Assembly (NCBI GenBank): GCA_021608145.1 | Contig: JAKIHM010000001.1 | Coordinates: 1 to 64,000 of the forward strand | DNA: 64,000 bases | Direction: 5' to 3' | DNA from: Thermovorax subterraneus | Lineage (GTDB): Bacteria > Bacillota > Thermosediminibacteria > Thermosediminibacterales > Thermosediminibacteraceae | Shown: piece after piece, positions 1-64,000 of the stretch | Layout: each line of letters opens with the position of its first letter | Numbering within the stretch: position 1 is the first letter of the stretch | Made by a program: the position numbers and the translations under genes | The notes under the pieces: generated by a model | Seen by the model: the letters and a program-made list of their open reading frames with translations, nothing else | What the model was told of the DNA's origin: nothing | The model's database searches: none

Positions 1-70
1 GATAGGCCGGGGGTGTAAGGGCTGTGAGGCCTTGAGCCGACCGGTACTAATGAGTCGAGGGCTTGACCAA
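1..70 (+). rRNA. 23S ribosomal RNA, 3' end (partial)
   Basis: The first 70 bases carry the conserved end of bacterial 23S rRNA, including the GACCGGTACTAATGAGTCGA stretch near 37-58, and finish at about GCTTGACCA (61-69). The rest of the gene lies upstream of the window. It is followed within 70 bases by 5S rRNA, the usual rRNA operon order. The exact mature end is estimated. Confidence 0.95.
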
Positions 71-134
71 GGAGGAGCATACCCGCTGTGTGATTTTGAG
101 GGTGCAGGGGAAAGAAGAGAATAGAGGTAGGAAG

Positions 135-253
135 ATTTCGGTGGCCATAGCGGAGGGGTAACACCGGTAACCATTTCGAACACACAGGTTAAGCCCTCCA
201 GCGCCGATGGTACTGGGGAGAGATCCCCGGGAGAGTAGGACGCTGCCGAAATC
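135..253 (+). rRNA. 5S ribosomal RNA
   Basis: A sequence of about 117 nt starts near TTTCGGTGGCCATAGCG and ends near GACGCTGCCGAAAT. The two ends pair as in 5S rRNA, and the interior has the conserved segment around CCATTTCGAACACA (170-183). It lies 65 bases after the 23S end. The ends are accurate to a few bases. Confidence 0.95.
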
Positions 254-363
254 TTTTGTTTTTATTTGTGATTGTAATTTGATAAGATGCCTTACAGAGC
301 AATAAATAGGGTAGTAAAACTATACTTTGTCTAGATGCAGGTTTTGGTATATATAAGTTATAG

Positions 364-397
364 GCGGCCTTTTAATAAGGTCGCTTTTTGTTTTTTT
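364..397 (+). terminator. Rho-independent terminator of the rRNA operon
   Basis: GCGGCC (364-369) pairs with GGTCGC (379-384) around a 9-nt loop, and a T-rich run follows (385-397). It lies about 110 bases after 5S. Confidence 0.8.
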
Positions 398-435
398 GAT
401 AGAACAATTTCTACTAATTTGATAAAAATTCGTGC

Positions 436-464
436 TTGACTTATGAGTCGAGGTAGTTTATAAT
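436..464 (+). promoter_or_regulatory. Promoter of the feo operon
   Basis: TTGACT (436-441) and TATAAT (459-464) are separated by 17 bases, a near-consensus vegetative promoter. It is followed at once by a Fur-like box and lies about 120 bases upstream of the first feo start. Confidence 0.8.
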
Positions 465-477
465 TAAATAAAGAAGA

Positions 478-573
478 TGAAAATGATTCTCAATAGCATA
501 TCAGTGGTTATATCGAAATAAATTAATTTAGGGTTAATTAATTTTTTTGCCCCGTAAATGAGAATGATTTTCA
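478..573 (+). promoter_or_regulatory. Two Fur-like operator boxes in the feo leader
   Basis: TGAAAATGATTCTCA (478-492) and TGAGAATGATTTTCA (559-573) are both 7-1-7 inverted repeats close to the Fur core TGATAAT-N-ATTATCA. The first begins 13 bases after the -10 box. The second ends where the Shine-Dalgarno of the first feo gene begins. This suggests iron-dependent repression at transcription start and possibly at a second site. Binding by Fur rather than DtxR/MntR is inferred from the consensus. Confidence 0.75.
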
Positions 574-587
574 AGGAGGGGAGATCC

Positions 588-1184
588 GTGAGTTGCTGTA
601 ATAATTCAAACGGAAAAAGTTTGCTCGATAAGATATTAAGAAAGGATCGGGGCGGTATCAAGCAAAGTGAAAAACATGGCTTTAAAAAGAAAATTTTGCT
701 AGTAGGGACACCTAATGTGGGCAAAAGCGTTATTTTTAACAGACTTACCGGCGCTTATGTTACGGTTTCTAATTACCCTGGAACCACAGTGGAAGTGTTT
801 AAGGGTACCTGCCGCATAGGAGGGGAAATATTCGAAGTTGTGGATACACCAGGAATGTACTCCCTTATGCCTATAACAGAGGAGGAGAAAGTTACGAGGA
901 ATTTGCTGTTGAACGAGAGACCTGACATAGTCCTTCATGTCGTAGATGCCAAAAATATTGAGCGGATGCTTTCAATGACCTTGCAGCTTAAAGAGGCTGG
1001 ACTTCCGGTGATGCTTGTAGTCAACATGATGGACGAGGCTCTGCGGATTGGCAGGAAAATCGATTTCGAAAAGTTAGAGGCGCTCATAGATATTCCTGTC
1101 GTAGGGACATCTGCGGCGTTTAATAAAGGAATTGACTTGTTAAGAAAGAGGGTGGCACAATATGTCAAAAAGCGAGCTGCTTGA
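588..1184 (+). CDS. feoB: Ferrous iron transporter, GTPase half of a split FeoB
   Basis: This 198-residue protein is the cytoplasmic G domain of FeoB, which couples GTP hydrolysis to Fe(II) uptake. Visible motifs are the P-loop GTPNVGKS, switch residues NYPGTTVE, DTPG, the G4 motif NMMD and a G5-like GTSA. The start is taken as GTG 588 because AAGGAGGGG lies 573-581; an ATG 30 bases earlier would overlap the Fur box. Normal FeoB joins this domain to a membrane permease in one chain; here it stops at 1184 and the permease begins in another frame 22 bases earlier. Natural splitting and a recent +1 frameshift are the two explanations. Confidence 0.9.
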   Translation: MSCCNNSNGKSLLDKILRKDRGGIKQSEKHGFKKKILLVGTPNVGKSVIFNRLTGAYVTVSNYPGTTVEVFKGTCRIGGEIFEVVDTPGMYSLMPITEEEKVTRNLLLNERPDIVLHVVDAKNIERMLSMTLQLKEAGLPVMLVVNMMDEALRIGRKIDFEKLEALIDIPVVGTSAAFNKGIDLLRKRVAQYVKKRAA

Positions 1185-2628
1185 AAACTGCAATGTTTTT
1201 CAATACGATGACCATATTGAAAAAGCTATTAGTGAAATAGAAAAAAATTTAAAAGCTAAATATAATATTTCTAAGCGCTCGATTGCACTTTTATTGCTAC
1301 AAGAAGACAGGGATATAATTGAAATGGTAAAAGCTAAAGAAAGCAGTTTTACTGAGATAAGCGAAGTAATAAATAAGACAAAAAAGCTTTTTTCTGAGCC
1401 GTTATATTATGCTATAACTATCCAGAGACAAAAGAAAATAGATGAAATAGTATCTAAAGTGGTAACGACAAGAAATGACTCTAAAGGACTGATTTCTCAC
1501 TGGCTAGATAAGATAACTGTGCAGCCCTTGACGGGGATCCCAATACTTCTTCTAGTCCTGTATTTTGGGTTTTATAAATTCGTAGGCGAGTTTGGGGCCG
1601 GTACGCTCGTGGACTTTATAGAAGGTAACATATTTGAAAATTATATAAATCCGTGGGTAAATAATTTTGTAACTAAATATATTTCGAATGAAGCAATTCG
1701 TGAACTTTTAGCTATGGAATACGGAGTAATAACACTAGGATTGAGGTATGCGCTGGCCATTATATTGCCTATTGTTGGAACATTCTTCCTGATGTTCTCA
1801 ATAATCGAAGATTCGGGATATCTGCCGAGGTTGGCTTTGTTGGTGGATAGATTGTTTAAGTCCATCGGTTTGAACGGAAGGGCAGTAATTCCTATGACCC
1901 TAGGATTCGGCTGCGATACCATGGCCACACTGGTGAGCAGGACACTGGAAACCCGCCGCGAGCGGATAATAGCCACGTTGCTCCTGGCCCTAGCCATCCC
2001 GTGTTCCGCGCAGCTCGGAGTTATAATGGGCATGCTTTCGGGCAAGCCCGCAGCTTTAGCCGTATGGGCCTTGTTCGTAGGACTGGTTTTTGTGCTGGTA
2101 GGTTACCTTGCTGCTCAGGTGCTACCTGGCGAAAAACCGGTTTTCTACATGGAGATACCTCCTCTGAGATGGCCCAGGCTGGGAAACATCATAGAAAAAA
2201 CTGTATCGCGAATGCAGTGGTATTTTCTCGAGATAGTGCCAATATTTATAATCGCAAGTGTCTTAATATGGATTGGCAGAATGACGGGGATCTTTGATGC
2301 ATTAATCCGGTGGTCCGAGCCGCTGATGATGGCCCTTGGACTGCCCCCAGAGACTGCGGAAGCCTTCCTATTTGGGTTCTTCAGGAGGGACTACGGTGCT
2401 GCCGGATTGTATGACCTACAAAAAAATGGTGTCTTAAATGGAGTACAGATGACCGTAGCATCAGTTACTCTCACGCTCTTTGTGCCTTGTATAGCTCAGT
2501 TTTCGGTGATGTTGAAAGAACGCGGGTTAAAGACCACCCTTGCTATAGTAGCTTTTATATTCCCGTTTGCATTTTTTGCGGGCTATATCCTAAACCTTAT
2601 TCTGAAAGCAGCGGGGGTGGCCTGGTAA
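1162..2628 (+). CDS. feoB: Ferrous iron transporter, membrane half of a split FeoB
   Basis: The 488-residue protein carries the helical linker (residues 1-110) and then the FeoB permease with Gate domains. Recognisable FeoB signatures are PMTLGFGCDTMA near residue 245, the ETRRERIIATLLLALAIPCSAQ region (motif FxxPCSAQ) and the second Gate motif LFGFFRRDYGAAGLYD. About ten hydrophobic segments are present. ATG 1162 has a GAGGGTGG Shine-Dalgarno eight bases upstream and overlaps the GTPase gene end, so translation is probably coupled. Together the two halves equal one ordinary FeoB of about 680 residues. Confidence 0.92.
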   Translation: MSKSELLENCNVFQYDDHIEKAISEIEKNLKAKYNISKRSIALLLLQEDRDIIEMVKAKESSFTEISEVINKTKKLFSEPLYYAITIQRQKKIDEIVSKVVTTRNDSKGLISHWLDKITVQPLTGIPILLLVLYFGFYKFVGEFGAGTLVDFIEGNIFENYINPWVNNFVTKYISNEAIRELLAMEYGVITLGLRYALAIILPIVGTFFLMFSIIEDSGYLPRLALLVDRLFKSIGLNGRAVIPMTLGFGCDTMATLVSRTLETRRERIIATLLLALAIPCSAQLGVIMGMLSGKPAALAVWALFVGLVFVLVGYLAAQVLPGEKPVFYMEIPPLRWPRLGNIIEKTVSRMQWYFLEIVPIFIIASVLIWIGRMTGIFDALIRWSEPLMMALGLPPETAEAFLFGFFRRDYGAAGLYDLQKNGVLNGVQMTVASVTLTLFVPCIAQFSVMLKERGLKTTLAIVAFIFPFAFFAGYILNLILKAAGVAW

Positions 2629-2802
2629 GTGAGGTGCGATTTTTGCGGCTATGAATTTAATGAAGAACAGGAAGGAACTAAGGGCTGTACAGGATGTCCT
2701 ATGGCGGGTCACTGCGGAAAGGTGAAATGCCCGAGGTGCGGTTATGAAGTGGTAAAGTCTAGCGGCCTTTTCAAGTGGTTGAAACAAAGGAGGCAAAAAT
2801 GA
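2629..2802 (+). CDS. Small CXXC-rich protein of the feo operon
   Basis: A 57-codon reading frame starts with GTG directly after the feoB stop codon and ends four bases before feoA. It has CDFC, GCTGC, HC and KCPRCGYE, seven cysteines arranged as CXXC pairs, and a basic tail (KWLKQRRQK). No membrane segment is seen, unlike the usual FeoB-associated Cys-rich membrane protein. It looks like a small zinc ribbon or metal-binding protein that may act as an Fe(II) chaperone or regulator (a FeoC-like role); that is inference. The tight packing between feoB and feoA supports that it is real. Confidence 0.75.
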   Translation: MRCDFCGYEFNEEQEGTKGCTGCPMAGHCGKVKCPRCGYEVVKSSGLFKWLKQRRQK

Positions 2803-2805
2803 AAG

Positions 2806-3036
2806 ATGGGCAGTAAAAAGAAGCTTCCTGAATTAAAAGTAGGTGATGTTGCAACGATTGTCCGGATCGATACTACCGATGATAAGATCTTAAAAAAACT
2901 GATGGTTTTAGGAGTGCTTCCGGGAATGGATGTGGTGCTTTTGCAAAAATTCCCGTCTTACGTCTTGAAAGTAGGAAATACCCGCATTGCTGCAGATGAG
3001 GCGATTGCAAAGAGTATAGTCGTTGTAAAAAAATAG
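2806..3036 (+). CDS. feoA: FeoA family ferrous iron transport accessory protein
   Basis: This 76-residue protein has the SH3-like FeoA fold: LKVGDVATIVRI, LMVLGVLPGMDVVLLQ and the terminal VGNTRIAADEAIAKSIVV segment. FeoA binds or modulates FeoB. The start ATG 2806 is preceded by AGGAGG (2789-2794). It is the last gene of the feo operon and is followed by a terminator. The gene order feoB-feoA is the reverse of the common feoA-feoB. Confidence 0.9.
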   Translation: MGSKKKLPELKVGDVATIVRIDTTDDKILKKLMVLGVLPGMDVVLLQKFPSYVLKVGNTRIAADEAIAKSIVVVKK

Positions 3037-3061
3037 TGCCTTTTACGGCACTATTTTTTTT
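3032..3061. terminator. Bidirectional terminator between feoA and the PurM-like gene
   Basis: AATAGTGCC (3032-3040) pairs with GGCACTATT (3047-3055) and is followed by T residues to 3061. An A run lies on the other side, so it can end transcription from both converging genes. The stop codon of the minus-strand gene (3051) lies inside the hairpin. Confidence 0.85.
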
Positions 3062-4055
3062 CATAATGCTTCCCCTTTTCGATAGCTCTGTAAAGTTCAT
3101 CTCTTTCAGGAGGTGTTATCGGAATTTTTTCTCCTGACTTTAATAAAAACCTACCGCTTGGAATCACTCTGCCTATTATAGAAGCCGGAATGGATTTTTC
3201 ATTGAGAGCCCTTACTACTTCCTGACCTTTGCTGGTACAAATAAGCATTGAGCCACTTGATATTAGAGCTAGCGGGTCAATCTCGAAAACCTGGCAGATA
3301 ACCTGAGTTTCCGGGAGAATTGGTATTCTGTCGGCGTAAACTTCAGCTCCTACTCCCGAAGCTTCAGTTATCTCATAAATTGCGCCTAAAAGTCCCCCTT
3401 CGGTTATGTCGTGCATTGCGGAAACCCCTATAGCTGTGGCGGTAAGCCCATCTTCTATTGCACTTATACTTTTCACCAAGCCTTGAGCCTTTTCAATAGT
3501 CTCTTTTGGCAGCTTTTCTTTGAGGTATTTTTCAAAGTCTAAAGCCAGAATGGCGGTGCCTTCAAGACCTACGTATTTGGTTACAATTATATCGTCTCCC
3601 GGTTTTGCACCGGCCGATGTAACGAAGTTGCCCCTCTTTGCCATGCCGATAGCCGTTGCGGAAATGACCGGTCTGGTTACAGCTGAAGTGACTTCTGTAT
3701 GGCCTCCCAGCACTTCTATTCCTATTTCGCTGCATGCTCTGTCAATACTTTCCATGATTTTAAAAAGCATATTTTCGCTTGTTCCTTCGGGCAAAAGCAG
3801 AGTTATAAGAATCCCTATAGGCCTTGCTCCGCATGCTGCTATATCGTTGCAGGCGACAAAAACCGAAAAATAGCCTCCTTCTGTATCCGCGCCGGTTATG
3901 GGGTCGGAGGAGGCTACTGCAACGTAGTCTCCAAAATCGATGACACAGCAATCTTCGCCAAAACCGGAGTGGACAAGTACTTCGCTTCTTTTCACTCCAA
4001 GAAAAGGATATACGCTTTTTTTAAGAATTTCAGGGGGCACTTTACCTGTTTTCAT
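3051..4055 (-). CDS. PurM/HypE-like (AIR synthase-related) protein
   Basis: This 334-residue protein has the two-domain PurM fold used by AIR synthase, HypE, ThiL and SelD. Seen are the N-terminal FGEDCCVIDFG segment with acidic residues, SSDPITGA, the NDIAACGARP nucleotide-binding loop, GGHTEVT and, in the C-terminal half, HDITEGGLLGAIYEI. It lacks the C-terminal PRIC cysteine motif of HypE and no hydrogenase genes are near, so hydrogenase maturation is unlikely. It starts 29 bases after an ECF transporter S component on the same strand, which suggests a kinase-like or salvage step on an imported vitamin precursor. That role is inference. Confidence 0.8.
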   Translation of the reverse strand: MKTGKVPPEILKKSVYPFLGVKRSEVLVHSGFGEDCCVIDFGDYVAVASSDPITGADTEGGYFSVFVACNDIAACGARPIGILITLLLPEGTSENMLFKIMESIDRACSEIGIEVLGGHTEVTSAVTRPVISATAIGMAKRGNFVTSAGAKPGDDIIVTKYVGLEGTAILALDFEKYLKEKLPKETIEKAQGLVKSISAIEDGLTATAIGVSAMHDITEGGLLGAIYEITEASGVGAEVYADRIPILPETQVICQVFEIDPLALISSGSMLICTSKGQEVVRALNEKSIPASIIGRVIPSGRFLLKSGEKIPITPPERDELYRAIEKGKHYEKK

Positions 4056-4084
4056 ATTTACAACTCCTACATAATCATAATATT

Positions 4085-4567
4085 TTAATTATCTTTGAGA
4101 AGAAAATTCTTCATCCTCTTATAAAGGAGCAAAGCAACGATTGCTCCAACCGACACCTGGAAAAAGTCACCCGCAAGTTCTACTGGCACAGCACCCGGCC
4201 CGTAAAGCTTCCAAGCCGCTATTGCATAGCCGGCCATCATGAAAACGGCTCCTAAAACTACACCGGTAACGGGGCTAAACTTAGAAGAGAAGTATCCCAC
4301 CATGAAACCTTCAATCCCCTTTATAAAGAACGTAATTGGAGCCCACATCGGATAGCCTTTGAGCAAATCGGATAAGGCAGAGCCTACGCTTCCTATTACT
4401 GCAGCAGGTATTGCGCCGAAAACTAATGCTACGAGATATATTACTGATTCTCCCAAATTGAAATACAGATTAAAAGTTGGGACGGGGAAGCTCACTACTA
4501 CTGTTGCTACTACCAGCAATGCCATGAAAAGTCCCATAAATGCCAGCATTTTTATGGATTTGTTCAT
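4085..4567 (-). CDS. ECF transporter S component (vitamin/precursor uptake)
   Basis: This 160-residue protein has five or six hydrophobic segments and the family look of an energy-coupling factor substrate-binding membrane subunit: an N-terminal helix pair, FNLGESVIYLVALVFGAIPAA, then GSVGSALSDLLKGYPMWAP and IKGIEGFMVGYF. ECF S components bind a vitamin and share an ATPase/T-subunit module usually encoded elsewhere; none is in this window. GGAGGAGT precedes ATG 4567. It is the first gene of a two-gene operon with the PurM-like protein. No known riboswitch is seen upstream, so the substrate is not determined. Confidence 0.82.
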   Translation of the reverse strand: MNKSIKMLAFMGLFMALLVVATVVVSFPVPTFNLYFNLGESVIYLVALVFGAIPAAVIGSVGSALSDLLKGYPMWAPITFFIKGIEGFMVGYFSSKFSPVTGVVLGAVFMMAGYAIAAWKLYGPGAVPVELAGDFFQVSVGAIVALLLYKRMKNFLLKDN

Positions 4568-4717
4568 ACGTACTCCTCCGCAAAAAATTGCTTCTATTAT
4601 CTGTTATTATACTATAAAAAAGGATGAAACTGAAGTTTTACCCATTTAAATTGGCGAATATTAATATCTGCGATTTAGACTACGATCTGAATTATCCTTT
4701 GATTTTTTTATCAAGTA

Positions 4718-4748
4718 TTGACTTGGAGTTTACTCCAGCAAGTATACT
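4718..4748 (+). promoter_or_regulatory. MerR-type promoter/operator of the oxidoreductase cluster
   Basis: TTGACT (4718-4723) and TATACT (4743-4748) have an overlong 19-base spacer that contains the inverted repeat TGGAGT-TT-ACTCCA (4724-4737). Long spacers with a central dyad are the hallmark of promoters activated by MerR-family proteins through DNA unwinding. A MerR gene lies at the end of the same cluster and its own promoter has the same design. Confidence 0.8.
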
Positions 4749-4752
4749 CTAA

Positions 4753-5776
<1,024 letters not shown>

Positions 5777-5913
5777 ATCCTTTAAAATCTCTAAGCAGTG
5801 TTGATATTCCCGAAAATTTCAAACTGTATAATGAAACCGTTGTGTTTGGAGATTGGGAAGGTGGGAGAGTAATATACAAATGGTTTGAGGGACTGAAAAA
5901 GGAGGCATTGCCC

Positions 5914-8003
<2,090 letters not shown>

Positions 8004-8128
8004 GATATTACAGCTGAAAGGACTTTAAGAAGTTCTTTCAGCTGTTCATTGATAATGCAATTGCTGCAGGCGAGATCAAACCGCTGATCATAGTATGTCC
8101 GACCTATAACAATACAAATGAAAACGGA

Positions 8129-9583
8129 TTGGATTCCAGTAATTTTTCTTTAGCTATGCAGCTGACAAAAAATTACCATAACGAATTATTAAATGATCTA
8201 ATCCCCGCGGTAGAAGGAACATACAGCACCTATGCTGCAAGTACATCTAAAGAAGATCTTATCGCTTCACGTGATCACCGTGGATTCGGTGGGTTTTCAA
8301 TGGGCGCAGTCGCAACCTGGCGAACATTTCAATATGGACTTGATTACTTTTACTATTTTCTGCCAATGAGTTGTGGAACAACTCTTGATGATGAAGAGAT
8401 CTTTTCTGCAGCTAAACGGTATAATCCTCACGATTATTTTGTTTTTGTGATGACAGGAACTAATGATTTTGCATACAGCTATGATAAAGCAAGAACAGAA
8501 TTTATGAGAGAATCCCCCCCTTATTTTATCGACGTCGATGATAGAGCTGACGGTAATTTTGCGTTTCGCATCAAACAGGGCTATTCTCATGATATGAGGG
8601 CTGCAATGGAATATATCTATAACGGGTTGAAAGCATTTTGGAGTGTTCAAGATGATATTAAAAAGGGACAATCGGAGGCTAAGTTGAATTTGAGGAAGAG
8701 CCAATCTCAAAAAATTTTTACTGTAAATACAAAAATTGAAGACGTAATAAAAGATCCAGATTTCAAAGATTTTGGTAGACTTCTTTTCCCAACAAATAAA
8801 AATTACTACAGTGGAAATACTCTTGGAGAACTTTCACTCATGTGGTATAACAATATTAATCCAAATAAAACAGTAGAAATTGTTAATTATCTGAAAAAAC
8901 GGGCTGAATCAGGAGACACTATTTTCTATGATATCTATTCCGAGAAAGAAAAATTGCAGGATCCTAACAAAAAAAATACAGGATTATTCTTTTTCCGCGG
9001 CAAAAAAGGAGCAAAAACAGCAATTGTCGTTGCAGGTGGAGGGTTTGTATTTGTTGGTGCAATGCAGGATAGTTTTCCGCATGCTCTTGAACTTAGTAAA
9101 AAAGGGTATAACGCATTCGCTTTAATTTATCGTCCTGGTGCACAGACTGCTTGTGAGGATCTTGCAAGGGCAATTGCTTTCCTGCATGAGAATGCCGACG
9201 AACTCGGAATAGATATGCGAGACTATTCGCTGTGGGGAGGATCTGCCGGAGCACGTGTGGCAGCATGGCTTGGAAGCTATGGTACCGAGAGCTTTGGTGA
9301 GAAGAGATATCCACGTCCTGCAGTTGTCATTATGCAGTATACTGGTTTGACGGAAGTGACGGGAAGGGAACCTCCAACATTTGCATGTGTGGGAACAAAT
9401 GATTGGATTGCATCTTACAAAACAATGGAAGAAAGAATCAATAGGATTAAGAACTATGGAATTGATGCGGAAATAAAAATCTTTCCTGGACTCCCACATG
9501 GATTTGGACTTGGGGAAGGAACTATCGCAGAGGGATGGATAAATGATGCTATTAAGTTTTGGGAAAAACATATGAAAAAATAA
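8129..9583 (+). CDS. Chimeric ORF: truncated CE1 esterase joined to alpha/beta hydrolase
   Basis: The reading frame is open from a stop at 8015-8017; the first usable codon is TTG 8129, but homology to feruloyl/acetyl esterases already begins at FIDNAIAAGEIKPL (about 8045), so the esterase has lost its beginning. The esterase part (to about 8680) retains the nucleophile elbow GGFSMGAV and TGTNDFAY. It then runs without a stop into a different hydrolase (about 8700-9583) with the oxyanion strand VVAGGGFVFVG, nucleophile motif GGSAGA, acid in CVGTNDW and histidine in LPHGFG. No Shine-Dalgarno precedes the TTG. It may be an accidental fusion; the second domain looks complete enough to be active. 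Confidence 0.6.
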   Translation: MDSSNFSLAMQLTKNYHNELLNDLIPAVEGTYSTYAASTSKEDLIASRDHRGFGGFSMGAVATWRTFQYGLDYFYYFLPMSCGTTLDDEEIFSAAKRYNPHDYFVFVMTGTNDFAYSYDKARTEFMRESPPYFIDVDDRADGNFAFRIKQGYSHDMRAAMEYIYNGLKAFWSVQDDIKKGQSEAKLNLRKSQSQKIFTVNTKIEDVIKDPDFKDFGRLLFPTNKNYYSGNTLGELSLMWYNNINPNKTVEIVNYLKKRAESGDTIFYDIYSEKEKLQDPNKKNTGLFFFRGKKGAKTAIVVAGGGFVFVGAMQDSFPHALELSKKGYNAFALIYRPGAQTACEDLARAIAFLHENADELGIDMRDYSLWGGSAGARVAAWLGSYGTESFGEKRYPRPAVVIMQYTGLTEVTGREPPTFACVGTNDWIASYKTMEERINRIKNYGIDAEIKIFPGLPHGFGLGEGTIAEGWINDAIKFWEKHMKK

Positions 9584-9613
9584 CATTGGCAAAAATCATA
9601 GGAGGGATAGAAA

Positions 9614-10144
9614 ATGCCAAATTCGAAAATTCTCATCGCTTATTTTTCTCGTAAAGGGAATAATTATGTCAATGGTAGAATTATAAATCTGCCGATTGGA
9701 AATACAGAAATAGTAGCAAAGAAAATACATGAACTTACTGGTGGTGACATATTTGAAATAAAAACAGTAAAGCAATATCCGGAAGATTACTACGAAACAA
9801 CAGAAGTAGCAAAGGAAGAAAAAAGGCAGAATGCCAGGCCAGAGCTTGCAAATAAGCTGGACGACATAAGTTCTTATGATGTAATTTTCCTCGGCTATCC
9901 CAATTGGTGGGGAACAATGCCGATGGCGGTGTTTACATTTTTAGAGTCTTACGATTTCGCGGGAAAGACCATTGCTCCGTTTTGCACCCATGAAGGCAGT
10001 GGAATGGGAAGCAGTGAGCACGACATCAAAAAACTTTGCCCGAATGCCAAGGTACTGCCCGGTATAGCCATTCGAGGTAGCAATGTTCACAGGGCAGACA
10101 AAGATATTGCAGACTGGCTTAAAAGACTTGATTTGATACCATAG
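9614..10144 (+). CDS. Flavodoxin-family protein
   Basis: This 176-residue protein begins with the flavodoxin strand KILIAYFSRKGNNY, has NLPIGNTEIVAKKI, the FMN-contacting LGYPNWWGTMP loop, and FCTHEGSGMG. It matches the Flavodoxin_4 type of single-domain FMN protein found beside aldo/keto reductases. It probably delivers electrons or acts as a quinone/azo reductase. GGAGGG precedes ATG 9614. It is the last complete enzyme of the MerR-controlled cluster. Confidence 0.88.
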   Translation: MPNSKILIAYFSRKGNNYVNGRIINLPIGNTEIVAKKIHELTGGDIFEIKTVKQYPEDYYETTEVAKEEKRQNARPELANKLDDISSYDVIFLGYPNWWGTMPMAVFTFLESYDFAGKTIAPFCTHEGSGMGSSEHDIKKLCPNAKVLPGIAIRGSNVHRADKDIADWLKRLDLIP

Positions 10145-10510
<366 letters not shown>

Positions 10511-10536
10511 ATATTGAACATTGGAGGTGGAACTAC

Positions 10537-10914
10537 ATGACGATTGGGGAAGTAAGCAAAAAATTTGGTCTTTCACCGGATACACTCCGCTACTATGAGC
10601 GTATAGGACTGATCCCCAGGGTAAATCGCAACGAGAGCGGTATCCGGGATTATACTGAGGAAGACTGTAAGTGGATTGAATTCGTTAAATGTATGCGCAG
10701 CGCAGGTGTTCAAGTTGAAACGCTGGTAGAATATGTTACGCTGCTCCAGCAAGGCGACGAAACCATTGAAGCAAGAAAACAAATTCTAATCGAGCAACGG
10801 GAGAAACTCCTCTCGTGTATTGAAGAGATGAAGAAAGCACTGGAAAGGTTAAATCTTAAAATTAAAGAATATGAAACTAAGCTTGTTCCAATAGAAAATA
10901 GGTTAAAAAGATAA
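10537..10914 (+). CDS. MerR-family transcriptional regulator (AdhR/NmlR-like)
   Basis: This 125-residue protein begins MTIGEVSKKFGLSPDTLRYYE, the MerR winged-helix, followed by RDYTEEDCKWIEFVKCMRSAG and a long C-terminal coiled coil (about residues 80-118) for dimerisation. Regulators of this short type sense aldehydes, thiol stress or nitrosative agents and activate alcohol dehydrogenases and aldo/keto reductases. Cys46 and Cys52 lie near the helix that could act as sensor. GGAGGTGG precedes ATG 10537. It very likely controls the 4.7-10.5 kb cluster. Confidence 0.9.
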   Translation: MTIGEVSKKFGLSPDTLRYYERIGLIPRVNRNESGIRDYTEEDCKWIEFVKCMRSAGVQVETLVEYVTLLQQGDETIEARKQILIEQREKLLSCIEEMKKALERLNLKIKEYETKLVPIENRLKR

Positions 10915-10976
10915 AATATCTGAAATATAACTTAGACATATTGTGATACGGAAGTTCGGCTTAAAAACTGTAAAAG

Positions 10977-11004
10977 TTGATTTTTCTGCAAAGTTTGATA
11001 TAAT
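10977..11004 (+). promoter_or_regulatory. Promoter of the serS T-box transcript
   Basis: TTGATT (10977-10982) and TATAAT (10999-11004) are 16 bases apart. The T-box leader starts a few bases downstream. Confidence 0.7.
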
Positions 11005-11011
11005 AATTAAC

Positions 11012-12561
<1,550 letters not shown>

Positions 12562-12588
12562 AAATGCGCCGGAAAGGCGCATTTTTTC
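12562..12588 (+). terminator. Terminator of serS
   Basis: AAATGCGCC pairs with GGCGCATTT around GGAAA and is followed by six Ts. Confidence 0.9.
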
Positions 12589-12617
12589 TTGACTTTTGCT
12601 GCTCATCAATATAGAAT
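12589..12617 (+). promoter_or_regulatory. Promoter of the lysine riboswitch transcript
   Basis: TTGACT (12589-12594) and TAGAAT (12612-12617) are separated by 17 bases, directly after the serS terminator and about 30 bases before the L-box. Confidence 0.7.
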
Positions 12618-12644
12618 AAAATCAATAAATTAAAAATTAATACC

Positions 12645-12902
12645 TCATCTCGTCAAGGGGTGCGGTAGAGGCGCGGTGTATCAAGAGTAACCCGTGGAGA
12701 CGGCGGCCGGTGAAGCGGGCGAAAGGGGTCACCGCCGAAGTCCTGCAGCCGGCGGGCTGCTGGGCTGGGACTGCATCGAAGAGGTGCAGTACTGTCACCT
12801 GAAGCTGCCCGGGCTTCAGGTGGAGCGCTATCACACGCCGGGGGAAGGGAGGGTAGTGTTATTTGACCCCTAACGGCTGTGGTAGTACTACAGCCGTTTT
12901 TT
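12645..12902 (+). ncRNA. Lysine riboswitch (L-box) with terminator
   Basis: The core matches the lysine-sensing L-box: TGCGGTAGAGGCGC (12661-12674), AAGAGTAACC (12683-12692), ACCGCCGAAG (12731-12740), GGGCTGGGACTGCATCGAAG (12762-12781) and GTACTGTCAC (12789-12798). The expression platform is a terminator: AACGGCTGT (12872-12880) with ACAGCCGTT (12890-12898) and a T run. Lysine binding should stop transcription. The usual targets (lysC, lysA, transporter genes) are not present: only a 51-codon frame follows, so the switch appears orphaned. Confidence 0.88.
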
Positions 12903-12956
12903 GCATATTATTATAGTGATTCATACCTTTTCTAAACTTGAAATGGAGTGAATAAA

Positions 12957-13112
12957 ATGATTGAAGGTGACATTTTGTATTGCGAGGATATTGTGGACTT
13001 CTTGGGGAAATTGACTGACAACGAAAAAAAATATTTTTGCCAGAAAGATATGGCGGAAATTTATGCGGGCTTAATAAAGGAAATAATGTGGGTTGATATA
13101 TACAGGAAATAG
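12957..13112 (+). CDS. Small hypothetical protein behind the lysine riboswitch
   Basis: A 51-codon frame starts at ATG 12957 with a GGAG Shine-Dalgarno nine bases upstream (12945-12948) and ends at TAG 13110. The product is mostly helical and acidic (MIEGDILYCEDIVDFLGKLT at the start) with two Cys and no membrane segment. I do not recognise it. It is the only frame downstream of the lysine riboswitch terminator. Its last codons (IYRK-stop) lie inside a 22-bp perfect hairpin shared with the opposite gene. Confidence 0.55.
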   Translation: MIEGDILYCEDIVDFLGKLTDNEKKYFCQKDMAEIYAGLIKEIMWVDIYRK

Positions 13113-13144
13113 CGCACCTCCAAGGTGCGCTATTTCCTGTATAT
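13098..13144. terminator. 22-bp perfect hairpin between convergent genes
   Basis: The arm at 13098-13119 is the exact reverse complement of 13123-13144, with a 3-base loop. It covers the stop codons of both converging genes. No long T run follows on either side, so it may act as a transcript-end stabiliser as well as a terminator. Confidence 0.7.
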
Positions 13145-13372
13145 CCCATCTACGTTTTTCGCAGCGCTTCCTGCTGCCACAAACGTTTTACAGCAGGTCT
13201 CCATGCAAGTTGAGACAGGGGTCTGCGGGGCATTCGAAGCCTGCATGGCGTCAAAACTGTCGGGCATTTCATCTCCTACTTTGTCGGAAGTAATCATTAT
13301 TTCTGAAGCATCACATAAATTCCCGCTTTTCCAGTAATGGCAATTAGAAACGCTGCAGTGAATTCTGGCCAT
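13130..13372 (-). CDS. DUF1540 domain-containing protein
   Basis: An 80-residue protein with the DUF1540 cysteine pattern: MARIHCSVSNCHYWKSGNLC, then a conserved SxEIMITSD segment and, later, CMETCCKTF. DUF1540 proteins are small, probably metal-binding, and common in sporulating clostridia. AAGGAGGTATCCTG precedes ATG 13372. It is monocistronic and convergent with the 51-codon frame. Confidence 0.85.
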   Translation of the reverse strand: MARIHCSVSNCHYWKSGNLCDASEIMITSDKVGDEMPDSFDAMQASNAPQTPVSTCMETCCKTFVAAGSAAKNVDGIYRK

Positions 13373-13422
13373 CAGGATACCTCCTTTTTGTATTTTTCAA
13401 TTATAATTTTTCTTATTTGAAG

Positions 13423-14379
13423 TTAATTTATACTAACTTTTTTTTGAATAACCCCCCACACTCCGGGATCTTCCAGACCGAGGCGCCAGACCCCAATACC
13501 GCCCAGGTTATAGCGGATCGCAAGGTCTAATTTTACAGAAAAGCTTCTTGAATCTTCGAACCAGACGATGTGTCTTACGCCGTCGGCAGTATAGGTAAAA
13601 GTGGATTCCTGAGCATCTTCATCGTATAATATGGTAGCACCGTACTGCCGGGCAAGATTCACCGCTGACTGATAGGACAGGGTGCGCGGCATCCCGCCTG
13701 TTTCTACCCAGTCGTAGCCGTATACGGCCATTCCAAGTTTAATTTTGTGCGGTGGAATTTTTGTTGTGGCATATTCCAATACTTTTTTCACAAATCCTAT
13801 GGATGCTACCGGCCCTGGAGTGCTGAAGTGTTCGTCATACGCCAGGATGTATAGCTGGTCGGCAAACCGCGAAAGGATTCTGTAATCGAAGGCTCCAGAA
13901 AAAGGATGCCGGGGATTGTCTTCAAGCTGCGCGGGGACGGAAATCGTGACTCTGAATCTAGGCGAAAGCCGGCGGTACAGTTCTTCCATAAAAGTGTTAA
14001 CGTAAGACCTATCTTCAGGCGGCACGAATTCAAAATCTATGTTAATCCCTGCATAATTTTGGGTTATCAAAAGGTTTTCGATCGAAAATATGAGGTTTTC
14101 CCTGATATTGGGAGTAGTCAAAACCTCGTGAATGAGGCCGGCCATCTGAGGGTCCGAAAAATTGTGCACTATCGGCAGAATGGGGAGTTTGCTTCTACGT
14201 GCAATTAATAAAGCTTCGAATTGGGATTGGTCTACTAACATACCTTTTTCGGTTATGCCATACCAAAAGGGAATGAGAAAGTCTATTTCATAAGCGTGAA
14301 TTTCTAAAGCCTTGAGAGCCTGGCTAGTAGAAATGTAGTACCAATTATTTTCGCGGTATTTGCAATTAGAATCGTTCAA
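13423..14379 (-). CDS. Glycoside hydrolase family 18 protein (cortex-lytic/YaaH-like)
   Basis: A 318-residue GH18 TIM barrel. The catalytic segment is YAGINIDFEFV (residues about 110-120), with the final Glu as acid/base and the second Asp conserved; YILAYDEHF and LGMAVYGYDWV are the later barrel strands. It resembles the SleL/YaaH group that acts on N-acetylglucosamine linkages in spore cortex. There is no LysM domain and no signal peptide, so it could be deposited in the forespore. The start is TTG 14379, chosen because AGGAGGTAG lies 11 bases upstream. Confidence 0.85.
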   Translation of the reverse strand: MNDSNCKYRENNWYYISTSQALKALEIHAYEIDFLIPFWYGITEKGMLVDQSQFEALLIARRSKLPILPIVHNFSDPQMAGLIHEVLTTPNIRENLIFSIENLLITQNYAGINIDFEFVPPEDRSYVNTFMEELYRRLSPRFRVTISVPAQLEDNPRHPFSGAFDYRILSRFADQLYILAYDEHFSTPGPVASIGFVKKVLEYATTKIPPHKIKLGMAVYGYDWVETGGMPRTLSYQSAVNLARQYGATILYDEDAQESTFTYTADGVRHIVWFEDSRSFSVKLDLAIRYNLGGIGVWRLGLEDPGVWGVIQKKVSIN

Positions 14380-14528
14380 TATAAGACTACCTCCTCTCTG
14401 AAACTAATGAAGCCCTTCAGGATAAGGGCTGGTTTGGAAACACAGGTCTTCTTGATTTGCTTCTTTTCTAGTTATATAATATGCTGGAAGGGACACAGGG
14501 TGATAAAAATGTCCGGGAGAATTAAAAT

Positions 14529-15344
14529 ATGGAAGAGAATATGGGTAGGCTCATCGCCGTTATACTTTTTACAGCAACTATACATGCGATAGATACGCTT
14601 TCCTATTCCGTGAGACTCGCCGGAATAAAAACAAAAAGGCTAGCCATGGCTCTATCTCTTTTTAACATAATAGTATTGGTAGCGAGGACGGCCAACATGA
14701 TACAGGCGCCTCTGCTGGGGAGCATTGTAGATAAGGCCATAGCTAATGGACAAGTTAGTTTGCTACTCAAGGATTTCAGGATAATAATTTTCTCTGCTAC
14801 TTTGGGCAGTATTGTTGGGGCTGTGCTGATACCTAGCTTTGTCGAGATTTTTTCAAAGGGTATAATAGCTTTGGAGAGAGCAGGGTCTGTTCCGGTCCTA
14901 ATATCAAGTGCGTTGTACCATGGATCTTTTAAGAAAATAAAGGAGAGCTTTAAAAAACCGAGAATCAGCCTATTAAAAAGGCTTCGCCTTGATAAGATAC
15001 CTCCTACTTTCCTCATCTTAAATTTGATAATTACATCTGTATCTACTATTGGAGTTTTGTCGGCAATTTATGCAGGAGCACTTCTGCCCGATTATCGAAT
15101 AACAGCAAGCCAGCTTTCGGGGATTATAAACGGAACCGCTACCATCCTGCTGGCAGTTTTAGTGGACCCTCAGGCTGCAATGATTACTGACCAGACTCTG
15201 CAGGGCATAAGAGAAAGGCAGGAAGCAAATACGATGGTGGTGCTTTTGGTTGCGGGAAAGATTTTTGGCACGTTGTTGAGCCAGTTGATTTTTCTCCCTG
15301 CTTCCAAAATAGTCGTTTTACTAACAACTTTTTTGGTAAAGTGA
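14529..15344 (+). CDS. amj: Lipid II flippase, Amj family
   Basis: A 271-residue membrane protein with six or more hydrophobic segments. The N-terminal signature IHAIDTLSYSVRLAGIKTKR and SLFNIIVLVARTANMIQAPLLGS is typical of Amj (DUF2837, B. subtilis YdaH), an alternate to MurJ that moves lipid-linked peptidoglycan precursor across the membrane. The end LLTTFLV matches a terminal membrane helix. It has GGGAGA upstream. It is a single gene closed by a strong terminator. The function is inferred from family resemblance. Confidence 0.85.
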   Translation: MEENMGRLIAVILFTATIHAIDTLSYSVRLAGIKTKRLAMALSLFNIIVLVARTANMIQAPLLGSIVDKAIANGQVSLLLKDFRIIIFSATLGSIVGAVLIPSFVEIFSKGIIALERAGSVPVLISSALYHGSFKKIKESFKKPRISLLKRLRLDKIPPTFLILNLIITSVSTIGVLSAIYAGALLPDYRITASQLSGIINGTATILLAVLVDPQAAMITDQTLQGIRERQEANTMVVLLVAGKIFGTLLSQLIFLPASKIVVLLTTFLVK

Positions 15345-15372
15345 AAAGCGGGGTTTTAAAACCCCGCTTTTT
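15344..15372. terminator. Bidirectional terminator after amj
   Basis: AAAGCGGGGTTTT (15345-15357) pairs perfectly with AAAACCCCGCTTT, flanked by T and A runs. It serves both the amj gene and the converging permease gene. Confidence 0.9.
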
Positions 15373-15373
15373 G

Positions 15374-16762
15374 TCACATCAAAAACAGGACGGCTGCTAT
15401 TGTAGATACGATCATACCCATTATTACGGGGATGAAGTTCTTTCTAGCCAAATCAAGCACAGGCACTCCAACTATTCCGGCTACGGCTACAAGGGAGCTC
15501 CATGCAATTATGGTGCCTCCGCCGGACCAGATTGCTCCCATCTGGCCTACGGCCGCTAATGCAGATGCTACCGATTGATTTCCTGCTGCCATTGCACCTG
15601 CCAGCGTTCCGGTCATTGGCAGGCCTGAAAAACCGGATCCATCAAGTCCGGTAATTATTCCCAGGATAAGCATGCCAAAAGCTGCCAAGAATCCTTTGGC
15701 GGGTATATAGCTTGCTAGTATTTTTCCGATGTCAAAAAGGTATCCAGGAGCACCTTCGCCTAAAATTTTTGCTACTGCTTCCGGATTCCCGAGAAAGAAG
15801 AATCCTGCGATGGGAAGTATCTGTCCCATTACTTTGAAGGCGAATACAAGCCCATCGGTCAGGTGATCTGCTATCTTATCAAACCCCCCAATACCTTCCA
15901 CAAGCAGTGTAGAAATGGTCATTATCATTACTGCTGTTCCGCCTAGAAGCGCTGAAGCATCTCCTCCTCTGATGTTGAAACGGAACATGGCAAAAACTAC
16001 TGCTGCCATTGATAAAACTAAAAGTGCGACTAAAAGAGTGGCATAATTTTGGCCTTTCTTTTCACCAGTGTGAACCTGAACAACCGGGTTCGGTTCAGCT
16101 GAAGAAGATTGCTTGGCCCCTTTTAGTCCAAATGATTCAATATCTTTCCTCATCATTATATATCCTATAATAATTGCTGTAATACCGGTAATCAATGAGA
16201 GAACTGCACCGTCACTTGTAACCATAGAAACAGGGATTCCGGCGGATTTTGCCGAAAGGCCCGGAGCGCCCTGAATTATGAAGTCGCCCGATAAAGCCAT
16301 CCCCTGCCCTGCAAGTGCAAGTGCCATTGCGGCAACCATAGGAGGAAGCCCGGCTTCTATAGCTGCTGGGACGAGGAGGGTACCTATCAATGGAACTGCC
16401 GGTGTGGGCCAGAAGAAAAGGGATATTACGTAAGTTGATAAAATTAGTACAACATAACTTACGAAAGGAGATACCATCATTTTTTTCAAAGGTGAAACTA
16501 AAAGTTCATCTGCACCTGTAATGCTGAGAGACTTTAGCATAGCCATCATTAAACCAATTATGATGAATATGCTCCCGAGCTCGAAAAGGGCAGTCAGGTT
16601 TGCCTTAAAAACCACAACAACGGCTTGGACTAAAGAACCCGTGAAAATCAGTCCAATCAAGAATGTAGAAACTATACACGGGATTAAGACATTTCGCCTA
16701 AAAATCATTGTGATAACTACCGCTAATGTCCCTAAAGCATAAATCCAATGAGCTAATGTCAT
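15374..16762 (-). CDS. Secondary transporter, ion-transporter-superfamily-like permease
   Basis: A 462-residue integral membrane protein with about eleven hydrophobic segments. It has an internal two-fold look, each half with a re-entrant-type glycine/proline segment: FWPTPAVPLIGTLLVPAAIEAG and LDGSGFSGLPMTGTLAGA. This is typical of GntP/CitM/DcuC-like carriers of organic acids. The central hydrophilic loop (about residues 215-240) is basic and Ser-rich. AAAGGAGG precedes ATG 16762. The substrate cannot be told from sequence, and no partner genes adjoin it. Confidence 0.7.
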   Translation of the reverse strand: MTLAHWIYALGTLAVVITMIFRRNVLIPCIVSTFLIGLIFTGSLVQAVVVVFKANLTALFELGSIFIIIGLMMAMLKSLSITGADELLVSPLKKMMVSPFVSYVVLILSTYVISLFFWPTPAVPLIGTLLVPAAIEAGLPPMVAAMALALAGQGMALSGDFIIQGAPGLSAKSAGIPVSMVTSDGAVLSLITGITAIIIGYIMMRKDIESFGLKGAKQSSSAEPNPVVQVHTGEKKGQNYATLLVALLVLSMAAVVFAMFRFNIRGGDASALLGGTAVMIMTISTLLVEGIGGFDKIADHLTDGLVFAFKVMGQILPIAGFFFLGNPEAVAKILGEGAPGYLFDIGKILASYIPAKGFLAAFGMLILGIITGLDGSGFSGLPMTGTLAGAMAAGNQSVASALAAVGQMGAIWSGGGTIIAWSSLVAVAGIVGVPVLDLARKNFIPVIMGMIVSTIAAVLFLM

Positions 16763-17002
16763 GCGAATCCTCCTTTATAAGTTGTTCATTTCGCGGACAA
16801 TTTTTTATTTGTTATCAAAAAAATTTATTTATGTTAACCACCTCCTCATCAAAGATGAGCAAATACTTTTTACTATTAATTTCGACAAATTATCCTTTCT
16901 TCCTTCTTGTCAAAAAAATTTTTTTATAGTCATTTTTGAGTAATTATTATACTATAAATATATGCGGAAGTATACTGGGTCTTATTGTAAAATAAATGCT
17001 TA

Positions 17003-17031
17003 TTGACTATCCGTAGTAAAGGATGTAAAAT
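17003..17031 (+). promoter_or_regulatory. Promoter of tRNA-Thr
   Basis: TTGACT (17003-17008) and TAAAAT (17026-17031) with a 17-base spacer lie 12 bases before the tRNA. Confidence 0.75.
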
Positions 17032-17042
17032 ATATTGCGTGG

Positions 17043-17117
17043 GCTGATGTAGCTCAGTGGCAGAGCAGCGCACTCGTAATGCGCAGGCCGTGGGTTCGAA
17101 TCCCACCATCAGCTCCA
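17043..17117 (+). tRNA. tRNA-Thr (CGT)
   Basis: The cloverleaf is complete. GCTGATG pairs with CATCAGC, the D arm is GCTCAGTGGCAGAGC, the anticodon stem GCGCA/TGCGC holds the loop CTCGTAA with anticodon CGT at 17075-17077, and the T arm GTGGGTTCGAATCCCAC is canonical. Discriminator T and CCA are encoded (17114-17117). The integrase remnant begins about 90 bases after its 3' end, which marks it as the likely integration site of the island. Confidence 0.97.
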
Positions 17118-17133
17118 GAGAATGTAGAAAAAA

Positions 17134-17176
17134 CAAGGCTTGGGAGGTTGGAATAAAATCCCAAGCCTTTTTGTTT
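17134..17176 (+). terminator. Terminator after tRNA-Thr
   Basis: AAGGCTTGGGA (17135-17145) pairs with TCCCAAGCCTT (17159-17169), followed by Ts. Confidence 0.85.
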
Positions 17177-17205
17177 TATTCATTTGCTAATATTTTGCTA
17201 ATATG

Positions 17206-18134
17206 CTAATGAAGTTTTACTTTCTTATATATTTTCCTCGCTACTTTCTCAGCAGCCTTTTTTTGAAGTGCAGGTAATACATGAGAATATGTATTAAGAG
17301 TAATTCTTATATCTGTGTGTCCTAATCTTTCACTGACTACTTTTGGGTTTACTCCTTCTTCAAGCATAAAAGTTGCATTAGTGTGCCGTAAATCATGGAA
17401 GGGCGACGGCTTCCTGGTGTTTTAGTTTCTCTTAATTTTAGCTCACCCTCCACCCTTTGCAGTTGATGTTTGATGGATATGAATGCTTTGTCAAAATTGA
17501 TATCCTCCCATTGTAAGCCGCAAATTTCGCCTCTGCGCATACCTGTAGACATAGCCAAAATGGTAGGAATAAATAAAACATGATTTTCTTTATACAAGTA
17601 GTTTATCAATTCTGCCGCCTGGTCTTCATTAAGAGTTTTGGCTTCCTTTCGTTTTACTGACGGGGGTTCAACTGCATCAGCGGGATTTCTGATAGTTATT
17701 TCCCATTTTATTGCTTGCTCCAATGCTTTATGAATGATCCTATGGTGATATAAGACTGTAGCGGGAGAAAGCGCTAGTCCATCTCCTTCATTCATCAACC
17801 AGGTATAATATTGCTGAAGTTTAAATGGAGAAAGGTCCTTCATTTTAATACTGCCTAATTTAGGTTTTATATACAGTCGTATAATTTCTGTATATCGTCT
17901 AAGCGTGCGGGGGGCAAGCCTGGATTCGCAGTATTGTTTGACCCATTCGTCAAGAAATTCGCCAAATGTAATATCTTTCGAAAAACTATTTCTTTGTATA
18001 TATTCAGCAAGAGCCGCTTCGGCCTCTTTTTTTGTTTTAAATCCTCCGATCCACTTTTGTTTCTTCTCCCCGTTAACGTCAACGTAAAAGACTATTGTCC
18101 ATGTAGAACCTCTCTTCCTGATATGGCCACGCAT
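17206..18134 (-). pseudogene. Phage-type tyrosine integrase, internally deleted
   Basis: The N-terminal part (from ATG 18134) shows the AP2-like arm-binding domain, the SAM-like core domain and the catalytic Arg in STGMRRGEICGLQW, running to KTPGSRRP at about 17406. The remaining catalytic residues, HDLRHTNATFML, RLGHTDIRITLNTYSHV and the basic tail, are read in a different frame down to TAG 17206. Compared with relatives, about 60-70 residues between KTPGSR and the HxxR box are missing, together with a frame change. The gene points toward tRNA-Thr, as expected for an element integrated at its 3' end. The product should be inactive. Confidence 0.88.
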
Positions 18135-18223
18135 TTTTTATTTCTCCTGAACTTATGTTCGATATGAGGAAAATTTTTTATTAAAAATTTGTTAAAAAGA
18201 AGGATTTTTTATTGAGAATGTAG

Positions 18224-18307
18224 TATAATAATAATAGGCCATCTGAACCGGGGCCTTTCCCCGGTGTAGGATGGTCCCCCCAAAAACCCCTTTAAAAGGG
18301 GTTTTTT
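18224..18307 (+). ncRNA. Candidate small structured RNA next to DUF3800
   Basis: A TATAAT at 18224-18229 is followed by nested stems: GGCCATC (18237-18243) with GATGGTC (18270-18276, one G-U pair), and ACCGGGG (18247-18253) with CCCCGGT (18259-18265). A terminator AAAAACCCC (18282-18290) / GGGGTTTTTT (18298-18307) closes the unit, giving an RNA of about 70 nt. It lies on the + strand, converging with the DUF3800 gene whose stop is inside the terminator. Structured RNA motifs have been reported beside DUF3800 genes; whether this belongs to one of them is untested. Confidence 0.55.
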
Positions 18308-19080
18308 ATTGTACTGTTCGGACAACCTTCGCACTGTCCCGGCCAGCAAACAATTCCTTTTTTCCCGCCTTTTAACTTAGATACTTCGGCTACAAGTACA
18401 TTGCTTGAATCTAATATTGGATAAAGCGTATCATACCCTCTTGCCGGGGTTATGTATTTATGTAAAGCATATGCATTCATGTCTGAAAGCTGGATGAAAT
18501 ATGATGATACAGAATTTCTTGCAGAAGGATCTTCAAGAATGTTTAAAATGCGGTAATCTGTATAAAATTCTCCTGTAAAATTACTTTTTACGGGATTATA
18601 ACGTCGCATTTTCCTTTGAAGTTGGGTGACGAATTTTATATAGCCATCATCTGGGAAAACCATGCCTCTTTCTCCAGCAGACTGCAAAAAACGTTGGAAT
18701 CTTTCTAATAAAGACTGCCATGCGAGTTCTTTGGGATCACGAGTATGTGGGTAACTTTTGTTAACGCAAACGAATAAAGTTTTAAAATAACCGCTGGTTA
18801 CTTCAAAATTTAGAATTTTTTTATAAATTTCTAAGCGCACTTCAGGTTTAATTTTTTTCTCATAGAATTCCCCTTTGTTTTTGTAAAAGTACTTCCCTTT
18901 CAACTCTGTTCTTACTCTGATACCGTGTTCCTTTTTTAATTCCTTTCGTAGCTTTATTATTCCATCTAATGCATCAAACCAAGCATTTGAATGGACAATA
19001 AGGCCATTTAGAATAAAATGAGTTGTAGGACTGTTTATAAGCCCTGGATCACCTGATTCATCCACATAAAGCAAATACAT
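18292..19080 (-). CDS. DUF3800 domain-containing protein
   Basis: A 262-residue protein beginning MYLLYVDESGDPGL, the DESGD signature of DUF3800, thought to form an RNase H-like fold. Later acidic positions are in FYTDYRILNILEDP and IQLSDMNAYALHKY. DUF3800 genes are frequent in mobile islands and their function is not established. AAAGGAGG precedes ATG 19080. The last codons overlap a terminator-like hairpin. Confidence 0.85.
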   Translation of the reverse strand: MYLLYVDESGDPGLINSPTTHFILNGLIVHSNAWFDALDGIIKLRKELKKEHGIRVRTELKGKYFYKNKGEFYEKKIKPEVRLEIYKKILNFEVTSGYFKTLFVCVNKSYPHTRDPKELAWQSLLERFQRFLQSAGERGMVFPDDGYIKFVTQLQRKMRRYNPVKSNFTGEFYTDYRILNILEDPSARNSVSSYFIQLSDMNAYALHKYITPARGYDTLYPILDSSNVLVAEVSKLKGGKKGIVCWPGQCEGCPNSTIKNPF

Positions 19081-19192
19081 ATAGCTCTATCCTCCTTTTA
19101 AGATATGCATAAACTTAATGTATTTAATAAATGATATCACCTTTTACGTCGGATATATGTTCGCTATGAAAGCCTTAATAAAAACCTATCTT

Positions 19193-19285
19193 TCAATAGG
19201 TATTCAGCTTATACTTCACCAATTCCTCCGGCACCCCGAGCCAGCGACTCATTTCGGGGATGCTCCAGTCTCTTCGCTTTGAATA
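19193..19285 (-). pseudogene. C-terminal remnant of an ImmA/IrrE-like peptidase
   Basis: About 27 codons read RRDWSIPEMSRWLGVPEELV and on to a TGA at 19193-19195. This is the terminal helix-turn-helix-like tail seen in ImmA/IrrE peptidases, very similar to the tail of the gene at 20250-20694. No upstream part is present, since the HIRAN gene begins nearby. It is a leftover of deletion or duplication. Confidence 0.55.
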
Positions 19286-19305
19286 TTAACAAAAGCTATC
19301 CAGCT

Positions 19306-20217
19306 TCACTCCGCTCTCATCTGTTCTAGTTTCTTGCGAACTGTTTCAAGCCGTTTGAAAAATTGTGGAGGTGTAGCACCTGGCCCAATTTTTTGTTTAG
19401 AAAAACGTTCCAATATTTCTAGTTCCTTAGTCAAATTTTTTTGTCGCCTATAAATAATAGCCAATTGTTCATAATACCACGGGGCAACTGCCCAATCCTT
19501 TTCTATGCTTTCGCTTTCAACAGCCTCAATTAATGCTATTAGTAACTTTTCGGCCTTTTCATATTCGCCTGCGCGTTTCAATTGCTTCACTAAATCAACA
19601 TACTCTGTATAGTATTTTCCTTGATAATAACCCGGCTTTTCAGTTTTGGATCTTGGGGGAAAATCTAGAGTAACAAAAGAAGCTATCTGCGGTGGTTTGT
19701 TAATTTCTTTATCAGATGGGGGCCAAGGTACCTGATAGGATTGTCTGAGAGCATTTGTTATTTCGATAACGGGGCCTTTAGTTATTCTTTTATTTAGCCA
19801 AATATGTACGCCAAGGGTGGGTGCAGCAAAACTGCCACCTCTTATTACCCCAGCTACCTGAAACGAAGTGACATTGAGCAAATCCATAACAAATGCTAGT
19901 TTAGCCGCAAATTCTTTTGCGATGTATCCAACGTGTAATCCTTCCACCTCTACTCTGATAGCGTTAGGGTCATATTTGTTGTTTGGTTCTCTTACAAGCG
20001 TAACCGCTTTTGGGATTAAATAACCATTTTCACGTGGTTTACCAGCGAATGTACGTAAATTCTTCTGTCGATAAGATTCTCCCCTTACTAAGTCTAGAGG
20101 AGCTTCCCATGAACGCCACTCTTCTGTTTCAATCCAATTTGGCGAAATATTAGAATCGGCTATTTTTATTTTTGGCTTTAATACTATTCGGTATAAAAAA
20201 TTTTTTAGTACCCCCAT
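19306..20217 (-). CDS. HIRAN-domain protein with C-terminal helical repeat
   Basis: A 303-residue protein. Residues about 38-140 form a HIRAN domain: LVRGESYRQKNLRTFAG, LVREPNNKYDPNAIRVEVEG and VGYIAKEFA are its landmarks. HIRAN binds DNA or 3' ends and is found in repair and mobile-element proteins. The C-terminal third (about 205-300) is helical, with a TPR-like pair around EYEKAEKLLIALIEA and WYYEQLAIIYRRQKNLTKE. ATG 20217 follows AAGGGG. Its job in the island is unknown. Confidence 0.82.
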   Translation of the reverse strand: MGVLKNFLYRIVLKPKIKIADSNISPNWIETEEWRSWEAPLDLVRGESYRQKNLRTFAGKPRENGYLIPKAVTLVREPNNKYDPNAIRVEVEGLHVGYIAKEFAAKLAFVMDLLNVTSFQVAGVIRGGSFAAPTLGVHIWLNKRITKGPVIEITNALRQSYQVPWPPSDKEINKPPQIASFVTLDFPPRSKTEKPGYYQGKYYTEYVDLVKQLKRAGEYEKAEKLLIALIEAVESESIEKDWAVAPWYYEQLAIIYRRQKNLTKELEILERFSKQKIGPGATPPQFFKRLETVRKKLEQMRAE

Positions 20218-20310
20218 TGAATTGCCCCTTTCAGTACAAAACTATCTTTTTATTTGAAAACAAATTTATATTTTACTAATTCTTCTAGTACCCCGTAATA
20301 GCTGCTTATT

Positions 20311-20694
20311 TCAGAATATATCCATATCTTTGTGAATTTCTTCCTCATCAATTATCAATTCTGCGGCGAATTTATTTGCCTCTATTTCGAATCTGTTTAT
20401 AGAATATAATGTGTAATTTCTCAAGAAAGTGCAGTTTAATTTACGATGTAGAATAGCATGTCCGAGTTCATGAGCACATATCACATTCTTTTGCGTGGAT
20501 GACAGCGATTTGTTAATAAAGATAACTTTGTTTCGCTTGATATATTTATAGAAGCGGTATATATTACCGAGAGGCCTTTGTACAACGACAATATCGTTAT
20601 AATCTGCTATTACAAAAGGATTTCTTGTATTGCATTTTCTTATAAAATAAAGGACGGTTTTCTTTATCTGCTCAAATGATTGCAAAGAAATCAC
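20311..20694 (-). CDS. ImmA/IrrE-family metallopeptidase, C-terminus frameshifted
   Basis: A 127-residue product starting at GTG 20694 with the zinc-protease motif HELGHAI (HExxH) and the downstream EIEANKFAAELIIDEEEI, diagnostic of ImmA/IrrE. These peptidases cleave partner repressors and derepress mobile elements. The normal C-terminal tail (SEISSYYGVLEELVKYKF, 20250-20310) is in another frame because of an indel near 20315, so the protein ends early at DMDIF. The catalytic core is intact. It is 11 bases after the XRE repressor gene on the same strand, a typical repressor/antirepressor pair. Confidence 0.82.
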   Translation of the reverse strand: MISLQSFEQIKKTVLYFIRKCNTRNPFVIADYNDIVVVQRPLGNIYRFYKYIKRNKVIFINKSLSSTQKNVICAHELGHAILHRKLNCTFLRNYTLYSINRFEIEANKFAAELIIDEEEIHKDMDIF

Positions 20695-20705
20695 CGTCCT
20701 TTGTT

Positions 20706-21188
20706 TTATTTCTTCCTGTATTTTTTAGGTGTATATTTTTCTTTGTTTCTCTGTTTCACGATGCGGAGTCCAAATTCAATGGCTTCTCTTAGAAGCTTTT
20801 TATCTTCATCTGTTAGTGGTTCGTTGTAAAACATAAGCCCCTCGGAATGCTCTAAATCATTCATGATTTTTTCGAGGTCTTTGGCTATGTCTTTTTCGTC
20901 TTTTGGGGTTAGTTCTAATTTGTCGTTTATGTTGGGTTTAGTATTGGGATTTATATCTATCCACTCATCAGTTTCTAAATATCCGGCTATTCTCATTAAC
21001 TCTTCATATGACACTCTTAGTGCTTCAGAAATTTTTTTTAAAATTTCTGGTGAAGGTTCGCGTAACCCCCGTTCAATGCGAGATATATGCGCTGCACTTA
21101 CTTTTGAATACAATGCGAGCTGATTTATAGAAAGTTCTTTTTTTTCTCGTATTTTTCTTATATATTCCCCTATCTTCAACGGAATCAC
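20706..21188 (-). CDS. XRE-family (cI/ImmR-like) repressor
   Basis: A 160-residue protein with an N-terminal helix-turn-helix (residues 5-62): IGEYIRKIREKKELSINQLA, then SKVSAAHISRIERGLREPSP. The C-terminal half is charged and could be the cleavage or dimerisation part. It starts at GTG 21188 with weak ribosome binding, divergent from the nurA gene. The pair with ImmA/IrrE resembles the ImmR-ImmA switch of ICEBs1 or prophage immunity genes. Confidence 0.88.
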   Translation of the reverse strand: MIPLKIGEYIRKIREKKELSINQLALYSKVSAAHISRIERGLREPSPEILKKISEALRVSYEELMRIAGYLETDEWIDINPNTKPNINDKLELTPKDEKDIAKDLEKIMNDLEHSEGLMFYNEPLTDEDKKLLREAIEFGLRIVKQRNKEKYTPKKYRKK

Positions 21189-21214
21189 CGTCCAATTCCA
21201 TTTTATATTGTGTA

Positions 21215-21228
21215 TTGCCTCATGGCAA
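21215..21228. promoter_or_regulatory. Candidate repressor operator
   Basis: TTGCC-TCAT-GGCAA is a perfect dyad in the divergent region between the XRE repressor and nurA. A related half-site (ATGGCAAAA) lies in the nurA promoter at about 21265-21273. Binding by the XRE protein is inferred from position only. Confidence 0.4.
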
Positions 21229-21257
21229 TATATACAAGAAAATTTCTAATAAAAGTA

Positions 21258-21287
21258 TTGACAGATGGCAAAATATTATGCTATATT
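21258..21287 (+). promoter_or_regulatory. Promoter of nurA
   Basis: TTGACA (21258-21263) and TATATT (21282-21287) are 18 bases apart, with a TG element before the -10. Confidence 0.7.
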
Positions 21288-21879
21288 ATTACCGGAAGGC
21301 AATAGGAGTAAGGAGTGGGATAGTGTCGTACAAAGCAAGTAAGCGTTTACCAGGCGAAAAGGCAAGCCGCCTGGGACACCTTGATGTGTTAAAGAGTGAA
21401 CTAGTCAATCACTTAATCAAAGAGTTCGACAAGAAAGAAACTCCCAGCCCTACATTGCACTGCGAGTGGGTACCAATCCCTGAAAGGGGCAAGCCGTTGT
21501 CGATTATTTTTGGAGTAGACGGTTCTATACAAGTGATAGAGAGTGAAGCGTTGCCGCGTAAGAAGTTAGCTTATGTCAAAACGGCTTTGCTGCGGTTGGA
21601 TCAAATAGGATTATCGCAGGTGGATAAAAACAACCCGCATCCTTTTAAGCTAAGGGACTTACTAACCGATTCCGCATTGTATCACGCAACCGTTTTTCCT
21701 CTTAAGCACATTTCATTGCCAGGGATGAACATATACAATACGATACGGCAAATAATATACGACTCTATCCTGAAAATAATGTTCCGAAAAAAAGCAATAA
21801 AAAAGTAAGCCCATACTTACATGTAAAAATATGGGATAAACATTAAACTATATAAACGTGATAACAAAAGCCTAAAAAT

Positions 21880-23100
21880 TTAGGACGCTACCGTTTCGAC
21901 CGTGACCTTTAAACCTAAAGATTCAAGCTTTTTCAAAGACTGCCGTATAACCATGTTGCGCCTTTTCTCTTCGTAATAATTGGGGCCCAGTTCAATATAA
22001 GGTTGCTTTCGCTTGAGAATATGGTAAACTATAGTCAGGATGCTGTGGGCCACGGCAACTGCTGCCCGGTTCGAACCTCTTCGGGCAGCAATGCGGTGGT
22101 ATTGACTGGAAAGATAAGTATCCTTAGATCTGGAAGCGGCCCGGGCAGCTTCTACAAGAGCACTTCGCAATTTTTTATTTCCCTTTCGAGTCCTGGCAGA
22201 CTATTGCTTGCCGGTGCTTTCATTCTGACCTGGGCACAGCCCCGTCCAGGAACACAAATGAGCGGCGGAGGGGAACTGGTCCATATTAGTTCCGATTTCT
22301 GCAATTATCTGTTCTCCAGTCCTTCTTCCCACTCCCGGAATTGTATCTAGCAGTGCCAGGTCCTCTTCAAAAGGGAGCATTCGATTTTTAATTTCTTCAT
22401 CCAATCTTTTTATTTCTTCATCGAGATAGTTTATATGTCTCAACTGTATTTCCAGCATCATCCTCAAGTGATCATTGATCAACCCTTTTAAAGCGCGCTT
22501 TAGATCTTCCTTTTTATTCTTTAACTTCCCCTGAGAGAGGTCTGCCAGGATTTGGGGGTCATCTTCGCCATTTATTATTGCTTCTAGTATAGCGCGGCTG
22601 GACAAGCCGTTTATATCAGAGACTACAGAAGACAGTTTGATATTGGCACCTTCGAGCACTTTCTGGATGCGGTTAAGCTCCCTTGAGCGCTCTTCAATAA
22701 GGCTGTGCCTGTAGCGCACGAGATCGCGAAGCTCCCTTTGCTCTCTGTCCGGGACGAAGCTGCCCTTTAGAAGGCCGTGGCGCAGTAAATTTGCAATCCA
22801 TTCAGCATCCTTGACATCAGTTTTTCTACCGGGCACATTTTTGATATGCTTAGCATTGACGAGAAGGATATTAATATTCTCAAGCTCCAGCAGGTTGTAT
22901 ATGGGCTTCCAGTAAGAGCCGGTGCTTTCCATGGCGACGACAGTACATCCTTTGTTTTTAATGAACTCCTTTAAAGCGATCAGGTCATCGGTCATTGTTG
23001 AAAAAGTGCGGATTTCCTTACCTTCGGGAGTTATCACACAAGCCACGACGCTCTTTTTATAAACGTCCAGGCCGCAAACGTGAGAATAAACTACATCCAT
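21880..23100 (-). pseudogene. IS110-family transposase with in-frame stop
   Basis: Starting at ATG 23100 (AAGGAG upstream) the protein begins MDVVYSHVCGLDVYKKSVVA, the DEDD/RuvC-like DEDD_Tnp_IS110 domain, with [17 protein letters not shown] and [18 protein letters not shown] coiled coil (about 135-235) and the Transposase_20 domain follow (LLDTIPGVGRRTGEQIIAEIG with its serine later). A single TAG at 22201-22203 breaks the frame after NESTGKQ, and SARTRKGNKKLRSALVEAAR then continues in the same frame to 21880. The full length would be about 406 residues. The stop removes the last quarter, so this copy is probably inactive unless suppressed. Confidence 0.88.
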
Positions 23101-23294
23101 AAAAAACAACTCCTTAGCGGCTTTAGTTTTGAAGGGCTGGTGCAACAACCATAAGGGGTTATTCTATCCTGCGTGCTTCCCGAAAAGGGAGCAACAATCT
23201 ATGGTGCACCTGGTCGTTGTGGTCTGTCTACTTGTCGGGCTCGAGGCACCAAGGTAGTAACGACCTGCCTTCACCAGCCGCTATACTGATTATA
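23101..23294 (-). ncRNA. Candidate IS110 bridge RNA
   Basis: The noncoding end upstream of the transposase folds, in the transposase sense, into two hairpins. The first has stem GGTCGTT/AACGACC (23259-23265 with 23212-23218) and a large loop. The second has GGTGCACCATA/TATGGTTGTTGCACC (23199-23210 with 23136-23155), with an internal CCC/GGG hairpin. The second loop contains CAGGATAGA, identical to the element's own end (rc of 21764-21772). This is the layout of bridge RNAs: a target-binding then a donor-binding loop. A TATAAT is at 23289-23294. The length from that promoter is about 180 nt. No experiment supports expression here. Confidence 0.65.
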
Positions 23295-24385
23295 TCATGA
23301 AATAGGGCATTTTCATCCTCTGATGGTGCCGCATTTTGCGGCATGGGGGTCTATTAGGGATAAGTCTCTCAAAGGCGAAGTGATGGAAACACTGAAGTGG
23401 CTGGCTTATGAAAAATGGGATAGAAATCCTAAAGAAGAACTGCCAGTGTTTGACTGCCCGCACTGCTGGGAAACTGTAGCGACACTCCCTTTGGACGCAG
23501 AAACTGGAAAGTGTCCGGGATGTGGAGGAGATCTGTTCATAACGGATATGTTGGGTTTTCATCAGGAGATGGAGGAAGACTTCGCTCCTGAAACCATAGC
23601 ACGGACTTACATGACTATTCACGAAACTCTCCTCTTGTTTACTGGTGTTGGGTATTTCTGGGAGTACTACCGCGATCTGTTGCCGGAATGCTTGTTTGTT
23701 AAAGACGGTCCTCTAAGTATTCGTGCTCAGTATTCAAAACTGGTCAATCCCATAAGAAGGTTCCTAGCCCATGCCAGGGATTCCGGGTATCCGGTCCACA
23801 TAATCGGGCAGGAGAAGACAGGCTACTTTGCGGACCACTTAGAGATTATCGAAAAGAACATGCCTGAAGGAACTTTATTCATCCATAGCGATAAATACAT
23901 CAAGAGAGAAATTCAGCAGCGTCCGGAAAACGGTGCGCCCTGCCCTACGGAAAAGACACCAATTATGGGGTTAAGGTATTCGTTAAAATAAATAGACATC
24001 ACTCCATGGTCCTAAACATTCCTTCCGGCGAGTTTAAAGAGAACGCGACTCTTACGGATTTGATCGGAGCAGACAGGATATTTGCTACGCTGCCTCTCAT
24101 CTTAAGTTACCGTTATGAAGGTGCTCTTTTGCCCATAGAACTTGCACATGGAATTGCTTCGCTCTCAATGTATCCATCGGCCCAATTCTCAAAATCTTTT
24201 CCGAAGTCAAGACGAGCTAAAGTGGGTAATATACCCTGGAAGATAAGCCGGAGGCCTTCTTTTTCGCGAAGCATTCCCATAAATGCTATTATAGAAGTGT
24301 TGGACCCTCCAGGCGATGAAAATAAAAATTTCTAAAAGAACAAGACAGGCAAAAATTCTAGCTAAATAATACTTGACCATCTTCT

Positions 24386-25944
24386 ATCGGGACGCTGAAA
24401 GAAAACCGCAAGGTGGTATTTGACGCATCAAACAGCCGCACTTCAGCACGCTACCCGATGGTGTGGGAGGCAACTGAATGGCAGATAATACCCCCAGCCG
24501 GAGGGTCGGCATCGGACATAAAAATAGTCTCGTCACCAGATATGAAGACAAGGACGGCAGGGGATTATAAAGTCAGGGTAAGGGTGAAGAACAGCACCGG
24601 CCATTATTCTGAATGGTACGAGAGGACTCTCTCGATTGCCCCGAACCTGCCGCCGGTTGCGAACTTTTTCGTGATAGCGACGGTATTGAGAGATCCCCAA
24701 AATGGGAACAAGGCGAAGGTAGAGCTTATAGACTCCTCCTATTCACCTGACGGCGACTACATCGCGCAGAGGATATGGAGGTATAAATACGATTCTAACA
24801 ATAACGGTAGCTTATCTAAGGAATTTCAGGAATTTTGCAAACGCCTGGGTATAATACACGAGCGCATACCCGTGAGGTCGCCGGAAAGAAATCCAAATAT
24901 AGAGCGATTTTTTAGGACATTGAAAGAAGAGTTTGTCGAGATAAATGATTTTATTGGGTATGGTTCGTTTATAAAAGGGCTAGATAAGTTTATGATGGAA
25001 TACAATACTGTAAGGCCCCATCAATCTTTACGATATATGACTCCAACCAAATTTTACGAAGAGATTCTAAGAAATAATGTGAGCCGTGGAGTATTGGTCA
25101 TTTAAGTCCAAATAACCGGGGGCCAGTACAGACCGCTAATCTTAACAGTAAAATAAATAGCATCGTGCAGACCAAACTTGCGGCAAAAAATATAGATGCA
25201 CGCATAGAGGCAGTAGAAACTGCAACGACTTCTACCCAAACTCAAGACCCATCTTCGATTTTTTCTAATTGGCTAAGTTTCTACGTCGGCGGCTCCGGAA
25301 CTCCGCCTTTGAACGCATGGAGTTACGACAGCAGCTTAAATGCTGTCGTCGCAACATCGGTAGCAGGCCTGCGCTCAAAGGGGATTCATGTTCCGGATGC
25401 AGTCTCTAGACAGCTCCTACGTCTATATTATAGATAATCATTCCGCCTGCGGAAATGTGCGCTATGATCAGAGAAGCGTGCTTACAAAAGTGACAAACGG
25501 CAGTTTCCAGGTGGTGAAAACCGGCGGGTCTTTCCCATACTTCTACCGTGGGCAAAGTTGGAATGTAAGGATAGAGGTTAAGGGCAACAATATTAAGATA
25601 TACAGGGATGGCAGCCTTGATATTGAATGGACGGACACGGACCCCAATTACTACTACCAAGGAACTTACGGCTTTTACGTCTGGGATCAGCCCAGCGAGT
25701 ATTATAAAGATATACAAATAACTACAGAAAGCATAAAGACGTTGAACATACAAAAGCAAAAGGCCGCGACGTAATAGTCATTATCCCCAAGAACATGCCC
25801 GACGGTAACTACAAGGTGGTATTCACTGAATATAAGCAGTTGACTGGTGGCGGGACGAAAACGGCGACAGACACCATCACGGTGATTGTAAAAGGCACAA
25901 TATATGACCATTCGAAGTCGCAGATCATAGGCCCGCGGTTTTAA
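24386..25944 (+). pseudogene. Fragments of a large surface/PKD-type protein
   Basis: Pieces of one extracellular protein are spread over three frames. IGTLKENRKVVFDASNSRTS to the TVLRDPQNGNKAKVELIDSS region (24386-24810) is a PKD-like repeat. After a transposase fragment, INSIVQTKLAAKNIDARIEA to FYVGGSGTPP (25141-25385), MFRMQSLDSSYVYIIDNHSA to YGFYVWDQPSEYYKD (25388-25750; a laminin-G-like domain) and DVIVIIPKNMPDGNYKVVFT (25769-25944) follow. Frameshifts lie near 25385 and 25755. No start or signal peptide is seen, so the beginning is lost. The gene was probably cargo of the island. Confidence 0.65.
24812..25105 (+). mobile_element. C-terminal fragment of a DDE transposase
   Basis: About 97 codons encode the end of an integrase-core (rve_3 type) transposase: KEFQEFCKRLGIIHERIPVR, SPERNPNIERFFRTLKEEFV with the catalytic Glu, and YNTVRPHQSLRYMTPTKFYE. 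It is joined in frame to the preceding surface-protein fragment at about 24811. The N-terminal two catalytic Asp residues are absent. This is an IS remnant; the family (IS3/IS481-like) is inferred from the C-terminal motif. Confidence 0.7.
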
Positions 25945-25949
25945 AAATA

Positions 25950-25985
25950 GCCCTGCATCGAGCTTTTTTTAGCTCCATGCAGGGC
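25950..25985. terminator. Strong hairpin after the surface-protein remnant
   Basis: GCCCTGCATcGAGCT pairs with AGCTCcATGCAGGGC around a run of T. It has A/T tracts on both sides and could terminate either strand. Confidence 0.65.
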
Positions 25986-26275
25986 CAAAATTTTAGGGCA
26001 TCTCTGCTTAGGGTTTACGCCCTTGCGGAAGTGCCCTTTCAGCGAAAAAGCTGTTTAGAAAGGACAACAACACCGGCCTGTGGCCGGGTATTTAATCCGC
26101 CTCGCGGCCCCTACCATTATAACATCCCGGCCTGGGCTTCCGGCAAGGGGTAAAGCTTTGCCGCGGTGAGCATAAACGGCCTCCGCCCTGCTGGGACCTC
26201 ATTTAGCAGCTAAGCCGTGAGGCGGCTCACGGCAGGGACGGAGTCGGGAGTGCAGGGCCGGTAAAGAGAGGTGAA
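25986..26275. ncRNA. GC-rich structured noncoding region
   Basis: No coding frame is convincing in these 290 bases, yet hairpins follow one another. GGGCA...TGCCC encloses AGGG/CCCT (about 25997-26034), CAGCG/CGCTG-like CAGC-GAAAAA-GCTG (26041-26054) and CCGGCC-TGT-GGCCGG (26072-26086). A cluster at 26186-26256 has GCCGTGAG-GCGG-CTCACGGC with CTCCG-CCCTGC pairing to GCAGGG-A-CGGAG outside it. GC content is higher than in the flanks. A minus-strand TATAAT lies at 26117-26122. The fold recalls transposon-encoded guide RNAs such as HEARO/omega RNA, from memory only. Confidence 0.4.
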
Positions 26276-26291
26276 ATCAAAAAAGCCGGTG

Positions 26292-26321
26292 TTGTCCGGC
26301 TCCGCAAATGTTTGGTATAAT
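26292..26321 (+). promoter_or_regulatory. Promoter of the 27-codon ORF leader
   Basis: TTGTCC (26292-26297) and TATAAT (26316-26321) are 18 bases apart. The transcript would start about 20 bases before the anti-Shine-Dalgarno sequence. Confidence 0.55.
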
Positions 26322-26347
26322 TAATTTGTTAAGGCAAGTGGCAAATG

Positions 26348-26451
26348 CCCCCTCCCTTGTTCGAGAGGCCGAAGGGTTCGAAGCCTGACGGCCTCGCTTG
26401 GGGTGCCGGTGTTTGGCGGTGTGGAATTTTTCCACACTGCAAGGGAGGGGG
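26348..26451 (+). promoter_or_regulatory. Leader that sequesters the Shine-Dalgarno
   Basis: CCCCCTCCCTTG (26348-26359) is the exact complement of CAAGGGAGGGGG (26440-26451), the ribosome-binding site of the frame starting at 26461. Between them are GAGGCCG/CGGCCTC (26365-26371 with 26389-26395) and GTGTGGA/TCCACAC (26419-26425 with 26431-26437). The whole leader therefore folds as a closed multi-hairpin structure with a buried initiation site, as in type I toxin mRNAs, thermosensors or translational riboswitches. Confidence 0.65.
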
Positions 26452-26460
26452 TGATGCGAT

Positions 26461-26544
26461 ATGATACGAGTTATAAACGCGCTTCTATCGTTGTTGGGCC
26501 TGGAAGTAGAAATCGAAGTCAAAATAAGGATAAAGAAAAAGTAG
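26461..26544 (+). CDS. 27-residue amphipathic peptide
   Basis: ATG 26461 lies nine bases after GGGAGGGGG and encodes MIRVINALLSLLGLEVEIEV followed by a basic tail (KIRIKKK). The first half is hydrophobic helix-like; the second alternates charged and aliphatic residues. Size, hydrophobic/basic character and the tightly sequestered ribosome-binding site fit a small toxin or membrane-active peptide. I do not recognise a named family. An overlapping 38-codon frame from ATG 26454 has a worse ribosome-binding distance. Confidence 0.5.
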   Translation: MIRVINALLSLLGLEVEIEVKIRIKKK

Positions 26545-26758
26545 CTAAAGAAGCTACTAATCATAAATAATATCTCCCAACAATTTCCACACTTGCCTCA
26601 TCGGCACCTCACTTATATTATACCTCTTTTAATTCGTATTTATCAATAGTTTTTTTTGAAAGCCCTAAAAAAATGCGTAGGTCCAGAAGGGGGTTATTTT
26701 TTATGTCCAAAAGTAACATCTTAAGAGATCGGCCCATCTCAAAGGTTCAAATAATTTC

Positions 26759-27660
26759 ATGGGTTATTTTTTTCTGTTTCAGGAGGGTCAAACTCTTTTT
26801 AGTAGAAAACGATTCTTGAGTTTGAACGATATTCCAGATCCAAATCGAATCTTCCCGAGAAAGATGTTATTGCTGCCGCCGGGGGCGCAGTTGCCTGGCG
26901 TTCCTCAGGGCTTTTTCCGTTACACTATTAGAAGAGGCGACACTTTGTATTCGATTGAAGAAGATTTCGGACCACCGTCAGTGCCTTAACCAATGCCAAT
27001 CCGGGTATAGATCCGAATAATTTAAGAATTGGACAACAGATATTGGTTTCCACGGCGGGACTTGCAACACCGATATTCCGGGGAAACAGTGAAAAGAGGA
27101 TGGTTGCCTTGACCTTTGATGCAACGTATGGAGATAACCAGACTGAACCAATCCTTAATATCTTGAGGCAAAACGGTATCAGGGCTACTTGGTTTATCTC
27201 TGGGATTTGGGCCGAAAACTTTCCGACCCTTTTGCGTTCAATTTTCACGGCGGGGCATGAGATTGGCAATCACAGCCACACCCATCCTCACATGACCCAA
27301 CTTTCAACGGCGGAAATGAGCAGTCAAATTACTAATGCAACCAGGGCAATTCAGAGGGTAATTGATGTCCAGGTTGACATGTTTCGTCCACCTTTTGGAG
27401 AATACAATCAGACTCATTTAAATGTTGCTGCCGGCCTTGGTTATCGGACAATAATGTGGACTATAGATACTCTGGACTGGCAAAATCCAGGTCTTGACGC
27501 TATAGTAAACAGGGTGTTGTCAAATGCTGCAAATGGCGCAATTATTTTAATGCACAATGCCGCTGCCGATACTCCCCAACCATTGCCAAGAATAATTAGG
27601 GAGCTAAGGCTTTCTGTAAAAATTACCTTTTCATTTTTACCTTTGGACTTCACATGGTAG
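26759..27660 (+). pseudogene. LysM-polysaccharide deacetylase, frameshifted and truncated
   Basis: The readable parts are the tail of one LysM (NDIPDPNRIFPRKMLLLPPG), the start of a second (FRYTIRRGDTLYSIEEDFG), a one-base loss near 26970, and then its end (VSALTNANPGIDPNNLRIGQ) in a new frame. A NodB-type deacetylase domain follows: LTFDATYGD (one of the usual two Asp is Ala), NHSHTHPHM with the zinc histidines, RPPFGEYN and a terminal ILMHNA. The family removes acetyl groups from peptidoglycan or chitin and may act in sporulation. The N-terminal LysM is partly deleted, and with the frameshift this makes a broken gene. Confidence 0.8.
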
Positions 27661-27673
27661 CATTTAAGCCATA

Positions 27674-27705
27674 AAACCACCTGCAACTGATGCAGGTGGT
27701 TTTTA
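27674..27705. terminator. Terminator between converging genes
   Basis: ACCACCTGCA (27676-27685) and TGCAGGTGGT (27691-27700) form a perfect stem with T and A runs outside, shared by the deacetylase remnant and the glycosyltransferase gene. Confidence 0.85.
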
Positions 27706-27707
27706 GC

Positions 27708-29123
27708 CTACTTAGAAATTGTAAATCTGATATCTGGTACTTCCCGGGTGCGCGGAGTTTTGCACCATGTCCTCGGCTGGCGGTTGAGTGCACGCAATAC
27801 CAAAGCGTAAGAGTAGGGTAGCGGCAGCAAAAAGCCGGCAAGCGGCAGTGCGAGGAGTTCCACTATGGCCAGCAGCTTTCTTAACGGCCCTCTATCTTTC
27901 ATGTACCTCAAGTAGCGCAAATAGATGTAATATGTGAATCCCACGTAAATGAACACAAAGGATTTCAGCAGGTAATTTATGTATCCGGGAATTGTAACAG
28001 GTTTTACCCATCCTTTTAAGCTCAGAAAAAATATTGTCGGTGGTATCAAAACAGCTAGTTGGTACAAAACCCACTCTATTTCTCCCTTTAAAAGGAGGGT
28101 TTTAATAATGCGGTTCTTTTTGTTGAGATCGTAAGTAAAAGCATTTTTAAATTTCTCGACAACCTGAATATGGCCGGAAGCCCACCTCAAACGCTGTCGG
28201 AAAAAAGCTTTATAGGTTTGGGGTGTCTGTTCGGTGCTCACGTACGGAAAATACTCCGGCCAGGCATCGCGTTCTAAAAATGCCCTCACGCCTATTTCCA
28301 GGTCTTCCGTAAGGGCGTTATAATCAAATCCACCTATTTCACGAAGCAACTTCGACTCAATGAAAAGGTTCGTTCCGCCTACAAATGGAAGTTGTCTCAT
28401 GAGCACGGGCAAATACCATTCATGGGCTAAAGCCTGGTAAAGGGATGCGATTTTTGTAATAGGGCTCAGGAAAAAGAAATTTCTAACCTGAAAGACCGGT
28501 CCCTGCCATATGAGGTTCTTCTTGTCGGAAATCAGCCACCTGTAAGCTATGTAAAGCAGTACGTCTAATTCCGGGTGACTTTCTGCATCGTAAAATCCGC
28601 AGATATCGGAATTCTTGTCTATGAAGGAAAGGCCGTAATTCAATGCTCTTCCCTTTGTAGAAGGAACTTCTTTTCCGGTCAAAGTCCCACCGTAATAGCC
28701 GTCGAAATCGTAAGGCACCATTACATGTTTTAAGGCAGGAGCGTTTTTTCTTTTTTTAAATTCCTCGATTTTTGCCTCTACTACCTGTTGGGTCGTTACC
28801 GGAACACCTTTTTGCAGTTCCTTTTCATCGGTTATAATTATTATCTCAAGTAAATTCGGTGGGTAATTTAACTTAGATAAATGTTCAATCGTTTGGCCGA
28901 TTACTTCCGCCTCTTCCCGCGCGGGTACAAGGATGGAAAACATCGGAAGCTTTTTTTTCTTTTCCCTTGCTAATTTTTTCAATTCAAACAGCGTTATAGG
29001 CCGCCTTTTGCGCCAATAATGCTTTCGTGCATAGTTTTCCCAGAGAAAATAGCGCAGGAAAAGAAAAAAGAAGAAGACATACAGCCCTACAGTGAACAGG
29101 TATATCTTTTCTGGGAGCCCCAT
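27708..29123 (-). CDS. Membrane glycosyltransferase family 2
   Basis: A 471-residue processive-type GT2. One N-terminal membrane helix (residues 8-28) precedes the GT-A domain: FSILVPAREEAEVIGQTIEH, DAESHPE (metal-binding Asp), ALTEDLEIG (catalytic TED) and QRLRWASGH (the QxxRW box). Several C-terminal membrane helices (about 335-440) follow. Such enzymes make extracellular polysaccharides from nucleotide sugars. ATG 29123 follows AAAGGGGGG. No neighbouring cell-wall operon gives the sugar specificity. Confidence 0.88.
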   Translation of the reverse strand: MGLPEKIYLFTVGLYVFFFFLFLRYFLWENYARKHYWRKRRPITLFELKKLAREKKKKLPMFSILVPAREEAEVIGQTIEHLSKLNYPPNLLEIIIITDEKELQKGVPVTTQQVVEAKIEEFKKRKNAPALKHVMVPYDFDGYYGGTLTGKEVPSTKGRALNYGLSFIDKNSDICGFYDAESHPELDVLLYIAYRWLISDKKNLIWQGPVFQVRNFFFLSPITKIASLYQALAHEWYLPVLMRQLPFVGGTNLFIESKLLREIGGFDYNALTEDLEIGVRAFLERDAWPEYFPYVSTEQTPQTYKAFFRQRLRWASGHIQVVEKFKNAFTYDLNKKNRIIKTLLLKGEIEWVLYQLAVLIPPTIFFLSLKGWVKPVTIPGYINYLLKSFVFIYVGFTYYIYLRYLRYMKDRGPLRKLLAIVELLALPLAGFLLPLPYSYALVLRALNRQPRTWCKTPRTREVPDIRFTISK

Positions 29124-29418
29124 TTTATCCCCCCTTTGTTATTGTCGCAGATTTATTTTCTAAAAAAACACCAAGATACATTATATACTTTAGAAGACTC
29201 AAAAGGAAGTGAATAACAGCACAAAAACCCCGTAACTTTTACGCTTTTGAGCCGAAAACAAAAGCAAATGCCTTTTTTATTGTAGTACACCCTCAAATTT
29301 ATGCGTTTTTCCCGTTTTTTTTAGTTTTAAAAGAGGATAATCTGCTTTTTTATAGAAAATATATTAGGAAAGCATTATGTAAGAATAAGCACAACGCAGA
29401 AAAAGCGAGGCGGTTTTG

Positions 29419-30129
29419 ATGGATACAATATTTGAGGGTTTAAAAAAAGCAATAGTTATGTTAGTTACATTGGATGCGGATATATACCGGATAACCTTAT
29501 TTACATTGAAAGTATCTGGTCTTGCGACCTTAATAAGTCTTGCCATATCGCTGCCAGCCGCATTTTTTATAGCAATTAAGGAATTTCCGGGGAAAAATTT
29601 TTTAATAAGCCTTGCCAACCTCGGGATGGGACTTCCTCCCACTGTAGTTGGGCTGTGGGTATGTCTTTTGCTTTGGCGAAGCGGACCCTTGGGACGATTG
29701 CGCCTCATATATACGCCTACTGCAATTGTCATTGCCCAGACAGTGATAGCTACGCCTGTGATACTGGCATTGGTTACAGCTGCATTGCAACAGGTGGACA
29801 AGAAATTGAGGTTGCATATAATGTCGTTGGGAGCCACTCCCCTGCAGATGCTTTTTTTGATGGCAAAGGAGGCAAGATACTCTATTTTGGCGGCGGTAAT
29901 TGCGGGCTTTGGAGCTATTGTTTCAGAGGTAGGCGCTTCCATGATGGTAGGAGGAAACATTGCAGGGTACACAAGGGTTCTTACAACAGCTATAGTCCTT
30001 GAGACAAGCAAAGGCAATTTCGAAGATGCTCTTGCGCTCAGTTTTATTTTGCTTTTGATGGCATACTTGGGCACTATGGCATTAACTTATTTACAGCAGC
30101 GGAGGCATGAAGATGAATACGGTAATTGA
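29419..30129 (+). CDS. tupB: Tungstate-type ABC transporter permease
   Basis: A 236-residue inner-membrane subunit with about five helices. The EAA loop appears around SLGATPLQMLFLMAKEARYS, and GAIVSEVGASMMVGGNIAGY is characteristic of the TupB/WtpB anion permeases. AGGCGG lies before ATG 29419. It overlaps the ATPase gene by 17 bases. The usual periplasmic-binding partner (TupA) that would precede it is missing: the 295 bases upstream hold no frame I can support. Molybdate or tungstate as substrate is a family inference. Confidence 0.83.
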   Translation: MDTIFEGLKKAIVMLVTLDADIYRITLFTLKVSGLATLISLAISLPAAFFIAIKEFPGKNFLISLANLGMGLPPTVVGLWVCLLLWRSGPLGRLRLIYTPTAIVIAQTVIATPVILALVTAALQQVDKKLRLHIMSLGATPLQMLFLMAKEARYSILAAVIAGFGAIVSEVGASMMVGGNIAGYTRVLTTAIVLETSKGNFEDALALSFILLLMAYLGTMALTYLQQRRHEDEYGN

Positions 30130-30865
30130 AGGAAAGGACATCATGGTGAGAATTAGGGGAAAAGAGTTGTTGGACGTAAAAAAGATAGGATTGAAAAAAG
30201 GAGAAATTTTTGCGGTTATAGGTCCTAACGGGGCGGGGAAAAGTACTCTTCTCAGGGTGATGGCCCTACTTCAGGTGCCTCAGCGGGGAGAGATTTATTT
30301 CAAAGGGGAGAAAATAACTCAAAAAGAAAGGATAAGGATTAGGAGAAAAATGGCTGTTGTTTTTCAGGAACCGCTGTTTCTCAATGATACGGTTATTGAA
30401 AATATAGCTTTGGGCTTGAGAATACGGGGCATAAAACATCGCGAGGCTATAGAGAGGGCAAAATACTGGCTGGAAAGATTTAAGGTCGAAAAGCTAAGCA
30501 ATAGATGGGCAAGGTCCCTTTCGGGCGGCGAAGCTCAAAGGGTTAGCCTTGCTAGAGCTTTTGCATTAGAGCCGGAAGTGTTATTTTTAGATGAACCTTT
30601 TTCAAATCTTGATGTATTTATAAGGGAGTCGCTTATAGCTGACTTTTTTGAAGTATTAAAGACAACGGGGATAACCACGTTTTTTATAACCCACGACCTT
30701 GAGGAGGTCATGCTGTTTGCAAATCGGGTTATGGTGCTCATGGGTGGAAAAGTGGTGCAAGAAGGAACCCCCCAAGAGTTATTAGAAAATCCTAAGACAG
30801 ATGAACTTAAAAGGTTTATCCAAGCATGGGAAAGATTTAAATTTAAAATGTTACGCATGCTTTAA
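30113..30865 (+). CDS. tupC: Tungstate-type ABC transporter ATP-binding protein
   Basis: A 250-residue ABC ATPase with Walker A GPNGAGKSTLL, Q-loop FQEPLF, signature SLSGGEAQRVSLARA, Walker B VLFLDEPFSNLD and the switch His in FFITHDLEE. It is translated from ATG 30113, seven bases after GGAGG, overlapping the permease end. It energises the TupB-type permease. No separate substrate-binding gene follows. Confidence 0.88.
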   Translation: MNTVIEGKDIMVRIRGKELLDVKKIGLKKGEIFAVIGPNGAGKSTLLRVMALLQVPQRGEIYFKGEKITQKERIRIRRKMAVVFQEPLFLNDTVIENIALGLRIRGIKHREAIERAKYWLERFKVEKLSNRWARSLSGGEAQRVSLARAFALEPEVLFLDEPFSNLDVFIRESLIADFFEVLKTTGITTFFITHDLEEVMLFANRVMVLMGGKVVQEGTPQELLENPKTDELKRFIQAWERFKFKMLRML

Positions 30866-30979
30866 AATACTGTTACATTATTATTACAAAGCGAATTTAA
30901 CCCGAAAAGGAAAATGCCTCCTAACGTATTTATATAACAGAAAGTAAAATTAAAAATACATGAAGGGGGCATTGACATA

Positions 30980-32302
30980 ATGAAAAGATTCATTGTGGGG
31001 CTGCTAATAATGGTTTTGCTGGTATCGTTGGCGGCCCCGGTGGCACAAGCAAAACAAAGCGGCTTTAAAGATCTGGGAAAAGAATGGGACTGGGCCAGGT
31101 TTTCTATCGAAAAGATGTATGCAAAGGGCATAGTAAAGGGGTACCCGGGGGATTGGTTCAAACCGAAAAATTCAGTCACCCATCTGGAAGCGATTATAAT
31201 GACTTTAAGGATTATGGGATGGGAAGGGGAAATAGACAATAAAGCTAAATTGCCCGAATATATAACCAGATTAAAATTGCCGTGGAAAGATGCTTACTAT
31301 TACCTGAACCTGGCGGTGGAAAAGGGGATAGTAAAGCCGGAGGAACTTAAAAACTTTCGCCCCAATGAGCCCGCAAAAAGATACGAAGTTGCGAAATATG
31401 TCGTCCGGGCCATTGGAAGAGAAGACGAGGCAAAGCAGCACATGAACGAAAAGCTCTCCTTCAAAGATGCTAAAGCCATACCTGATGATGCTGTTGGGTA
31501 CGTTTACGTGATGGTAGAGTTAGGGCTGATTAAGGGGTATCCCGGTCATGTTTTCCAACCCAACAAGCCTATAAGCAGGGCTGAAATGGCGGTAATAATA
31601 AATAGCCTTGACGAGCTCCTGAAAGAAGATGAAAAGAGAGAATCCGTCTTCATGGTCGTCTTGGTGGACCGGGATGACATGACAATTACAGTCAGTAAAG
31701 AAGGGAAAACAGCTACTTATGATTTAGAAGAAGACGTACCGGTTTATATTAACGGCAAATACGGCGACATTGAAAAGATTGGCCCCGGTGATGAAGTGGA
31801 ACTCATCTTTAATGAAGAAGGCAAGGTGGTGTTCATCCAGGTTATAAGCAAGAAGATTACCTCCATGGCCAAAGGAATAGTGGTGGATGTAGATGAAAGG
31901 AAACAAACCGTAAGTCTATTAACATACGAGAAAGTAGAAAAAGGTTACGTCGGTGTGTTAAAAGAAAGCGATATAGAAGGGTGGCACTTGGAACTAGAGA
32001 CCAAGTATGAAAGGTTTGTGCTGGTGGGAGATACAAGCCGCCTCGAGAACTATGTCGGCGAAAAAGTAGTAATTTTAGGCGAAATAAAAGAGGGTGCTTC
32101 CATATATATGAGGGGTCCAATTTTAGAGGTAGATGGATGGTTTGTGGTTACCGATAAGAATACCTTAACCTATGAAGTTACCGGCGAAACTTATATCGAG
32201 ATTGGAGAAAGACGGGCGGAACTTTCAGACCTGGAAGAAGGATCGTGCGTCGAACTTGTGGCACAAAAGGACAAGGCCATCAGTATTAAAGTGATAAAAT
32301 AA
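30980..32302 (+). CDS. S-layer homology (SLH) domain protein
   Basis: A 440-residue exported protein. Residues 1-24 are a signal peptide (MKRFIVGLLIMVLLVSLAAP...AQA). Three SLH-like repeats follow to about 210: FKDLGKEWDWARFSIEKMYA, WKDAYYYLNLAVEKGIVKPE, and FKDAKAIPDDAVGYVYVMVE with GLIKGYPGHVFQPNKPISRA. They anchor proteins to pyruvylated cell-wall polymers. The remainder is beta-rich and repeated in style (VDRDDMTITVSKEGKTATYD), without catalytic motifs. AGGGGG precedes ATG 30980. A second SLH gene follows. Confidence 0.88.
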   Translation: MKRFIVGLLIMVLLVSLAAPVAQAKQSGFKDLGKEWDWARFSIEKMYAKGIVKGYPGDWFKPKNSVTHLEAIIMTLRIMGWEGEIDNKAKLPEYITRLKLPWKDAYYYLNLAVEKGIVKPEELKNFRPNEPAKRYEVAKYVVRAIGREDEAKQHMNEKLSFKDAKAIPDDAVGYVYVMVELGLIKGYPGHVFQPNKPISRAEMAVIINSLDELLKEDEKRESVFMVVLVDRDDMTITVSKEGKTATYDLEEDVPVYINGKYGDIEKIGPGDEVELIFNEEGKVVFIQVISKKITSMAKGIVVDVDERKQTVSLLTYEKVEKGYVGVLKESDIEGWHLELETKYERFVLVGDTSRLENYVGEKVVILGEIKEGASIYMRGPILEVDGWFVVTDKNTLTYEVTGETYIEIGERRAELSDLEEGSCVELVAQKDKAISIKVIK

Positions 32303-32324
32303 GGCATAAAAATGGGGAATCGGA

Positions 32325-32353
32325 AAAAAAGGGCGATAAGATCGCCCTTTTTT
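32325..32353 (+). terminator. Terminator after the first SLH gene
   Basis: GGGCGAT (32331-32337) and ATCGCCC (32341-32347) pair with A and T tracts extending the stem and a T6 end. Confidence 0.9.
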
Positions 32354-32427
32354 CTTCAAAAGAAGGAATTACTTGGTTTTTGTAGAATATATAGACAAAA
32401 GGAAAAAAATGAAAGGAGATGGAATCA

Positions 32428-34287
32428 GTGAAACCATCTAACCGGGCCCTAAAGCTTTATTCGGTCTTCCTTTTGATTTTTTTGACAATAATGAACCTTT
32501 TCAACATAAATCGAGTTTTTGCAGCTGTGCCAAATTTTTCCGACATAGTTCAAGAAAAATATGAATGGGCAAGGCCTTACGTGGAGAAAATGGCTCTCTT
32601 GGGTGTGATCACCGGAAGAAGCCCGGATGTTTTTGCACCGGATGACCCGGTTAAGCGTGTTGAATTTATTGCCATGATAGTGAGGCTTATGGGATTGGAA
32701 GATTATGCAAAAAACAAAACTCTTCCTTCTGATTTTCCGAATGTTCATTCGATTCCGCTGTGGGCCCGGAGTTATGTGGCTGTGGCCCTTGAAAAGGGGA
32801 TAATATCGGGCGATGATTACGCTGATTTTAGACCCGAAGAGGCCACAAAGAGGTTTGAAGCGGCAGTTTTTGCGGTAAGGGCTTTAGGCCTTGAAAATGA
32901 GGCTCAGTCGATAAAAAACATAAACCTTGCCTTTAAAGACACTTATGAAATACCGCTAGGGGCTAGAAAATACGTTCAGCTTGCGGTGGAAAAGAAAATA
33001 CTATCAGGTTTTGAAGATGGGAGCTTCAGACCAAAAGAAAACATAAACCGCGCGCAAGCTACCAAAGTTTTGAACCAAATTGCAGAATATATAGATATAT
33101 CCGGAAAAATGGCAACCGGCAGAGTTGAAAATATAAAGACGGATTTTTTAAATTACATAGATGTGAAGCTGGCAGACGGCGTGCTTAGGACTTATCTTGT
33201 CGGAACCGACTGCAAGGTGTACAACAAAGACCAGCAGGGTGCGTTGAAAAAGATAGCGCTGAAGGATATTTTGCCGGGAACAAAATTGAGGATAATAGCG
33301 GATGGCAATAGTGCGAGGTACATAGAAGCTTTTTTGGATGATGTTCAACCGACGACTTTCAAAACTGTATCTGGCATATTAAAATCTGTAATCACCGGGT
33401 ATGTAATTGTTGAAAACGAGGAAACGAAAAATAACGAAACTTACCAAGTGGATGCATCGGTAAGGGTGGTAAAAGATGGGAAGACTTCGTCGTTCTCGCA
33501 GCTTATGCCGGGTGATATAGTAACTTTAATGCTTTATGGCGAAAAGGTCTTCAGTATTGAGTCCGAAAGTGCCCAGAAAAAGGTAAGGGGCTCTGTTAAA
33601 AGCATAAGTTTTCTTTCAAAAAATCCTGTTATAACGCTAGAGCTTGATGATGGAAGTGTCGAAGATTTCGAAGTAAGAGAAGATGCACAAGTTAAGAGAG
33701 ACGGCAAGAGCGCGGAATTAAAGAACATAAAAAGCCAGGACGAAGTCATCCTATACGTCGAATACCGGAAAGTTACGAAAATAGAGGCTAAAAGCACCAA
33801 GCGAAGTGTCAGCGGAGTGGTCAAGGAAATCTCGATTTCTGATGTTTCGAAAATTACTGTTACCGATGATGAAGAAGTGGATCACACCTTTACGGTGACC
33901 CAGGACTCAAGGATTACAAAGGATAAAAAGACCATAACTATTTTCGAAGTCAAGCCCGGCTTTTATGTAGAAGTAGAAGCGGAAGGCGATGAAATATTGA
34001 AGATGGAAGTGACGGCAAGGCAGCTTCTCAATGTGGTGCGTGGGACTGCGAGATACGTGCATCTGGATGCCAAAGTCATCGTGGTGGAGTTCAAAAATGA
34101 GCAGGGCAAGATTATTACCTTAGAAATTCATTTTAATGACGATACCGTCTTTTTAAAGGGCAACAAGGAAATAAGTGTTAAAAAAATTGCCGATTACGTA
34201 GAAGAAGGAGACGAGGTCATTGCAGCAGGCAGGTACGAACGGGGAATTTTCTATGCAGATGTGGTAATAGATCTTGTGATATCTTAG
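32428..34287 (+). CDS. S-layer homology (SLH) domain protein, long
   Basis: A 619-residue protein with a signal peptide (hydrophobic 12-28, ending near VFAAVP). Three SLH repeats (about 38-215) begin with FSDIVQEKYEWARPYVEKMA, FPNVHSIPLWARSYVAVALE and FKDTYEIPLGARKYVQLAVE with ILSGFEDGSFRPKENINRAQ. The C-terminal 400 residues are tandem beta modules that repeat a VKDGKTSSFSQLMPGDIVTL-like pattern. GTG 32428 is preferred over ATG 32419 because AGGAG (32414-32418) would be only one base from the latter. It is a cell-surface structural protein paired with the preceding SLH gene. Confidence 0.87.
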   Translation: MKPSNRALKLYSVFLLIFLTIMNLFNINRVFAAVPNFSDIVQEKYEWARPYVEKMALLGVITGRSPDVFAPDDPVKRVEFIAMIVRLMGLEDYAKNKTLPSDFPNVHSIPLWARSYVAVALEKGIISGDDYADFRPEEATKRFEAAVFAVRALGLENEAQSIKNINLAFKDTYEIPLGARKYVQLAVEKKILSGFEDGSFRPKENINRAQATKVLNQIAEYIDISGKMATGRVENIKTDFLNYIDVKLADGVLRTYLVGTDCKVYNKDQQGALKKIALKDILPGTKLRIIADGNSARYIEAFLDDVQPTTFKTVSGILKSVITGYVIVENEETKNNETYQVDASVRVVKDGKTSSFSQLMPGDIVTLMLYGEKVFSIESESAQKKVRGSVKSISFLSKNPVITLELDDGSVEDFEVREDAQVKRDGKSAELKNIKSQDEVILYVEYRKVTKIEAKSTKRSVSGVVKEISISDVSKITVTDDEEVDHTFTVTQDSRITKDKKTITIFEVKPGFYVEVEAEGDEILKMEVTARQLLNVVRGTARYVHLDAKVIVVEFKNEQGKIITLEIHFNDDTVFLKGNKEISVKKIADYVEEGDEVIAAGRYERGIFYADVVIDLVIS

Positions 34288-34318
34288 ATAGCCAATGTAG
34301 CGACTGGGGTGTAGCATA

Positions 34319-34687
34319 ATGGATCGGAAAAACAGAATTCTCGTGGTAGATGACCAGGTATGGGTAAGGAGGATGCTCCTTGAAGCCCTTCAATTTCAAG
34401 GGTACGAGGTCTTCGGGGCGTCCTCCGGTTTTGAAGCACTCAAGCTTGCTGCCGAAAAAAAGCCGGATTTAGCGGTTATAGACATGGCCATACCCGGCAT
34501 GGATGGCCTCACCCTTTTATCAATGCTAAGAGAAATAAATTTAAATTTGCAGGGAATCATGATTTCAGGAGACGGCGAAAAAAAATCTGTTAAAAAGGCT
34601 TTAGAAGGAGGAGCTTTCGCATATCTGGTCAAGCCCTTTGACATTTCGAGCCTTGAAAACCTGATAAAGAAAGCATTGACATCTTGA
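34319..34687 (+). CDS. Single-domain response regulator (Spo0F/CheY-like)
   Basis: A 122-residue receiver domain only: acidic pocket VVDDQ, phospho-acceptor Asp in AVIDMAIPGMDG, Ser in place of Thr in MISGDGE, and invariant Lys in YLVKPFD. It has no output domain, as in Spo0F or CheY relays. It is 31 bases after the SLH gene and 25 bases before a histidine kinase, suggesting a relay that could feed into sporulation. That pathway is inference. Confidence 0.9.
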   Translation: MDRKNRILVVDDQVWVRRMLLEALQFQGYEVFGASSGFEALKLAAEKKPDLAVIDMAIPGMDGLTLLSMLREINLNLQGIMISGDGEKKSVKKALEGGAFAYLVKPFDISSLENLIKKALTS

Positions 34688-34712
34688 GACTTGCATCGAG
34701 AGGAGAATACAA

Positions 34713-35648
34713 ATGAGCTTACGTTATTCAAATGTTTTCGAGGACTTGTTTACAGACAAAAGCTACAAACTCTCTGAAGACCCTGCAGTATATATAAGAG
34801 AAGGCAGTCATACTGTAGTTTTGGAAAACAACTTCCAGGATGAGAAAACGGGATGCCGTACTTTTAACGTGAATACGGCAGTAGTCCGAAATGAACAAGG
34901 GGTTTCGGGGGTCATTGTATATTGCGAAGGTGAAGGCAAGTCCGAAGACGACAAGGTTCCTTCTGAAAGTCTGTCGGTCATAGGTGAATTAGCAGCCAGC
35001 GCTGTTCATGAAATAAAAAATCCTCTTTTTTCTATTCGCGGTTTTTTACAGATATTAGACAACACGCTTTCGGAAAGCGACAAGCGCAAGGAATATGTAA
35101 AGATAATGATTTCTGAAGTAGACAGGCTCGAAAGCCTGGTAAAGGATTTTCTGATGCTTGCCAAAATCAAAAGCGATTCTAAGGAATTGGTGTGGGTTTG
35201 CGAATTGATAAAAGAAGTCATAGAACTTTACAAAAACAGCTTTGAAAAGAAGAAAATCCAATTTAAACTGTGTATAAATGATGAATCGATATTTTTATGG
35301 GCCGATAGGGACCAGCTGGAGCAAGTCTTTATAAACTTGATTCAAAATGCTTTTGAAGCTGTAGAAGAAGGCGGAAGTATCGATATAATAGTTTCAAAAT
35401 TAAACGAAAAAGTTACGGTTGAAGTTAAAGATAACGGGCGAGGAATAGGCCCTGAAGTAAAAGATAAAATTTTCAGTCCTTTTTTCACTACTAAGAAGAA
35501 CGGCACAGGACTAGGCTTATTTATTTCCAAGAGAATTGTAGAAAACCACGGAGGGAATATTTATTTCAATTCTGTGGAAGAGGAAGGTACTACCTTTGTC
35601 GTTGAATTTCCCATGGGAAAGACCATTGATGACCGATTAAATCTTTGA
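34713..35648 (+). CDS. Soluble sensor histidine kinase
   Basis: A 311-residue kinase. A short N-terminal sensor (about 1-85, PAS-like fragment) has no membrane helix. The HisKA box ASAVHEIKNPLFSIRGFLQI gives the phospho-His. The HATPase has NLIQNAFEAVE (N box), DNGRGIGPEV (G1), FFTTKKNGTGLGLFIS (F/G2). It resembles sporulation kinases of the KinA-E kind. It is encoded next to a lone receiver domain. A terminator follows, so the unit ends here. Confidence 0.9.
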   Translation: MSLRYSNVFEDLFTDKSYKLSEDPAVYIREGSHTVVLENNFQDEKTGCRTFNVNTAVVRNEQGVSGVIVYCEGEGKSEDDKVPSESLSVIGELAASAVHEIKNPLFSIRGFLQILDNTLSESDKRKEYVKIMISEVDRLESLVKDFLMLAKIKSDSKELVWVCELIKEVIELYKNSFEKKKIQFKLCINDESIFLWADRDQLEQVFINLIQNAFEAVEEGGSIDIIVSKLNEKVTVEVKDNGRGIGPEVKDKIFSPFFTTKKNGTGLGLFISKRIVENHGGNIYFNSVEEEGTTFVVEFPMGKTIDDRLNL

Positions 35649-35679
35649 TATAATGTAAACCTGTCCGAATAATTTTGCG

Positions 35680-35716
35680 TTCTCCGCCTTAGAATTCAAA
35701 CGGAGAAATATTTTTT
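35680..35716 (+). terminator. Terminator of the kinase gene
   Basis: TTCTCCG (35680-35686) pairs with CGGAGAA (35701-35707) and a T6 run follows. Downstream lies the TnpB element, so rho beyond it is cut off from this operon. Confidence 0.7.
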
Positions 35717-35882
35717 ATATTAGAAGTGGCAAAAGGCGGAAACAACAGTTGAAGACAACAATACAAAATGACATAATCTTAACTAAGTGATTATTGATGT
35801 TGTTGAGTCTACAAAAAGTTAAAGAAACATACGACATCAGCAGACGTAGCCAGGATTTACGGACAAAGAGGTGGCAAAAGCC

Positions 35883-37334
35883 ATGATAACAATACAGGCT
35901 AAACTTATCTTCAAAAGCGAGGAAGACGAGCAGAAAGTAGCGGATTTAATGAGAAGATGGTCATCCTGCACAAGATTCGCATATAACAGACTTTTAGAAG
36001 GTAAAAGCAGAAATGAACTCAAAAGAGAACTGCAAGAGATTTTCAGTTTAAATTCGAGGTATGTAGATGATGCGATAATGAAGGCAAAAAGCGTTCTAGA
36101 GTCTTGTAAAGAAAGAGGCGAAAATCCAGGCAAAGTTATTTTCGGTGGCAGGAGTTTGTTTGAAAAGCCAAAGAAACAACACATAAATGGAAATGCATAT
36201 AAGAAGCTGAAACACGAGTGGCAAGAAAGAAGGAAAGGCAATCTTTATTCGAGAGGGGACAAGAGCAAGAAAGGGAATCTCAACACAAGGATCGAGATAG
36301 ATGAAAACGGTGCTGTACTTAGAATCAACGTAGGTGAAAGAAAATATGCATATGCAAGGATACAAGCGGGATGGAAGAAAGAAAAGAGCCGTGAGGAATT
36401 ACTGGAAGCAATCAGCACTTTTGGACAGCCTTATTCTGTAGAGCTAAAGCTCAAAAACGGCAAGGTATATGCTTACTTTACGATTGAAGAAAACTTCCCG
36501 GAAGTTGCGGTAACAAAGGAAAATGGAGTCATAGGAATAGACATCAACGCATACCCGGACCACATAGCATGGTCGGAAACGAATGAGAATGGTAATCTTA
36601 TAAGTTATGGCAGAATACCGATGCCTGAACTTACAAGCAGCAATTCAAATAAGAGGGAATATTACAGATGGCAGTATGCCCACGAAGTAGTAAGGCTAGC
36701 AGAAGAAAAGAAAAAAGCAATAGCAATCGAGAGATTGGACATAAGAGACAAAGGGAAAAGAGGAGACTTTTCGGGGAGGAAATCGAGAAGGATAAGGCAC
36801 AGCTTTAGCTACAGGTCACTTTTGGAAAAAATCAAGGTATTAGCGAAGAGGAAGGGTATACAAGTCATAGAGGTCAATCCTTCATATACATCAGTGATAG
36901 GGATGCTGAAGTATGCACCGCAGTATATGATAAGCAAGGACGTAGCAGCAGCGTATGTCATAGCAAGAAGGGGACTTGGGTTAAAAGAGCAAATTCCCGA
37001 AGGGTATATGGCAATTCTAAAAGATTTAGATGCTGACGAATTGGGGGAATTAAAAGAGCACGTAAAGAGGACGGTAAAAAGCAAACAACTAAAGAAAAGG
37101 CAACTAAAGGAGATAGACGAAGCAATAAAACTAATACAAAGCCTTGGGAGTGAGGCGGGGAAGGCACTAATACCTCTGGATGGAACAAGTATTAGTGCCT
37201 GTAGCGAAGGCTATAAACTCTGGCGAGTTCTCAAGGTAGCGGTGGTGACGCCACTCTCCCCTGGGAAAGTTTTAAGGGACGTCTCTGTCCTGAAGGGAGT
37301 ATTACATTCAGGGCAAGTGGGGAGACCCGGGTAA
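35883..37334 (+). CDS. tnpB: TnpB-like RNA-guided nuclease of an IS200/IS605-type element
   Basis: About 483 residues. The RuvC-like active site is complete: Asp in GVIGIDINAYPDHIAW, Glu in AIAIERLDI, and Asp in SKDVAAAYVIARRG. The usual CxxC...CxxC zinc finger between the last two is replaced by NPSYTSVIGMLKYAPQYMI, so this is a variant class. ATG 35883 is chosen because AAGAGGTG ends ten bases before it. No tnpA gene is present, so the element cannot move alone. The last 50 or so codons lie in a region that also looks like a structured RNA that should serve as guide scaffold. Confidence 0.85.
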   Translation: MITIQAKLIFKSEEDEQKVADLMRRWSSCTRFAYNRLLEGKSRNELKRELQEIFSLNSRYVDDAIMKAKSVLESCKERGENPGKVIFGGRSLFEKPKKQHINGNAYKKLKHEWQERRKGNLYSRGDKSKKGNLNTRIEIDENGAVLRINVGERKYAYARIQAGWKKEKSREELLEAISTFGQPYSVELKLKNGKVYAYFTIEENFPEVAVTKENGVIGIDINAYPDHIAWSETNENGNLISYGRIPMPELTSSNSNKREYYRWQYAHEVVRLAEEKKKAIAIERLDIRDKGKRGDFSGRKSRRIRHSFSYRSLLEKIKVLAKRKGIQVIEVNPSYTSVIGMLKYAPQYMISKDVAAAYVIARRGLGLKEQIPEGYMAILKDLDADELGELKEHVKRTVKSKQLKKRQLKEIDEAIKLIQSLGSEAGKALIPLDGTSISACSEGYKLWRVLKVAVVTPLSPGKVLRDVSVLKGVLHSGQVGRPG

Positions 37335-37346
37335 GGGGCGCGAGTT

Positions 37347-37484
37347 CCTGCTTCTTGGGGCAGGGGCTATGGGAGTGCTTGAATACCGCCTGCTGGGAAT
37401 GAGCACTCTCTGAAAGGGCGGAATACAAATAGCCCAGCTGTCTAAACTGTATGATTTATAGTTTTGTACAGTTTAGACAACCAG
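37347..37484 (+). ncRNA. Pseudoknotted element-end RNA upstream of rho (copy A)
   Basis: Stems: CCTGC/GCAGG (37347-37351, 37360-37364), GGGCTAT/ATAGCCC (37364-37370, 37429-37435) and GAGTGCT/AGCACTC (37373-37379, 37402-37408). CCGCC (37386-37390) in the loop pairs with GGCGG (37417-37421) as a pseudoknot. A 13-bp terminal hairpin TGTCTAAACTGTA/TACAGTTTAGACA (37439-37451, 37467-37479) follows, then ACCAGG. It resembles a TnpB omega/re-RNA scaffold plus right end. A second copy lies at 48412. The final ACCAGGTG sits 8 bases before the start codon of rho. Confidence 0.7.
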
Positions 37485-37492
37485 GTGAGAGA

Positions 37493-38758
37493 TTGCTTGC
37501 ACAGGAACTGGAAAAGAAGACCATCGCCCAGCTTCAAGAAATAGCAAGGGAAAAGAAGATTCCCGGATACTACAAATACAGGAAGAAGGAGCTTATAGTA
37601 AAGATAATAGAAGCTATGGCGGCCGAGTCAGGAGAGAGCATAGCAGAAGGAGTCCTCGAGGTAATGCCGGACGGATACGGTTTTTTGAGGATAGAAAATT
37701 ACCTTCCCTCCGATGAAGACATATACGTCTCGCCTTCACAAATCCGACGATTCCACCTGCGCACAGGGGACCTGGTCAGGGGGAGGATTAGGCCTCCGAA
37801 AGAGGGCGAAAAATACAGAGCCCTGCTGCAGGTCCACGAGGTAAACGGCCTAGATCCGGAACACGCCGTAAGCAGGTTTCACTTCGATTCGTTAACTCCC
37901 ATTTTCCCAGAGCCCAGGCTCACACTAGAGCACGACCCCGAAGACCTTTCCACCAGGATAATCGATATAATTTCTCCCATCGGAAAGGGACAGAGAGCTC
38001 TCATAGTTTCCCCGCCTAAAGCGGGCAAAACCATGATGTTAAAAAATATTGCCAACGCTCTTTCGAAAAATCACCCGGACCTGGAACTTATAGTACTGTT
38101 GATAGACGAAAGGCCCGAAGAAGTAACCGATATGAGGCGTTCAGTAGATGGTGATGTGGTGAGTTCAACTTTCGACGAACCGCCGGAAAATCACCTGCGG
38201 GTTGCCGACATGGTGCTGGAGCGCGCTCAGAGGCTCGTGGAAAGCAAAAAGGATGTAGTTATTCTGCTGGATAGCATAACGCGCCTTGCGAGAGCCAACA
38301 ACCTGGTGGTACCGCCGACGGGGAGGACGTTGTCCGGTGGGTTGGACCCGAGTGCATTACATAAACCCAAGCGGTTTTTCGGAGCTGCGCGCAATATAGA
38401 AGAGGGCGGAAGCCTCACCATAATCGCTACAGCTCTGGTGGAAACAGGAAGCCGTATGGATGATGTCATTTACGAAGAATTCAAGGGGACCGGCAATATG
38501 GAAATTCATCTGGACAGAAAATTAGCGGAGCGCAGAATTTATCCGGCTATAGATATAAAGAGGTCCGGCACCCGCCGCGAGGAATTGCTCCTTTCTAAAG
38601 AAGAGCTAGAAGCCGTTTGGGTGTTGAGGAAGGCCCTAGCTCCAATGGATACCGTTGAAGCAGCAACCACCCTCATAAACAGGTTGAAAAAAACCCGCAC
38701 CAACAGGGAATTTTTAGAAAATCTAGCCTCAATGATTAACGAATTGCACCTGACTTAA
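37493..38758 (+). CDS. rho: Transcription termination factor Rho
   Basis: A 421-residue hexameric helicase. The N-terminal SAP-like domain (about 8-38), the OB RNA-binding domain with [11 protein letters not shown], Walker [12 protein letters not shown], Walker [17 protein letters not shown] and the R-loop [11 protein letters not shown] are all readable. The start is taken as TTG 37493 by comparison with other Rho N-termini. The only ribosome-binding sequence is AGGTGAG, which spans the end of the TnpB element. The gene has no native promoter visible; transcription must come from inside the element or be read through. The common rho partner rpmE is not next to it. Confidence 0.93.
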
Positions 38759-38761
38759 AAG

Positions 38762-39088
38762 TCACTTGAGGTATCCTTTGGCCTTTAGCTTTTCTATGTG
38801 CTGCTTTAACTTTTCCTCCAGGTCTATATTGTAATTTTCCTCCAGGACAAACATCATGGACACCGCTACTTGAGCCACATCCAAAAGTTCCCTTGCCATC
38901 CTGTCGACCACTTCTTTTTCGTCCATCTTTATGTTTTCTCCGCTTTTTGCCCTGAACTTGCCTATGGCCTGTGCAAGTTCGCCAGCTTCTTCCATAAGTT
39001 TCAGCGCTGTAGATTCGAGGGTAGGGGTAAGGCCGTTTAGTTTCGGAAGGCTTATTACCTTAAATTCGTTCTTTTGTTGTGAGTTCAT
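38762..39088 (-). CDS. MazG-like nucleotide pyrophosphohydrolase
   Basis: A 108-residue all-helical protein with the MazG-type metal motif ESTALKLMEEAGELAQAIGK and later VVDRMARELLDVAQVAV (ExxE...ExxD). It should hydrolyse non-canonical or excess NTPs to NMP and pyrophosphate. The start ATG 39088 is preferred to GTG 39097, with AGAGGTG upstream. It overlaps the end of the next gene upstream on this strand by 29 bases and converges with rho after 3 bases. Confidence 0.83.
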   Translation of the reverse strand: MNSQQKNEFKVISLPKLNGLTPTLESTALKLMEEAGELAQAIGKFRAKSGENIKMDEKEVVDRMARELLDVAQVAVSMMFVLEENYNIDLEEKLKQHIEKLKAKGYLK

Positions 39089-39545
39089 TATTTTCACCTC
39101 TTTCCAGATCCTTTAAGAATTTTGATGCCAGGAAAGTAAACAGTGCTGCAACGGTAAGGCGGGTAGAAAGCAAAAGTACTGCGCTTACTCCGAGAGCGGC
39201 GAAAATTGCCGTATCTTCGAAGACCGCGTGAGCCGCCACGAGAAAGTAGGTTATAAGATAAAGGTCCTTTTTGGACAACTTGTTTTCCTTGGCGGCTTTG
39301 AATATTATCCCCGCCCCGTAAGAAAGCCCTATAATTATTCCTATCACCAGCGGAAATGCCGATTCTTTTTTCATCCCAAATATCCGGACTACAGGTGAAA
39401 ACCAGTTGGCAATACGGTCTAGAAGCCCCATGTCTTTTAGGATTTCCATAGCTAACATTATCGGTATTACGATAATGGAAATCTGCTTTATTGATTGTAT
39501 AGAACCGACTGTGGCCTCTTTTAAAGCTTCAATCAAATAAGACAC
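39060..39545 (-). CDS. Gate-domain (nucleoside recognition) membrane protein
   Basis: A 161-residue membrane protein with four hydrophobic segments and the Gate pattern: SIQSIKQISIIVIPIMLAME, GMKKESAFPLVIGIIIGLSY and YFLVAAHAVFEDTAIFAALG. Such small Gate proteins come in pairs, as SpmA/SpmB in spore maturation, or accompany FeoB-like and nucleoside systems. It follows another gate protein on the same strand by 11 bases. The substrate is unknown. Confidence 0.8.
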   Translation of the reverse strand: MSYLIEALKEATVGSIQSIKQISIIVIPIMLAMEILKDMGLLDRIANWFSPVVRIFGMKKESAFPLVIGIIIGLSYGAGIIFKAAKENKLSKKDLYLITYFLVAAHAVFEDTAIFAALGVSAVLLLSTRLTVAALFTFLASKFLKDLERGENNELTTKERI

Positions 39546-39556
39546 CCCTTTTTTAT

Positions 39557-39994
39557 TTATAGTAAAATGCTGAATGCCAGTCCGGATAGGACGGCAAGTG
39601 CCATCCTTACAGCTATTACGCTTATGGCTGAAAGGCCTATTTTTTTTGCCAACGCGGTTTCAACTGGCAGGCTGTGGCAGAATGAAAGCATTATGGCTAA
39701 TATAGCTATTTCTTTCAAGGAAAGAGATAAGGATACTATCGCTCCTATCGCCGCGTATAGGTTTACCAGATTGCCGAGTACCAGCACCAGTGCGGCTTCT
39801 CCAGGGAGGCCGAAGAACCTCATAAACGGTGCGAAAAGTCGGGCTATTGTACCGAGGACTGGAGTGTGCTTGAGCAAAGTCACAATGAAATAAATAGGAA
39901 TCATCACCTTTGCAAGCTGTAATGTAACGTCGATGCCCGATTTCAGCCCGCGCTTTAGAGTGTCTAAAGTGATGGAGCCGGTTTGTAAAGCCAA
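39557..39994 (-). CDS. Gate-domain (nucleoside recognition) membrane protein
   Basis: A 145-residue membrane protein, first of a two-gene pair with the one at 39060. Features: LKRGLKSGIDVTLQLAKVMI, LARLFAPFMRFFGLPGEAAL, VLVLGNLVNLYAAIGAIVSL and CHSLPVETALAKKIG. The two could form a heterodimeric gate. The regulatory signals upstream are not clear. Function not determined. Confidence 0.8.
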   Translation of the reverse strand: MALQTGSITLDTLKRGLKSGIDVTLQLAKVMIPIYFIVTLLKHTPVLGTIARLFAPFMRFFGLPGEAALVLVLGNLVNLYAAIGAIVSLSLSLKEIAILAIMLSFCHSLPVETALAKKIGLSAISVIAVRMALAVLSGLAFSILL

Positions 39995-40275
39995 GGTTTT
40001 TCCCTCCGTTTGATTAAACTCACAGAAAAATTATAACATAGAATTGAGTTGTTTATATAAAGAAATGCGGCTTTACCGTTTGAAGCACAAATACGACCGC
40101 ATAGGATTAAATTTTAGCCACATAACGGAAATTATGACATAAAAAAGATAATTTAAACTATAATAATATTTAAAAAAGAAAAGAAATAGCGATGGCTTGT
40201 AAGGGGGTGAGCAAATTAAATAGTACAAAACCGCAGATTTAATAATTAATTCCAGTTTCATAAGGAGGCGGACTT

Positions 40276-41895
40276 ATGAATTCCCTTGTACTGCTAGTTG
40301 TTGGGGCTATTTTATTCCTTGCCGCTTACGCAAGTTACGGGGCGTACCTGGCAAAAAAGTGGGGGATAGACCCTACGAGAAAGACTCCTGCCCATGAGAT
40401 GTACGATGGGGTGGATTACGTGCCCGCAAACAAATACGTCCTATTAGGACACCACTTTGCGTCGATTGCAGGGGCAGGGCCGATAGCGGGGCCAATACAG
40501 GCTGCTATATTCGGTTGGCTACCAGTTTTACTTTGGATACTCCTCGGCACTATATTTGTCGGGGGAGTTCATGACTTTGGTTCACTCTTGGCATCGATAA
40601 GGCATAAGGGAAAATCTATAGGAGAAATAATTGAAGCTAATATTGGAACGACGGGGAAAAAACTTTTCAATATATTTGCTTGGCTAACTCTCGTTTTAGT
40701 TGTGGCAGCATTTACAAGCATTACTGCAGATGCTTTTGCTGCCACTCCTGCAGCAGGAACTGCATCTTTGCTTTTTATATTGATTGCAGTACTCTTTGGT
40801 GAATTAGTTTACAGAAGAAATGCAAGTCTTGCTGTTTCTACAGTAATTGGTGTAACATTAATATTTTTGTCTGTATGGTTAGGCTATAAATATCCATTCA
40901 TGCAGTTTGATAAAATTACATGGCAATATATATTGCTCGTTTACATCTTTTTTGCTTCGGTTCTTCCTGTCTGGCTCTTATTGCAGCCGAGGGATTATCT
41001 GAATTCATTCCTCCTTTACGCAATGCTCATAGGAGGTACTCTGGGAATAATCCTAATGCATCCAACACTAAAACTTGAAGCATTTAAAGGTTTCAGCGTT
41101 ACGACAAGTTCTGGTGTCCAATACCTCTTCCCGATGGTGTTTGTCACCGTTGCGTGCGGTGCATGTTCCGGGTTTCACTCACTCGTAGGTTCAGGTACGA
41201 CTGCCAAACAACTTTCTTCTGAGAGCGATGCCCGTTTTGTAGGTTATGGCGCAATGCTAATAGAAGGGTTTTTGGCTATAATAGCATTGATTTCAGTGGC
41301 TTACGTATCAAAAGCTGAAGGAAGCCCTGCCACTATTTTTGCTAGCGGTATTGCAAAATTTATGACTACTTTTGGCATCCCCGAAGATTTTGGGAAAGTA
41401 TTTGTTACATTGGCCTTTACTGCGTTTGCTCTCACCAGCCTAGATACAGCTACGAGATTGGGAAGGTATATATTTCAGGAGTACTTTGAGACAAAAGGTG
41501 AAGAAAAAAATCCGCTATCCAACAAGTACATTGCAACTCTCGTCACGATATTCGGTGCGTACATTCTCTTAGCTTATGGATATCAGAAAATATGGCCGAT
41601 CTTCGGTTCTGCCAATCAGCTCCTTTCAGCGTTGGCGCTGCTTGCACTAACAGCATGGTTTGTGAGAACAGGGAAAAATCCGCTCATGACACTTGTGCCC
41701 ATGCTTTGGATGTTTGCTGTAACGCTTTCTGCTACTTTGCTTTTGATGAAGAACTTTTACAAGGCCGGAAATTACATCCTCGTTTTGCTATCGATTGCGC
41801 TGTTCGTGCTGGCGATAGTCCTTATGTTTGTGACATACAATACCTTGAAAGCGGCAGGAAAAAGTGGAAAAACTACTTCTGTAAAATTGGATTAA
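40276..41895 (+). CDS. cstA: CstA-family carbon starvation transporter (pyruvate/peptide)
   Basis: A 539-residue integral membrane protein with 14-16 helices. Motifs of CstA are seen at KTPAHEMYDGVDYVPANKYV, HHFASIAGAGPIAGPIQAA, GGVHDFGSLLASIRHKG, LPVWLLLQPRDYLNSFLLY and GSGTTAKQLSSESDARFVGY. E. coli relatives CstA and BtsT import pyruvate. GGAGGCGG precedes ATG 40276. A BtsS/BtsR-like pair and another CstA relative follow on the same strand, so the block probably senses and imports pyruvate. Confidence 0.92.
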   Translation: MNSLVLLVVGAILFLAAYASYGAYLAKKWGIDPTRKTPAHEMYDGVDYVPANKYVLLGHHFASIAGAGPIAGPIQAAIFGWLPVLLWILLGTIFVGGVHDFGSLLASIRHKGKSIGEIIEANIGTTGKKLFNIFAWLTLVLVVAAFTSITADAFAATPAAGTASLLFILIAVLFGELVYRRNASLAVSTVIGVTLIFLSVWLGYKYPFMQFDKITWQYILLVYIFFASVLPVWLLLQPRDYLNSFLLYAMLIGGTLGIILMHPTLKLEAFKGFSVTTSSGVQYLFPMVFVTVACGACSGFHSLVGSGTTAKQLSSESDARFVGYGAMLIEGFLAIIALISVAYVSKAEGSPATIFASGIAKFMTTFGIPEDFGKVFVTLAFTAFALTSLDTATRLGRYIFQEYFETKGEEKNPLSNKYIATLVTIFGAYILLAYGYQKIWPIFGSANQLLSALALLALTAWFVRTGKNPLMTLVPMLWMFAVTLSATLLLMKNFYKAGNYILVLLSIALFVLAIVLMFVTYNTLKAAGKSGKTTSVKLD

Positions 41896-41958
41896 TTGAA
41901 AAATTAAGAGGTGGATTTATTCCACCTCTTTCGACTTTTGAAAAAGGGGAGCGGTTTA

Positions 41959-42462
41959 ATGGAAACACAAGGGTATCTGGAATTACTCTGCGACAGATTG
42001 AGAGCTCACTTTGATATAGAAAGGGAAACAGTAGTTTCTGGAGATGACGTGGATATATTTGCCAAGTGCCATATAAAGCACCTTTGGACTTTTTTAACTC
42101 CTCGTGATGTGATAGATTCCTACGAGACCAATGAATATTTTGTAGTGAAGGTTTTTGAACGGTTGAGCCTAGAGGAAATTATATTTTTTGATTCATTATT
42201 GAAACAAAAAATTATGAAAGATTATGTTCGACCTAAGGACGGGCACAAATGCAGCATAATAAACGGCGTTATAGTAGCACCAAATGGCATATCGGACGAA
42301 ATCGAAAAATATGTCCGCTCTTACTCTTACGAGAAAACCTTTTTGTTTTCGTTGAGAGGATGGTGCCGAATAAATCTTGCCGCGGTGGATTTAAAAAATG
42401 GCAATGTAATTTTGAGCAAAAAAGGGAGGAACTTGGAAAAGCTGCTAAAGCTCCAACTTTAA
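41959..42462 (+). CDS. Conserved hypothetical protein between cstA and sensor kinase
   Basis: A 167-residue soluble protein starting at ATG 41959 with AAAGGGGAGCGG upstream. I do not recognise a domain. It is mixed charged, begins METQGYLELLCDRLRAHFDI, and contains RPKDGHKCSIINGVIV and YVRSYSYEKTFLFSLRGWCR. It has four Cys and no membrane segment or known motif. Lying between a CstA transporter and the LytS-type kinase in one direction, it may act in the same pathway. Confidence 0.7.
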   Translation: METQGYLELLCDRLRAHFDIERETVVSGDDVDIFAKCHIKHLWTFLTPRDVIDSYETNEYFVVKVFERLSLEEIIFFDSLLKQKIMKDYVRPKDGHKCSIINGVIVAPNGISDEIEKYVRSYSYEKTFLFSLRGWCRINLAAVDLKNGNVILSKKGRNLEKLLKLQL

Positions 42463-42516
42463 AAAAGGAGGCATTAGTGGTATCATTAAGATAGAAAATT
42501 CGATGAGGTGAAAACC

Positions 42517-44247
42517 GTGATATATTCAATTCTTATTGGACTTGCTAACAGGTTGGGGCTCTTTATTGTTATAGCATACCTCCTTTCGAGGAATAAGGTT
42601 TTCAAAAATCTGATATTGAAGCAGGAAGTATCAGTGCTCGACAAGGTTCTCCTTGCGGTAATATTCGGGGCATTCGGCATCCTAGGAACTTATATGGGCA
42701 TCCCTGTGTACGGGGCTATTGCAAACTCCAGAGCCGTGGGGGTGATAATAGGGGGGCTTTTAGGTGGTCCTTTTGTAGGTTTTTTGTCGGGGTTAATAGC
42801 GGGCTTTCACCGTTGGGTTATAGATATAGGCGGTTTTACGGCTTTCGCCTGTGGCCTTTCTACTTTTACCGAAGGAACTATAGCGGGGATGTTGCACGTA
42901 AGGCTGAACAGAGGCAAAATTAACTGGAAGGTTGCCTTGGCAGTCGGTATGGCACTTGAACTTCTGCAGATGGCAATAATACTTCTGGTAGCAAAACCCT
43001 TTTGGGCTGCACTAGAACTCGTAAGGGTTATATGGTTTCCGATGACCACGGTCAACGCCATCGGTATCGCTATATTCATAGCACTAGTGGAAAATATTTT
43101 TAGTGAGCAGGAAAAGGCGGGGGCTTACCAGGCTCAGCTGGCATTAGATATAGCGTCGGAAACTCTTCCCTATCTGAGACAGGGTTTAAGTGAGTTTTCG
43201 GCGTATAAAACGGCGAAGATCATTTACGAAAAGGCAAATTACGATGCTGTCGCAATCACCGATGACGAGAAAATTCTGGCTCACATAGGTGCTGGAGAAG
43301 ACCATCATAAGGCAGGGCTTAGCATCCAGACCCAGGCAACGAGAAAAGTGTTGGCCACCGGAGAATTTCAGGTGGCATCCTGCAAAGAAGATATTGAGTG
43401 TTACCATGGAGAATGTAACTTGAAATCTGCAGTAATAGTGCCTCTTATAGAGAAGGACCGCGTCATAGGTTGTCTTAAACTTTATAGGACCAGAGAGAAC
43501 AGCATAACTAGTGTGGACATTAGGCTGGCTCAAGGGCTTGCCCAGTTATTTTCCACTCAGCTTGAGCTTTCCAGGATGGAACACCAAGCGAGGTTATTGG
43601 CAAAGGCTGAACTCAGGGCTTTGCAATCCCAGATAAACCCTCACTTCCTTTTTAACGCCTTAAACACTATAATATCTGTATGCCGTAGGGACCCGGAGAA
43701 GGCAAGGAGGCTTCTTGTGCACCTGGGTGATTTTTTTAGGAAAAACTTGAGCATAGGAAGAGAAACGGTGCCCCTAGAACAGGAAATAGAACACGTAAAG
43801 GCATATCTTGCCATTGAACAAGCAAGATTTGGTGACAGGCTCAAAGTAGTTTTTGATTTAGAGCCATTTAGCGGCGTCATGGTGCCCCCGCTTATCCTTC
43901 AACCTCTAGTAGAAAACGCGGTAAAACACGGGATTTTCCCTAAAAGGGAAGGCGGTACTGTGATTATACGGGCTAAAAGGGTGGATGGCGGAGTGGAGCT
44001 AACTGTGGCCGACGATGGAGTGGGCTTCGATGAGGCAACGATTAAGGAAATCTTGGATAAAGAAGGGCCTACAGACAGAATAGGACTTTTTAACGTAAAC
44101 CGGCGCCTGGAAAACCTCTACGGGCCGCAAAGCCGATTGAATATAACGTCCAAACCTATGTTGGGAACTATAGTTAAGTTTTTTATACCGATGGCCGAAA
44201 GCAAGTGGGGTGAGGCCGATGGAGCTTACAGCACTGCTAGTAGATGA
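42517..44247 (+). CDS. LytS/BtsS-type sensor histidine kinase
   Basis: A 576-residue membrane sensor. Five or six N-terminal helices (about 1-200, 5TM-5TMR_LYT) are followed by a GAF domain (about 215-355). The His_kinase motif is QSQINPHFLFNALNTI and the HATPase shows VPPLILQPLVENAVKHGI, DDGVGFDEA and IGLFNVNRRL. GTG 42517 is preferred because GAGG lies eight bases before it. BtsS binds pyruvate at the membrane domain. It overlaps the response regulator gene by 29 bases. Confidence 0.93.
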   Translation: MIYSILIGLANRLGLFIVIAYLLSRNKVFKNLILKQEVSVLDKVLLAVIFGAFGILGTYMGIPVYGAIANSRAVGVIIGGLLGGPFVGFLSGLIAGFHRWVIDIGGFTAFACGLSTFTEGTIAGMLHVRLNRGKINWKVALAVGMALELLQMAIILLVAKPFWAALELVRVIWFPMTTVNAIGIAIFIALVENIFSEQEKAGAYQAQLALDIASETLPYLRQGLSEFSAYKTAKIIYEKANYDAVAITDDEKILAHIGAGEDHHKAGLSIQTQATRKVLATGEFQVASCKEDIECYHGECNLKSAVIVPLIEKDRVIGCLKLYRTRENSITSVDIRLAQGLAQLFSTQLELSRMEHQARLLAKAELRALQSQINPHFLFNALNTIISVCRRDPEKARRLLVHLGDFFRKNLSIGRETVPLEQEIEHVKAYLAIEQARFGDRLKVVFDLEPFSGVMVPPLILQPLVENAVKHGIFPKREGGTVIIRAKRVDGGVELTVADDGVGFDEATIKEILDKEGPTDRIGLFNVNRRLENLYGPQSRLNITSKPMLGTIVKFFIPMAESKWGEADGAYSTASR

Positions 44248-44983
44248 TGAAGGCCCGGCGAGGGATGAGCTTCGATACCTCCTCGAAGCATATCCAGAAA
44301 TAAGAGTAGTGGGGGAAGCATCATCAGGGGAGGAGGCAGTCGAAAAAGCAGTTGAACTTAACCCTGACGTGGTTTTCCTAGATATTAAACTCTGGGATAT
44401 GGACGGATTTGAAGTTGCCAGGCGAATTTTCGAGGAAGGCAGGTCCCCCTTGATTATTTTTGCTACCGCTTATGACGAATATGCTGTGAAAGCTTTTGAG
44501 ATTAACGCGGTTGATTACATTTTAAAGCCATTCTCACAGGAGAGGCTGGAAAAAGCTGTAGAAAGAGTTTTAACACTATTTAAGAATGAAAAGAAAAAAG
44601 AGGAAGTGCTAAAAATAGCCGAGTATATAAAAGCGAACGAAAGGCCTTTGTGCAATAAGCTTCCCTTTTGGAAAAAAGATAGGATCTACCTTGTATGTGC
44701 GGAAGATATTTGCTACTGCGTTGCCGATGAAAAGGGAAGCGTGGTAAAAACGAAACTCGGGGAATTTAACACGACTTATACTCTTACAGAATTGGAAGAG
44801 AAAATAAACAGCCCTAATTTTTTCAGGGTTCACAAGAGCTATCTTGTAAATCTTGATAAAGTCAAGGAGATAATACCCTGGTTTAACGGAACTTTTATCC
44901 TTTCAATTCAGGGGTATGAAAAGGATGAGGTTCCCGTAAGCCGCCGTCAGGCTAAAGAACTGCGAAAAATGTTCGATATTTAA
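44219..44983 (+). CDS. LytTR-type response regulator (BtsR-like)
   Basis: A 254-residue regulator. The receiver has VDDEGPARDELRYLLE, phospho-Asp in VVFLDIKLWDMDG, Thr in IIFATAYDEYAVKAF and Lys in YILKPFSQER. A linker precedes the LytTR DNA-binding domain (about 150-250): FFRVHKSYLVNLDKVKEII and GYEKDEVPVSRRQAKELR. It is the partner of the preceding LytS-like kinase and probably activates the flanking CstA transporter genes. Confidence 0.93.
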   Translation: MELTALLVDDEGPARDELRYLLEAYPEIRVVGEASSGEEAVEKAVELNPDVVFLDIKLWDMDGFEVARRIFEEGRSPLIIFATAYDEYAVKAFEINAVDYILKPFSQERLEKAVERVLTLFKNEKKKEEVLKIAEYIKANERPLCNKLPFWKKDRIYLVCAEDICYCVADEKGSVVKTKLGEFNTTYTLTELEEKINSPNFFRVHKSYLVNLDKVKEIIPWFNGTFILSIQGYEKDEVPVSRRQAKELRKMFDI

Positions 44984-44999
44984 GCATTAAAACCGTTTA

Positions 45000-45033
45000 C
45001 CCCCTCGGAATTGCCAGAGGGGGATTAATTTTT
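45000..45033 (+). terminator. Terminator of the two-component operon
   Basis: CCCCCTC (45000-45006) pairs with GAGGGGG (45017-45023), with an AATTTTT end. Confidence 0.75.
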
Positions 45034-45059
45034 GCTTTTTAGTCGAAAAATCCCCCAAA

Positions 45060-45084
45060 GCTCAAATTTTTGCTCTAAAATTTT
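45060..45084 (+). promoter_or_regulatory. Tandem direct repeat, candidate LytTR site
   Basis: GCTCAAATTTTT (45060-45071) and GCTCTAAAATTTT (45072-45084) form an adjacent imperfect repeat 43 bases before the second cstA start. LytTR proteins bind tandem direct repeats of about this length, and such a regulator is encoded just upstream. Not tested. Confidence 0.4.
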
Positions 45085-45126
45085 AGGTGGACTGATATTT
45101 TATCAATAAAGTGAGGAGGGAAGAAG

Positions 45127-46560
45127 TTGGTAACGTTTTTTTCATCCATTGCAATTCTAATTTTAGGCTACGTTATCTACGGTGCTATTGTCGAAAAAGT
45201 ATTTGGAGCTGACGAAAAGAGAAAGACCCCGTGTTACACCAAAGCCGATGGTGTGGACTACGTGCCGATGGACAAGTACAGAAACAGTCTCATCCAGCTT
45301 TTAAATATTGCGGGTTTGGGTCCAATCTACGGTGCAATTTCTGGAGCTCTATGGGGACCAGTAGCTTTCCTCTGGATCGTATTCGGCGGTATATTTGCCG
45401 GTGCGGTTCACGATTATCTTTCCGGTATGCTCTCTATAAGAAACAACGGGGCAAATGTTCCCGAACTAGTAGGCAAGTATTTGGGAAGTAAGGCAAAATT
45501 GTTTGTAAACGCTTTTGCTGTTGTGCTTTTGGTATTGGTAGGTGTGGTGTTTGTAAATGGCCCTGCAGGACTCTTAGCGATTCTAACTCCCGAAGTTTTG
45601 ACAAAGAGCGTCTGGGTATGGATAATTTTTGCCTATTATTTCTTAGCGACAGTATTGCCGGTTGATAAAATAATTGGAAGGATATATCCGATTTTCGGTG
45701 CAATCCTCATAATAATGGCGTTGGGTATCGGAGGTTCCTTAGTATTTCAAGGGTATGAAATCCCGGAACTTACGCTTCAAAATCTTCATCCAAAAGGAGC
45801 ACCGATATGGCCGCTGCTTTTCATAACCATAGCTTGCGGAGCAATAAGCGGGTTCCACTGCACTCAGTCGCCTATAGTGGCTCGATGTGTGAAAAATGAA
45901 AAAGAGGGTAGGTTAATCTTTTACGGAATGATGATTTGCGAGTCAATAATAGCTCTTATCTGGGCTGCGGCAGCCATGAGCTTTTACGGCGGCACCGCAA
46001 AGCTAGGACAGGTGCTTTCATCACCTGCTGGGCCTTCGGCAGTTGTGAAAGAAACGGCTTTTGCGATGATGGGAACAGTAGGCGGTGTCCTTGCAATCCT
46101 TGGAGTAGTAGTTCTGCCCATAACTTCTGGGGATACTGCCTTCAGGGCAGCAAGGCTCACTATAGCAGAAATGATAAACTTAAGTCAAACAAGCCCAATT
46201 AACAGATATAAAATAGCTGTTCCGCTTTTTGCTGTAGGAGCTATACTTTCTCAGATTGACTTCCAAATCATATGGAGGTACTTTGCTTGGTCCAACCAGA
46301 CACTTGCTATGATAATGCTGTGGGCTGGGGCATCTTACCTTGCTAAAGAAAAGCGCTTCCACTGGATAGCCAGTTTACCAGCTGCTTTCATGACGGCGGT
46401 AAGCGTGACTTATATACTGCAGGCTCCTGAAGGCTTGAGGCTTCCTACTACAATCTCCTATCCCGTGGGAATTGCTGCTGCAGTTTTGGCTTTAGGATAT
46501 TTCCTTCTAAAAACAAGGCAGGAATCGGCGGGGCAACAACTTCAGGGACAAAAAATTTAA
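45127..46560 (+). CDS. CstA-family carbon starvation transporter, second copy
   Basis: A 477-residue permease with about 13 helices and CstA motifs KTPCYTKADGVDYVPMDKYR, LLNIAGLGPIYGAISGALWG, GAVHDYLSGMLSIRNNGANV and ACGAISGFHCTQSPIVARCV. It starts at TTG 45127 with GAGGAGGG upstream. It shares fold but not close sequence with the other copy, so the substrate may differ (pyruvate versus peptides or other small acids). It probably responds to the adjacent two-component pair. Confidence 0.9.
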   Translation: MVTFFSSIAILILGYVIYGAIVEKVFGADEKRKTPCYTKADGVDYVPMDKYRNSLIQLLNIAGLGPIYGAISGALWGPVAFLWIVFGGIFAGAVHDYLSGMLSIRNNGANVPELVGKYLGSKAKLFVNAFAVVLLVLVGVVFVNGPAGLLAILTPEVLTKSVWVWIIFAYYFLATVLPVDKIIGRIYPIFGAILIIMALGIGGSLVFQGYEIPELTLQNLHPKGAPIWPLLFITIACGAISGFHCTQSPIVARCVKNEKEGRLIFYGMMICESIIALIWAAAAMSFYGGTAKLGQVLSSPAGPSAVVKETAFAMMGTVGGVLAILGVVVLPITSGDTAFRAARLTIAEMINLSQTSPINRYKIAVPLFAVGAILSQIDFQIIWRYFAWSNQTLAMIMLWAGASYLAKEKRFHWIASLPAAFMTAVSVTYILQAPEGLRLPTTISYPVGIAAAVLALGYFLLKTRQESAGQQLQGQKI

Positions 46561-46568
46561 AAAAACCT

Positions 46569-46598
46569 TTGCATAACACCAGGTCGGTGTGGTAAAAT
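46569..46598 (+). promoter_or_regulatory. Promoter of the ferredoxin gene
   Basis: TTGCAT (46569-46574) and TAAAAT (46593-46598) are 18 bases apart, 33 bases before the start codon. Confidence 0.65.
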
Positions 46599-46631
46599 AT
46601 ACAGAGAAATCTAATGGAGGAGGTATTTTCC

Positions 46632-46820
46632 TTGAAAGTCTACGTTGATCAGGACCTCTGCATAAGCTGCGGGCTTTGCATCGACACCTGCCCCGATGTG
46701 TTCAGCTGGAACGATGATGGAAAAGCTCAAGCTATCGATTCGGAAGTTCCGGCCAATGCCGAAAACGAAGCAAGGGAAGCGCTAGAGAACTGCCCTAGCG
46801 AAGCCATAAAAGAGGAGTAA
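46632..46820 (+). CDS. Ferredoxin, single [4Fe-4S] cluster
   Basis: A 62-residue protein from TTG 46632 (GGAGGAGG at 46617-46624). Ligands are CISCGLCIDTCP (three of the cluster Cys plus one extra) and the late CP in ENCPSEAI. This is the monocluster type in which the second site has decayed. It transfers low-potential electrons in anaerobes. It is monocistronic, with a promoter upstream and a terminator downstream. Confidence 0.92.
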   Translation: MKVYVDQDLCISCGLCIDTCPDVFSWNDDGKAQAIDSEVPANAENEAREALENCPSEAIKEE

Positions 46821-46845
46821 AAATAGAAATTAAAATTTCGAAAGC

Positions 46846-46885
46846 ATAGTGTTATTGATATTATTATAGTGTTATTGATATTATT
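46846..46885 (+). repeat. Perfect tandem duplication of 20 bp
   Basis: ATAGTGTTATTGATATTATT occurs twice back to back (46846-46865 and 46866-46885) between the ferredoxin gene and its terminator. It is a local duplication with no other copy seen. Confidence 0.85.
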
Positions 46886-46901
46886 TAGGTTCATAAAACG
46901 A

Positions 46902-46928
46902 AACCAGGCCCTTACGGCCTGGTTTTTT
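46902..46928 (+). terminator. Terminator after ferredoxin
   Basis: AACCAGGCC and GGCCTGGTT pair around CTTAC, followed by T6. Confidence 0.9.
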
Positions 46929-47101
46929 GCTATGTGAGATCAAAAAGTGGCATCGAGATTTGGCGAACATACGGATGTGGGCCCGTATGTCCGGTGATGC
47001 AATGAGGCGCTCGATTCGATAAAATTTTCTATATTTCCCGGGCAATTTTTTGTTTTCGACGGGAAAGCCCTTTTTTTTATAGACACATGTGAAACGTTAA
47101 A

Positions 47102-48196
47102 TCATAATGTAAGCTTTAGTTCCTGCTTCTTTCTATGTCGTTCTATAGCCAGTTCTATCAGACGGTCTATGAGCTCGCTATAAGAAAGGCCCGAGGCCTC
47201 CCACATCTTTGGGTACATGCTTATTTTTGTAAATCCCGGAATCGTATTTACCTCGTTTATATAAGTCACACCTGTCACCTTGCTCAATAAAAAGTCCACC
47301 CTTGCCATGCCCGAGCAGTCTAGGGCCTTAAAAGCCTTTACAGCAAGGTCCCGAATTTTCTCTGTTTCTTCTGTGGATAAGGGCGCGGGTATCAAGAGTT
47401 TCGATTTTCCGCCGTCGAAGTATTTGGCGGTGTAGCTGTAGAATTCCTCGCTTGGTATGATTTCACCCGGTAAGGATGCTTTTGGGTCATCGTTCCCCAA
47501 GACCGAGCATTCGATTTCCCTTGCGTGGACAAATCTTTCGACGAGCAGCTTTCTGTCGAATTCTGCAGCCAACATGATTGCCTTTTTAAGTTCTTCGCGG
47601 TCATGGGCTTTGCTTACTCCCACGCTGGAGCCTAAGTTTGCAGGTTTTACAAAGCATGGGTACCCGAAGGATTGTTCAACTTCCATTACCATGTCCGAAA
47701 GTCCATGGGGGAGGTCCTTTTTGTAAAAGACCTTGAAGTCCACCACCGGCAAGCCTTCCTGTTTCAAGATTTTTTTCGTGAAAACCTTATCCATGCATAC
47801 GGCTGAAGAACCGACACCGCAACTCACGTAAGGTATGTTCATGAGCTCAAAAAGTCCCTGGACGGTTCCGTCTTCGCCCCGTGGGCCGTGGAGAACGGGG
47901 AATATTACGTCAAAATAATATCTTGTTTCGATGCCGTTATTTAGGGCAATTGCACACTTGAATCCAGTGTCTGGGGGAAGAAAGACCGGTATTGCTTCTT
48001 GTATCCAACTTCCATCCCGAATCTTTGATATGTCTCCGAAATACACATGCCAGCGGCCGTCCTTGGTTATTCCGATGGGAATAATGTCATACTTTGATTT
48101 GTCCATTACGTTTATTATCGAAAATGCCGACATCAGCGATACTTCGTGCTCCCCCGACTGCCCGCCGAAAACAACGCCTACCTTCAATTTTTCCAT
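47102..48196 (-). CDS. ddl: D-alanine--D-alanine ligase
   Basis: A 364-residue ATP-grasp ligase that joins two D-Ala for peptidoglycan. Landmarks are VVFGGQSGEHEVSLMSA, VLHGPRGEDGTVQGLFELMN, the ATP loop KPANLGSSVGVSKAHDREEL, GEIIPSEEFYSYTAKYFDGG, and the metal end RVDFLL...YINEVNTIPGFTKIS. Whether the product is vancomycin-sensitive (Tyr in YSYTAKY) is consistent with D-Ala-D-Ala. It is monocistronic on the minus strand. Confidence 0.95.
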   Translation of the reverse strand: MEKLKVGVVFGGQSGEHEVSLMSAFSIINVMDKSKYDIIPIGITKDGRWHVYFGDISKIRDGSWIQEAIPVFLPPDTGFKCAIALNNGIETRYYFDVIFPVLHGPRGEDGTVQGLFELMNIPYVSCGVGSSAVCMDKVFTKKILKQEGLPVVDFKVFYKKDLPHGLSDMVMEVEQSFGYPCFVKPANLGSSVGVSKAHDREELKKAIMLAAEFDRKLLVERFVHAREIECSVLGNDDPKASLPGEIIPSEEFYSYTAKYFDGGKSKLLIPAPLSTEETEKIRDLAVKAFKALDCSGMARVDFLLSKVTGVTYINEVNTIPGFTKISMYPKMWEASGLSYSELIDRLIELAIERHRKKQELKLTL

Positions 48197-48411
48197 AAAA
48201 ACACTCCCTTTTTACTTTCGATATGCCAAGCAAGGCACTTTTACTAATTTACTAATATTTTATTTCTCATGCTCTGGTAAAATTAAAAGGTTCAAAAAAG
48301 ATTATAGCAAAATGTGAGGCTAATATATAGTTCCCATAAGTTATTTTTTCCGCGAAAAATTCCGAATCAATGGGGTAATAAGTTGTGATATAATCATATA
48401 AGACTTAAGTA

Positions 48412-48538
48412 CCTGCTTTCTTGGCAGGGGCAGAAGGCTTCCTAAATACCGCCTGCTGGGACTGGGAAGCCTAAAAAAGGCGGTAAAAAATACCCCAGCC
48501 ATCTAAACTGAGCGGTTATGTTCGGTTTAGATGACCAG
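48412..48538 (+). ncRNA. Pseudoknotted RNA upstream of an alcohol dehydrogenase (copy B, no tnpB)
   Basis: It has the same architecture as the RNA at 37347: CCTGC/GCAGG (48412-48416, 48424-48428), GGCTTCC/GGAAGCC (48436-48442, 48465-48471), pseudoknot CCGCC/GGCGG (48449-48453, 48479-48483), GGGG/CCCC (48427-48430, 48493-48496) and the terminal hairpin CATCTAAACTGA/TCGGTTTAGATG (48500-48511, 48522-48533) plus ACCAGG. Stem sequences differ from copy A by compensatory changes. No TnpB reading frame is present in the 215 bases before it, which hold no other feature I can support. The terminal ACCAGGT forms the Shine-Dalgarno of the gene starting at 48547. Confidence 0.7.
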
Positions 48539-48546
48539 GTTATAGT

Positions 48547-49695
48547 ATGGATTTCGGCTTTTACCTACCAACTAAAATATTGTTTGGCCGGGGTAAAATC
48601 AGTGAAGTAGGCCTTCATGCAAAGGAATTGGGCAGGAGAGCCTTAATAGTTACAGGCAAATCCAGCGCTAAAAAGACGGGCAACCTGGAGAAACTTGTAA
48701 GGAGCCTCGGCGAAAATGGCATAGAATGGATTTTATTCGATAAAGTTAAATACAATCCATTTACCACCGACATAGATGAAGGAGGAGCTTTTGCGAAGGA
48801 AAACAAGGTGGATCTAGTGATAGGCTTAGGCGGTGGAACTGCCATGGACACCGCAAAAGGGATTGCTTTTGCTGCACTCAATGATGGACCCATGGCGGAT
48901 TACATGGAAGGCAAATCTGGGGAGAAGGCTTTGCCCATAATCCTTATACCCACCACTGCTGGCACGGGAAGCGAGGCCAACAACATAGCAGTCATGACGA
49001 ATCCCTACACGATGGCGAAGAAGGGTTTTAGAAATCCGTCGATTTTTGCGAGGGTTTCCATCGTCGACCCGGAGCTAATGGATTCCATGCCGCCTAAAAT
49101 TACTGCGTCAACGGGAATAGACGCCTTTTTCCATGCATTGGAATCCTATATAAGTTTGAGAAGCAATCCTTTGACAGAGAGCATTTCTTTGAAAGCTATG
49201 GAGCTGATCAGTGAGAGTATAAAAAAAGCGATTTACGAGCCCGATAAGGAAAGCCGCGATAAAATGGCTCTTGCAAGCACTATGGCCGGCATATCCTTGG
49301 GTCAGGCGGGGGTTTGTGCACTCCATGCTATGGAACATCCCCTTAGCAGCTATTTTAACGCCCACCACGGCGAAGGTTTAGCACCCCTGGCAGAAGCATT
49401 TTTGAACTTCGTAAAACCATATGTTTTTGAAAAACTTGCAAAGGTGGCCGAAGTCATGAAAATAGATACGGCTAACCTTTCAAAAGAGCAAGCAGCTGAA
49501 AAGACGATAGATGCCATCGTTGGGATGATAAAAGACCTTGGTCTGCCCGAAAGCATTTCGACCTTTGGAGTTAAAAAAGAAGATATACAAAAGCTGGCTT
49601 CAAACGTAAAAGATTACATGGCCCACAACTTATCAGCAACGCCAGGGAATCTAACCTTTGAAGACATATTGAAAATTTACGAGGAGTCAATGTGA
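48547..49695 (+). CDS. Iron-containing alcohol dehydrogenase
   Basis: A 382-residue group III dehydrogenase with GLGGGTAMDTAKG for NAD(P), PTTAGTGSEANN, and metal ligands in GIDAFFHALESY (Asp and His), ALHAMEHPLSS (His) and FNAHHGEG (His). It differs from the copy at 5914 and resembles 1,3-propanediol/lactaldehyde-type enzymes. ATG 48547 follows the RNA element by 13 bases, and the ribosome-binding sequence AGGT comes from the end of that element. Confidence 0.92.
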   Translation: MDFGFYLPTKILFGRGKISEVGLHAKELGRRALIVTGKSSAKKTGNLEKLVRSLGENGIEWILFDKVKYNPFTTDIDEGGAFAKENKVDLVIGLGGGTAMDTAKGIAFAALNDGPMADYMEGKSGEKALPIILIPTTAGTGSEANNIAVMTNPYTMAKKGFRNPSIFARVSIVDPELMDSMPPKITASTGIDAFFHALESYISLRSNPLTESISLKAMELISESIKKAIYEPDKESRDKMALASTMAGISLGQAGVCALHAMEHPLSSYFNAHHGEGLAPLAEAFLNFVKPYVFEKLAKVAEVMKIDTANLSKEQAAEKTIDAIVGMIKDLGLPESISTFGVKKEDIQKLASNVKDYMAHNLSATPGNLTFEDILKIYEESM

Positions 49696-49722
49696 AAGAG
49701 GAGGCCAAAAGGCCTCCTTTTA
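49696..49722. terminator. Terminator between converging genes
   Basis: AAGAGGAGGCC and GGCCTCCTTTT pair around AAAA, suited to both directions. The ferritin-like gene ends inside it. Confidence 0.85.
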
Positions 49723-50226
49723 AGTATTCATCCAGTTCCACACCTTGCTTTCTTCTTCGGAGTACCAGACTTCAGTGCCTGTTAGGAACCGGTAGACATT
49801 GTCTAGAGAATTTAGATGTTCCAGTTCCTCCTTCATAAGGGCTTCGAAAAAATCCTTTTCCTGTTTGGATTTAGCTTCGCTGTAAAATTTTCTGTACATC
49901 TCGTATCCTCTTTTTTCCATTTCCATAGCCAGCTTGTATCCTTCGACGTGGTCTAGGGGCATCTTTCTTTGGGATTCTTCAAGTCGCGAAAATAGAGCCT
50001 TCAGTTCTTCTTCTAAGAGTGCTGCATTTGATTTGAACTCTTTTACCGAATCATAATTATTTGAAGCATAAAGGTCTTTGATAATTTTTTCATGGACTTT
50101 TTCCTGCTGAGCTAGAGACTCAAAAAGCCTTTTTGCAAGCGGGTTTGCCATCTGGGAAGAGATTTTCATATAATATTTGTATCCTTCCTGCTCGAATTTT
50201 AAGGCTTTTTCCAGAATTTCTTTCAT
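49720..50226 (-). CDS. Ferritin-like/rubrerythrin-domain protein
   Basis: A 168-residue four-helix protein. Iron ligands appear as KFEQEGYKYYMKI, AQQEKVHEKI (ExxH), MEMEKRGYEMYRKF, and MKEELEHLNSL (ExxH). This is the diiron site of rubrerythrin, but there is no C-terminal rubredoxin domain. It probably detoxifies peroxide or stores iron, with electrons from the nearby rubredoxin. AAAGGGAATG precedes ATG 50226. It lies downstream of rubredoxin and encapsulin genes on the same strand. Confidence 0.87.
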   Translation of the reverse strand: MKEILEKALKFEQEGYKYYMKISSQMANPLAKRLFESLAQQEKVHEKIIKDLYASNNYDSVKEFKSNAALLEEELKALFSRLEESQRKMPLDHVEGYKLAMEMEKRGYEMYRKFYSEAKSKQEKDFFEALMKEELEHLNSLDNVYRFLTGTEVWYSEEESKVWNWMNT

Positions 50227-50256
50227 TCCCTTTCCTCCAATCTATTTAAGAATTCG

Positions 50257-50411
50257 TCAAAATTCTTGATATCCATAATATGGAAAGTCAAATTTAGTGC
50301 CAGACTTTATAACTTTTGCTAGCTTATTTGCCCCCTTGACATTCCCGACTAATATAACTCCTACTAGGCATCTATTTTTAAAACACGACCACATTGTCCA
50401 TTGCCAAACTC
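50257..50411 (-). pseudogene. C-terminal remnant of an FAD-dependent NADH:rubredoxin oxidoreductase
   Basis: About 45 codons read FKNRCLVGVILVGNVKGANK and LAKVIKSGTKFDFP, matching the end of flavoprotein rubredoxin/nitrite reductases (the KxxxLVGAILVGD... segment). It begins at a new ATG behind AAAGGAG (50411) whose frame stops after MDNVVVF at about 50390, so an indel separates the start from the rest. The FAD and NAD domains are gone. It stands directly after rubredoxin, where a reductase would be expected. Confidence 0.55.
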
Positions 50412-50424
50412 CTTTCGTGCAAAT

Positions 50425-50447
50425 TAAGGCCCCTATTTGGGGCCTTA
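50425..50447 (-). terminator. Terminator of rubredoxin
   Basis: AAGGCCCC (50425-50432) and GGGGCCTT (50438-50445) pair, with a T-rich stretch on the minus-strand side. Confidence 0.7.
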
Positions 50448-50450
50448 AAA

Positions 50451-50609
50451 TTATTCTTCCTCGAACATATCTTTTCCCACACCGCAGACGGGGCAAGTCC
50501 AATCGTCAGGCAGGTTTTCGAAAGAAGTGCCTGCTTCAATGCCGTTTTCGGGGTCGCCCTTTTCAGGGTCGTAGACGTAACCGCATACAGTGCATACCCA
50601 TTTTTTCAT
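50451..50609 (-). CDS. Rubredoxin
   Basis: A 52-residue rubredoxin read from ATG 50609 to TAA 50451. It has [20 protein letters not shown] and the second pair [13 protein letters not shown]; the four Cys bind one iron. The size and the DDWTCPVCG motif are typical. GGGAGG precedes the start. It carries electrons to rubrerythrin or flavodiiron proteins in oxygen defence. It sits between encapsulin and the ferritin-like gene on one strand. Confidence 0.95.
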
Positions 50610-50640
50610 TACTACATACCTCCCTAAAAAAGTATTTTAA

Positions 50641-51480
50641 TCATTCTATAGTGCAAATAGCGGCAGGTACCTTGATTCTCGGGATGACGATTTCAAATAC
50701 CCTGAAATAATGGTTCATCTTTGATGTCTCTAGAAACGCTAAGGTGATATCCTGAGACACAGCTAAGTCTACATATTCTGAACCGCAAGAAAGCAAGACT
50801 GCCTTTTCTCCCTTTATTGCTGGGGATTTATATATGCATTCAGTGATTCCTTTCTTTATCAGATCTATTTCTAAATACGTAGTATTTTTATATGCTCTTA
50901 CCAGCTTTGAATATAATTTCGGACTTACCACGAGAGCGTAAGGTTCGTGAAAACCTTTGGTTGAAAGGGTTTCTGCAGCTTTAAGTATGTCCTCGTAAGC
51001 AACAGCTTCTTCATCCCAATTTCCCATTTTTACAAATGACCTTCCTTCAGCTGTGAGTAGCCCTTTTATGTCGTATTGGGGATTGCCGTTAAAAATTAGC
51101 TCGTCTTCCATCTGAGCAACGAAAACGGCGCTCATTGCAGCTGGGGTGGTGTCAATAGGCAAACCTTGCGCGGTGCAAGTTTCCAAGTCTCTCCATTCGA
51201 TTTTGAAGTCCTTATATATCATGGGAATCTGCTTAATATATCTTGCAGGAGAGTGCAACGTCTCTTTATCGCCTTCTCCTACGAAGTCGATGACTGCCTT
51301 GAAGTCTCCTGAATAAGTCTTAAAGTCAATGTACTGAACTCCAGCCCCCAAAGGTCCGTAAAGGCTTAAAAACCTCCTTCCGACTAAATACTTCTTTGCC
51401 GTTTCTACAACGGCATTTTCCATAATTTCCCATTGTTCCTCTGTAAGAGGTGATTGTGAACGATTTAAGTAATCTGCCAT
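50641..51480 (-). CDS. Encapsulin shell protein
   Basis: A 279-residue HK97-fold encapsulin of family 1: MADYLNRSQSPLTEEQWEIM, AKKYLVGRRFLSLYGPLGAG with YIDFKTYSG, the P-domain IPMIYKDFKIEWRDLE, DIKGLLTAEGR, and AYALVV-type VVSPKLYSKLVRAYKNT, ending FEIVIPRIKVPAAICTIE. Shells of 60 or more copies store iron or carry enzymes. The cargo gene is directly upstream. The nearest Shine-Dalgarno (GGGGGG, 51506-51511) is 25 bases from the start, with a small hairpin GCGG/CCGC (51489-51501) between, which would bring the two together. Confidence 0.92.
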   Translation of the reverse strand: MADYLNRSQSPLTEEQWEIMENAVVETAKKYLVGRRFLSLYGPLGAGVQYIDFKTYSGDFKAVIDFVGEGDKETLHSPARYIKQIPMIYKDFKIEWRDLETCTAQGLPIDTTPAAMSAVFVAQMEDELIFNGNPQYDIKGLLTAEGRSFVKMGNWDEEAVAYEDILKAAETLSTKGFHEPYALVVSPKLYSKLVRAYKNTTYLEIDLIKKGITECIYKSPAIKGEKAVLLSCGSEYVDLAVSQDITLAFLETSKMNHYFRVFEIVIPRIKVPAAICTIE

Positions 51481-51512
51481 ACTGTTTCGCGGATTTACCG
51501 CACTTCCCCCCT

Positions 51513-52406
51513 TTAATTTTCTTCATCTTTGAGACTGCCTACAGTAAACTTTCTAACAGAAGATTCCTGCATTTTTTCCAACATCTTTTTTAAAGAATAA
51601 GAGTGATAATTTTCATGCTCCAAGGCAAGCTCAAAAATCTCTTTTACTTCTTTATCCTGGATTCTTTCCTTAGCTTCAGAAAACTTTTTGATGGCCTGTT
51701 CTTCCAAAGAAATATCGCTTTTTGCCGCGGCTTCCGGATCAACTTTTATTTGCCCAACTTTGTGCTCTAAAAGCGGTTGATAGCCTCTTTCTGCTAGAGC
51801 CTCAGCAAACCAGCCGAAATGTTTCATCTCGTCGATAGAAAAATCTTCATACTCATCACTGCTGCCTGTGGTAAAATAATGGTACAGGTATTGAAGTATA
51901 GAAGTGTATTCATGTTCAAGAGCTTGCTGCAGCAGGGCAGCTTCGTGGGCGCTTAATGTAGGACTCTCACTGGGGCTGCTGGAACTGTTTGATTCTACTT
52001 CGTCTTTGGAGTTTAGTTCTTCAAGGATCTTTTCGAATTCAGATCTGTGAGACTTTTCGTCGGCAATTATCCTGTCGATGAGGGCTATGAGCTCTTTATC
52101 GCCGGTCAAAGCTTTATGCTCTATGTACTGGTTTATGGCATCAGTCTCTGCTTTTATATCCGCTTCTATCAGGAATTTAAAGCTTCCGGTGCTGATCAGT
52201 GAAGACCTATCTATGGCGGGTTTTTGCCCATGCTTTACCAACCATTCGTTTAACCATTTGAAGTGCCGCATTTCATCCCTTGCTATGGACTCTAATTTGC
52301 CCCTTATTCCCTCGTCAGATGTAGCGTATGCATGGTATAGGTACTGGATTATGGCAGCGTGCTCATCGGCTATATCTTTCCTCACTGCTTCAAAGATATC
52401 TGTCAC
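51513..52406 (-). CDS. Encapsulin cargo with two ferritin-like domains
   Basis: A 297-residue protein with two tandem four-helix ferritin-like halves. In the first, ligands are in DEHAAIIQYLYHAYA, ARDEMRHFKWL, EADIKAETDAINQYIEHKAL and ADEKSHRSEF; in the second, EHEYTSILQYLYHYF, SIDEMKHFGWF and LEHENYHSYSL. A Ser-rich linker (about 138-155) joins them. The C-terminus VRKFTVGSLKDEEN holds an encapsulin targeting peptide (TVGSL). It would be packaged in the shell of the next gene. The start GTG 52406 follows AAAGGAGGAGG. The cargo should mineralise iron or detoxify peroxide. Confidence 0.9.
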   Translation of the reverse strand: MTDIFEAVRKDIADEHAAIIQYLYHAYATSDEGIRGKLESIARDEMRHFKWLNEWLVKHGQKPAIDRSSLISTGSFKFLIEADIKAETDAINQYIEHKALTGDKELIALIDRIIADEKSHRSEFEKILEELNSKDEVESNSSSSPSESPTLSAHEAALLQQALEHEYTSILQYLYHYFTTGSSDEYEDFSIDEMKHFGWFAEALAERGYQPLLEHKVGQIKVDPEAAAKSDISLEEQAIKKFSEAKERIQDKEVKEIFELALEHENYHSYSLKKMLEKMQESSVRKFTVGSLKDEEN

Positions 52407-52502
52407 TTTCTCCTCCTCCTTTCTGAGCTTAATTAGTAATAGTAATATATCATATTTAAAAAAATTTAACAACATTTTATATAAAATAATGAGGTGACTT
52501 AA

Positions 52503-53048
52503 TTGGTATATATGGGACGAATTAAAACTCCGTTAGGAATATTTCTAGCGGCGTCTACTGAAAAAGGAGTTGTAAAATTGGGTTTGCCGGGAGAAAGAGA
52601 AACCGACTTCATAGAAGAATTAGAAACATTATTTGGGAAATCATACGTCTTAGATGAGGATATCTCCGGTTTTAATAGTCCTATAAATAGAAGGTTAAAA
52701 GAAGAGCTTCTGGAGTACCTAGATGGAAGGCGAAAAAATTTTACTGTGCCAATTGATTTAAATGGAACGCCTTTTCAAAAAAAAGTATGGTTTGAGTTGC
52801 TTAAAATACCTTACGGAAAAATAAAAAGCTACGGTCAAATTGCAAGGGAGTTGGGAAAGCCCGGGGCTGCAAGGGCCGTGGGCATGGCTAATAACCGAAA
52901 TCCTGTGCCCATCTTAGTGCCGTGCCATAGAGTGGTGGGCAGCGACGGATCTCTGGTAGGCTACGGTGGTGGGCTGGAATTTAAAAAATTTCTATTAGAA
53001 CTAGAAGGGGTAAGGTTTTCGGGAGATAGGTGTGTCATAGAAGAGTAA
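52503..53048 (+). CDS. ogt: Methylated-DNA--protein-cysteine methyltransferase
   Basis: A 181-residue DNA repair protein that removes O6-alkyl groups from guanine in one suicidal reaction. The acceptor is in ILVPCHRVVGSDGSLVGYGG; the DNA-recognition helix is YGQIARELGKPGAARAVGMA. The N-terminal half is the usual loose domain. The start is TTG 52503, seven bases after GAGGTGA; an ATG nine bases later lacks proper spacing. Monocistronic and divergent from the encapsulin operon. Confidence 0.93.
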   Translation: MVYMGRIKTPLGIFLAASTEKGVVKLGLPGERETDFIEELETLFGKSYVLDEDISGFNSPINRRLKEELLEYLDGRRKNFTVPIDLNGTPFQKKVWFELLKIPYGKIKSYGQIARELGKPGAARAVGMANNRNPVPILVPCHRVVGSDGSLVGYGGGLEFKKFLLELEGVRFSGDRCVIEE

Positions 53049-53084
53049 GTTAAACTGCTTTAGAAAGGAGGAAAGTGCGTTCAA

Positions 53085-54233
53085 ATGGAATGCAAAGTGG
53101 GCCTTATAGGGCTTGGGTGGTTTGCTGGCATCATCGCCCAGGCTATGAAAGAAAGAGGTGATGGGCTGCTTGGACTATGGGCAGTGTGCGACATTGAGCC
53201 TGAAAAAGCAAAGAGATTTAGCGAAAGATTCGGCGTAGGCAAGGTTTACGGAAAGCCGGAAGAACTTGTGAGAGATCCTGAAATAGACATAGTGGCAATA
53301 GCAACGCCGCCTTATCTTCATTTTGAACTGTCAATGATGGCTTTTCAGGCTGGGAAAAACGTATTTTTAGAAAAACCGGGAGCCCTTAGCCAAGACGAAA
53401 TGGAGGAATTGATAAAGGTTTGTAGGCAAAATGGCCTAAAAGCTACCATTGATTACGTTATGAGGCGAAATCCTCTTTATCTTGTGATAAAGATGATAAA
53501 CGATAGTAAAATTTTTGGGATGTTGGAAAGGGCGGGGTTTGAAAATTACGCCCATGATGACCACCTTCTGCCTTCGCATTGGTTCTGGGACTACGAAAAA
53601 AGCGGAGGCATATGGGTTGAACACGGAGTGCACTTTTTCGACATAGTGAATTGGATTGTCGGATATCCAAAAAAGGTCATGGCCATGAACGTCAAAAGAG
53701 AGGGATTTGACCTTGTCGATAGGGTGATGGGATTTTGCCTTCACGATGGAGGAGCGGTTGTGGATTATTATCATGGCTTTACCAAGCCGGAGCCCTTTGA
53801 GAAGACCACCTTTTCCTTTACTTTCGAGAGGGCCTACGCGAAAGTTTATGGGTGGATTCCTGTTAGGTTAGAAATAGACGCACTGGTGACCGAAAAAAAC
53901 GGCGGTTTGCTGCGGGGAGAGGTTACGGAAAAAGCCAAGGCTTTCCTGCCTGGGATTAATGTGAAACTGGATGTGGAAAAGGTAGAAGAATATGAAAATG
54001 AGAAATTTTTCACAGGTAGGGGGAAGACTTTTAAAGCGACTGGAAGGTATAGATACGTTTTTTCTATTGAGCAGGACAGGTGGGAAGTTTACCGAGCGTG
54101 CGTGGCGGAGGGACTGAAGGACCTTGCTATGGCTGTAAAAGGGCAAAAGACAGATTGCGATGTGACCCTTTACGACGCCCTTGATGCTCTTAAGGTAGCA
54201 CTAGAAATGGAAAAGGTGGCTGTTAAACTTTGA
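53085..54233 (+). CDS. Gfo/Idh/MocA-family oxidoreductase
   Basis: A 382-residue NAD(P)-dependent sugar dehydrogenase-like protein. The Rossmann part has VGLIGLGWFAGIIAQAMKER and the EKPGALSQDEMEEL motif (usual EKP). GGIWVEHGVHFFDIVNWIVG is the substrate helix with catalytic His. The next gene is a GH130 phosphorylase, so the pair probably processes an oxidised or alpha/beta-mannoside derivative. AAAGGAGG prec. ATG 53085 by 13 bases. Substrate unknown. Confidence 0.87.
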   Translation: MECKVGLIGLGWFAGIIAQAMKERGDGLLGLWAVCDIEPEKAKRFSERFGVGKVYGKPEELVRDPEIDIVAIATPPYLHFELSMMAFQAGKNVFLEKPGALSQDEMEELIKVCRQNGLKATIDYVMRRNPLYLVIKMINDSKIFGMLERAGFENYAHDDHLLPSHWFWDYEKSGGIWVEHGVHFFDIVNWIVGYPKKVMAMNVKREGFDLVDRVMGFCLHDGGAVVDYYHGFTKPEPFEKTTFSFTFERAYAKVYGWIPVRLEIDALVTEKNGGLLRGEVTEKAKAFLPGINVKLDVEKVEEYENEKFFTGRGKTFKATGRYRYVFSIEQDRWEVYRACVAEGLKDLAMAVKGQKTDCDVTLYDALDALKVALEMEKVAVKL

Positions 54234-54246
54234 GAGGGGGGATTAG

Positions 54247-55155
54247 ATGATAAAACTCAGGAGGCTTTCCGAAAAACCGGTACTCCTCCCAAATCCCGAG
54301 CACGAATGGGAAAAATGCGCGGTATTCAACGCTGCAGTTTTGTATGAAAACGGATATTTTCACCTCTTTTACAGAGCTTCCAACAACGTATTTAAACTTG
54401 ACACCCCCAAACCCGAAGAAAAGTATAAATTCGTGTCTTCCATAGGTTATGCTAAAAGCGCCGATGGGGTCCATTTTGAAAGGTTTGACGAGCCTGTTAT
54501 CGTGGGAACAACTGAGCAGGAAGCGTGGGGTGTGGAAGACCCGAGGATAACAAAATTAGAAGGCAAGTATTACATGCTTTATACTGCCTTCGGCGGCAGG
54601 AGCTGGGAAGATATAAGGATAACCCTTGTGGAATCTGAAAATCTCGAAAATTGGTCCGGCAAAAGAATAGTTCTTGATGAACCTAACAAGGATGCCGCGC
54701 TCCTTTCGGAAAAAGTAAAAGGCAAATACGTGCTTTTTCACAGGAGACACCCTAATATATGGATAGCATATTCCGATGATTTGAGGACATGGTATGACCA
54801 CAAAATAATAATGACTCCCAGGCCGGGCCTCTGGGATTCCAAAAAGATAGGTATAGCAGGACCGCCGTTAAAAGTGGATTATGGGTGGCTTCTCATTTAC
54901 CACGGTGTGGATGAAAACCACGTATATAGACTGGGAGCTGCACTCCTCGATATAGATGACCCTTCCAAGGTTTTGGCAAGGCAGGATGAACCCATTTTAG
55001 AGCCTGAGCTGGACTGGGAAAAACATGGCCTTGTACCGAACGTGGTATTCAGCTGCGGCGCCTGTGAAAAGGATGGGGTGATTTACGTATATTACGGCGC
55101 GGCGGATACATGCATAGGCGTTGCGGCGGTGGAGAAGGAAAATATAAGGTTTTGA
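54247..55155 (+). CDS. GH130 beta-mannoside phosphorylase-like protein
   Basis: A 302-residue five-bladed beta-propeller of GH130: HEWEKCAVFNAAVLYENGYF, YFHLFYRASN, GVEDPRITKLEGKYYMLYTA (catalytic Asp with Arg), KDAALLSEKV, HRRHPNIWIAYSDDL and LIYHGVD. These enzymes phosphorolyse beta-mannosides to mannose 1-phosphate. It follows a Gfo/Idh oxidoreductase after 13 bases with GAGGGGG before ATG 54247. The exact acceptor cannot be read. Confidence 0.87.
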   Translation: MIKLRRLSEKPVLLPNPEHEWEKCAVFNAAVLYENGYFHLFYRASNNVFKLDTPKPEEKYKFVSSIGYAKSADGVHFERFDEPVIVGTTEQEAWGVEDPRITKLEGKYYMLYTAFGGRSWEDIRITLVESENLENWSGKRIVLDEPNKDAALLSEKVKGKYVLFHRRHPNIWIAYSDDLRTWYDHKIIMTPRPGLWDSKKIGIAGPPLKVDYGWLLIYHGVDENHVYRLGAALLDIDDPSKVLARQDEPILEPELDWEKHGLVPNVVFSCGACEKDGVIYVYYGAADTCIGVAAVEKENIRF

Positions 55156-55219
55156 TGGCAAAAAGCCCTTCGCTTTCATATTGTATTACTAGCAGAATAT
55201 AAAAAGGAGTGGAGTTTAT

Positions 55220-55474
55220 ATGGAAGGCGAAGGGGTAATGTATTACGACGGCGAGAGAGTTACGCTTCTTGAAATGCTCAGGGAAGACCTAATAGGTGAG
55301 CTTCAGGCTATAAATCAATACGAAAGACATGCCCGCATGACGAATGTCCCCCAGGCAAGACAGCTTTTCCTTGAGATTGCCGATGACGAAAAGCACCACG
55401 TCGCGGAGCTCATGAGGATGATAATGCAGTATGACAGAAAGCAGGCGGAAGAGATGAGAAAAGCATTTATGTAA
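55220..55474 (+). CDS. Short ferritin-like two-helix protein
   Basis: An 84-residue protein: ELQAINQYERHARMT and EIADDEKHHVAELMRMI provide Glu and ExxH ligands on two helices, so two chains would make a four-helix diiron site, as in encapsulated ferritin-like (EncFtn) proteins. It has no targeting peptide at the C-terminus. ATG 55220 follows GGAGTGGAG. It is alone, with a terminator behind. A role in iron or peroxide handling is inferred. Confidence 0.8.
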   Translation: MEGEGVMYYDGERVTLLEMLREDLIGELQAINQYERHARMTNVPQARQLFLEIADDEKHHVAELMRMIMQYDRKQAEEMRKAFM

Positions 55475-55477
55475 GAG

Positions 55478-55508
55478 AAAAGCCCCGAAAAATGGGGCTT
55501 TATTTTTT
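55478..55508. terminator. Bidirectional terminator
   Basis: AAAGCCCC (55479-55486) and GGGGCTTT (55494-55501) pair, with a T tract downstream, between the ferritin-like gene and the converging cupin gene. Confidence 0.85.
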
Positions 55509-55829
55509 GATGAATTGAGGGTTTGGAGTTTTTACAACGAGTACCATGGCTTTCTCGCCGGAGTTGTTCTTAATGGCGTGGGGAATGTTGGCTGGGCTCA
55601 GCACTATGTTGCCTTCCTCGATTTCCCTTTTTTCTTCCCCTATCAAAATTTCCACCGTCCCCTCTACCACGTAGAAGAACACATCCACTGGGGTCTTATG
55701 CTCCGGCACGCCCTGTCCGGGCTCAAAGGCAAGCAGCACTACCTGGACTTCTTCCTTTTCTATTATTCGGTTTGGGGTAATTTTTTCACCGGAAAATATT
55801 GCGCTTTGCTCTAGGTTTATGATTTCCAT
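55500..55829 (-). CDS. Cupin-domain protein
   Basis: A 109-residue single cupin barrel. Motif 1 reads PGQGVPEHKTPVDVFFYVVEG with a reduced set of metal ligands (His and Asp where HxH is common) and motif 2 LSPANIPHAIKNNSGE. Small cupins of this sort bind metal or act as sensors or isomerases. CGGAGGGAT precedes ATG 55829. It lies divergent from the arginine operon and ends in a shared terminator. Function unknown. Confidence 0.82.
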   Translation of the reverse strand: MEIINLEQSAIFSGEKITPNRIIEKEEVQVVLLAFEPGQGVPEHKTPVDVFFYVVEGTVEILIGEEKREIEEGNIVLSPANIPHAIKNNSGEKAMVLVVKTPNPQFIKK

Positions 55830-55919
55830 CCAAAATCCCTCCGTTTAATTGTTCTTTAAATTGGAATATACCTTAAAATAATGGAAATTTCCGTGATAAA
55901 AATCACTTTTAAAAAAATA

Positions 55920-55948
55920 TTGCATTTTTTCCCCTTAGCGTTTATAAT
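55920..55948 (+). promoter_or_regulatory. Promoter of argCJBD
   Basis: TTGCAT (55920-55925) and TATAAT (55943-55948) are separated by 17 bases. The palindrome TTATGCATAA (55986-55995) downstream could be an ArgR-like site, but the match to a consensus ARG box is weak. Confidence 0.75.
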
Positions 55949-56023
55949 GGAATGCAAATGTAAACTTATGCAGGAAAAAGATAGTTTATGCATAATATAA
56001 GTGTAGAATTGGAGGGGAAGCGA

Positions 56024-57061
56024 ATGATTAAGGCCTGCATCGTAGGGGCAACTGGCTATACCGGAGTAGAGCTTGTAAGGCTGTTGTCCCGTCACCCTGA
56101 GGTAGACATAGTCGGCATAACTTCTAACAATTATGCAGGACGGGAATACTATGAACTGTATCCGAGTTTGAAGGGTTATTTTTCCATGAGGTGCGACGAG
56201 CTAGATGTCAAGGAACTTATAAAAAAATCCGACGTGATCTTCACCGCATTACCCAGCGGGCATGCGTTGGAGTTTGCGGGTGAAATAATTTCATCAGGGA
56301 AAAAGCTCATAGACCTTGGCGCAGATTTTAGATTTGACGACCCTTTGGTGTACGAAAAATGGTACGGAAAGCCCTTGAAATTGTATGAAGGCGTGAGGCG
56401 AGTCTATGGGCTTCCGGAAATCTACAGGGAAAAAATCAAAAATGCAAATGTCATAGGGAATCCGGGCTGCTATCCGACGAGTGCCATACTTGCAATAGCA
56501 CCATGTTTGAAATATGGGCTTATCCTAACGGAAGATATAATAATAGACTCAAAGTCGGGCGTATCGGGAGCGGGACACAGCCTCACTTTGGGAAACCTAT
56601 ATGCGGAATGCAACGAGAGCATAAAAGCTTATGGTGTTGCAAACCACAGACATACTCCGGAAATAGAGCAGGAACTCGGCAAGATCTGCGGAAAAGAAAT
56701 TAAAGTGACGTTTACCCCTCACCTGGTGCCTATGACCCGGGGTATCCTGAGCACCATATATTGTAACCTCAAGGAAGGTATTTCCGTGAAAGAAGTGAGG
56801 GAAGCTTACATTGATTTCTACGAAGGGGAATTTTTCGTGAAAGTATTGGAAGAGGGCCGGTTCCCGCGCACGAAGGACACTTATGGCTCTAACCATTGCC
56901 ACATCGGGCTGGCCTACGATGAGCATACCGGGAAGCTCATAATTATTTCAGCCATCGATAACCTGATGAAGGGTGCGTCGGGGCAGGCAGTTCAAAACAT
57001 GAATATACTTTTTGATTTTCCGGAGTCTATGGGACTTGATTTCCCTGCAATATATCCGTAA
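56024..57061 (+). CDS. argC: N-acetyl-gamma-glutamyl-phosphate reductase
   Basis: A 345-residue NADPH enzyme of arginine synthesis, reducing N-acetylglutamyl phosphate to the semialdehyde. It has the dinucleotide motif CIVGATGYTGVELVRLL, the catalytic Cys in VIGNPGCYPTSAIL, and AYGVANHRHTPEIEQEL. The start is ATG 56024 with GGAGGGG at 56011-56017. It is the first gene of an argCJBD operon that runs in the order typical of clostridia. Confidence 0.95.
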   Translation: MIKACIVGATGYTGVELVRLLSRHPEVDIVGITSNNYAGREYYELYPSLKGYFSMRCDELDVKELIKKSDVIFTALPSGHALEFAGEIISSGKKLIDLGADFRFDDPLVYEKWYGKPLKLYEGVRRVYGLPEIYREKIKNANVIGNPGCYPTSAILAIAPCLKYGLILTEDIIIDSKSGVSGAGHSLTLGNLYAECNESIKAYGVANHRHTPEIEQELGKICGKEIKVTFTPHLVPMTRGILSTIYCNLKEGISVKEVREAYIDFYEGEFFVKVLEEGRFPRTKDTYGSNHCHIGLAYDEHTGKLIIISAIDNLMKGASGQAVQNMNILFDFPESMGLDFPAIYP

Positions 57062-57100
57062 AATTCTTTATTAAATTCAATTTGCGAAAGGAGACTCGAT

Positions 57101-58318
57101 ATGGACATCGTATTTGTTGAAGGTGGAATCACCGCCCCAAAAGGTTTTTTGGCAGGGGGAGTGCACTGCGGCATAAAAAAATGCAAGAAAGACCTGGCCA
57201 TTGTATTTTCCAAAGTGCCTGCCGTAGCAGCGGGGGTCTTTACGACCAATAAGGTAAAGGCCGCCCCGGTGCTTGTGACGATGGAAAACATAAAAGATGG
57301 CAAAATCCAGGCAGTGGTGGCAAACAGCGGCAATGCCAATGCCTGCACGGGGGAAAAGGGCTTGAAAGATGCGAAAGAAATGACAGAAATTACCGCAAAA
57401 CAATTAAATATAGCCCCCGGCGATGTGGCAGTGGCTTCTACGGGAGTCATAGGAGTGTATCTCCCGATGGACAAAGTAAGGGAAGGCATAGAAAGCTGTG
57501 CGGAAATTTTAAGTGTAGAGGGTGCCTCTGATGCAGCTTTGGCGATAATGACGACGGATACCTTTAAAAAAGAAGCGGCAGTGAAAATTAAAATCCATGG
57601 CAGGGAAATCACCATCGGCGGGATGGCGAAAGGCTCGGGAATGATTCATCCGGATATGGCTACGATGCTTTGCTTTTTGACGACCGATGCGAGCATTGAA
57701 GAAAAAGCACTGCGAAAGGCGTTGAAGGATGCTGCAGATAAATCCTTCAATATGATAAGCGTAGATGGCGATACGAGCACTAACGACATGGTATTGATAA
57801 TGTCAAACGGACTGGCTGGAAACAACACTATAACAGAGGGCACCGATGAGTACGAGATTTTCTATTTAGCCCTTGAGAAATTATGCGTAGAATTTGCAAA
57901 GATGATCGCAAGGGATGGGGAAGGCGCGACGAAGTTAATAGAGATCACGGTAAAAAACGCAAGGGACGCGGAGAGCGCTGTAAAGGCTGCGAGGACTATT
58001 TCCAAATCCTACCTCGTAAAAGCGGCCATATTCGGAGAAGATGCCAACTGGGGAAGGATTATGTGTGCAGTAGGCTATTCGGGCATAGATTTTGACCCGG
58101 AAATGGTGGACATATTTATCTCCAGCAAAAAAGGAGAGTTGAAGTTAGTTGAAAATGGCGTCGGCCTTAACTTTTCGGAGGAAAAGGCGAAAGAGATCCT
58201 TTCCGAAAAGGATGTGAACTTGACGGTTGACCTAAAACAAGGGGAATTTAAGGCGACTGCTTGGGGGTGCGACCTTTCTTATGACTACGTAAAAATAAAC
58301 GCAAGTTACAGGACGTAG
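57101..58318 (+). CDS. argJ: Glutamate N-acetyltransferase / amino-acid acetyltransferase
   Basis: A 405-residue autoprocessed enzyme. Self-cleavage occurs before the Thr in HPDMATMLCFL, leaving the catalytic nucleophile Thr. Conserved segments are FLAGGVHCGIKK, VVANSGNANACTGEKG, STGVIG and GMAKGSGMIHPDMATML. It transfers the acetyl group from N-acetylornithine to glutamate and in the bifunctional form also uses acetyl-CoA. AAAGGAG precedes ATG 57101. The operon partner of argC, argB and argD. Confidence 0.95.
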   Translation: MDIVFVEGGITAPKGFLAGGVHCGIKKCKKDLAIVFSKVPAVAAGVFTTNKVKAAPVLVTMENIKDGKIQAVVANSGNANACTGEKGLKDAKEMTEITAKQLNIAPGDVAVASTGVIGVYLPMDKVREGIESCAEILSVEGASDAALAIMTTDTFKKEAAVKIKIHGREITIGGMAKGSGMIHPDMATMLCFLTTDASIEEKALRKALKDAADKSFNMISVDGDTSTNDMVLIMSNGLAGNNTITEGTDEYEIFYLALEKLCVEFAKMIARDGEGATKLIEITVKNARDAESAVKAARTISKSYLVKAAIFGEDANWGRIMCAVGYSGIDFDPEMVDIFISSKKGELKLVENGVGLNFSEEKAKEILSEKDVNLTVDLKQGEFKATAWGCDLSYDYVKINASYRT

Positions 58319-58341
58319 GCTGCGAAAAGGAGAGAATCAGG

Positions 58342-59196
58342 ATGCAAGCTTTTGAAAGGGTCGAAGTTTTTAAAAAAGCGTTTTTTTCAGTAAGAGATTA
58401 CCGCGGGAAAACTATCGTAATAAAGTACGGCGGGAGCGCTATGGGGAGCGAAGGGCAGGAAGATACTCTGATAGAGGATATCGTCCTCTTAAAAAATTCG
58501 GGGATAAATATCGTGCTCGTCCACGGAGGAGGTAAGAAAATAAGCGAAATTTCGCAAAAATTAGGTATAACCCCGAAATTTGTCAACGGTCTCAGAGTTA
58601 CCGATGAACAAACCGTCGAAGTGGTGGAAATGGTTCTGTCGGGGCAAATAAATAAAAAAATAGTCTCGCAAATAAATCGATGCGGTGGAAAGGCGGTGGG
58701 GTTAAGCGGCAAGGATGGAGGGCTTTTGCTTGCGGAAAAAGACCTGAGTAACGGAGATATCGGCTTTGTGGGCAGGATAAAGTCGGTGAATGCCGAGATA
58801 CTGGATATCCTTTCAAGAGAGGGATATATATCCGTTGTTTCGCCTGTTACCTCTGGAGAAGATGGAAGGACATATAACATAAACGCCGATACGGCGGCTG
58901 GCGAAATAGCCGCGGGCCTTGGCGCCGAAAAGCTGATACTTTTGACGGATGTGGAAGGTGTTTATGAAGACCGGTCTGATAAAACTTCATTAATAAGAAG
59001 CCTAAAAACGGAAAGAGCACTGGAATTAATAAAAAGAGGCGTGATAGATGGTGGCATGATACCTAAAATTATGTGCTGTGTCGAGGCCGTGAAAAGAGGT
59101 GTAAAAAAGGCTCACATAGTAGACGGCCGCGTGCCCCACGCCGTCCTCCTTACGCTGTTTGACGAAGCTGGGGTCGGCACGACGGTCGAAAAATAA
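58342..59196 (+). CDS. argB: Acetylglutamate kinase
   Basis: A 284-residue amino acid kinase. Motifs: VIKYGGSAMGSE, VLVHGGGKKISEI, NGLRVTDEQTVEV, YNINADTAAGEIAAGLGAEK, and VIDGGMIPKI. The length and the N-terminal helical extension AFERVEVFKKAFFSVRDYRG suggest the hexameric, arginine-inhibited form. AAAGGAGAG precedes ATG 58342. It phosphorylates N-acetylglutamate with ATP. Confidence 0.95.
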   Translation: MQAFERVEVFKKAFFSVRDYRGKTIVIKYGGSAMGSEGQEDTLIEDIVLLKNSGINIVLVHGGGKKISEISQKLGITPKFVNGLRVTDEQTVEVVEMVLSGQINKKIVSQINRCGGKAVGLSGKDGGLLLAEKDLSNGDIGFVGRIKSVNAEILDILSREGYISVVSPVTSGEDGRTYNINADTAAGEIAAGLGAEKLILLTDVEGVYEDRSDKTSLIRSLKTERALELIKRGVIDGGMIPKIMCCVEAVKRGVKKAHIVDGRVPHAVLLTLFDEAGVGTTVEK

Positions 59197-59212
59197 GGAG
59201 GGATAAGATAAA

Positions 59213-60406
59213 ATGGACTACATCGAAAAGGGTATGATGTATGTGATGAACACCTATAAAAGATACCCAGTTGTGCTGGAAAGGGGAAATGGAGTTTTAG
59301 TTTATGACACCCAGGGCAGGGAATACCTCGATTTTACGTCGGGAATAGCAGTAAACAACCTGGGCCACTGCCATCCAGCGGTTGTGGAAGCGATAAAAAA
59401 CCAGTGCGAGAAGTTGCTTCACTGTTCCAATCTATATTGGTATGCTCCCCAGATTGAACTGGCAAAACTCCTCGTAGAAAAATCTTTCGGCGACAAGGTG
59501 TTTTTCTGCAACAGCGGCGCGGAGGCCAACGAGGCGGCTATAAAACTTGCAAGAAAATATTCGAAGAAAAAGTACGGTGAACATAAATACGGTATCATTG
59601 CGGCAAGCCAATCCTTCCATGGAAGGACTATGGGTGCATTGAGCGCCACGGGGCAGCCCAAATACCATTCGGGCTTTGGGCCCTTATTAGAGGGATTCAA
59701 GCACGTGCCCTTCAACGATTTTGAGGCGCTAAAAAGCGCAGTCGATGAAAATACATGCGCGGTAATGCTGGAACCCATCCAGGGAGAGGGCGGGGTATAT
59801 GAGGCAGACCCGGATTACCTCAAGAAAGTAAGGGAACTTTGCGACGAAAAGGGACTGCTTCTAATATTTGACGAGATACAGACGGGGATGGGTAGGACCG
59901 GCAAACTCTTTGCCTACCAGCATTATGAAGTAAAGCCCGATATAATGACCCTCGCCAAGGGCATTGCCGGGGGACTTCCTCTAGGTGCGGTAGTGGCGAC
60001 GGATGATGCAGCATCGGGTTTCGAGCCAGGAGATCATGCCTCGACTTTTGGGGGGAATCCAGTGTCCTGCGCTGCGGGAATAGCGGTGATGAAGGAGCTT
60101 CTCAATGGCGTTGTGGAAAACGCAGAAAAGGTTGGGAATTACCTGAAGTCCAGGCTTCTTGAATTGAAGAAATCCCACCCTTCGGTAGCGGATGTAAGGG
60201 GCAAGGGATTGATGTTAGGTATCCAGATGGCAGCTCAGGATGTGGGCCCGATAATATCGAAAGCTTTAGAAAAAGGGCTTCTTTTGGTTGCTGCAGGAAA
60301 CGGGGTCGTGAGAATGCTTCCGCCCCTCAATATAACCGTATATGATGCGGAAAAGGCGGTAAGGATATTCGAGGAAGTCCTAACAGAATTCGAAGGAGAA
60401 AAATAA
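59213..60406 (+). CDS. argD: Acetylornithine aminotransferase
   Basis: A 397-residue class III PLP aminotransferase. Seen are LDFTSGIAVNNLGHCHPAVV, FFCNSGAEANEAAIKLARKY, SFHGRTMGALSATGQ, LIFDEIQTGMGRTGKLFAYQ and the PLP lysine in MTLAKGIAGGLPLGAV. It interconverts N-acetylornithine and the semialdehyde. GGAGGGA precedes ATG 59213. It is the last gene before a terminator. Confidence 0.95.
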   Translation: MDYIEKGMMYVMNTYKRYPVVLERGNGVLVYDTQGREYLDFTSGIAVNNLGHCHPAVVEAIKNQCEKLLHCSNLYWYAPQIELAKLLVEKSFGDKVFFCNSGAEANEAAIKLARKYSKKKYGEHKYGIIAASQSFHGRTMGALSATGQPKYHSGFGPLLEGFKHVPFNDFEALKSAVDENTCAVMLEPIQGEGGVYEADPDYLKKVRELCDEKGLLLIFDEIQTGMGRTGKLFAYQHYEVKPDIMTLAKGIAGGLPLGAVVATDDAASGFEPGDHASTFGGNPVSCAAGIAVMKELLNGVVENAEKVGNYLKSRLLELKKSHPSVADVRGKGLMLGIQMAAQDVGPIISKALEKGLLLVAAGNGVVRMLPPLNITVYDAEKAVRIFEEVLTEFEGEK

Positions 60407-60417
60407 CAGATAAGTTG

Positions 60418-60448
60418 AAATACATGCTTTTTGGCATGTATTTTTTTA
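60418..60448 (+). terminator. Terminator of argCJBD
   Basis: AAATACATGC and GCATGTATTT form the stem, with a T7 end. Confidence 0.9.
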
Positions 60449-60487
60449 TTGACAGAATTCGTGAATATAAGTATAATTGTATACAAT
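60449..60487 (+). promoter_or_regulatory. Promoter with palindrome at the start site
   Basis: TTGACA (60449-60454) and TATAAT (60472-60477) have a 17-base spacer. The perfect palindrome ATTGTATACAAT (60476-60487) overlaps the -10 end and the expected start, a good place for a repressor. No regulator gene is in the window. Confidence 0.75.
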
Positions 60488-60516
60488 AAATCGTGAATAC
60501 CGGCGGGGGTGTAACC

Positions 60517-61677
60517 ATGTGTGAAAATAGCAATAAGAAGGTAATTTGGGTGGATACTACATTAAGGGACGGGGAACAAACTGCAGGGGTTGTTTTTGCA
60601 CGGGAAGAAAAGATAATGATAGCAAGGCTTCTTGACATGATGGGGGTAGACCAGATCGAAGCGGGTATTCCCGCGATGGGGGCGGAAGAGGAAGAAGCAA
60701 TGCGCCAGATAGTAAAGCTCGGACTGAAGGCCAGCATAATGGCCTGGAACAGGGCGGTCATAGATGATATAGCGCGGTCGATAAGGTGCGGCGTGGATTC
60801 GGTGGCCATTTCCATCGCTGTGTCGGATTTACACATAAAATACAAGCTCCGCTCTTCGAGGGAACAAGTTATAGAGCAAATGAGGAAAGCGGTGGAATTT
60901 GCAAAAAAGGAAGGCGTTTACGTTTCCGTAAACGGGGAAGACGCTTCAAGGGCCGATTTCGAGTACCTGGTGAGTTTCGTTCTTGCCGCGAAAGAAGCCG
61001 GTGCCGACCGCTTCAGGTTCTGCGATACCGTGGGGGTTTTGGATCCGCTCACGACTTACGAAACTATTAAAAGGCTAAAGGAAAGAACTTCGATGGACAT
61101 AGAGATCCACGCACATAACGATTTCGGCATGGCGACCGCAAATACCGTAGCGGCCATAAAAGCCGGGGCGACCCATGCGGGGGTAACGGTAAACGGCCTG
61201 GGAGAAAGAGCTGGCAACGCGGCACTTGAGGAAGTTGCTATGGCATTGAAACACGCTTTGAAAATCGATCACGGGCTAAAGCAGGAAATGTTCAGGGAAG
61301 TTTCCGAATACGTATCAAAGGCGAGCGGCAGGTTCCTGCCCTCCTGGAAGCCGGTGGTGGGAGAAAATATCTTCGCCCACGAATCGGGCATTCACGTAGA
61401 CGGCGCTTTAAAGCACCCCGAGACTTATGAGGTATTCAACCCTGCGGAAGTGGGACTAGAGCGTAAAATTTTTATCGGCAAGCATTCCGGGACGGCTGCA
61501 TTGGTCAGCGTCCTTGAAAAGTACGGGATCAAGATGGAAAAGGAGGAGGCGAAAGAACTTCTCGACAGGGTCCGAGACACTGCAGTCTCGATGAAAAGAA
61601 GCCTCACGGAAAAGGAATTCCTGTTTTTGTACTATGCCTGGGATGCAGAAAGAAAAAAGGAAAAGAAGGTGGTATAA
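60517..61677 (+). CDS. Homocitrate synthase / Re-citrate synthase-like enzyme
   Basis: A 386-residue TIM-barrel enzyme of the LeuA/NifV family: VWVDTTLRDGEQTAG-like IWVDTTLRDGEQTAGVVFA, IEAGIPAMGAEEEEA, HAHNDFGMATANTVAAIKAG with metal His residues, and GLGERAGNAALEEVAMALKH. Such enzymes condense acetyl-CoA with 2-oxoglutarate or with oxaloacetate. In clostridia the closest enzymes include Re-face citrate synthase. Its operon with aconitase and isocitrate dehydrogenase next to argCJBD supports citrate synthesis for glutamate and arginine. ATG 60517 follows GGGGGTG. Confidence 0.82.
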   Translation: MCENSNKKVIWVDTTLRDGEQTAGVVFAREEKIMIARLLDMMGVDQIEAGIPAMGAEEEEAMRQIVKLGLKASIMAWNRAVIDDIARSIRCGVDSVAISIAVSDLHIKYKLRSSREQVIEQMRKAVEFAKKEGVYVSVNGEDASRADFEYLVSFVLAAKEAGADRFRFCDTVGVLDPLTTYETIKRLKERTSMDIEIHAHNDFGMATANTVAAIKAGATHAGVTVNGLGERAGNAALEEVAMALKHALKIDHGLKQEMFREVSEYVSKASGRFLPSWKPVVGENIFAHESGIHVDGALKHPETYEVFNPAEVGLERKIFIGKHSGTAALVSVLEKYGIKMEKEEAKELLDRVRDTAVSMKRSLTEKEFLFLYYAWDAERKKEKKVV

Positions 61678-63615
61678 TTGGGATACAATATTGCGCAGAA
61701 GATATTGCTTGAACACCTGGTCGAAGGAAGTTTGAAACCCGGTGAGGAAATCGCGATAAAAATAGACCAGACACTAACTCAGGATGCTACGGGGACCATG
61801 GCATACCTCCAGTTGGAGGCTATGGGGATAGATAGGGTGAAAACCAAAAGGTCTGTGGCATATATAGACCACAATACCCTGCAGACCGGGTTTGAAAACG
61901 CCGACGACCATAAATTCATCGCTACCGTGGCCAAGAAGTATGGCATCTATTATTCCAAAGCCGGAAACGGCATCTGCCACCAGGTGAATTTAGAGAGATT
62001 TGCCGTACCGGGTGATACTTTATTGGGTTCGGACAGCCATACCCCCACGGCAGGAGGCATAGGATGCCTTGCTATAGGTGCGGGTGGGCTGGACGTAGCT
62101 GCTGCGATGGCAGGTTATCCCTATTACCTAAAAATGCCCTATATAGTAAATGTGGAACTGAAAGGGAAGCTAAAGCCCTGGGTAACTGCAAAGGATGTCA
62201 TCCTCGAGCTTTTGAGAAGGCTCACGGTAAAAGGCGGGGTCGGGAAGATATTCGAATATACGGGAGAAGGCGTAAAGACGTTGTCAGTCCACGAAAGAGC
62301 GACAATAGCCAACATGGGGGCAGAACTCGGTGCGACCACTTCCATCTTCCCCAGCGACGAGGTGACGTACGAGTTTTTAAAGGCTCAGGGGAGAGAGAGT
62401 GACTTCAGGGAATTAAAACCTGATGAAGATGCAAAGTACGACGAAAAAATAGTGATAGACCTTTCAAAACTGGAGCCGCTGGTAGCAATGCCCCATAGCC
62501 CAGATAATGTTCATCCCATAAGTGAAGTAAAAGGTATGAAGGTGGATCAGGTTGCGATAGGAAGCTGTACCAATTCGTCTTTCAAGGACATGATGCTCGT
62601 AGCAGGGATCCTTAAAGGAAGAGCGGTCCACCCTGATGTGAGCCTAGTTGTTTCACCGGGTTCAAGGCAGGTGCTCGCCATGATGGCGGAAAGCGGAATT
62701 CTATCCGATATAATCTCGGCGGGTGCGAGAATTCTAGAGTGCACCTGCGGGCCCTGCATAGGCATGGGTCAGGCCCCCGGTTCCGGCGCCGTTTCCGTGA
62801 GGACCTTCAACCGCAATTTCAAAGGAAGGTCCGGCACTGCGGATGCCCAGGTGATCCTTGCTAGCCCCGCGGTGGCTGCTGCAACGGCGATCAACGGGGT
62901 GCTGTCGGATCCTAGAGAGTTAGGAGAAATGCCGGAAGTATCAGAGCCAAAGCAGTATTATATTAACGACAATATGATTATCCCGCCGGCCGAGGAAAAA
63001 GAAAAAGTGGAGGTTTTCTACGGCCCTAACATAAAACCGATTCCGGTGGCTAGCAAAGTCGGCGATGTTATTGAAGGCCAGGTGCTCATAAAAGTTGAAG
63101 ACAATATTACGACGGACCACATAATACCCGGCACTGCAAAGCTACTTCCTCTGAGGTCTAACATACCTGCCCTCTCTGAATACTGCTTCAGCATCATAGA
63201 CAAAGAGTTCGCTAAAAGAGCAAAATCAGTAGGTGGTGGAATCATTGTAGGGGGCGAAAACTACGGCCAGGGTTCTAGCAGGGAACACGCAGCTCTAGTC
63301 CCGCTTTACCTAGGCATAAGAGCTGTAGTTGCGAAATCTTTTGCGAGGATTCACAAGGACAACCTGGTGAATTACGGGATACTGCCGGTAATATTCGAAA
63401 ACGGCATGGACTATGAAAAAATAGAAGAAGGCGACCACCTCCTGCTAGAGGATGTTAAAGAAGGGATAAAAAGAGGCAGGGGCGTTCTGAAAAATGTTAC
63501 TAAGCGATTAGAAATTCCCATAAGCTTTGACCTAACAAAAAGGCAAATAGATCTCCTCCTTGAAGGGGGATTGCTCAACTATATAAAGAAAAACTTGGGA
63601 GAAGATCAACGATGA
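61678..63615 (+). CDS. Aconitate hydratase (clostridial type)
   Basis: A 645-residue aconitase. [4Fe-4S] ligands are in IGSCTNSSFKD and LECTCGPCIGMG. Other sites are VPGDTLLGSDSHTPTAGGIG and the C-terminal swivel part with GGENYGQGSSREHAAL. It interconverts citrate and isocitrate and could also act on homocitrate intermediates. It starts at TTG 61678 right after the preceding stop, with AAGGTGG upstream. It overlaps the next gene by four bases (ATGA). Confidence 0.93.
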   Translation: MGYNIAQKILLEHLVEGSLKPGEEIAIKIDQTLTQDATGTMAYLQLEAMGIDRVKTKRSVAYIDHNTLQTGFENADDHKFIATVAKKYGIYYSKAGNGICHQVNLERFAVPGDTLLGSDSHTPTAGGIGCLAIGAGGLDVAAAMAGYPYYLKMPYIVNVELKGKLKPWVTAKDVILELLRRLTVKGGVGKIFEYTGEGVKTLSVHERATIANMGAELGATTSIFPSDEVTYEFLKAQGRESDFRELKPDEDAKYDEKIVIDLSKLEPLVAMPHSPDNVHPISEVKGMKVDQVAIGSCTNSSFKDMMLVAGILKGRAVHPDVSLVVSPGSRQVLAMMAESGILSDIISAGARILECTCGPCIGMGQAPGSGAVSVRTFNRNFKGRSGTADAQVILASPAVAAATAINGVLSDPRELGEMPEVSEPKQYYINDNMIIPPAEEKEKVEVFYGPNIKPIPVASKVGDVIEGQVLIKVEDNITTDHIIPGTAKLLPLRSNIPALSEYCFSIIDKEFAKRAKSVGGGIIVGGENYGQGSSREHAALVPLYLGIRAVVAKSFARIHKDNLVNYGILPVIFENGMDYEKIEEGDHLLLEDVKEGIKRGRGVLKNVTKRLEIPISFDLTKRQIDLLLEGGLLNYIKKNLGEDQR

Positions 63616-64000
63616 GGAAAGTAACTCTAATTCCTGGAGATGGGATAGGCCCAGAGATTGCAAAAGCTGCTGTTAAAGTTGTGGAAGCTAGCGGCGCTCA
63701 AATTGAATGGGAAATTATGGATGCAGGAATTTCGGCGGCTAAAAAAGGAAAACCAGTGCTACCTGATGAAGTACTCGCTTCGATAAAGGAAAATGGTGTG
63801 TGCCTCAAAGGACCTACGGAAACGCCGGTGATATCGGGACACAGGAGCGTAAATGTGGCCCTGAGGCAGGAACTAGGCCTTTTTGCAAACCTTCGGCCCG
63901 CTAAGTCCATAGATGGGATTAAAACGAAGTATGAGGGAATAGACCTTGTGGTGGTCAGGGAAAACACCGAGGACCTGTACGCCGGGATCGAGCACAGAAT
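63612..64000 (+). CDS. Isocitrate/homoisocitrate dehydrogenase, N-terminal part
   Basis: Only the first 129 codons are in the window. It begins MRKVTLIPGDGIGPEIAKAA, the beta-decarboxylating dehydrogenase start, and reaches the substrate loop GPTETPVISGHRSVNVALRQ and VVVRENTEDLYAGIEH. The short loop and the NTEDLYAG motif favour an NAD-type isocitrate dehydrogenase; homoisocitrate dehydrogenase is possible. The ATG overlaps the aconitase stop. It completes a three-step route from oxaloacetate to 2-oxoglutarate. Confidence 0.87.
   Translation, partial: MRKVTLIPGDGIGPEIAKAAVKVVEASGAQIEWEIMDAGISAAKKGKPVLPDEVLASIKENGVCLKGPTETPVISGHRSVNVALRQELGLFANLRPAKSIDGIKTKYEGIDLVVVRENTEDLYAGIEHR

Follow-up and report, generated by a model that had tools for sequence, protein, structure and literature searches.

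In the 64,000-nucleotide stretch of Thermovorax subterraneus DNA that we analysed (the window), the gene for an iron-containing alcohol dehydrogenase (ADH) is directly preceded by an RNA, copy B, which is evidently what is left of an IS607-type tnpA-tnpB element after deletion of the remainder: its right end, or guide-RNA scaffold. We think it probable that this right end has been exapted as a cis-acting 5′ leader of ADH with its fold kept by selection; the leader may also control ADH. A preliminary description of the DNA had placed the RNA at 48400-48560. The RNA does lie there, within narrower limits: homology to other copies begins at 48408, the right-end tail at 48535-48539 is the Shine-Dalgarno (SD) sequence of ADH, and ADH starts at 48547. 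The parts of the locus are as follows.

48386-48394, forward strand: extended −10 box TGATATAAT of the predicted ADH transcript (direct reading; conserved in relatives)
48408-48539, forward strand: copy B, orphan right-end RNA and putative ADH 5′ leader (similarity to other copies, alignment, covariance model)
48412-48428, forward strand: 5′ hairpin P0, CCTGC/GCAGG (copy alignment)
48435-48472, forward strand: stem P1, 48435-48444 with 48463-48472 (strong covariation in the family)
48449-48483, forward strand: pseudoknot helix P2, CCGCC (48449-48453) with GGCGG (48479-48483) (invariant)
48455-48499, forward strand: pseudoknot helix P3, GCUGGG (48455-48460) with CCCAGC (48494-48499) (alignment; compensatory change in G005)
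48500-48533, forward strand: terminal hairpin P4, element right end (copy alignment)
48535-48539, forward strand: CCAGG, element end and now the ADH SD (rho and rimM empty sites; spacing across copies)
48547-49695, forward strand: iron-containing ADH, read from the leader (Pfam PF00465/PF25137)

Base 48540 is the first of the would-be TnpB guide at copy B. The −10 box predicts a start of the ADH transcript at about 48401, the 5′ edge of the RNA, and copy B would form the very 5′ end of that transcript. A simple promoter scan upstream of ADH found no −35 box; the TATAAT and its context are conserved in the genome under study (G000), its sister species (G004) and two other sampled genomes (G003 and G002; all further G numbers are likewise sampled genomes), whether the RNA is present or absent. 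Upstream of copy B, ddl starts at 48196. The intervening sequence (48197-48407) aligned to tnpB no better than shuffles did, confirming the earlier statement that neither tnpB nor a left end lies between ddl and copy B; it is the ancestral ddl-ADH promoter region, and can be aligned to relatives without the RNA.

A similarity search and a covariance model search detected 19 copies in G000, namely copy B, copy A and 17 more. Most of them are without tnpB, and copy B is therefore no rare orphan. It matched copy A with E=2.6e-8 and the best other copy with E=3.8e-22. In an 18-copy alignment, standard pairs occupied 88.4% of cells versus 31-49% with slid partners, and changes on both sides were seen in 9 of the 11 pairs of P1 and 4 of the 10 pairs of P4. 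Together with the match to copy A, the retention of pairs above the level of slid partners and the two-sided changes show that the stems and the pseudoknot are real and have been kept in copy B; the original reading of a TnpB-type RNA with its pairs retained was right. Both P2 and P3 are interleaved with P1 and with one another. In the same alignment P2 (CCGCC/GGCGG) and most of P3 (GCUGGG/CCCAGC) did not vary at all, so that their support is invariance, not covariation. P0 was retained only in copy B and in copies with tnpB or a tnpB remnant. About 6 nt separate P4 from the element border, which places a 3′ stem-loop within about 10 nt of that border, as looked for in a TnpB guide RNA. No Rfam family matched the RNA at gathering or relaxed thresholds, and the RAGATH-18 covariance model gave no match at E<=10 nor at E<=2; a weak 19-bit match to RAGATH-26 (cut-off 86) was rejected as chance-like.

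About 140 copies were found in 18 sampled genomes of Clostridia and Aquificota. Pattern scans and model searches located the RNA in Fervidicola ferrireducens, Caldanaerobacter, Thermoanaerobacter, Thermosyntropha and Aquificota; many pattern matches in GC-rich genomes, which had no A-rich joint or P1, were dropped as chance. The Aquificota copies precede rplU, fusA, rpoA, mreB, ftsH, hfq, acpP, grpE and others (genes named by N-terminal sequence). One Aquificota genome contains 16 RNAs and two tnpB genes; in contrast, another contains five RNAs and no tnpB. The tnpB-free G061 has five intact copies, before rpoA and others. The RNA was also observed in other families of the same phylum, in G042 (L129-L134, six copies, tnpB not found) and G056 (L135), which probably acquired it by horizontal transfer.

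In copy A and the other whole elements tnpB is directly followed, at the right end, by the RNA, whereas copy B is without tnpB. The parts of copy A in the window are these.

35740-37485, forward strand: copy A, a complete element in the rho SD, directly behind AAAAGGCGG (the empty allele has AAAAGGAGG) (whole-element left ends, empty alleles)
35797-35902, forward strand: relic of an IS607-type tnpA, frameshifted and with a large part of its interior deleted (comparison with full-length tnpA)
35871-37334, forward strand: tnpB, 487 aa (homologues, RuvC residues, model)
37343-37486, forward strand: copy A RNA, right end, in the rho leader (copy alignment, empty site)

The CCAGG of copy A occupies 37481-37485, and the TTG start codon of rho is at 37493. 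(In the ORF list rho begins earlier, at 37451; judged by its relatives, the gene starts at this TTG, downstream of the element's CCAGG.) The TnpB matches TIGR01765/TIGR01766, and its RuvC residues D224, E287 and D357 are invariant in 16 homologues. Its AlphaFold model is weak (pLDDT 59) and gave only a coarse fold match, to Cas12f and ISFba1 TnpB. A TldR-like repressor was ruled out, since the three catalytic residues are intact. IS607 elements are defined by a GG-containing insertion site with GG at both borders, and a serine recombinase TnpA with a MerR-type HTH beside tnpB is another of their marks. Such borders are seen at rho and rimM (GGAGG/element...CCAGG/), and the elements of G056 and G065 have a full-length tnpA of 197-202 aa, with resolvase and MerR domains, beside tnpB; by these features the element is IS607-like. 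An intact tnpA more than 50% identical to that of the element family was not found in G000. Other TnpB families (563 and 496 aa) occur in G000 at C11:157265, C11:275430, C42, C10, C19 and C5, some of them accompanied by an intact IS607 tnpA that shares about 42-49% identity with that of the element.

The target of the element was read from empty alleles. At rho, the empty allele of G003 is AAAAGGAGG/TGAGAGATTG and the G000 allele is AAAAGGCGG-element-CCAGG/TGAGAGATTG; at rimM, the empty allele of G003 and G004 is GATAGGAGG/CTTTCCC and that of G000 is GATAGGAGG-element-CCAGG/CTTTCCC. Compared in this way, the alleles show insertion directly 3′ of the SD sequence GGAGG, with the CCAGG at the right end becoming the new SD for a start codon that has been displaced. 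At the left, whole elements start ..ACAACAGTTG, and a GGAGG-like sequence precedes them in nearly all cases, Aquificota included, one exception being C29 of G000.

Because the element targets SD sequences and brings a replacement, its copies adjoin start codons. Nearly all copies end 4-12 nt upstream of one. In G000 a gene start lies within about 20 nt of the RNA for 18 of the 19 copies, a count that takes in a glycosyltransferase gene that is broken and selD, where a selenocysteine codon is read through; the downstream genes include rho, rimM, selD, radA, comEC, yjbQ, ltaE and ADH, all but rho and ADH named from N-terminal sequences. Across ten genomes an ORF start was located −14 to +12 from the RNA end in 93 of 102 copies (a negative spacing being an in-frame start inside the RNA), and a spacing of 6 was by far the commonest. 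By a rough estimate from about 2,400 genes in 2.45 Mb, the chance of such placement is about 0.5% per copy. The downstream genes have no common function or pathway, and ADH as a target pathway was discarded when a Hydrogenothermaceae gene first resembling ADH turned out by sequence to be rpoA. In two cases (L003, at C33:56669 of G000, and L154 in G003) the RNA is directly before selD with apparent read-through of an in-frame UGA (selenocysteine). New SDs, AAGGAGG among them, are found in several orphans; sequestration of the SD by the P3 strand (CUGG/CCAG) was considered and dropped, as orphans with other SDs lose the complementarity.

How copy B arose could be followed in relatives, the preliminary description having proposed a comparison of orthologous loci. 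The ADH orthologue of G004 has the same RNA in the same place, and those of G003, G002, G005, G006, G007 and G008 have none. The G004 leader contains 83 further bases, the end of which is collinear with the 3′ end of tnpB (score 35, 0/1000 shuffles). Tested against nine tnpB tails, this remnant gave 0/1000 shuffles for five and <=5/1000 for the rest; only this collinear tail test was significant, local alignment of the remnant with all of tnpB being not significant. The presence of a tnpB 3′ remnant in the G004 leader indicates that copy B is a deletion derivative of a whole element. The 83 bases are missing from G000, and this loss, with the ancestral −10 box just upstream of the RNA, suggests that copy B is the 5′ leader of the ADH mRNA. 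Two observations in relatives had been named in advance as speaking against a functional RNA, a degraded tnpB and random decay of the stems; the former was made, as the decayed tnpB 3′ end in G004, but the latter was not. The ADH gene itself (48547-49695; L112) has a fourfold-site identity of 0.45 between G000 and G004, versus about 0.7-0.8 for other orthologues of the pair, possibly through recombination that replaced the body of the gene in one of the two lineages.

Whether an orphan right end is kept for its fold was judged from orphan leaders shared by descent, which include those of an AmmeMemoRadiSam protein gene (eight genomes, four genera), yjbQ, ltaE, an amidase gene and others; the ADH leader is shared by two genomes. 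Any two genomes share 21-23 of the 23 core bases of the AmmeMemoRadiSam leader, while the fourfold sites of the gene have an identity of 0.31-0.46 between genera, and the two differing bases constitute a U-A to C-G change in P3. The G005 leader of this gene has P1 rebuilt with new pairs, seven pairs being changed on both sides (0/500 shuffles). Between the tnpB-free G006 and G008 the AmmeMemoRadiSam RNA is identical at 77 of 79 positions, versus 70 matches and 23 mismatches in the 100 bases upstream. The cores of the yjbQ, ltaE and amidase leaders are likewise invariant or compensated while silent sites have diverged. RNAs are present in G002, G005, G006, G008, G042 and G061, in which no TnpB of the element family was detected at E<=1 (G002 and G042 are incomplete). 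These comparisons show selection on the fold of sibling orphan leaders without the transposon or a cognate TnpB. Other orphans have decayed: the PNP, AOR and G007 phosphatase leaders have lost pairs, and P2 or P3 is gone in some. L168, L196, L171 and L198, the PNP and AOR leaders in which strands of the pseudoknot have decayed, are suited as negative controls when orphan RNAs are examined for selection. For copy B, G000 and G004 differ at 9 positions and match at 121 within the RNA, against 6 mismatches and 182 matches in the upstream region. The core is unchanged, one P4 pair is broken in G004, and the RNA as a whole has evolved no slower than its surroundings; the case for copy B thus depends on the sibling leaders, and selection on copy B itself is only moderately supported.

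That rate comparison would also be expected if copy B were a passive scar, the right end staying in place since its loss would silence the gene, and the fold being functionless with its decay pending. The loss of P2 or P3 and the new SDs in some orphans agree with such a scar; however, ACCGCCUGCUGGG is not needed for an SD alone, and the AmmeMemoRadiSam, yjbQ, ltaE and amidase cores stayed invariant or compensated despite diverged silent sites, and we give the passive scar perhaps one chance in four's worth of credence, that is, we regard it as rather unlikely. A guide acting in trans, which the preliminary description had offered beside a cis-leader, is more doubtful still. Copy B would be loaded onto the TnpBs of G000 and its guide, TTATAGTATGGATTTCGG..., would direct cleavage of insertion-free ADH alleles, keeping the scar in the population; the predicted substrate of TnpB with copy B is GGAGG-TTATAGTATGG DNA. 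The scaffold stops at the element border with the would-be guide adjoining it, the TnpBs of G000 have intact RuvC residues, and an allele without the insertion would have GGAGG, which resembles the AGGAG motif of IS607 TnpBs (PMC11061315). Yet orphans are conserved in G005, G006, G008 and G061, where no such TnpB was found at E<=1, which a trans guide fails to explain, and the scar, its own site having no GGAGG, would be immune without a guide. Such a role in G000 is possible but not needed. The cis-leader alternative fared better, copy B lying behind a conserved −10 box with its tail as the SD.

The reverse order of events, in which a transposon captured a pre-existing riboswitch-like leader RNA of thermophiles, we consider highly improbable. 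It would account for tnpB-less RNAs before essential Aquificota genes (rplU, fusA, rpoA, hfq), and the invariance of the core nucleotides resembles that of a binding site; but the RNA is at the fixed right end of whole elements, the empty sites show that it arrived with the element, and no pathway is common to the downstream genes.

Our preferred explanation, exaptation of a right end as a cis-acting leader, would proceed as follows. An IS607-type element inserts 3′ of GGAGG and its CCAGG right end replaces the SD. Loss of tnpB would then leave the ADH promoter just upstream, and the RNA would become the mRNA 5′ leader. Maintenance of the fold without a cognate TnpB, seen in the sibling orphans and presumed for copy B, would reflect action in cis on its own mRNA, most likely through a structured pseudoknot-hairpin that would leave the SD and start codon accessible and protect or adjust the 5′ end. 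In cells that have TnpB, the protein may also bind or cut the leader, because it processes RNA of this kind from mRNA; in cells without tnpB, the leaders would have to be maintained by something else. The invariant letters of the pseudoknot suggest a specific partner. More tentatively, and with somewhat less than even confidence, we propose that exaptation of TnpB scaffolds has happened repeatedly in Clostridia and Aquificota and yielded a new class of cis-leaders, seeded by an SD-targeting transposon before any gene, essential ones included, and that a TnpB-independent partner (host protein, ribosome or ligand) recognises the invariant ACCGCCUGCUGGG pseudoknot.

SD-like target motifs and orphan RNAs are already known in kind. 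IS607 TnpBs with a RAGATH-18-derived reRNA have the target motif AGGAG or GAGGG, and 64% of RAGATH-18 RNAs adjoin an IS607 TnpB while 36% do not (PMC11061315). That system resembles ours in its MerR-resolvase TnpA, an RNA that lies downstream of tnpB as a separate unit, two pseudoknots along with several stems, an SD-like motif and many orphan RNAs (PMC11061315). Unlike it, the RNA described here is not matched by the RAGATH-18 model, and the 487-aa TnpB matches ISFba1 in fold but shows no clear similarity to it in sequence. The main text of PMC11061315 mentions neither Shine-Dalgarno, ribosome nor start codon; nor, as far as that paper was searched, does it mention conserved leaders. The omega RNAs of IS200/IS605 elements (AmaTnpB, ISDra2) are also right-end scaffolds with a 3′ stem-loop near the guide, and TnpB can process omega RNA from its own mRNA (PMC10278001); in contrast, their motifs are mostly AT-rich, with only a small G-rich subset, and the scaffold commonly overlaps tnpB, whereas copy B is tnpB-less (PMC10278001). 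In domesticated TnpBs (cf. TldR) parts of TnpB have likewise been put to gene control, but there the protein is kept for guided DNA action in trans, whereas at copy B the RNA was kept and the protein lost; moreover, TldR has lost the RuvC catalytic residues, whereas the TnpBs of the element family keep the triad. The guide-RNA hairpin of the IsrB omega RNA includes an SD and may affect translation, but that SD belongs to isrB itself and not, as here, to unrelated host genes (PMC9581776). Among open-access papers, as far as these can be searched, the RNA family, the empty-site proof of a ribosome-binding-site target whose SD is replaced, and the conservation of orphan leaders over long times are new.

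If these proposals are true, a transposon can get into essential genes without harm if it targets ribosome-binding sites and brings its own, and the RNA half of an RNA-guided nuclease can be domesticated, not only the protein half (TldR, Cas12). The family is defined and testable: there are empty sites and hosts free of tnpB, and one relative, Fervidicola ferrireducens, is in culture. The same window also contains a T-box leader and a lysine riboswitch, at 11027-11233 and 12658-12838.
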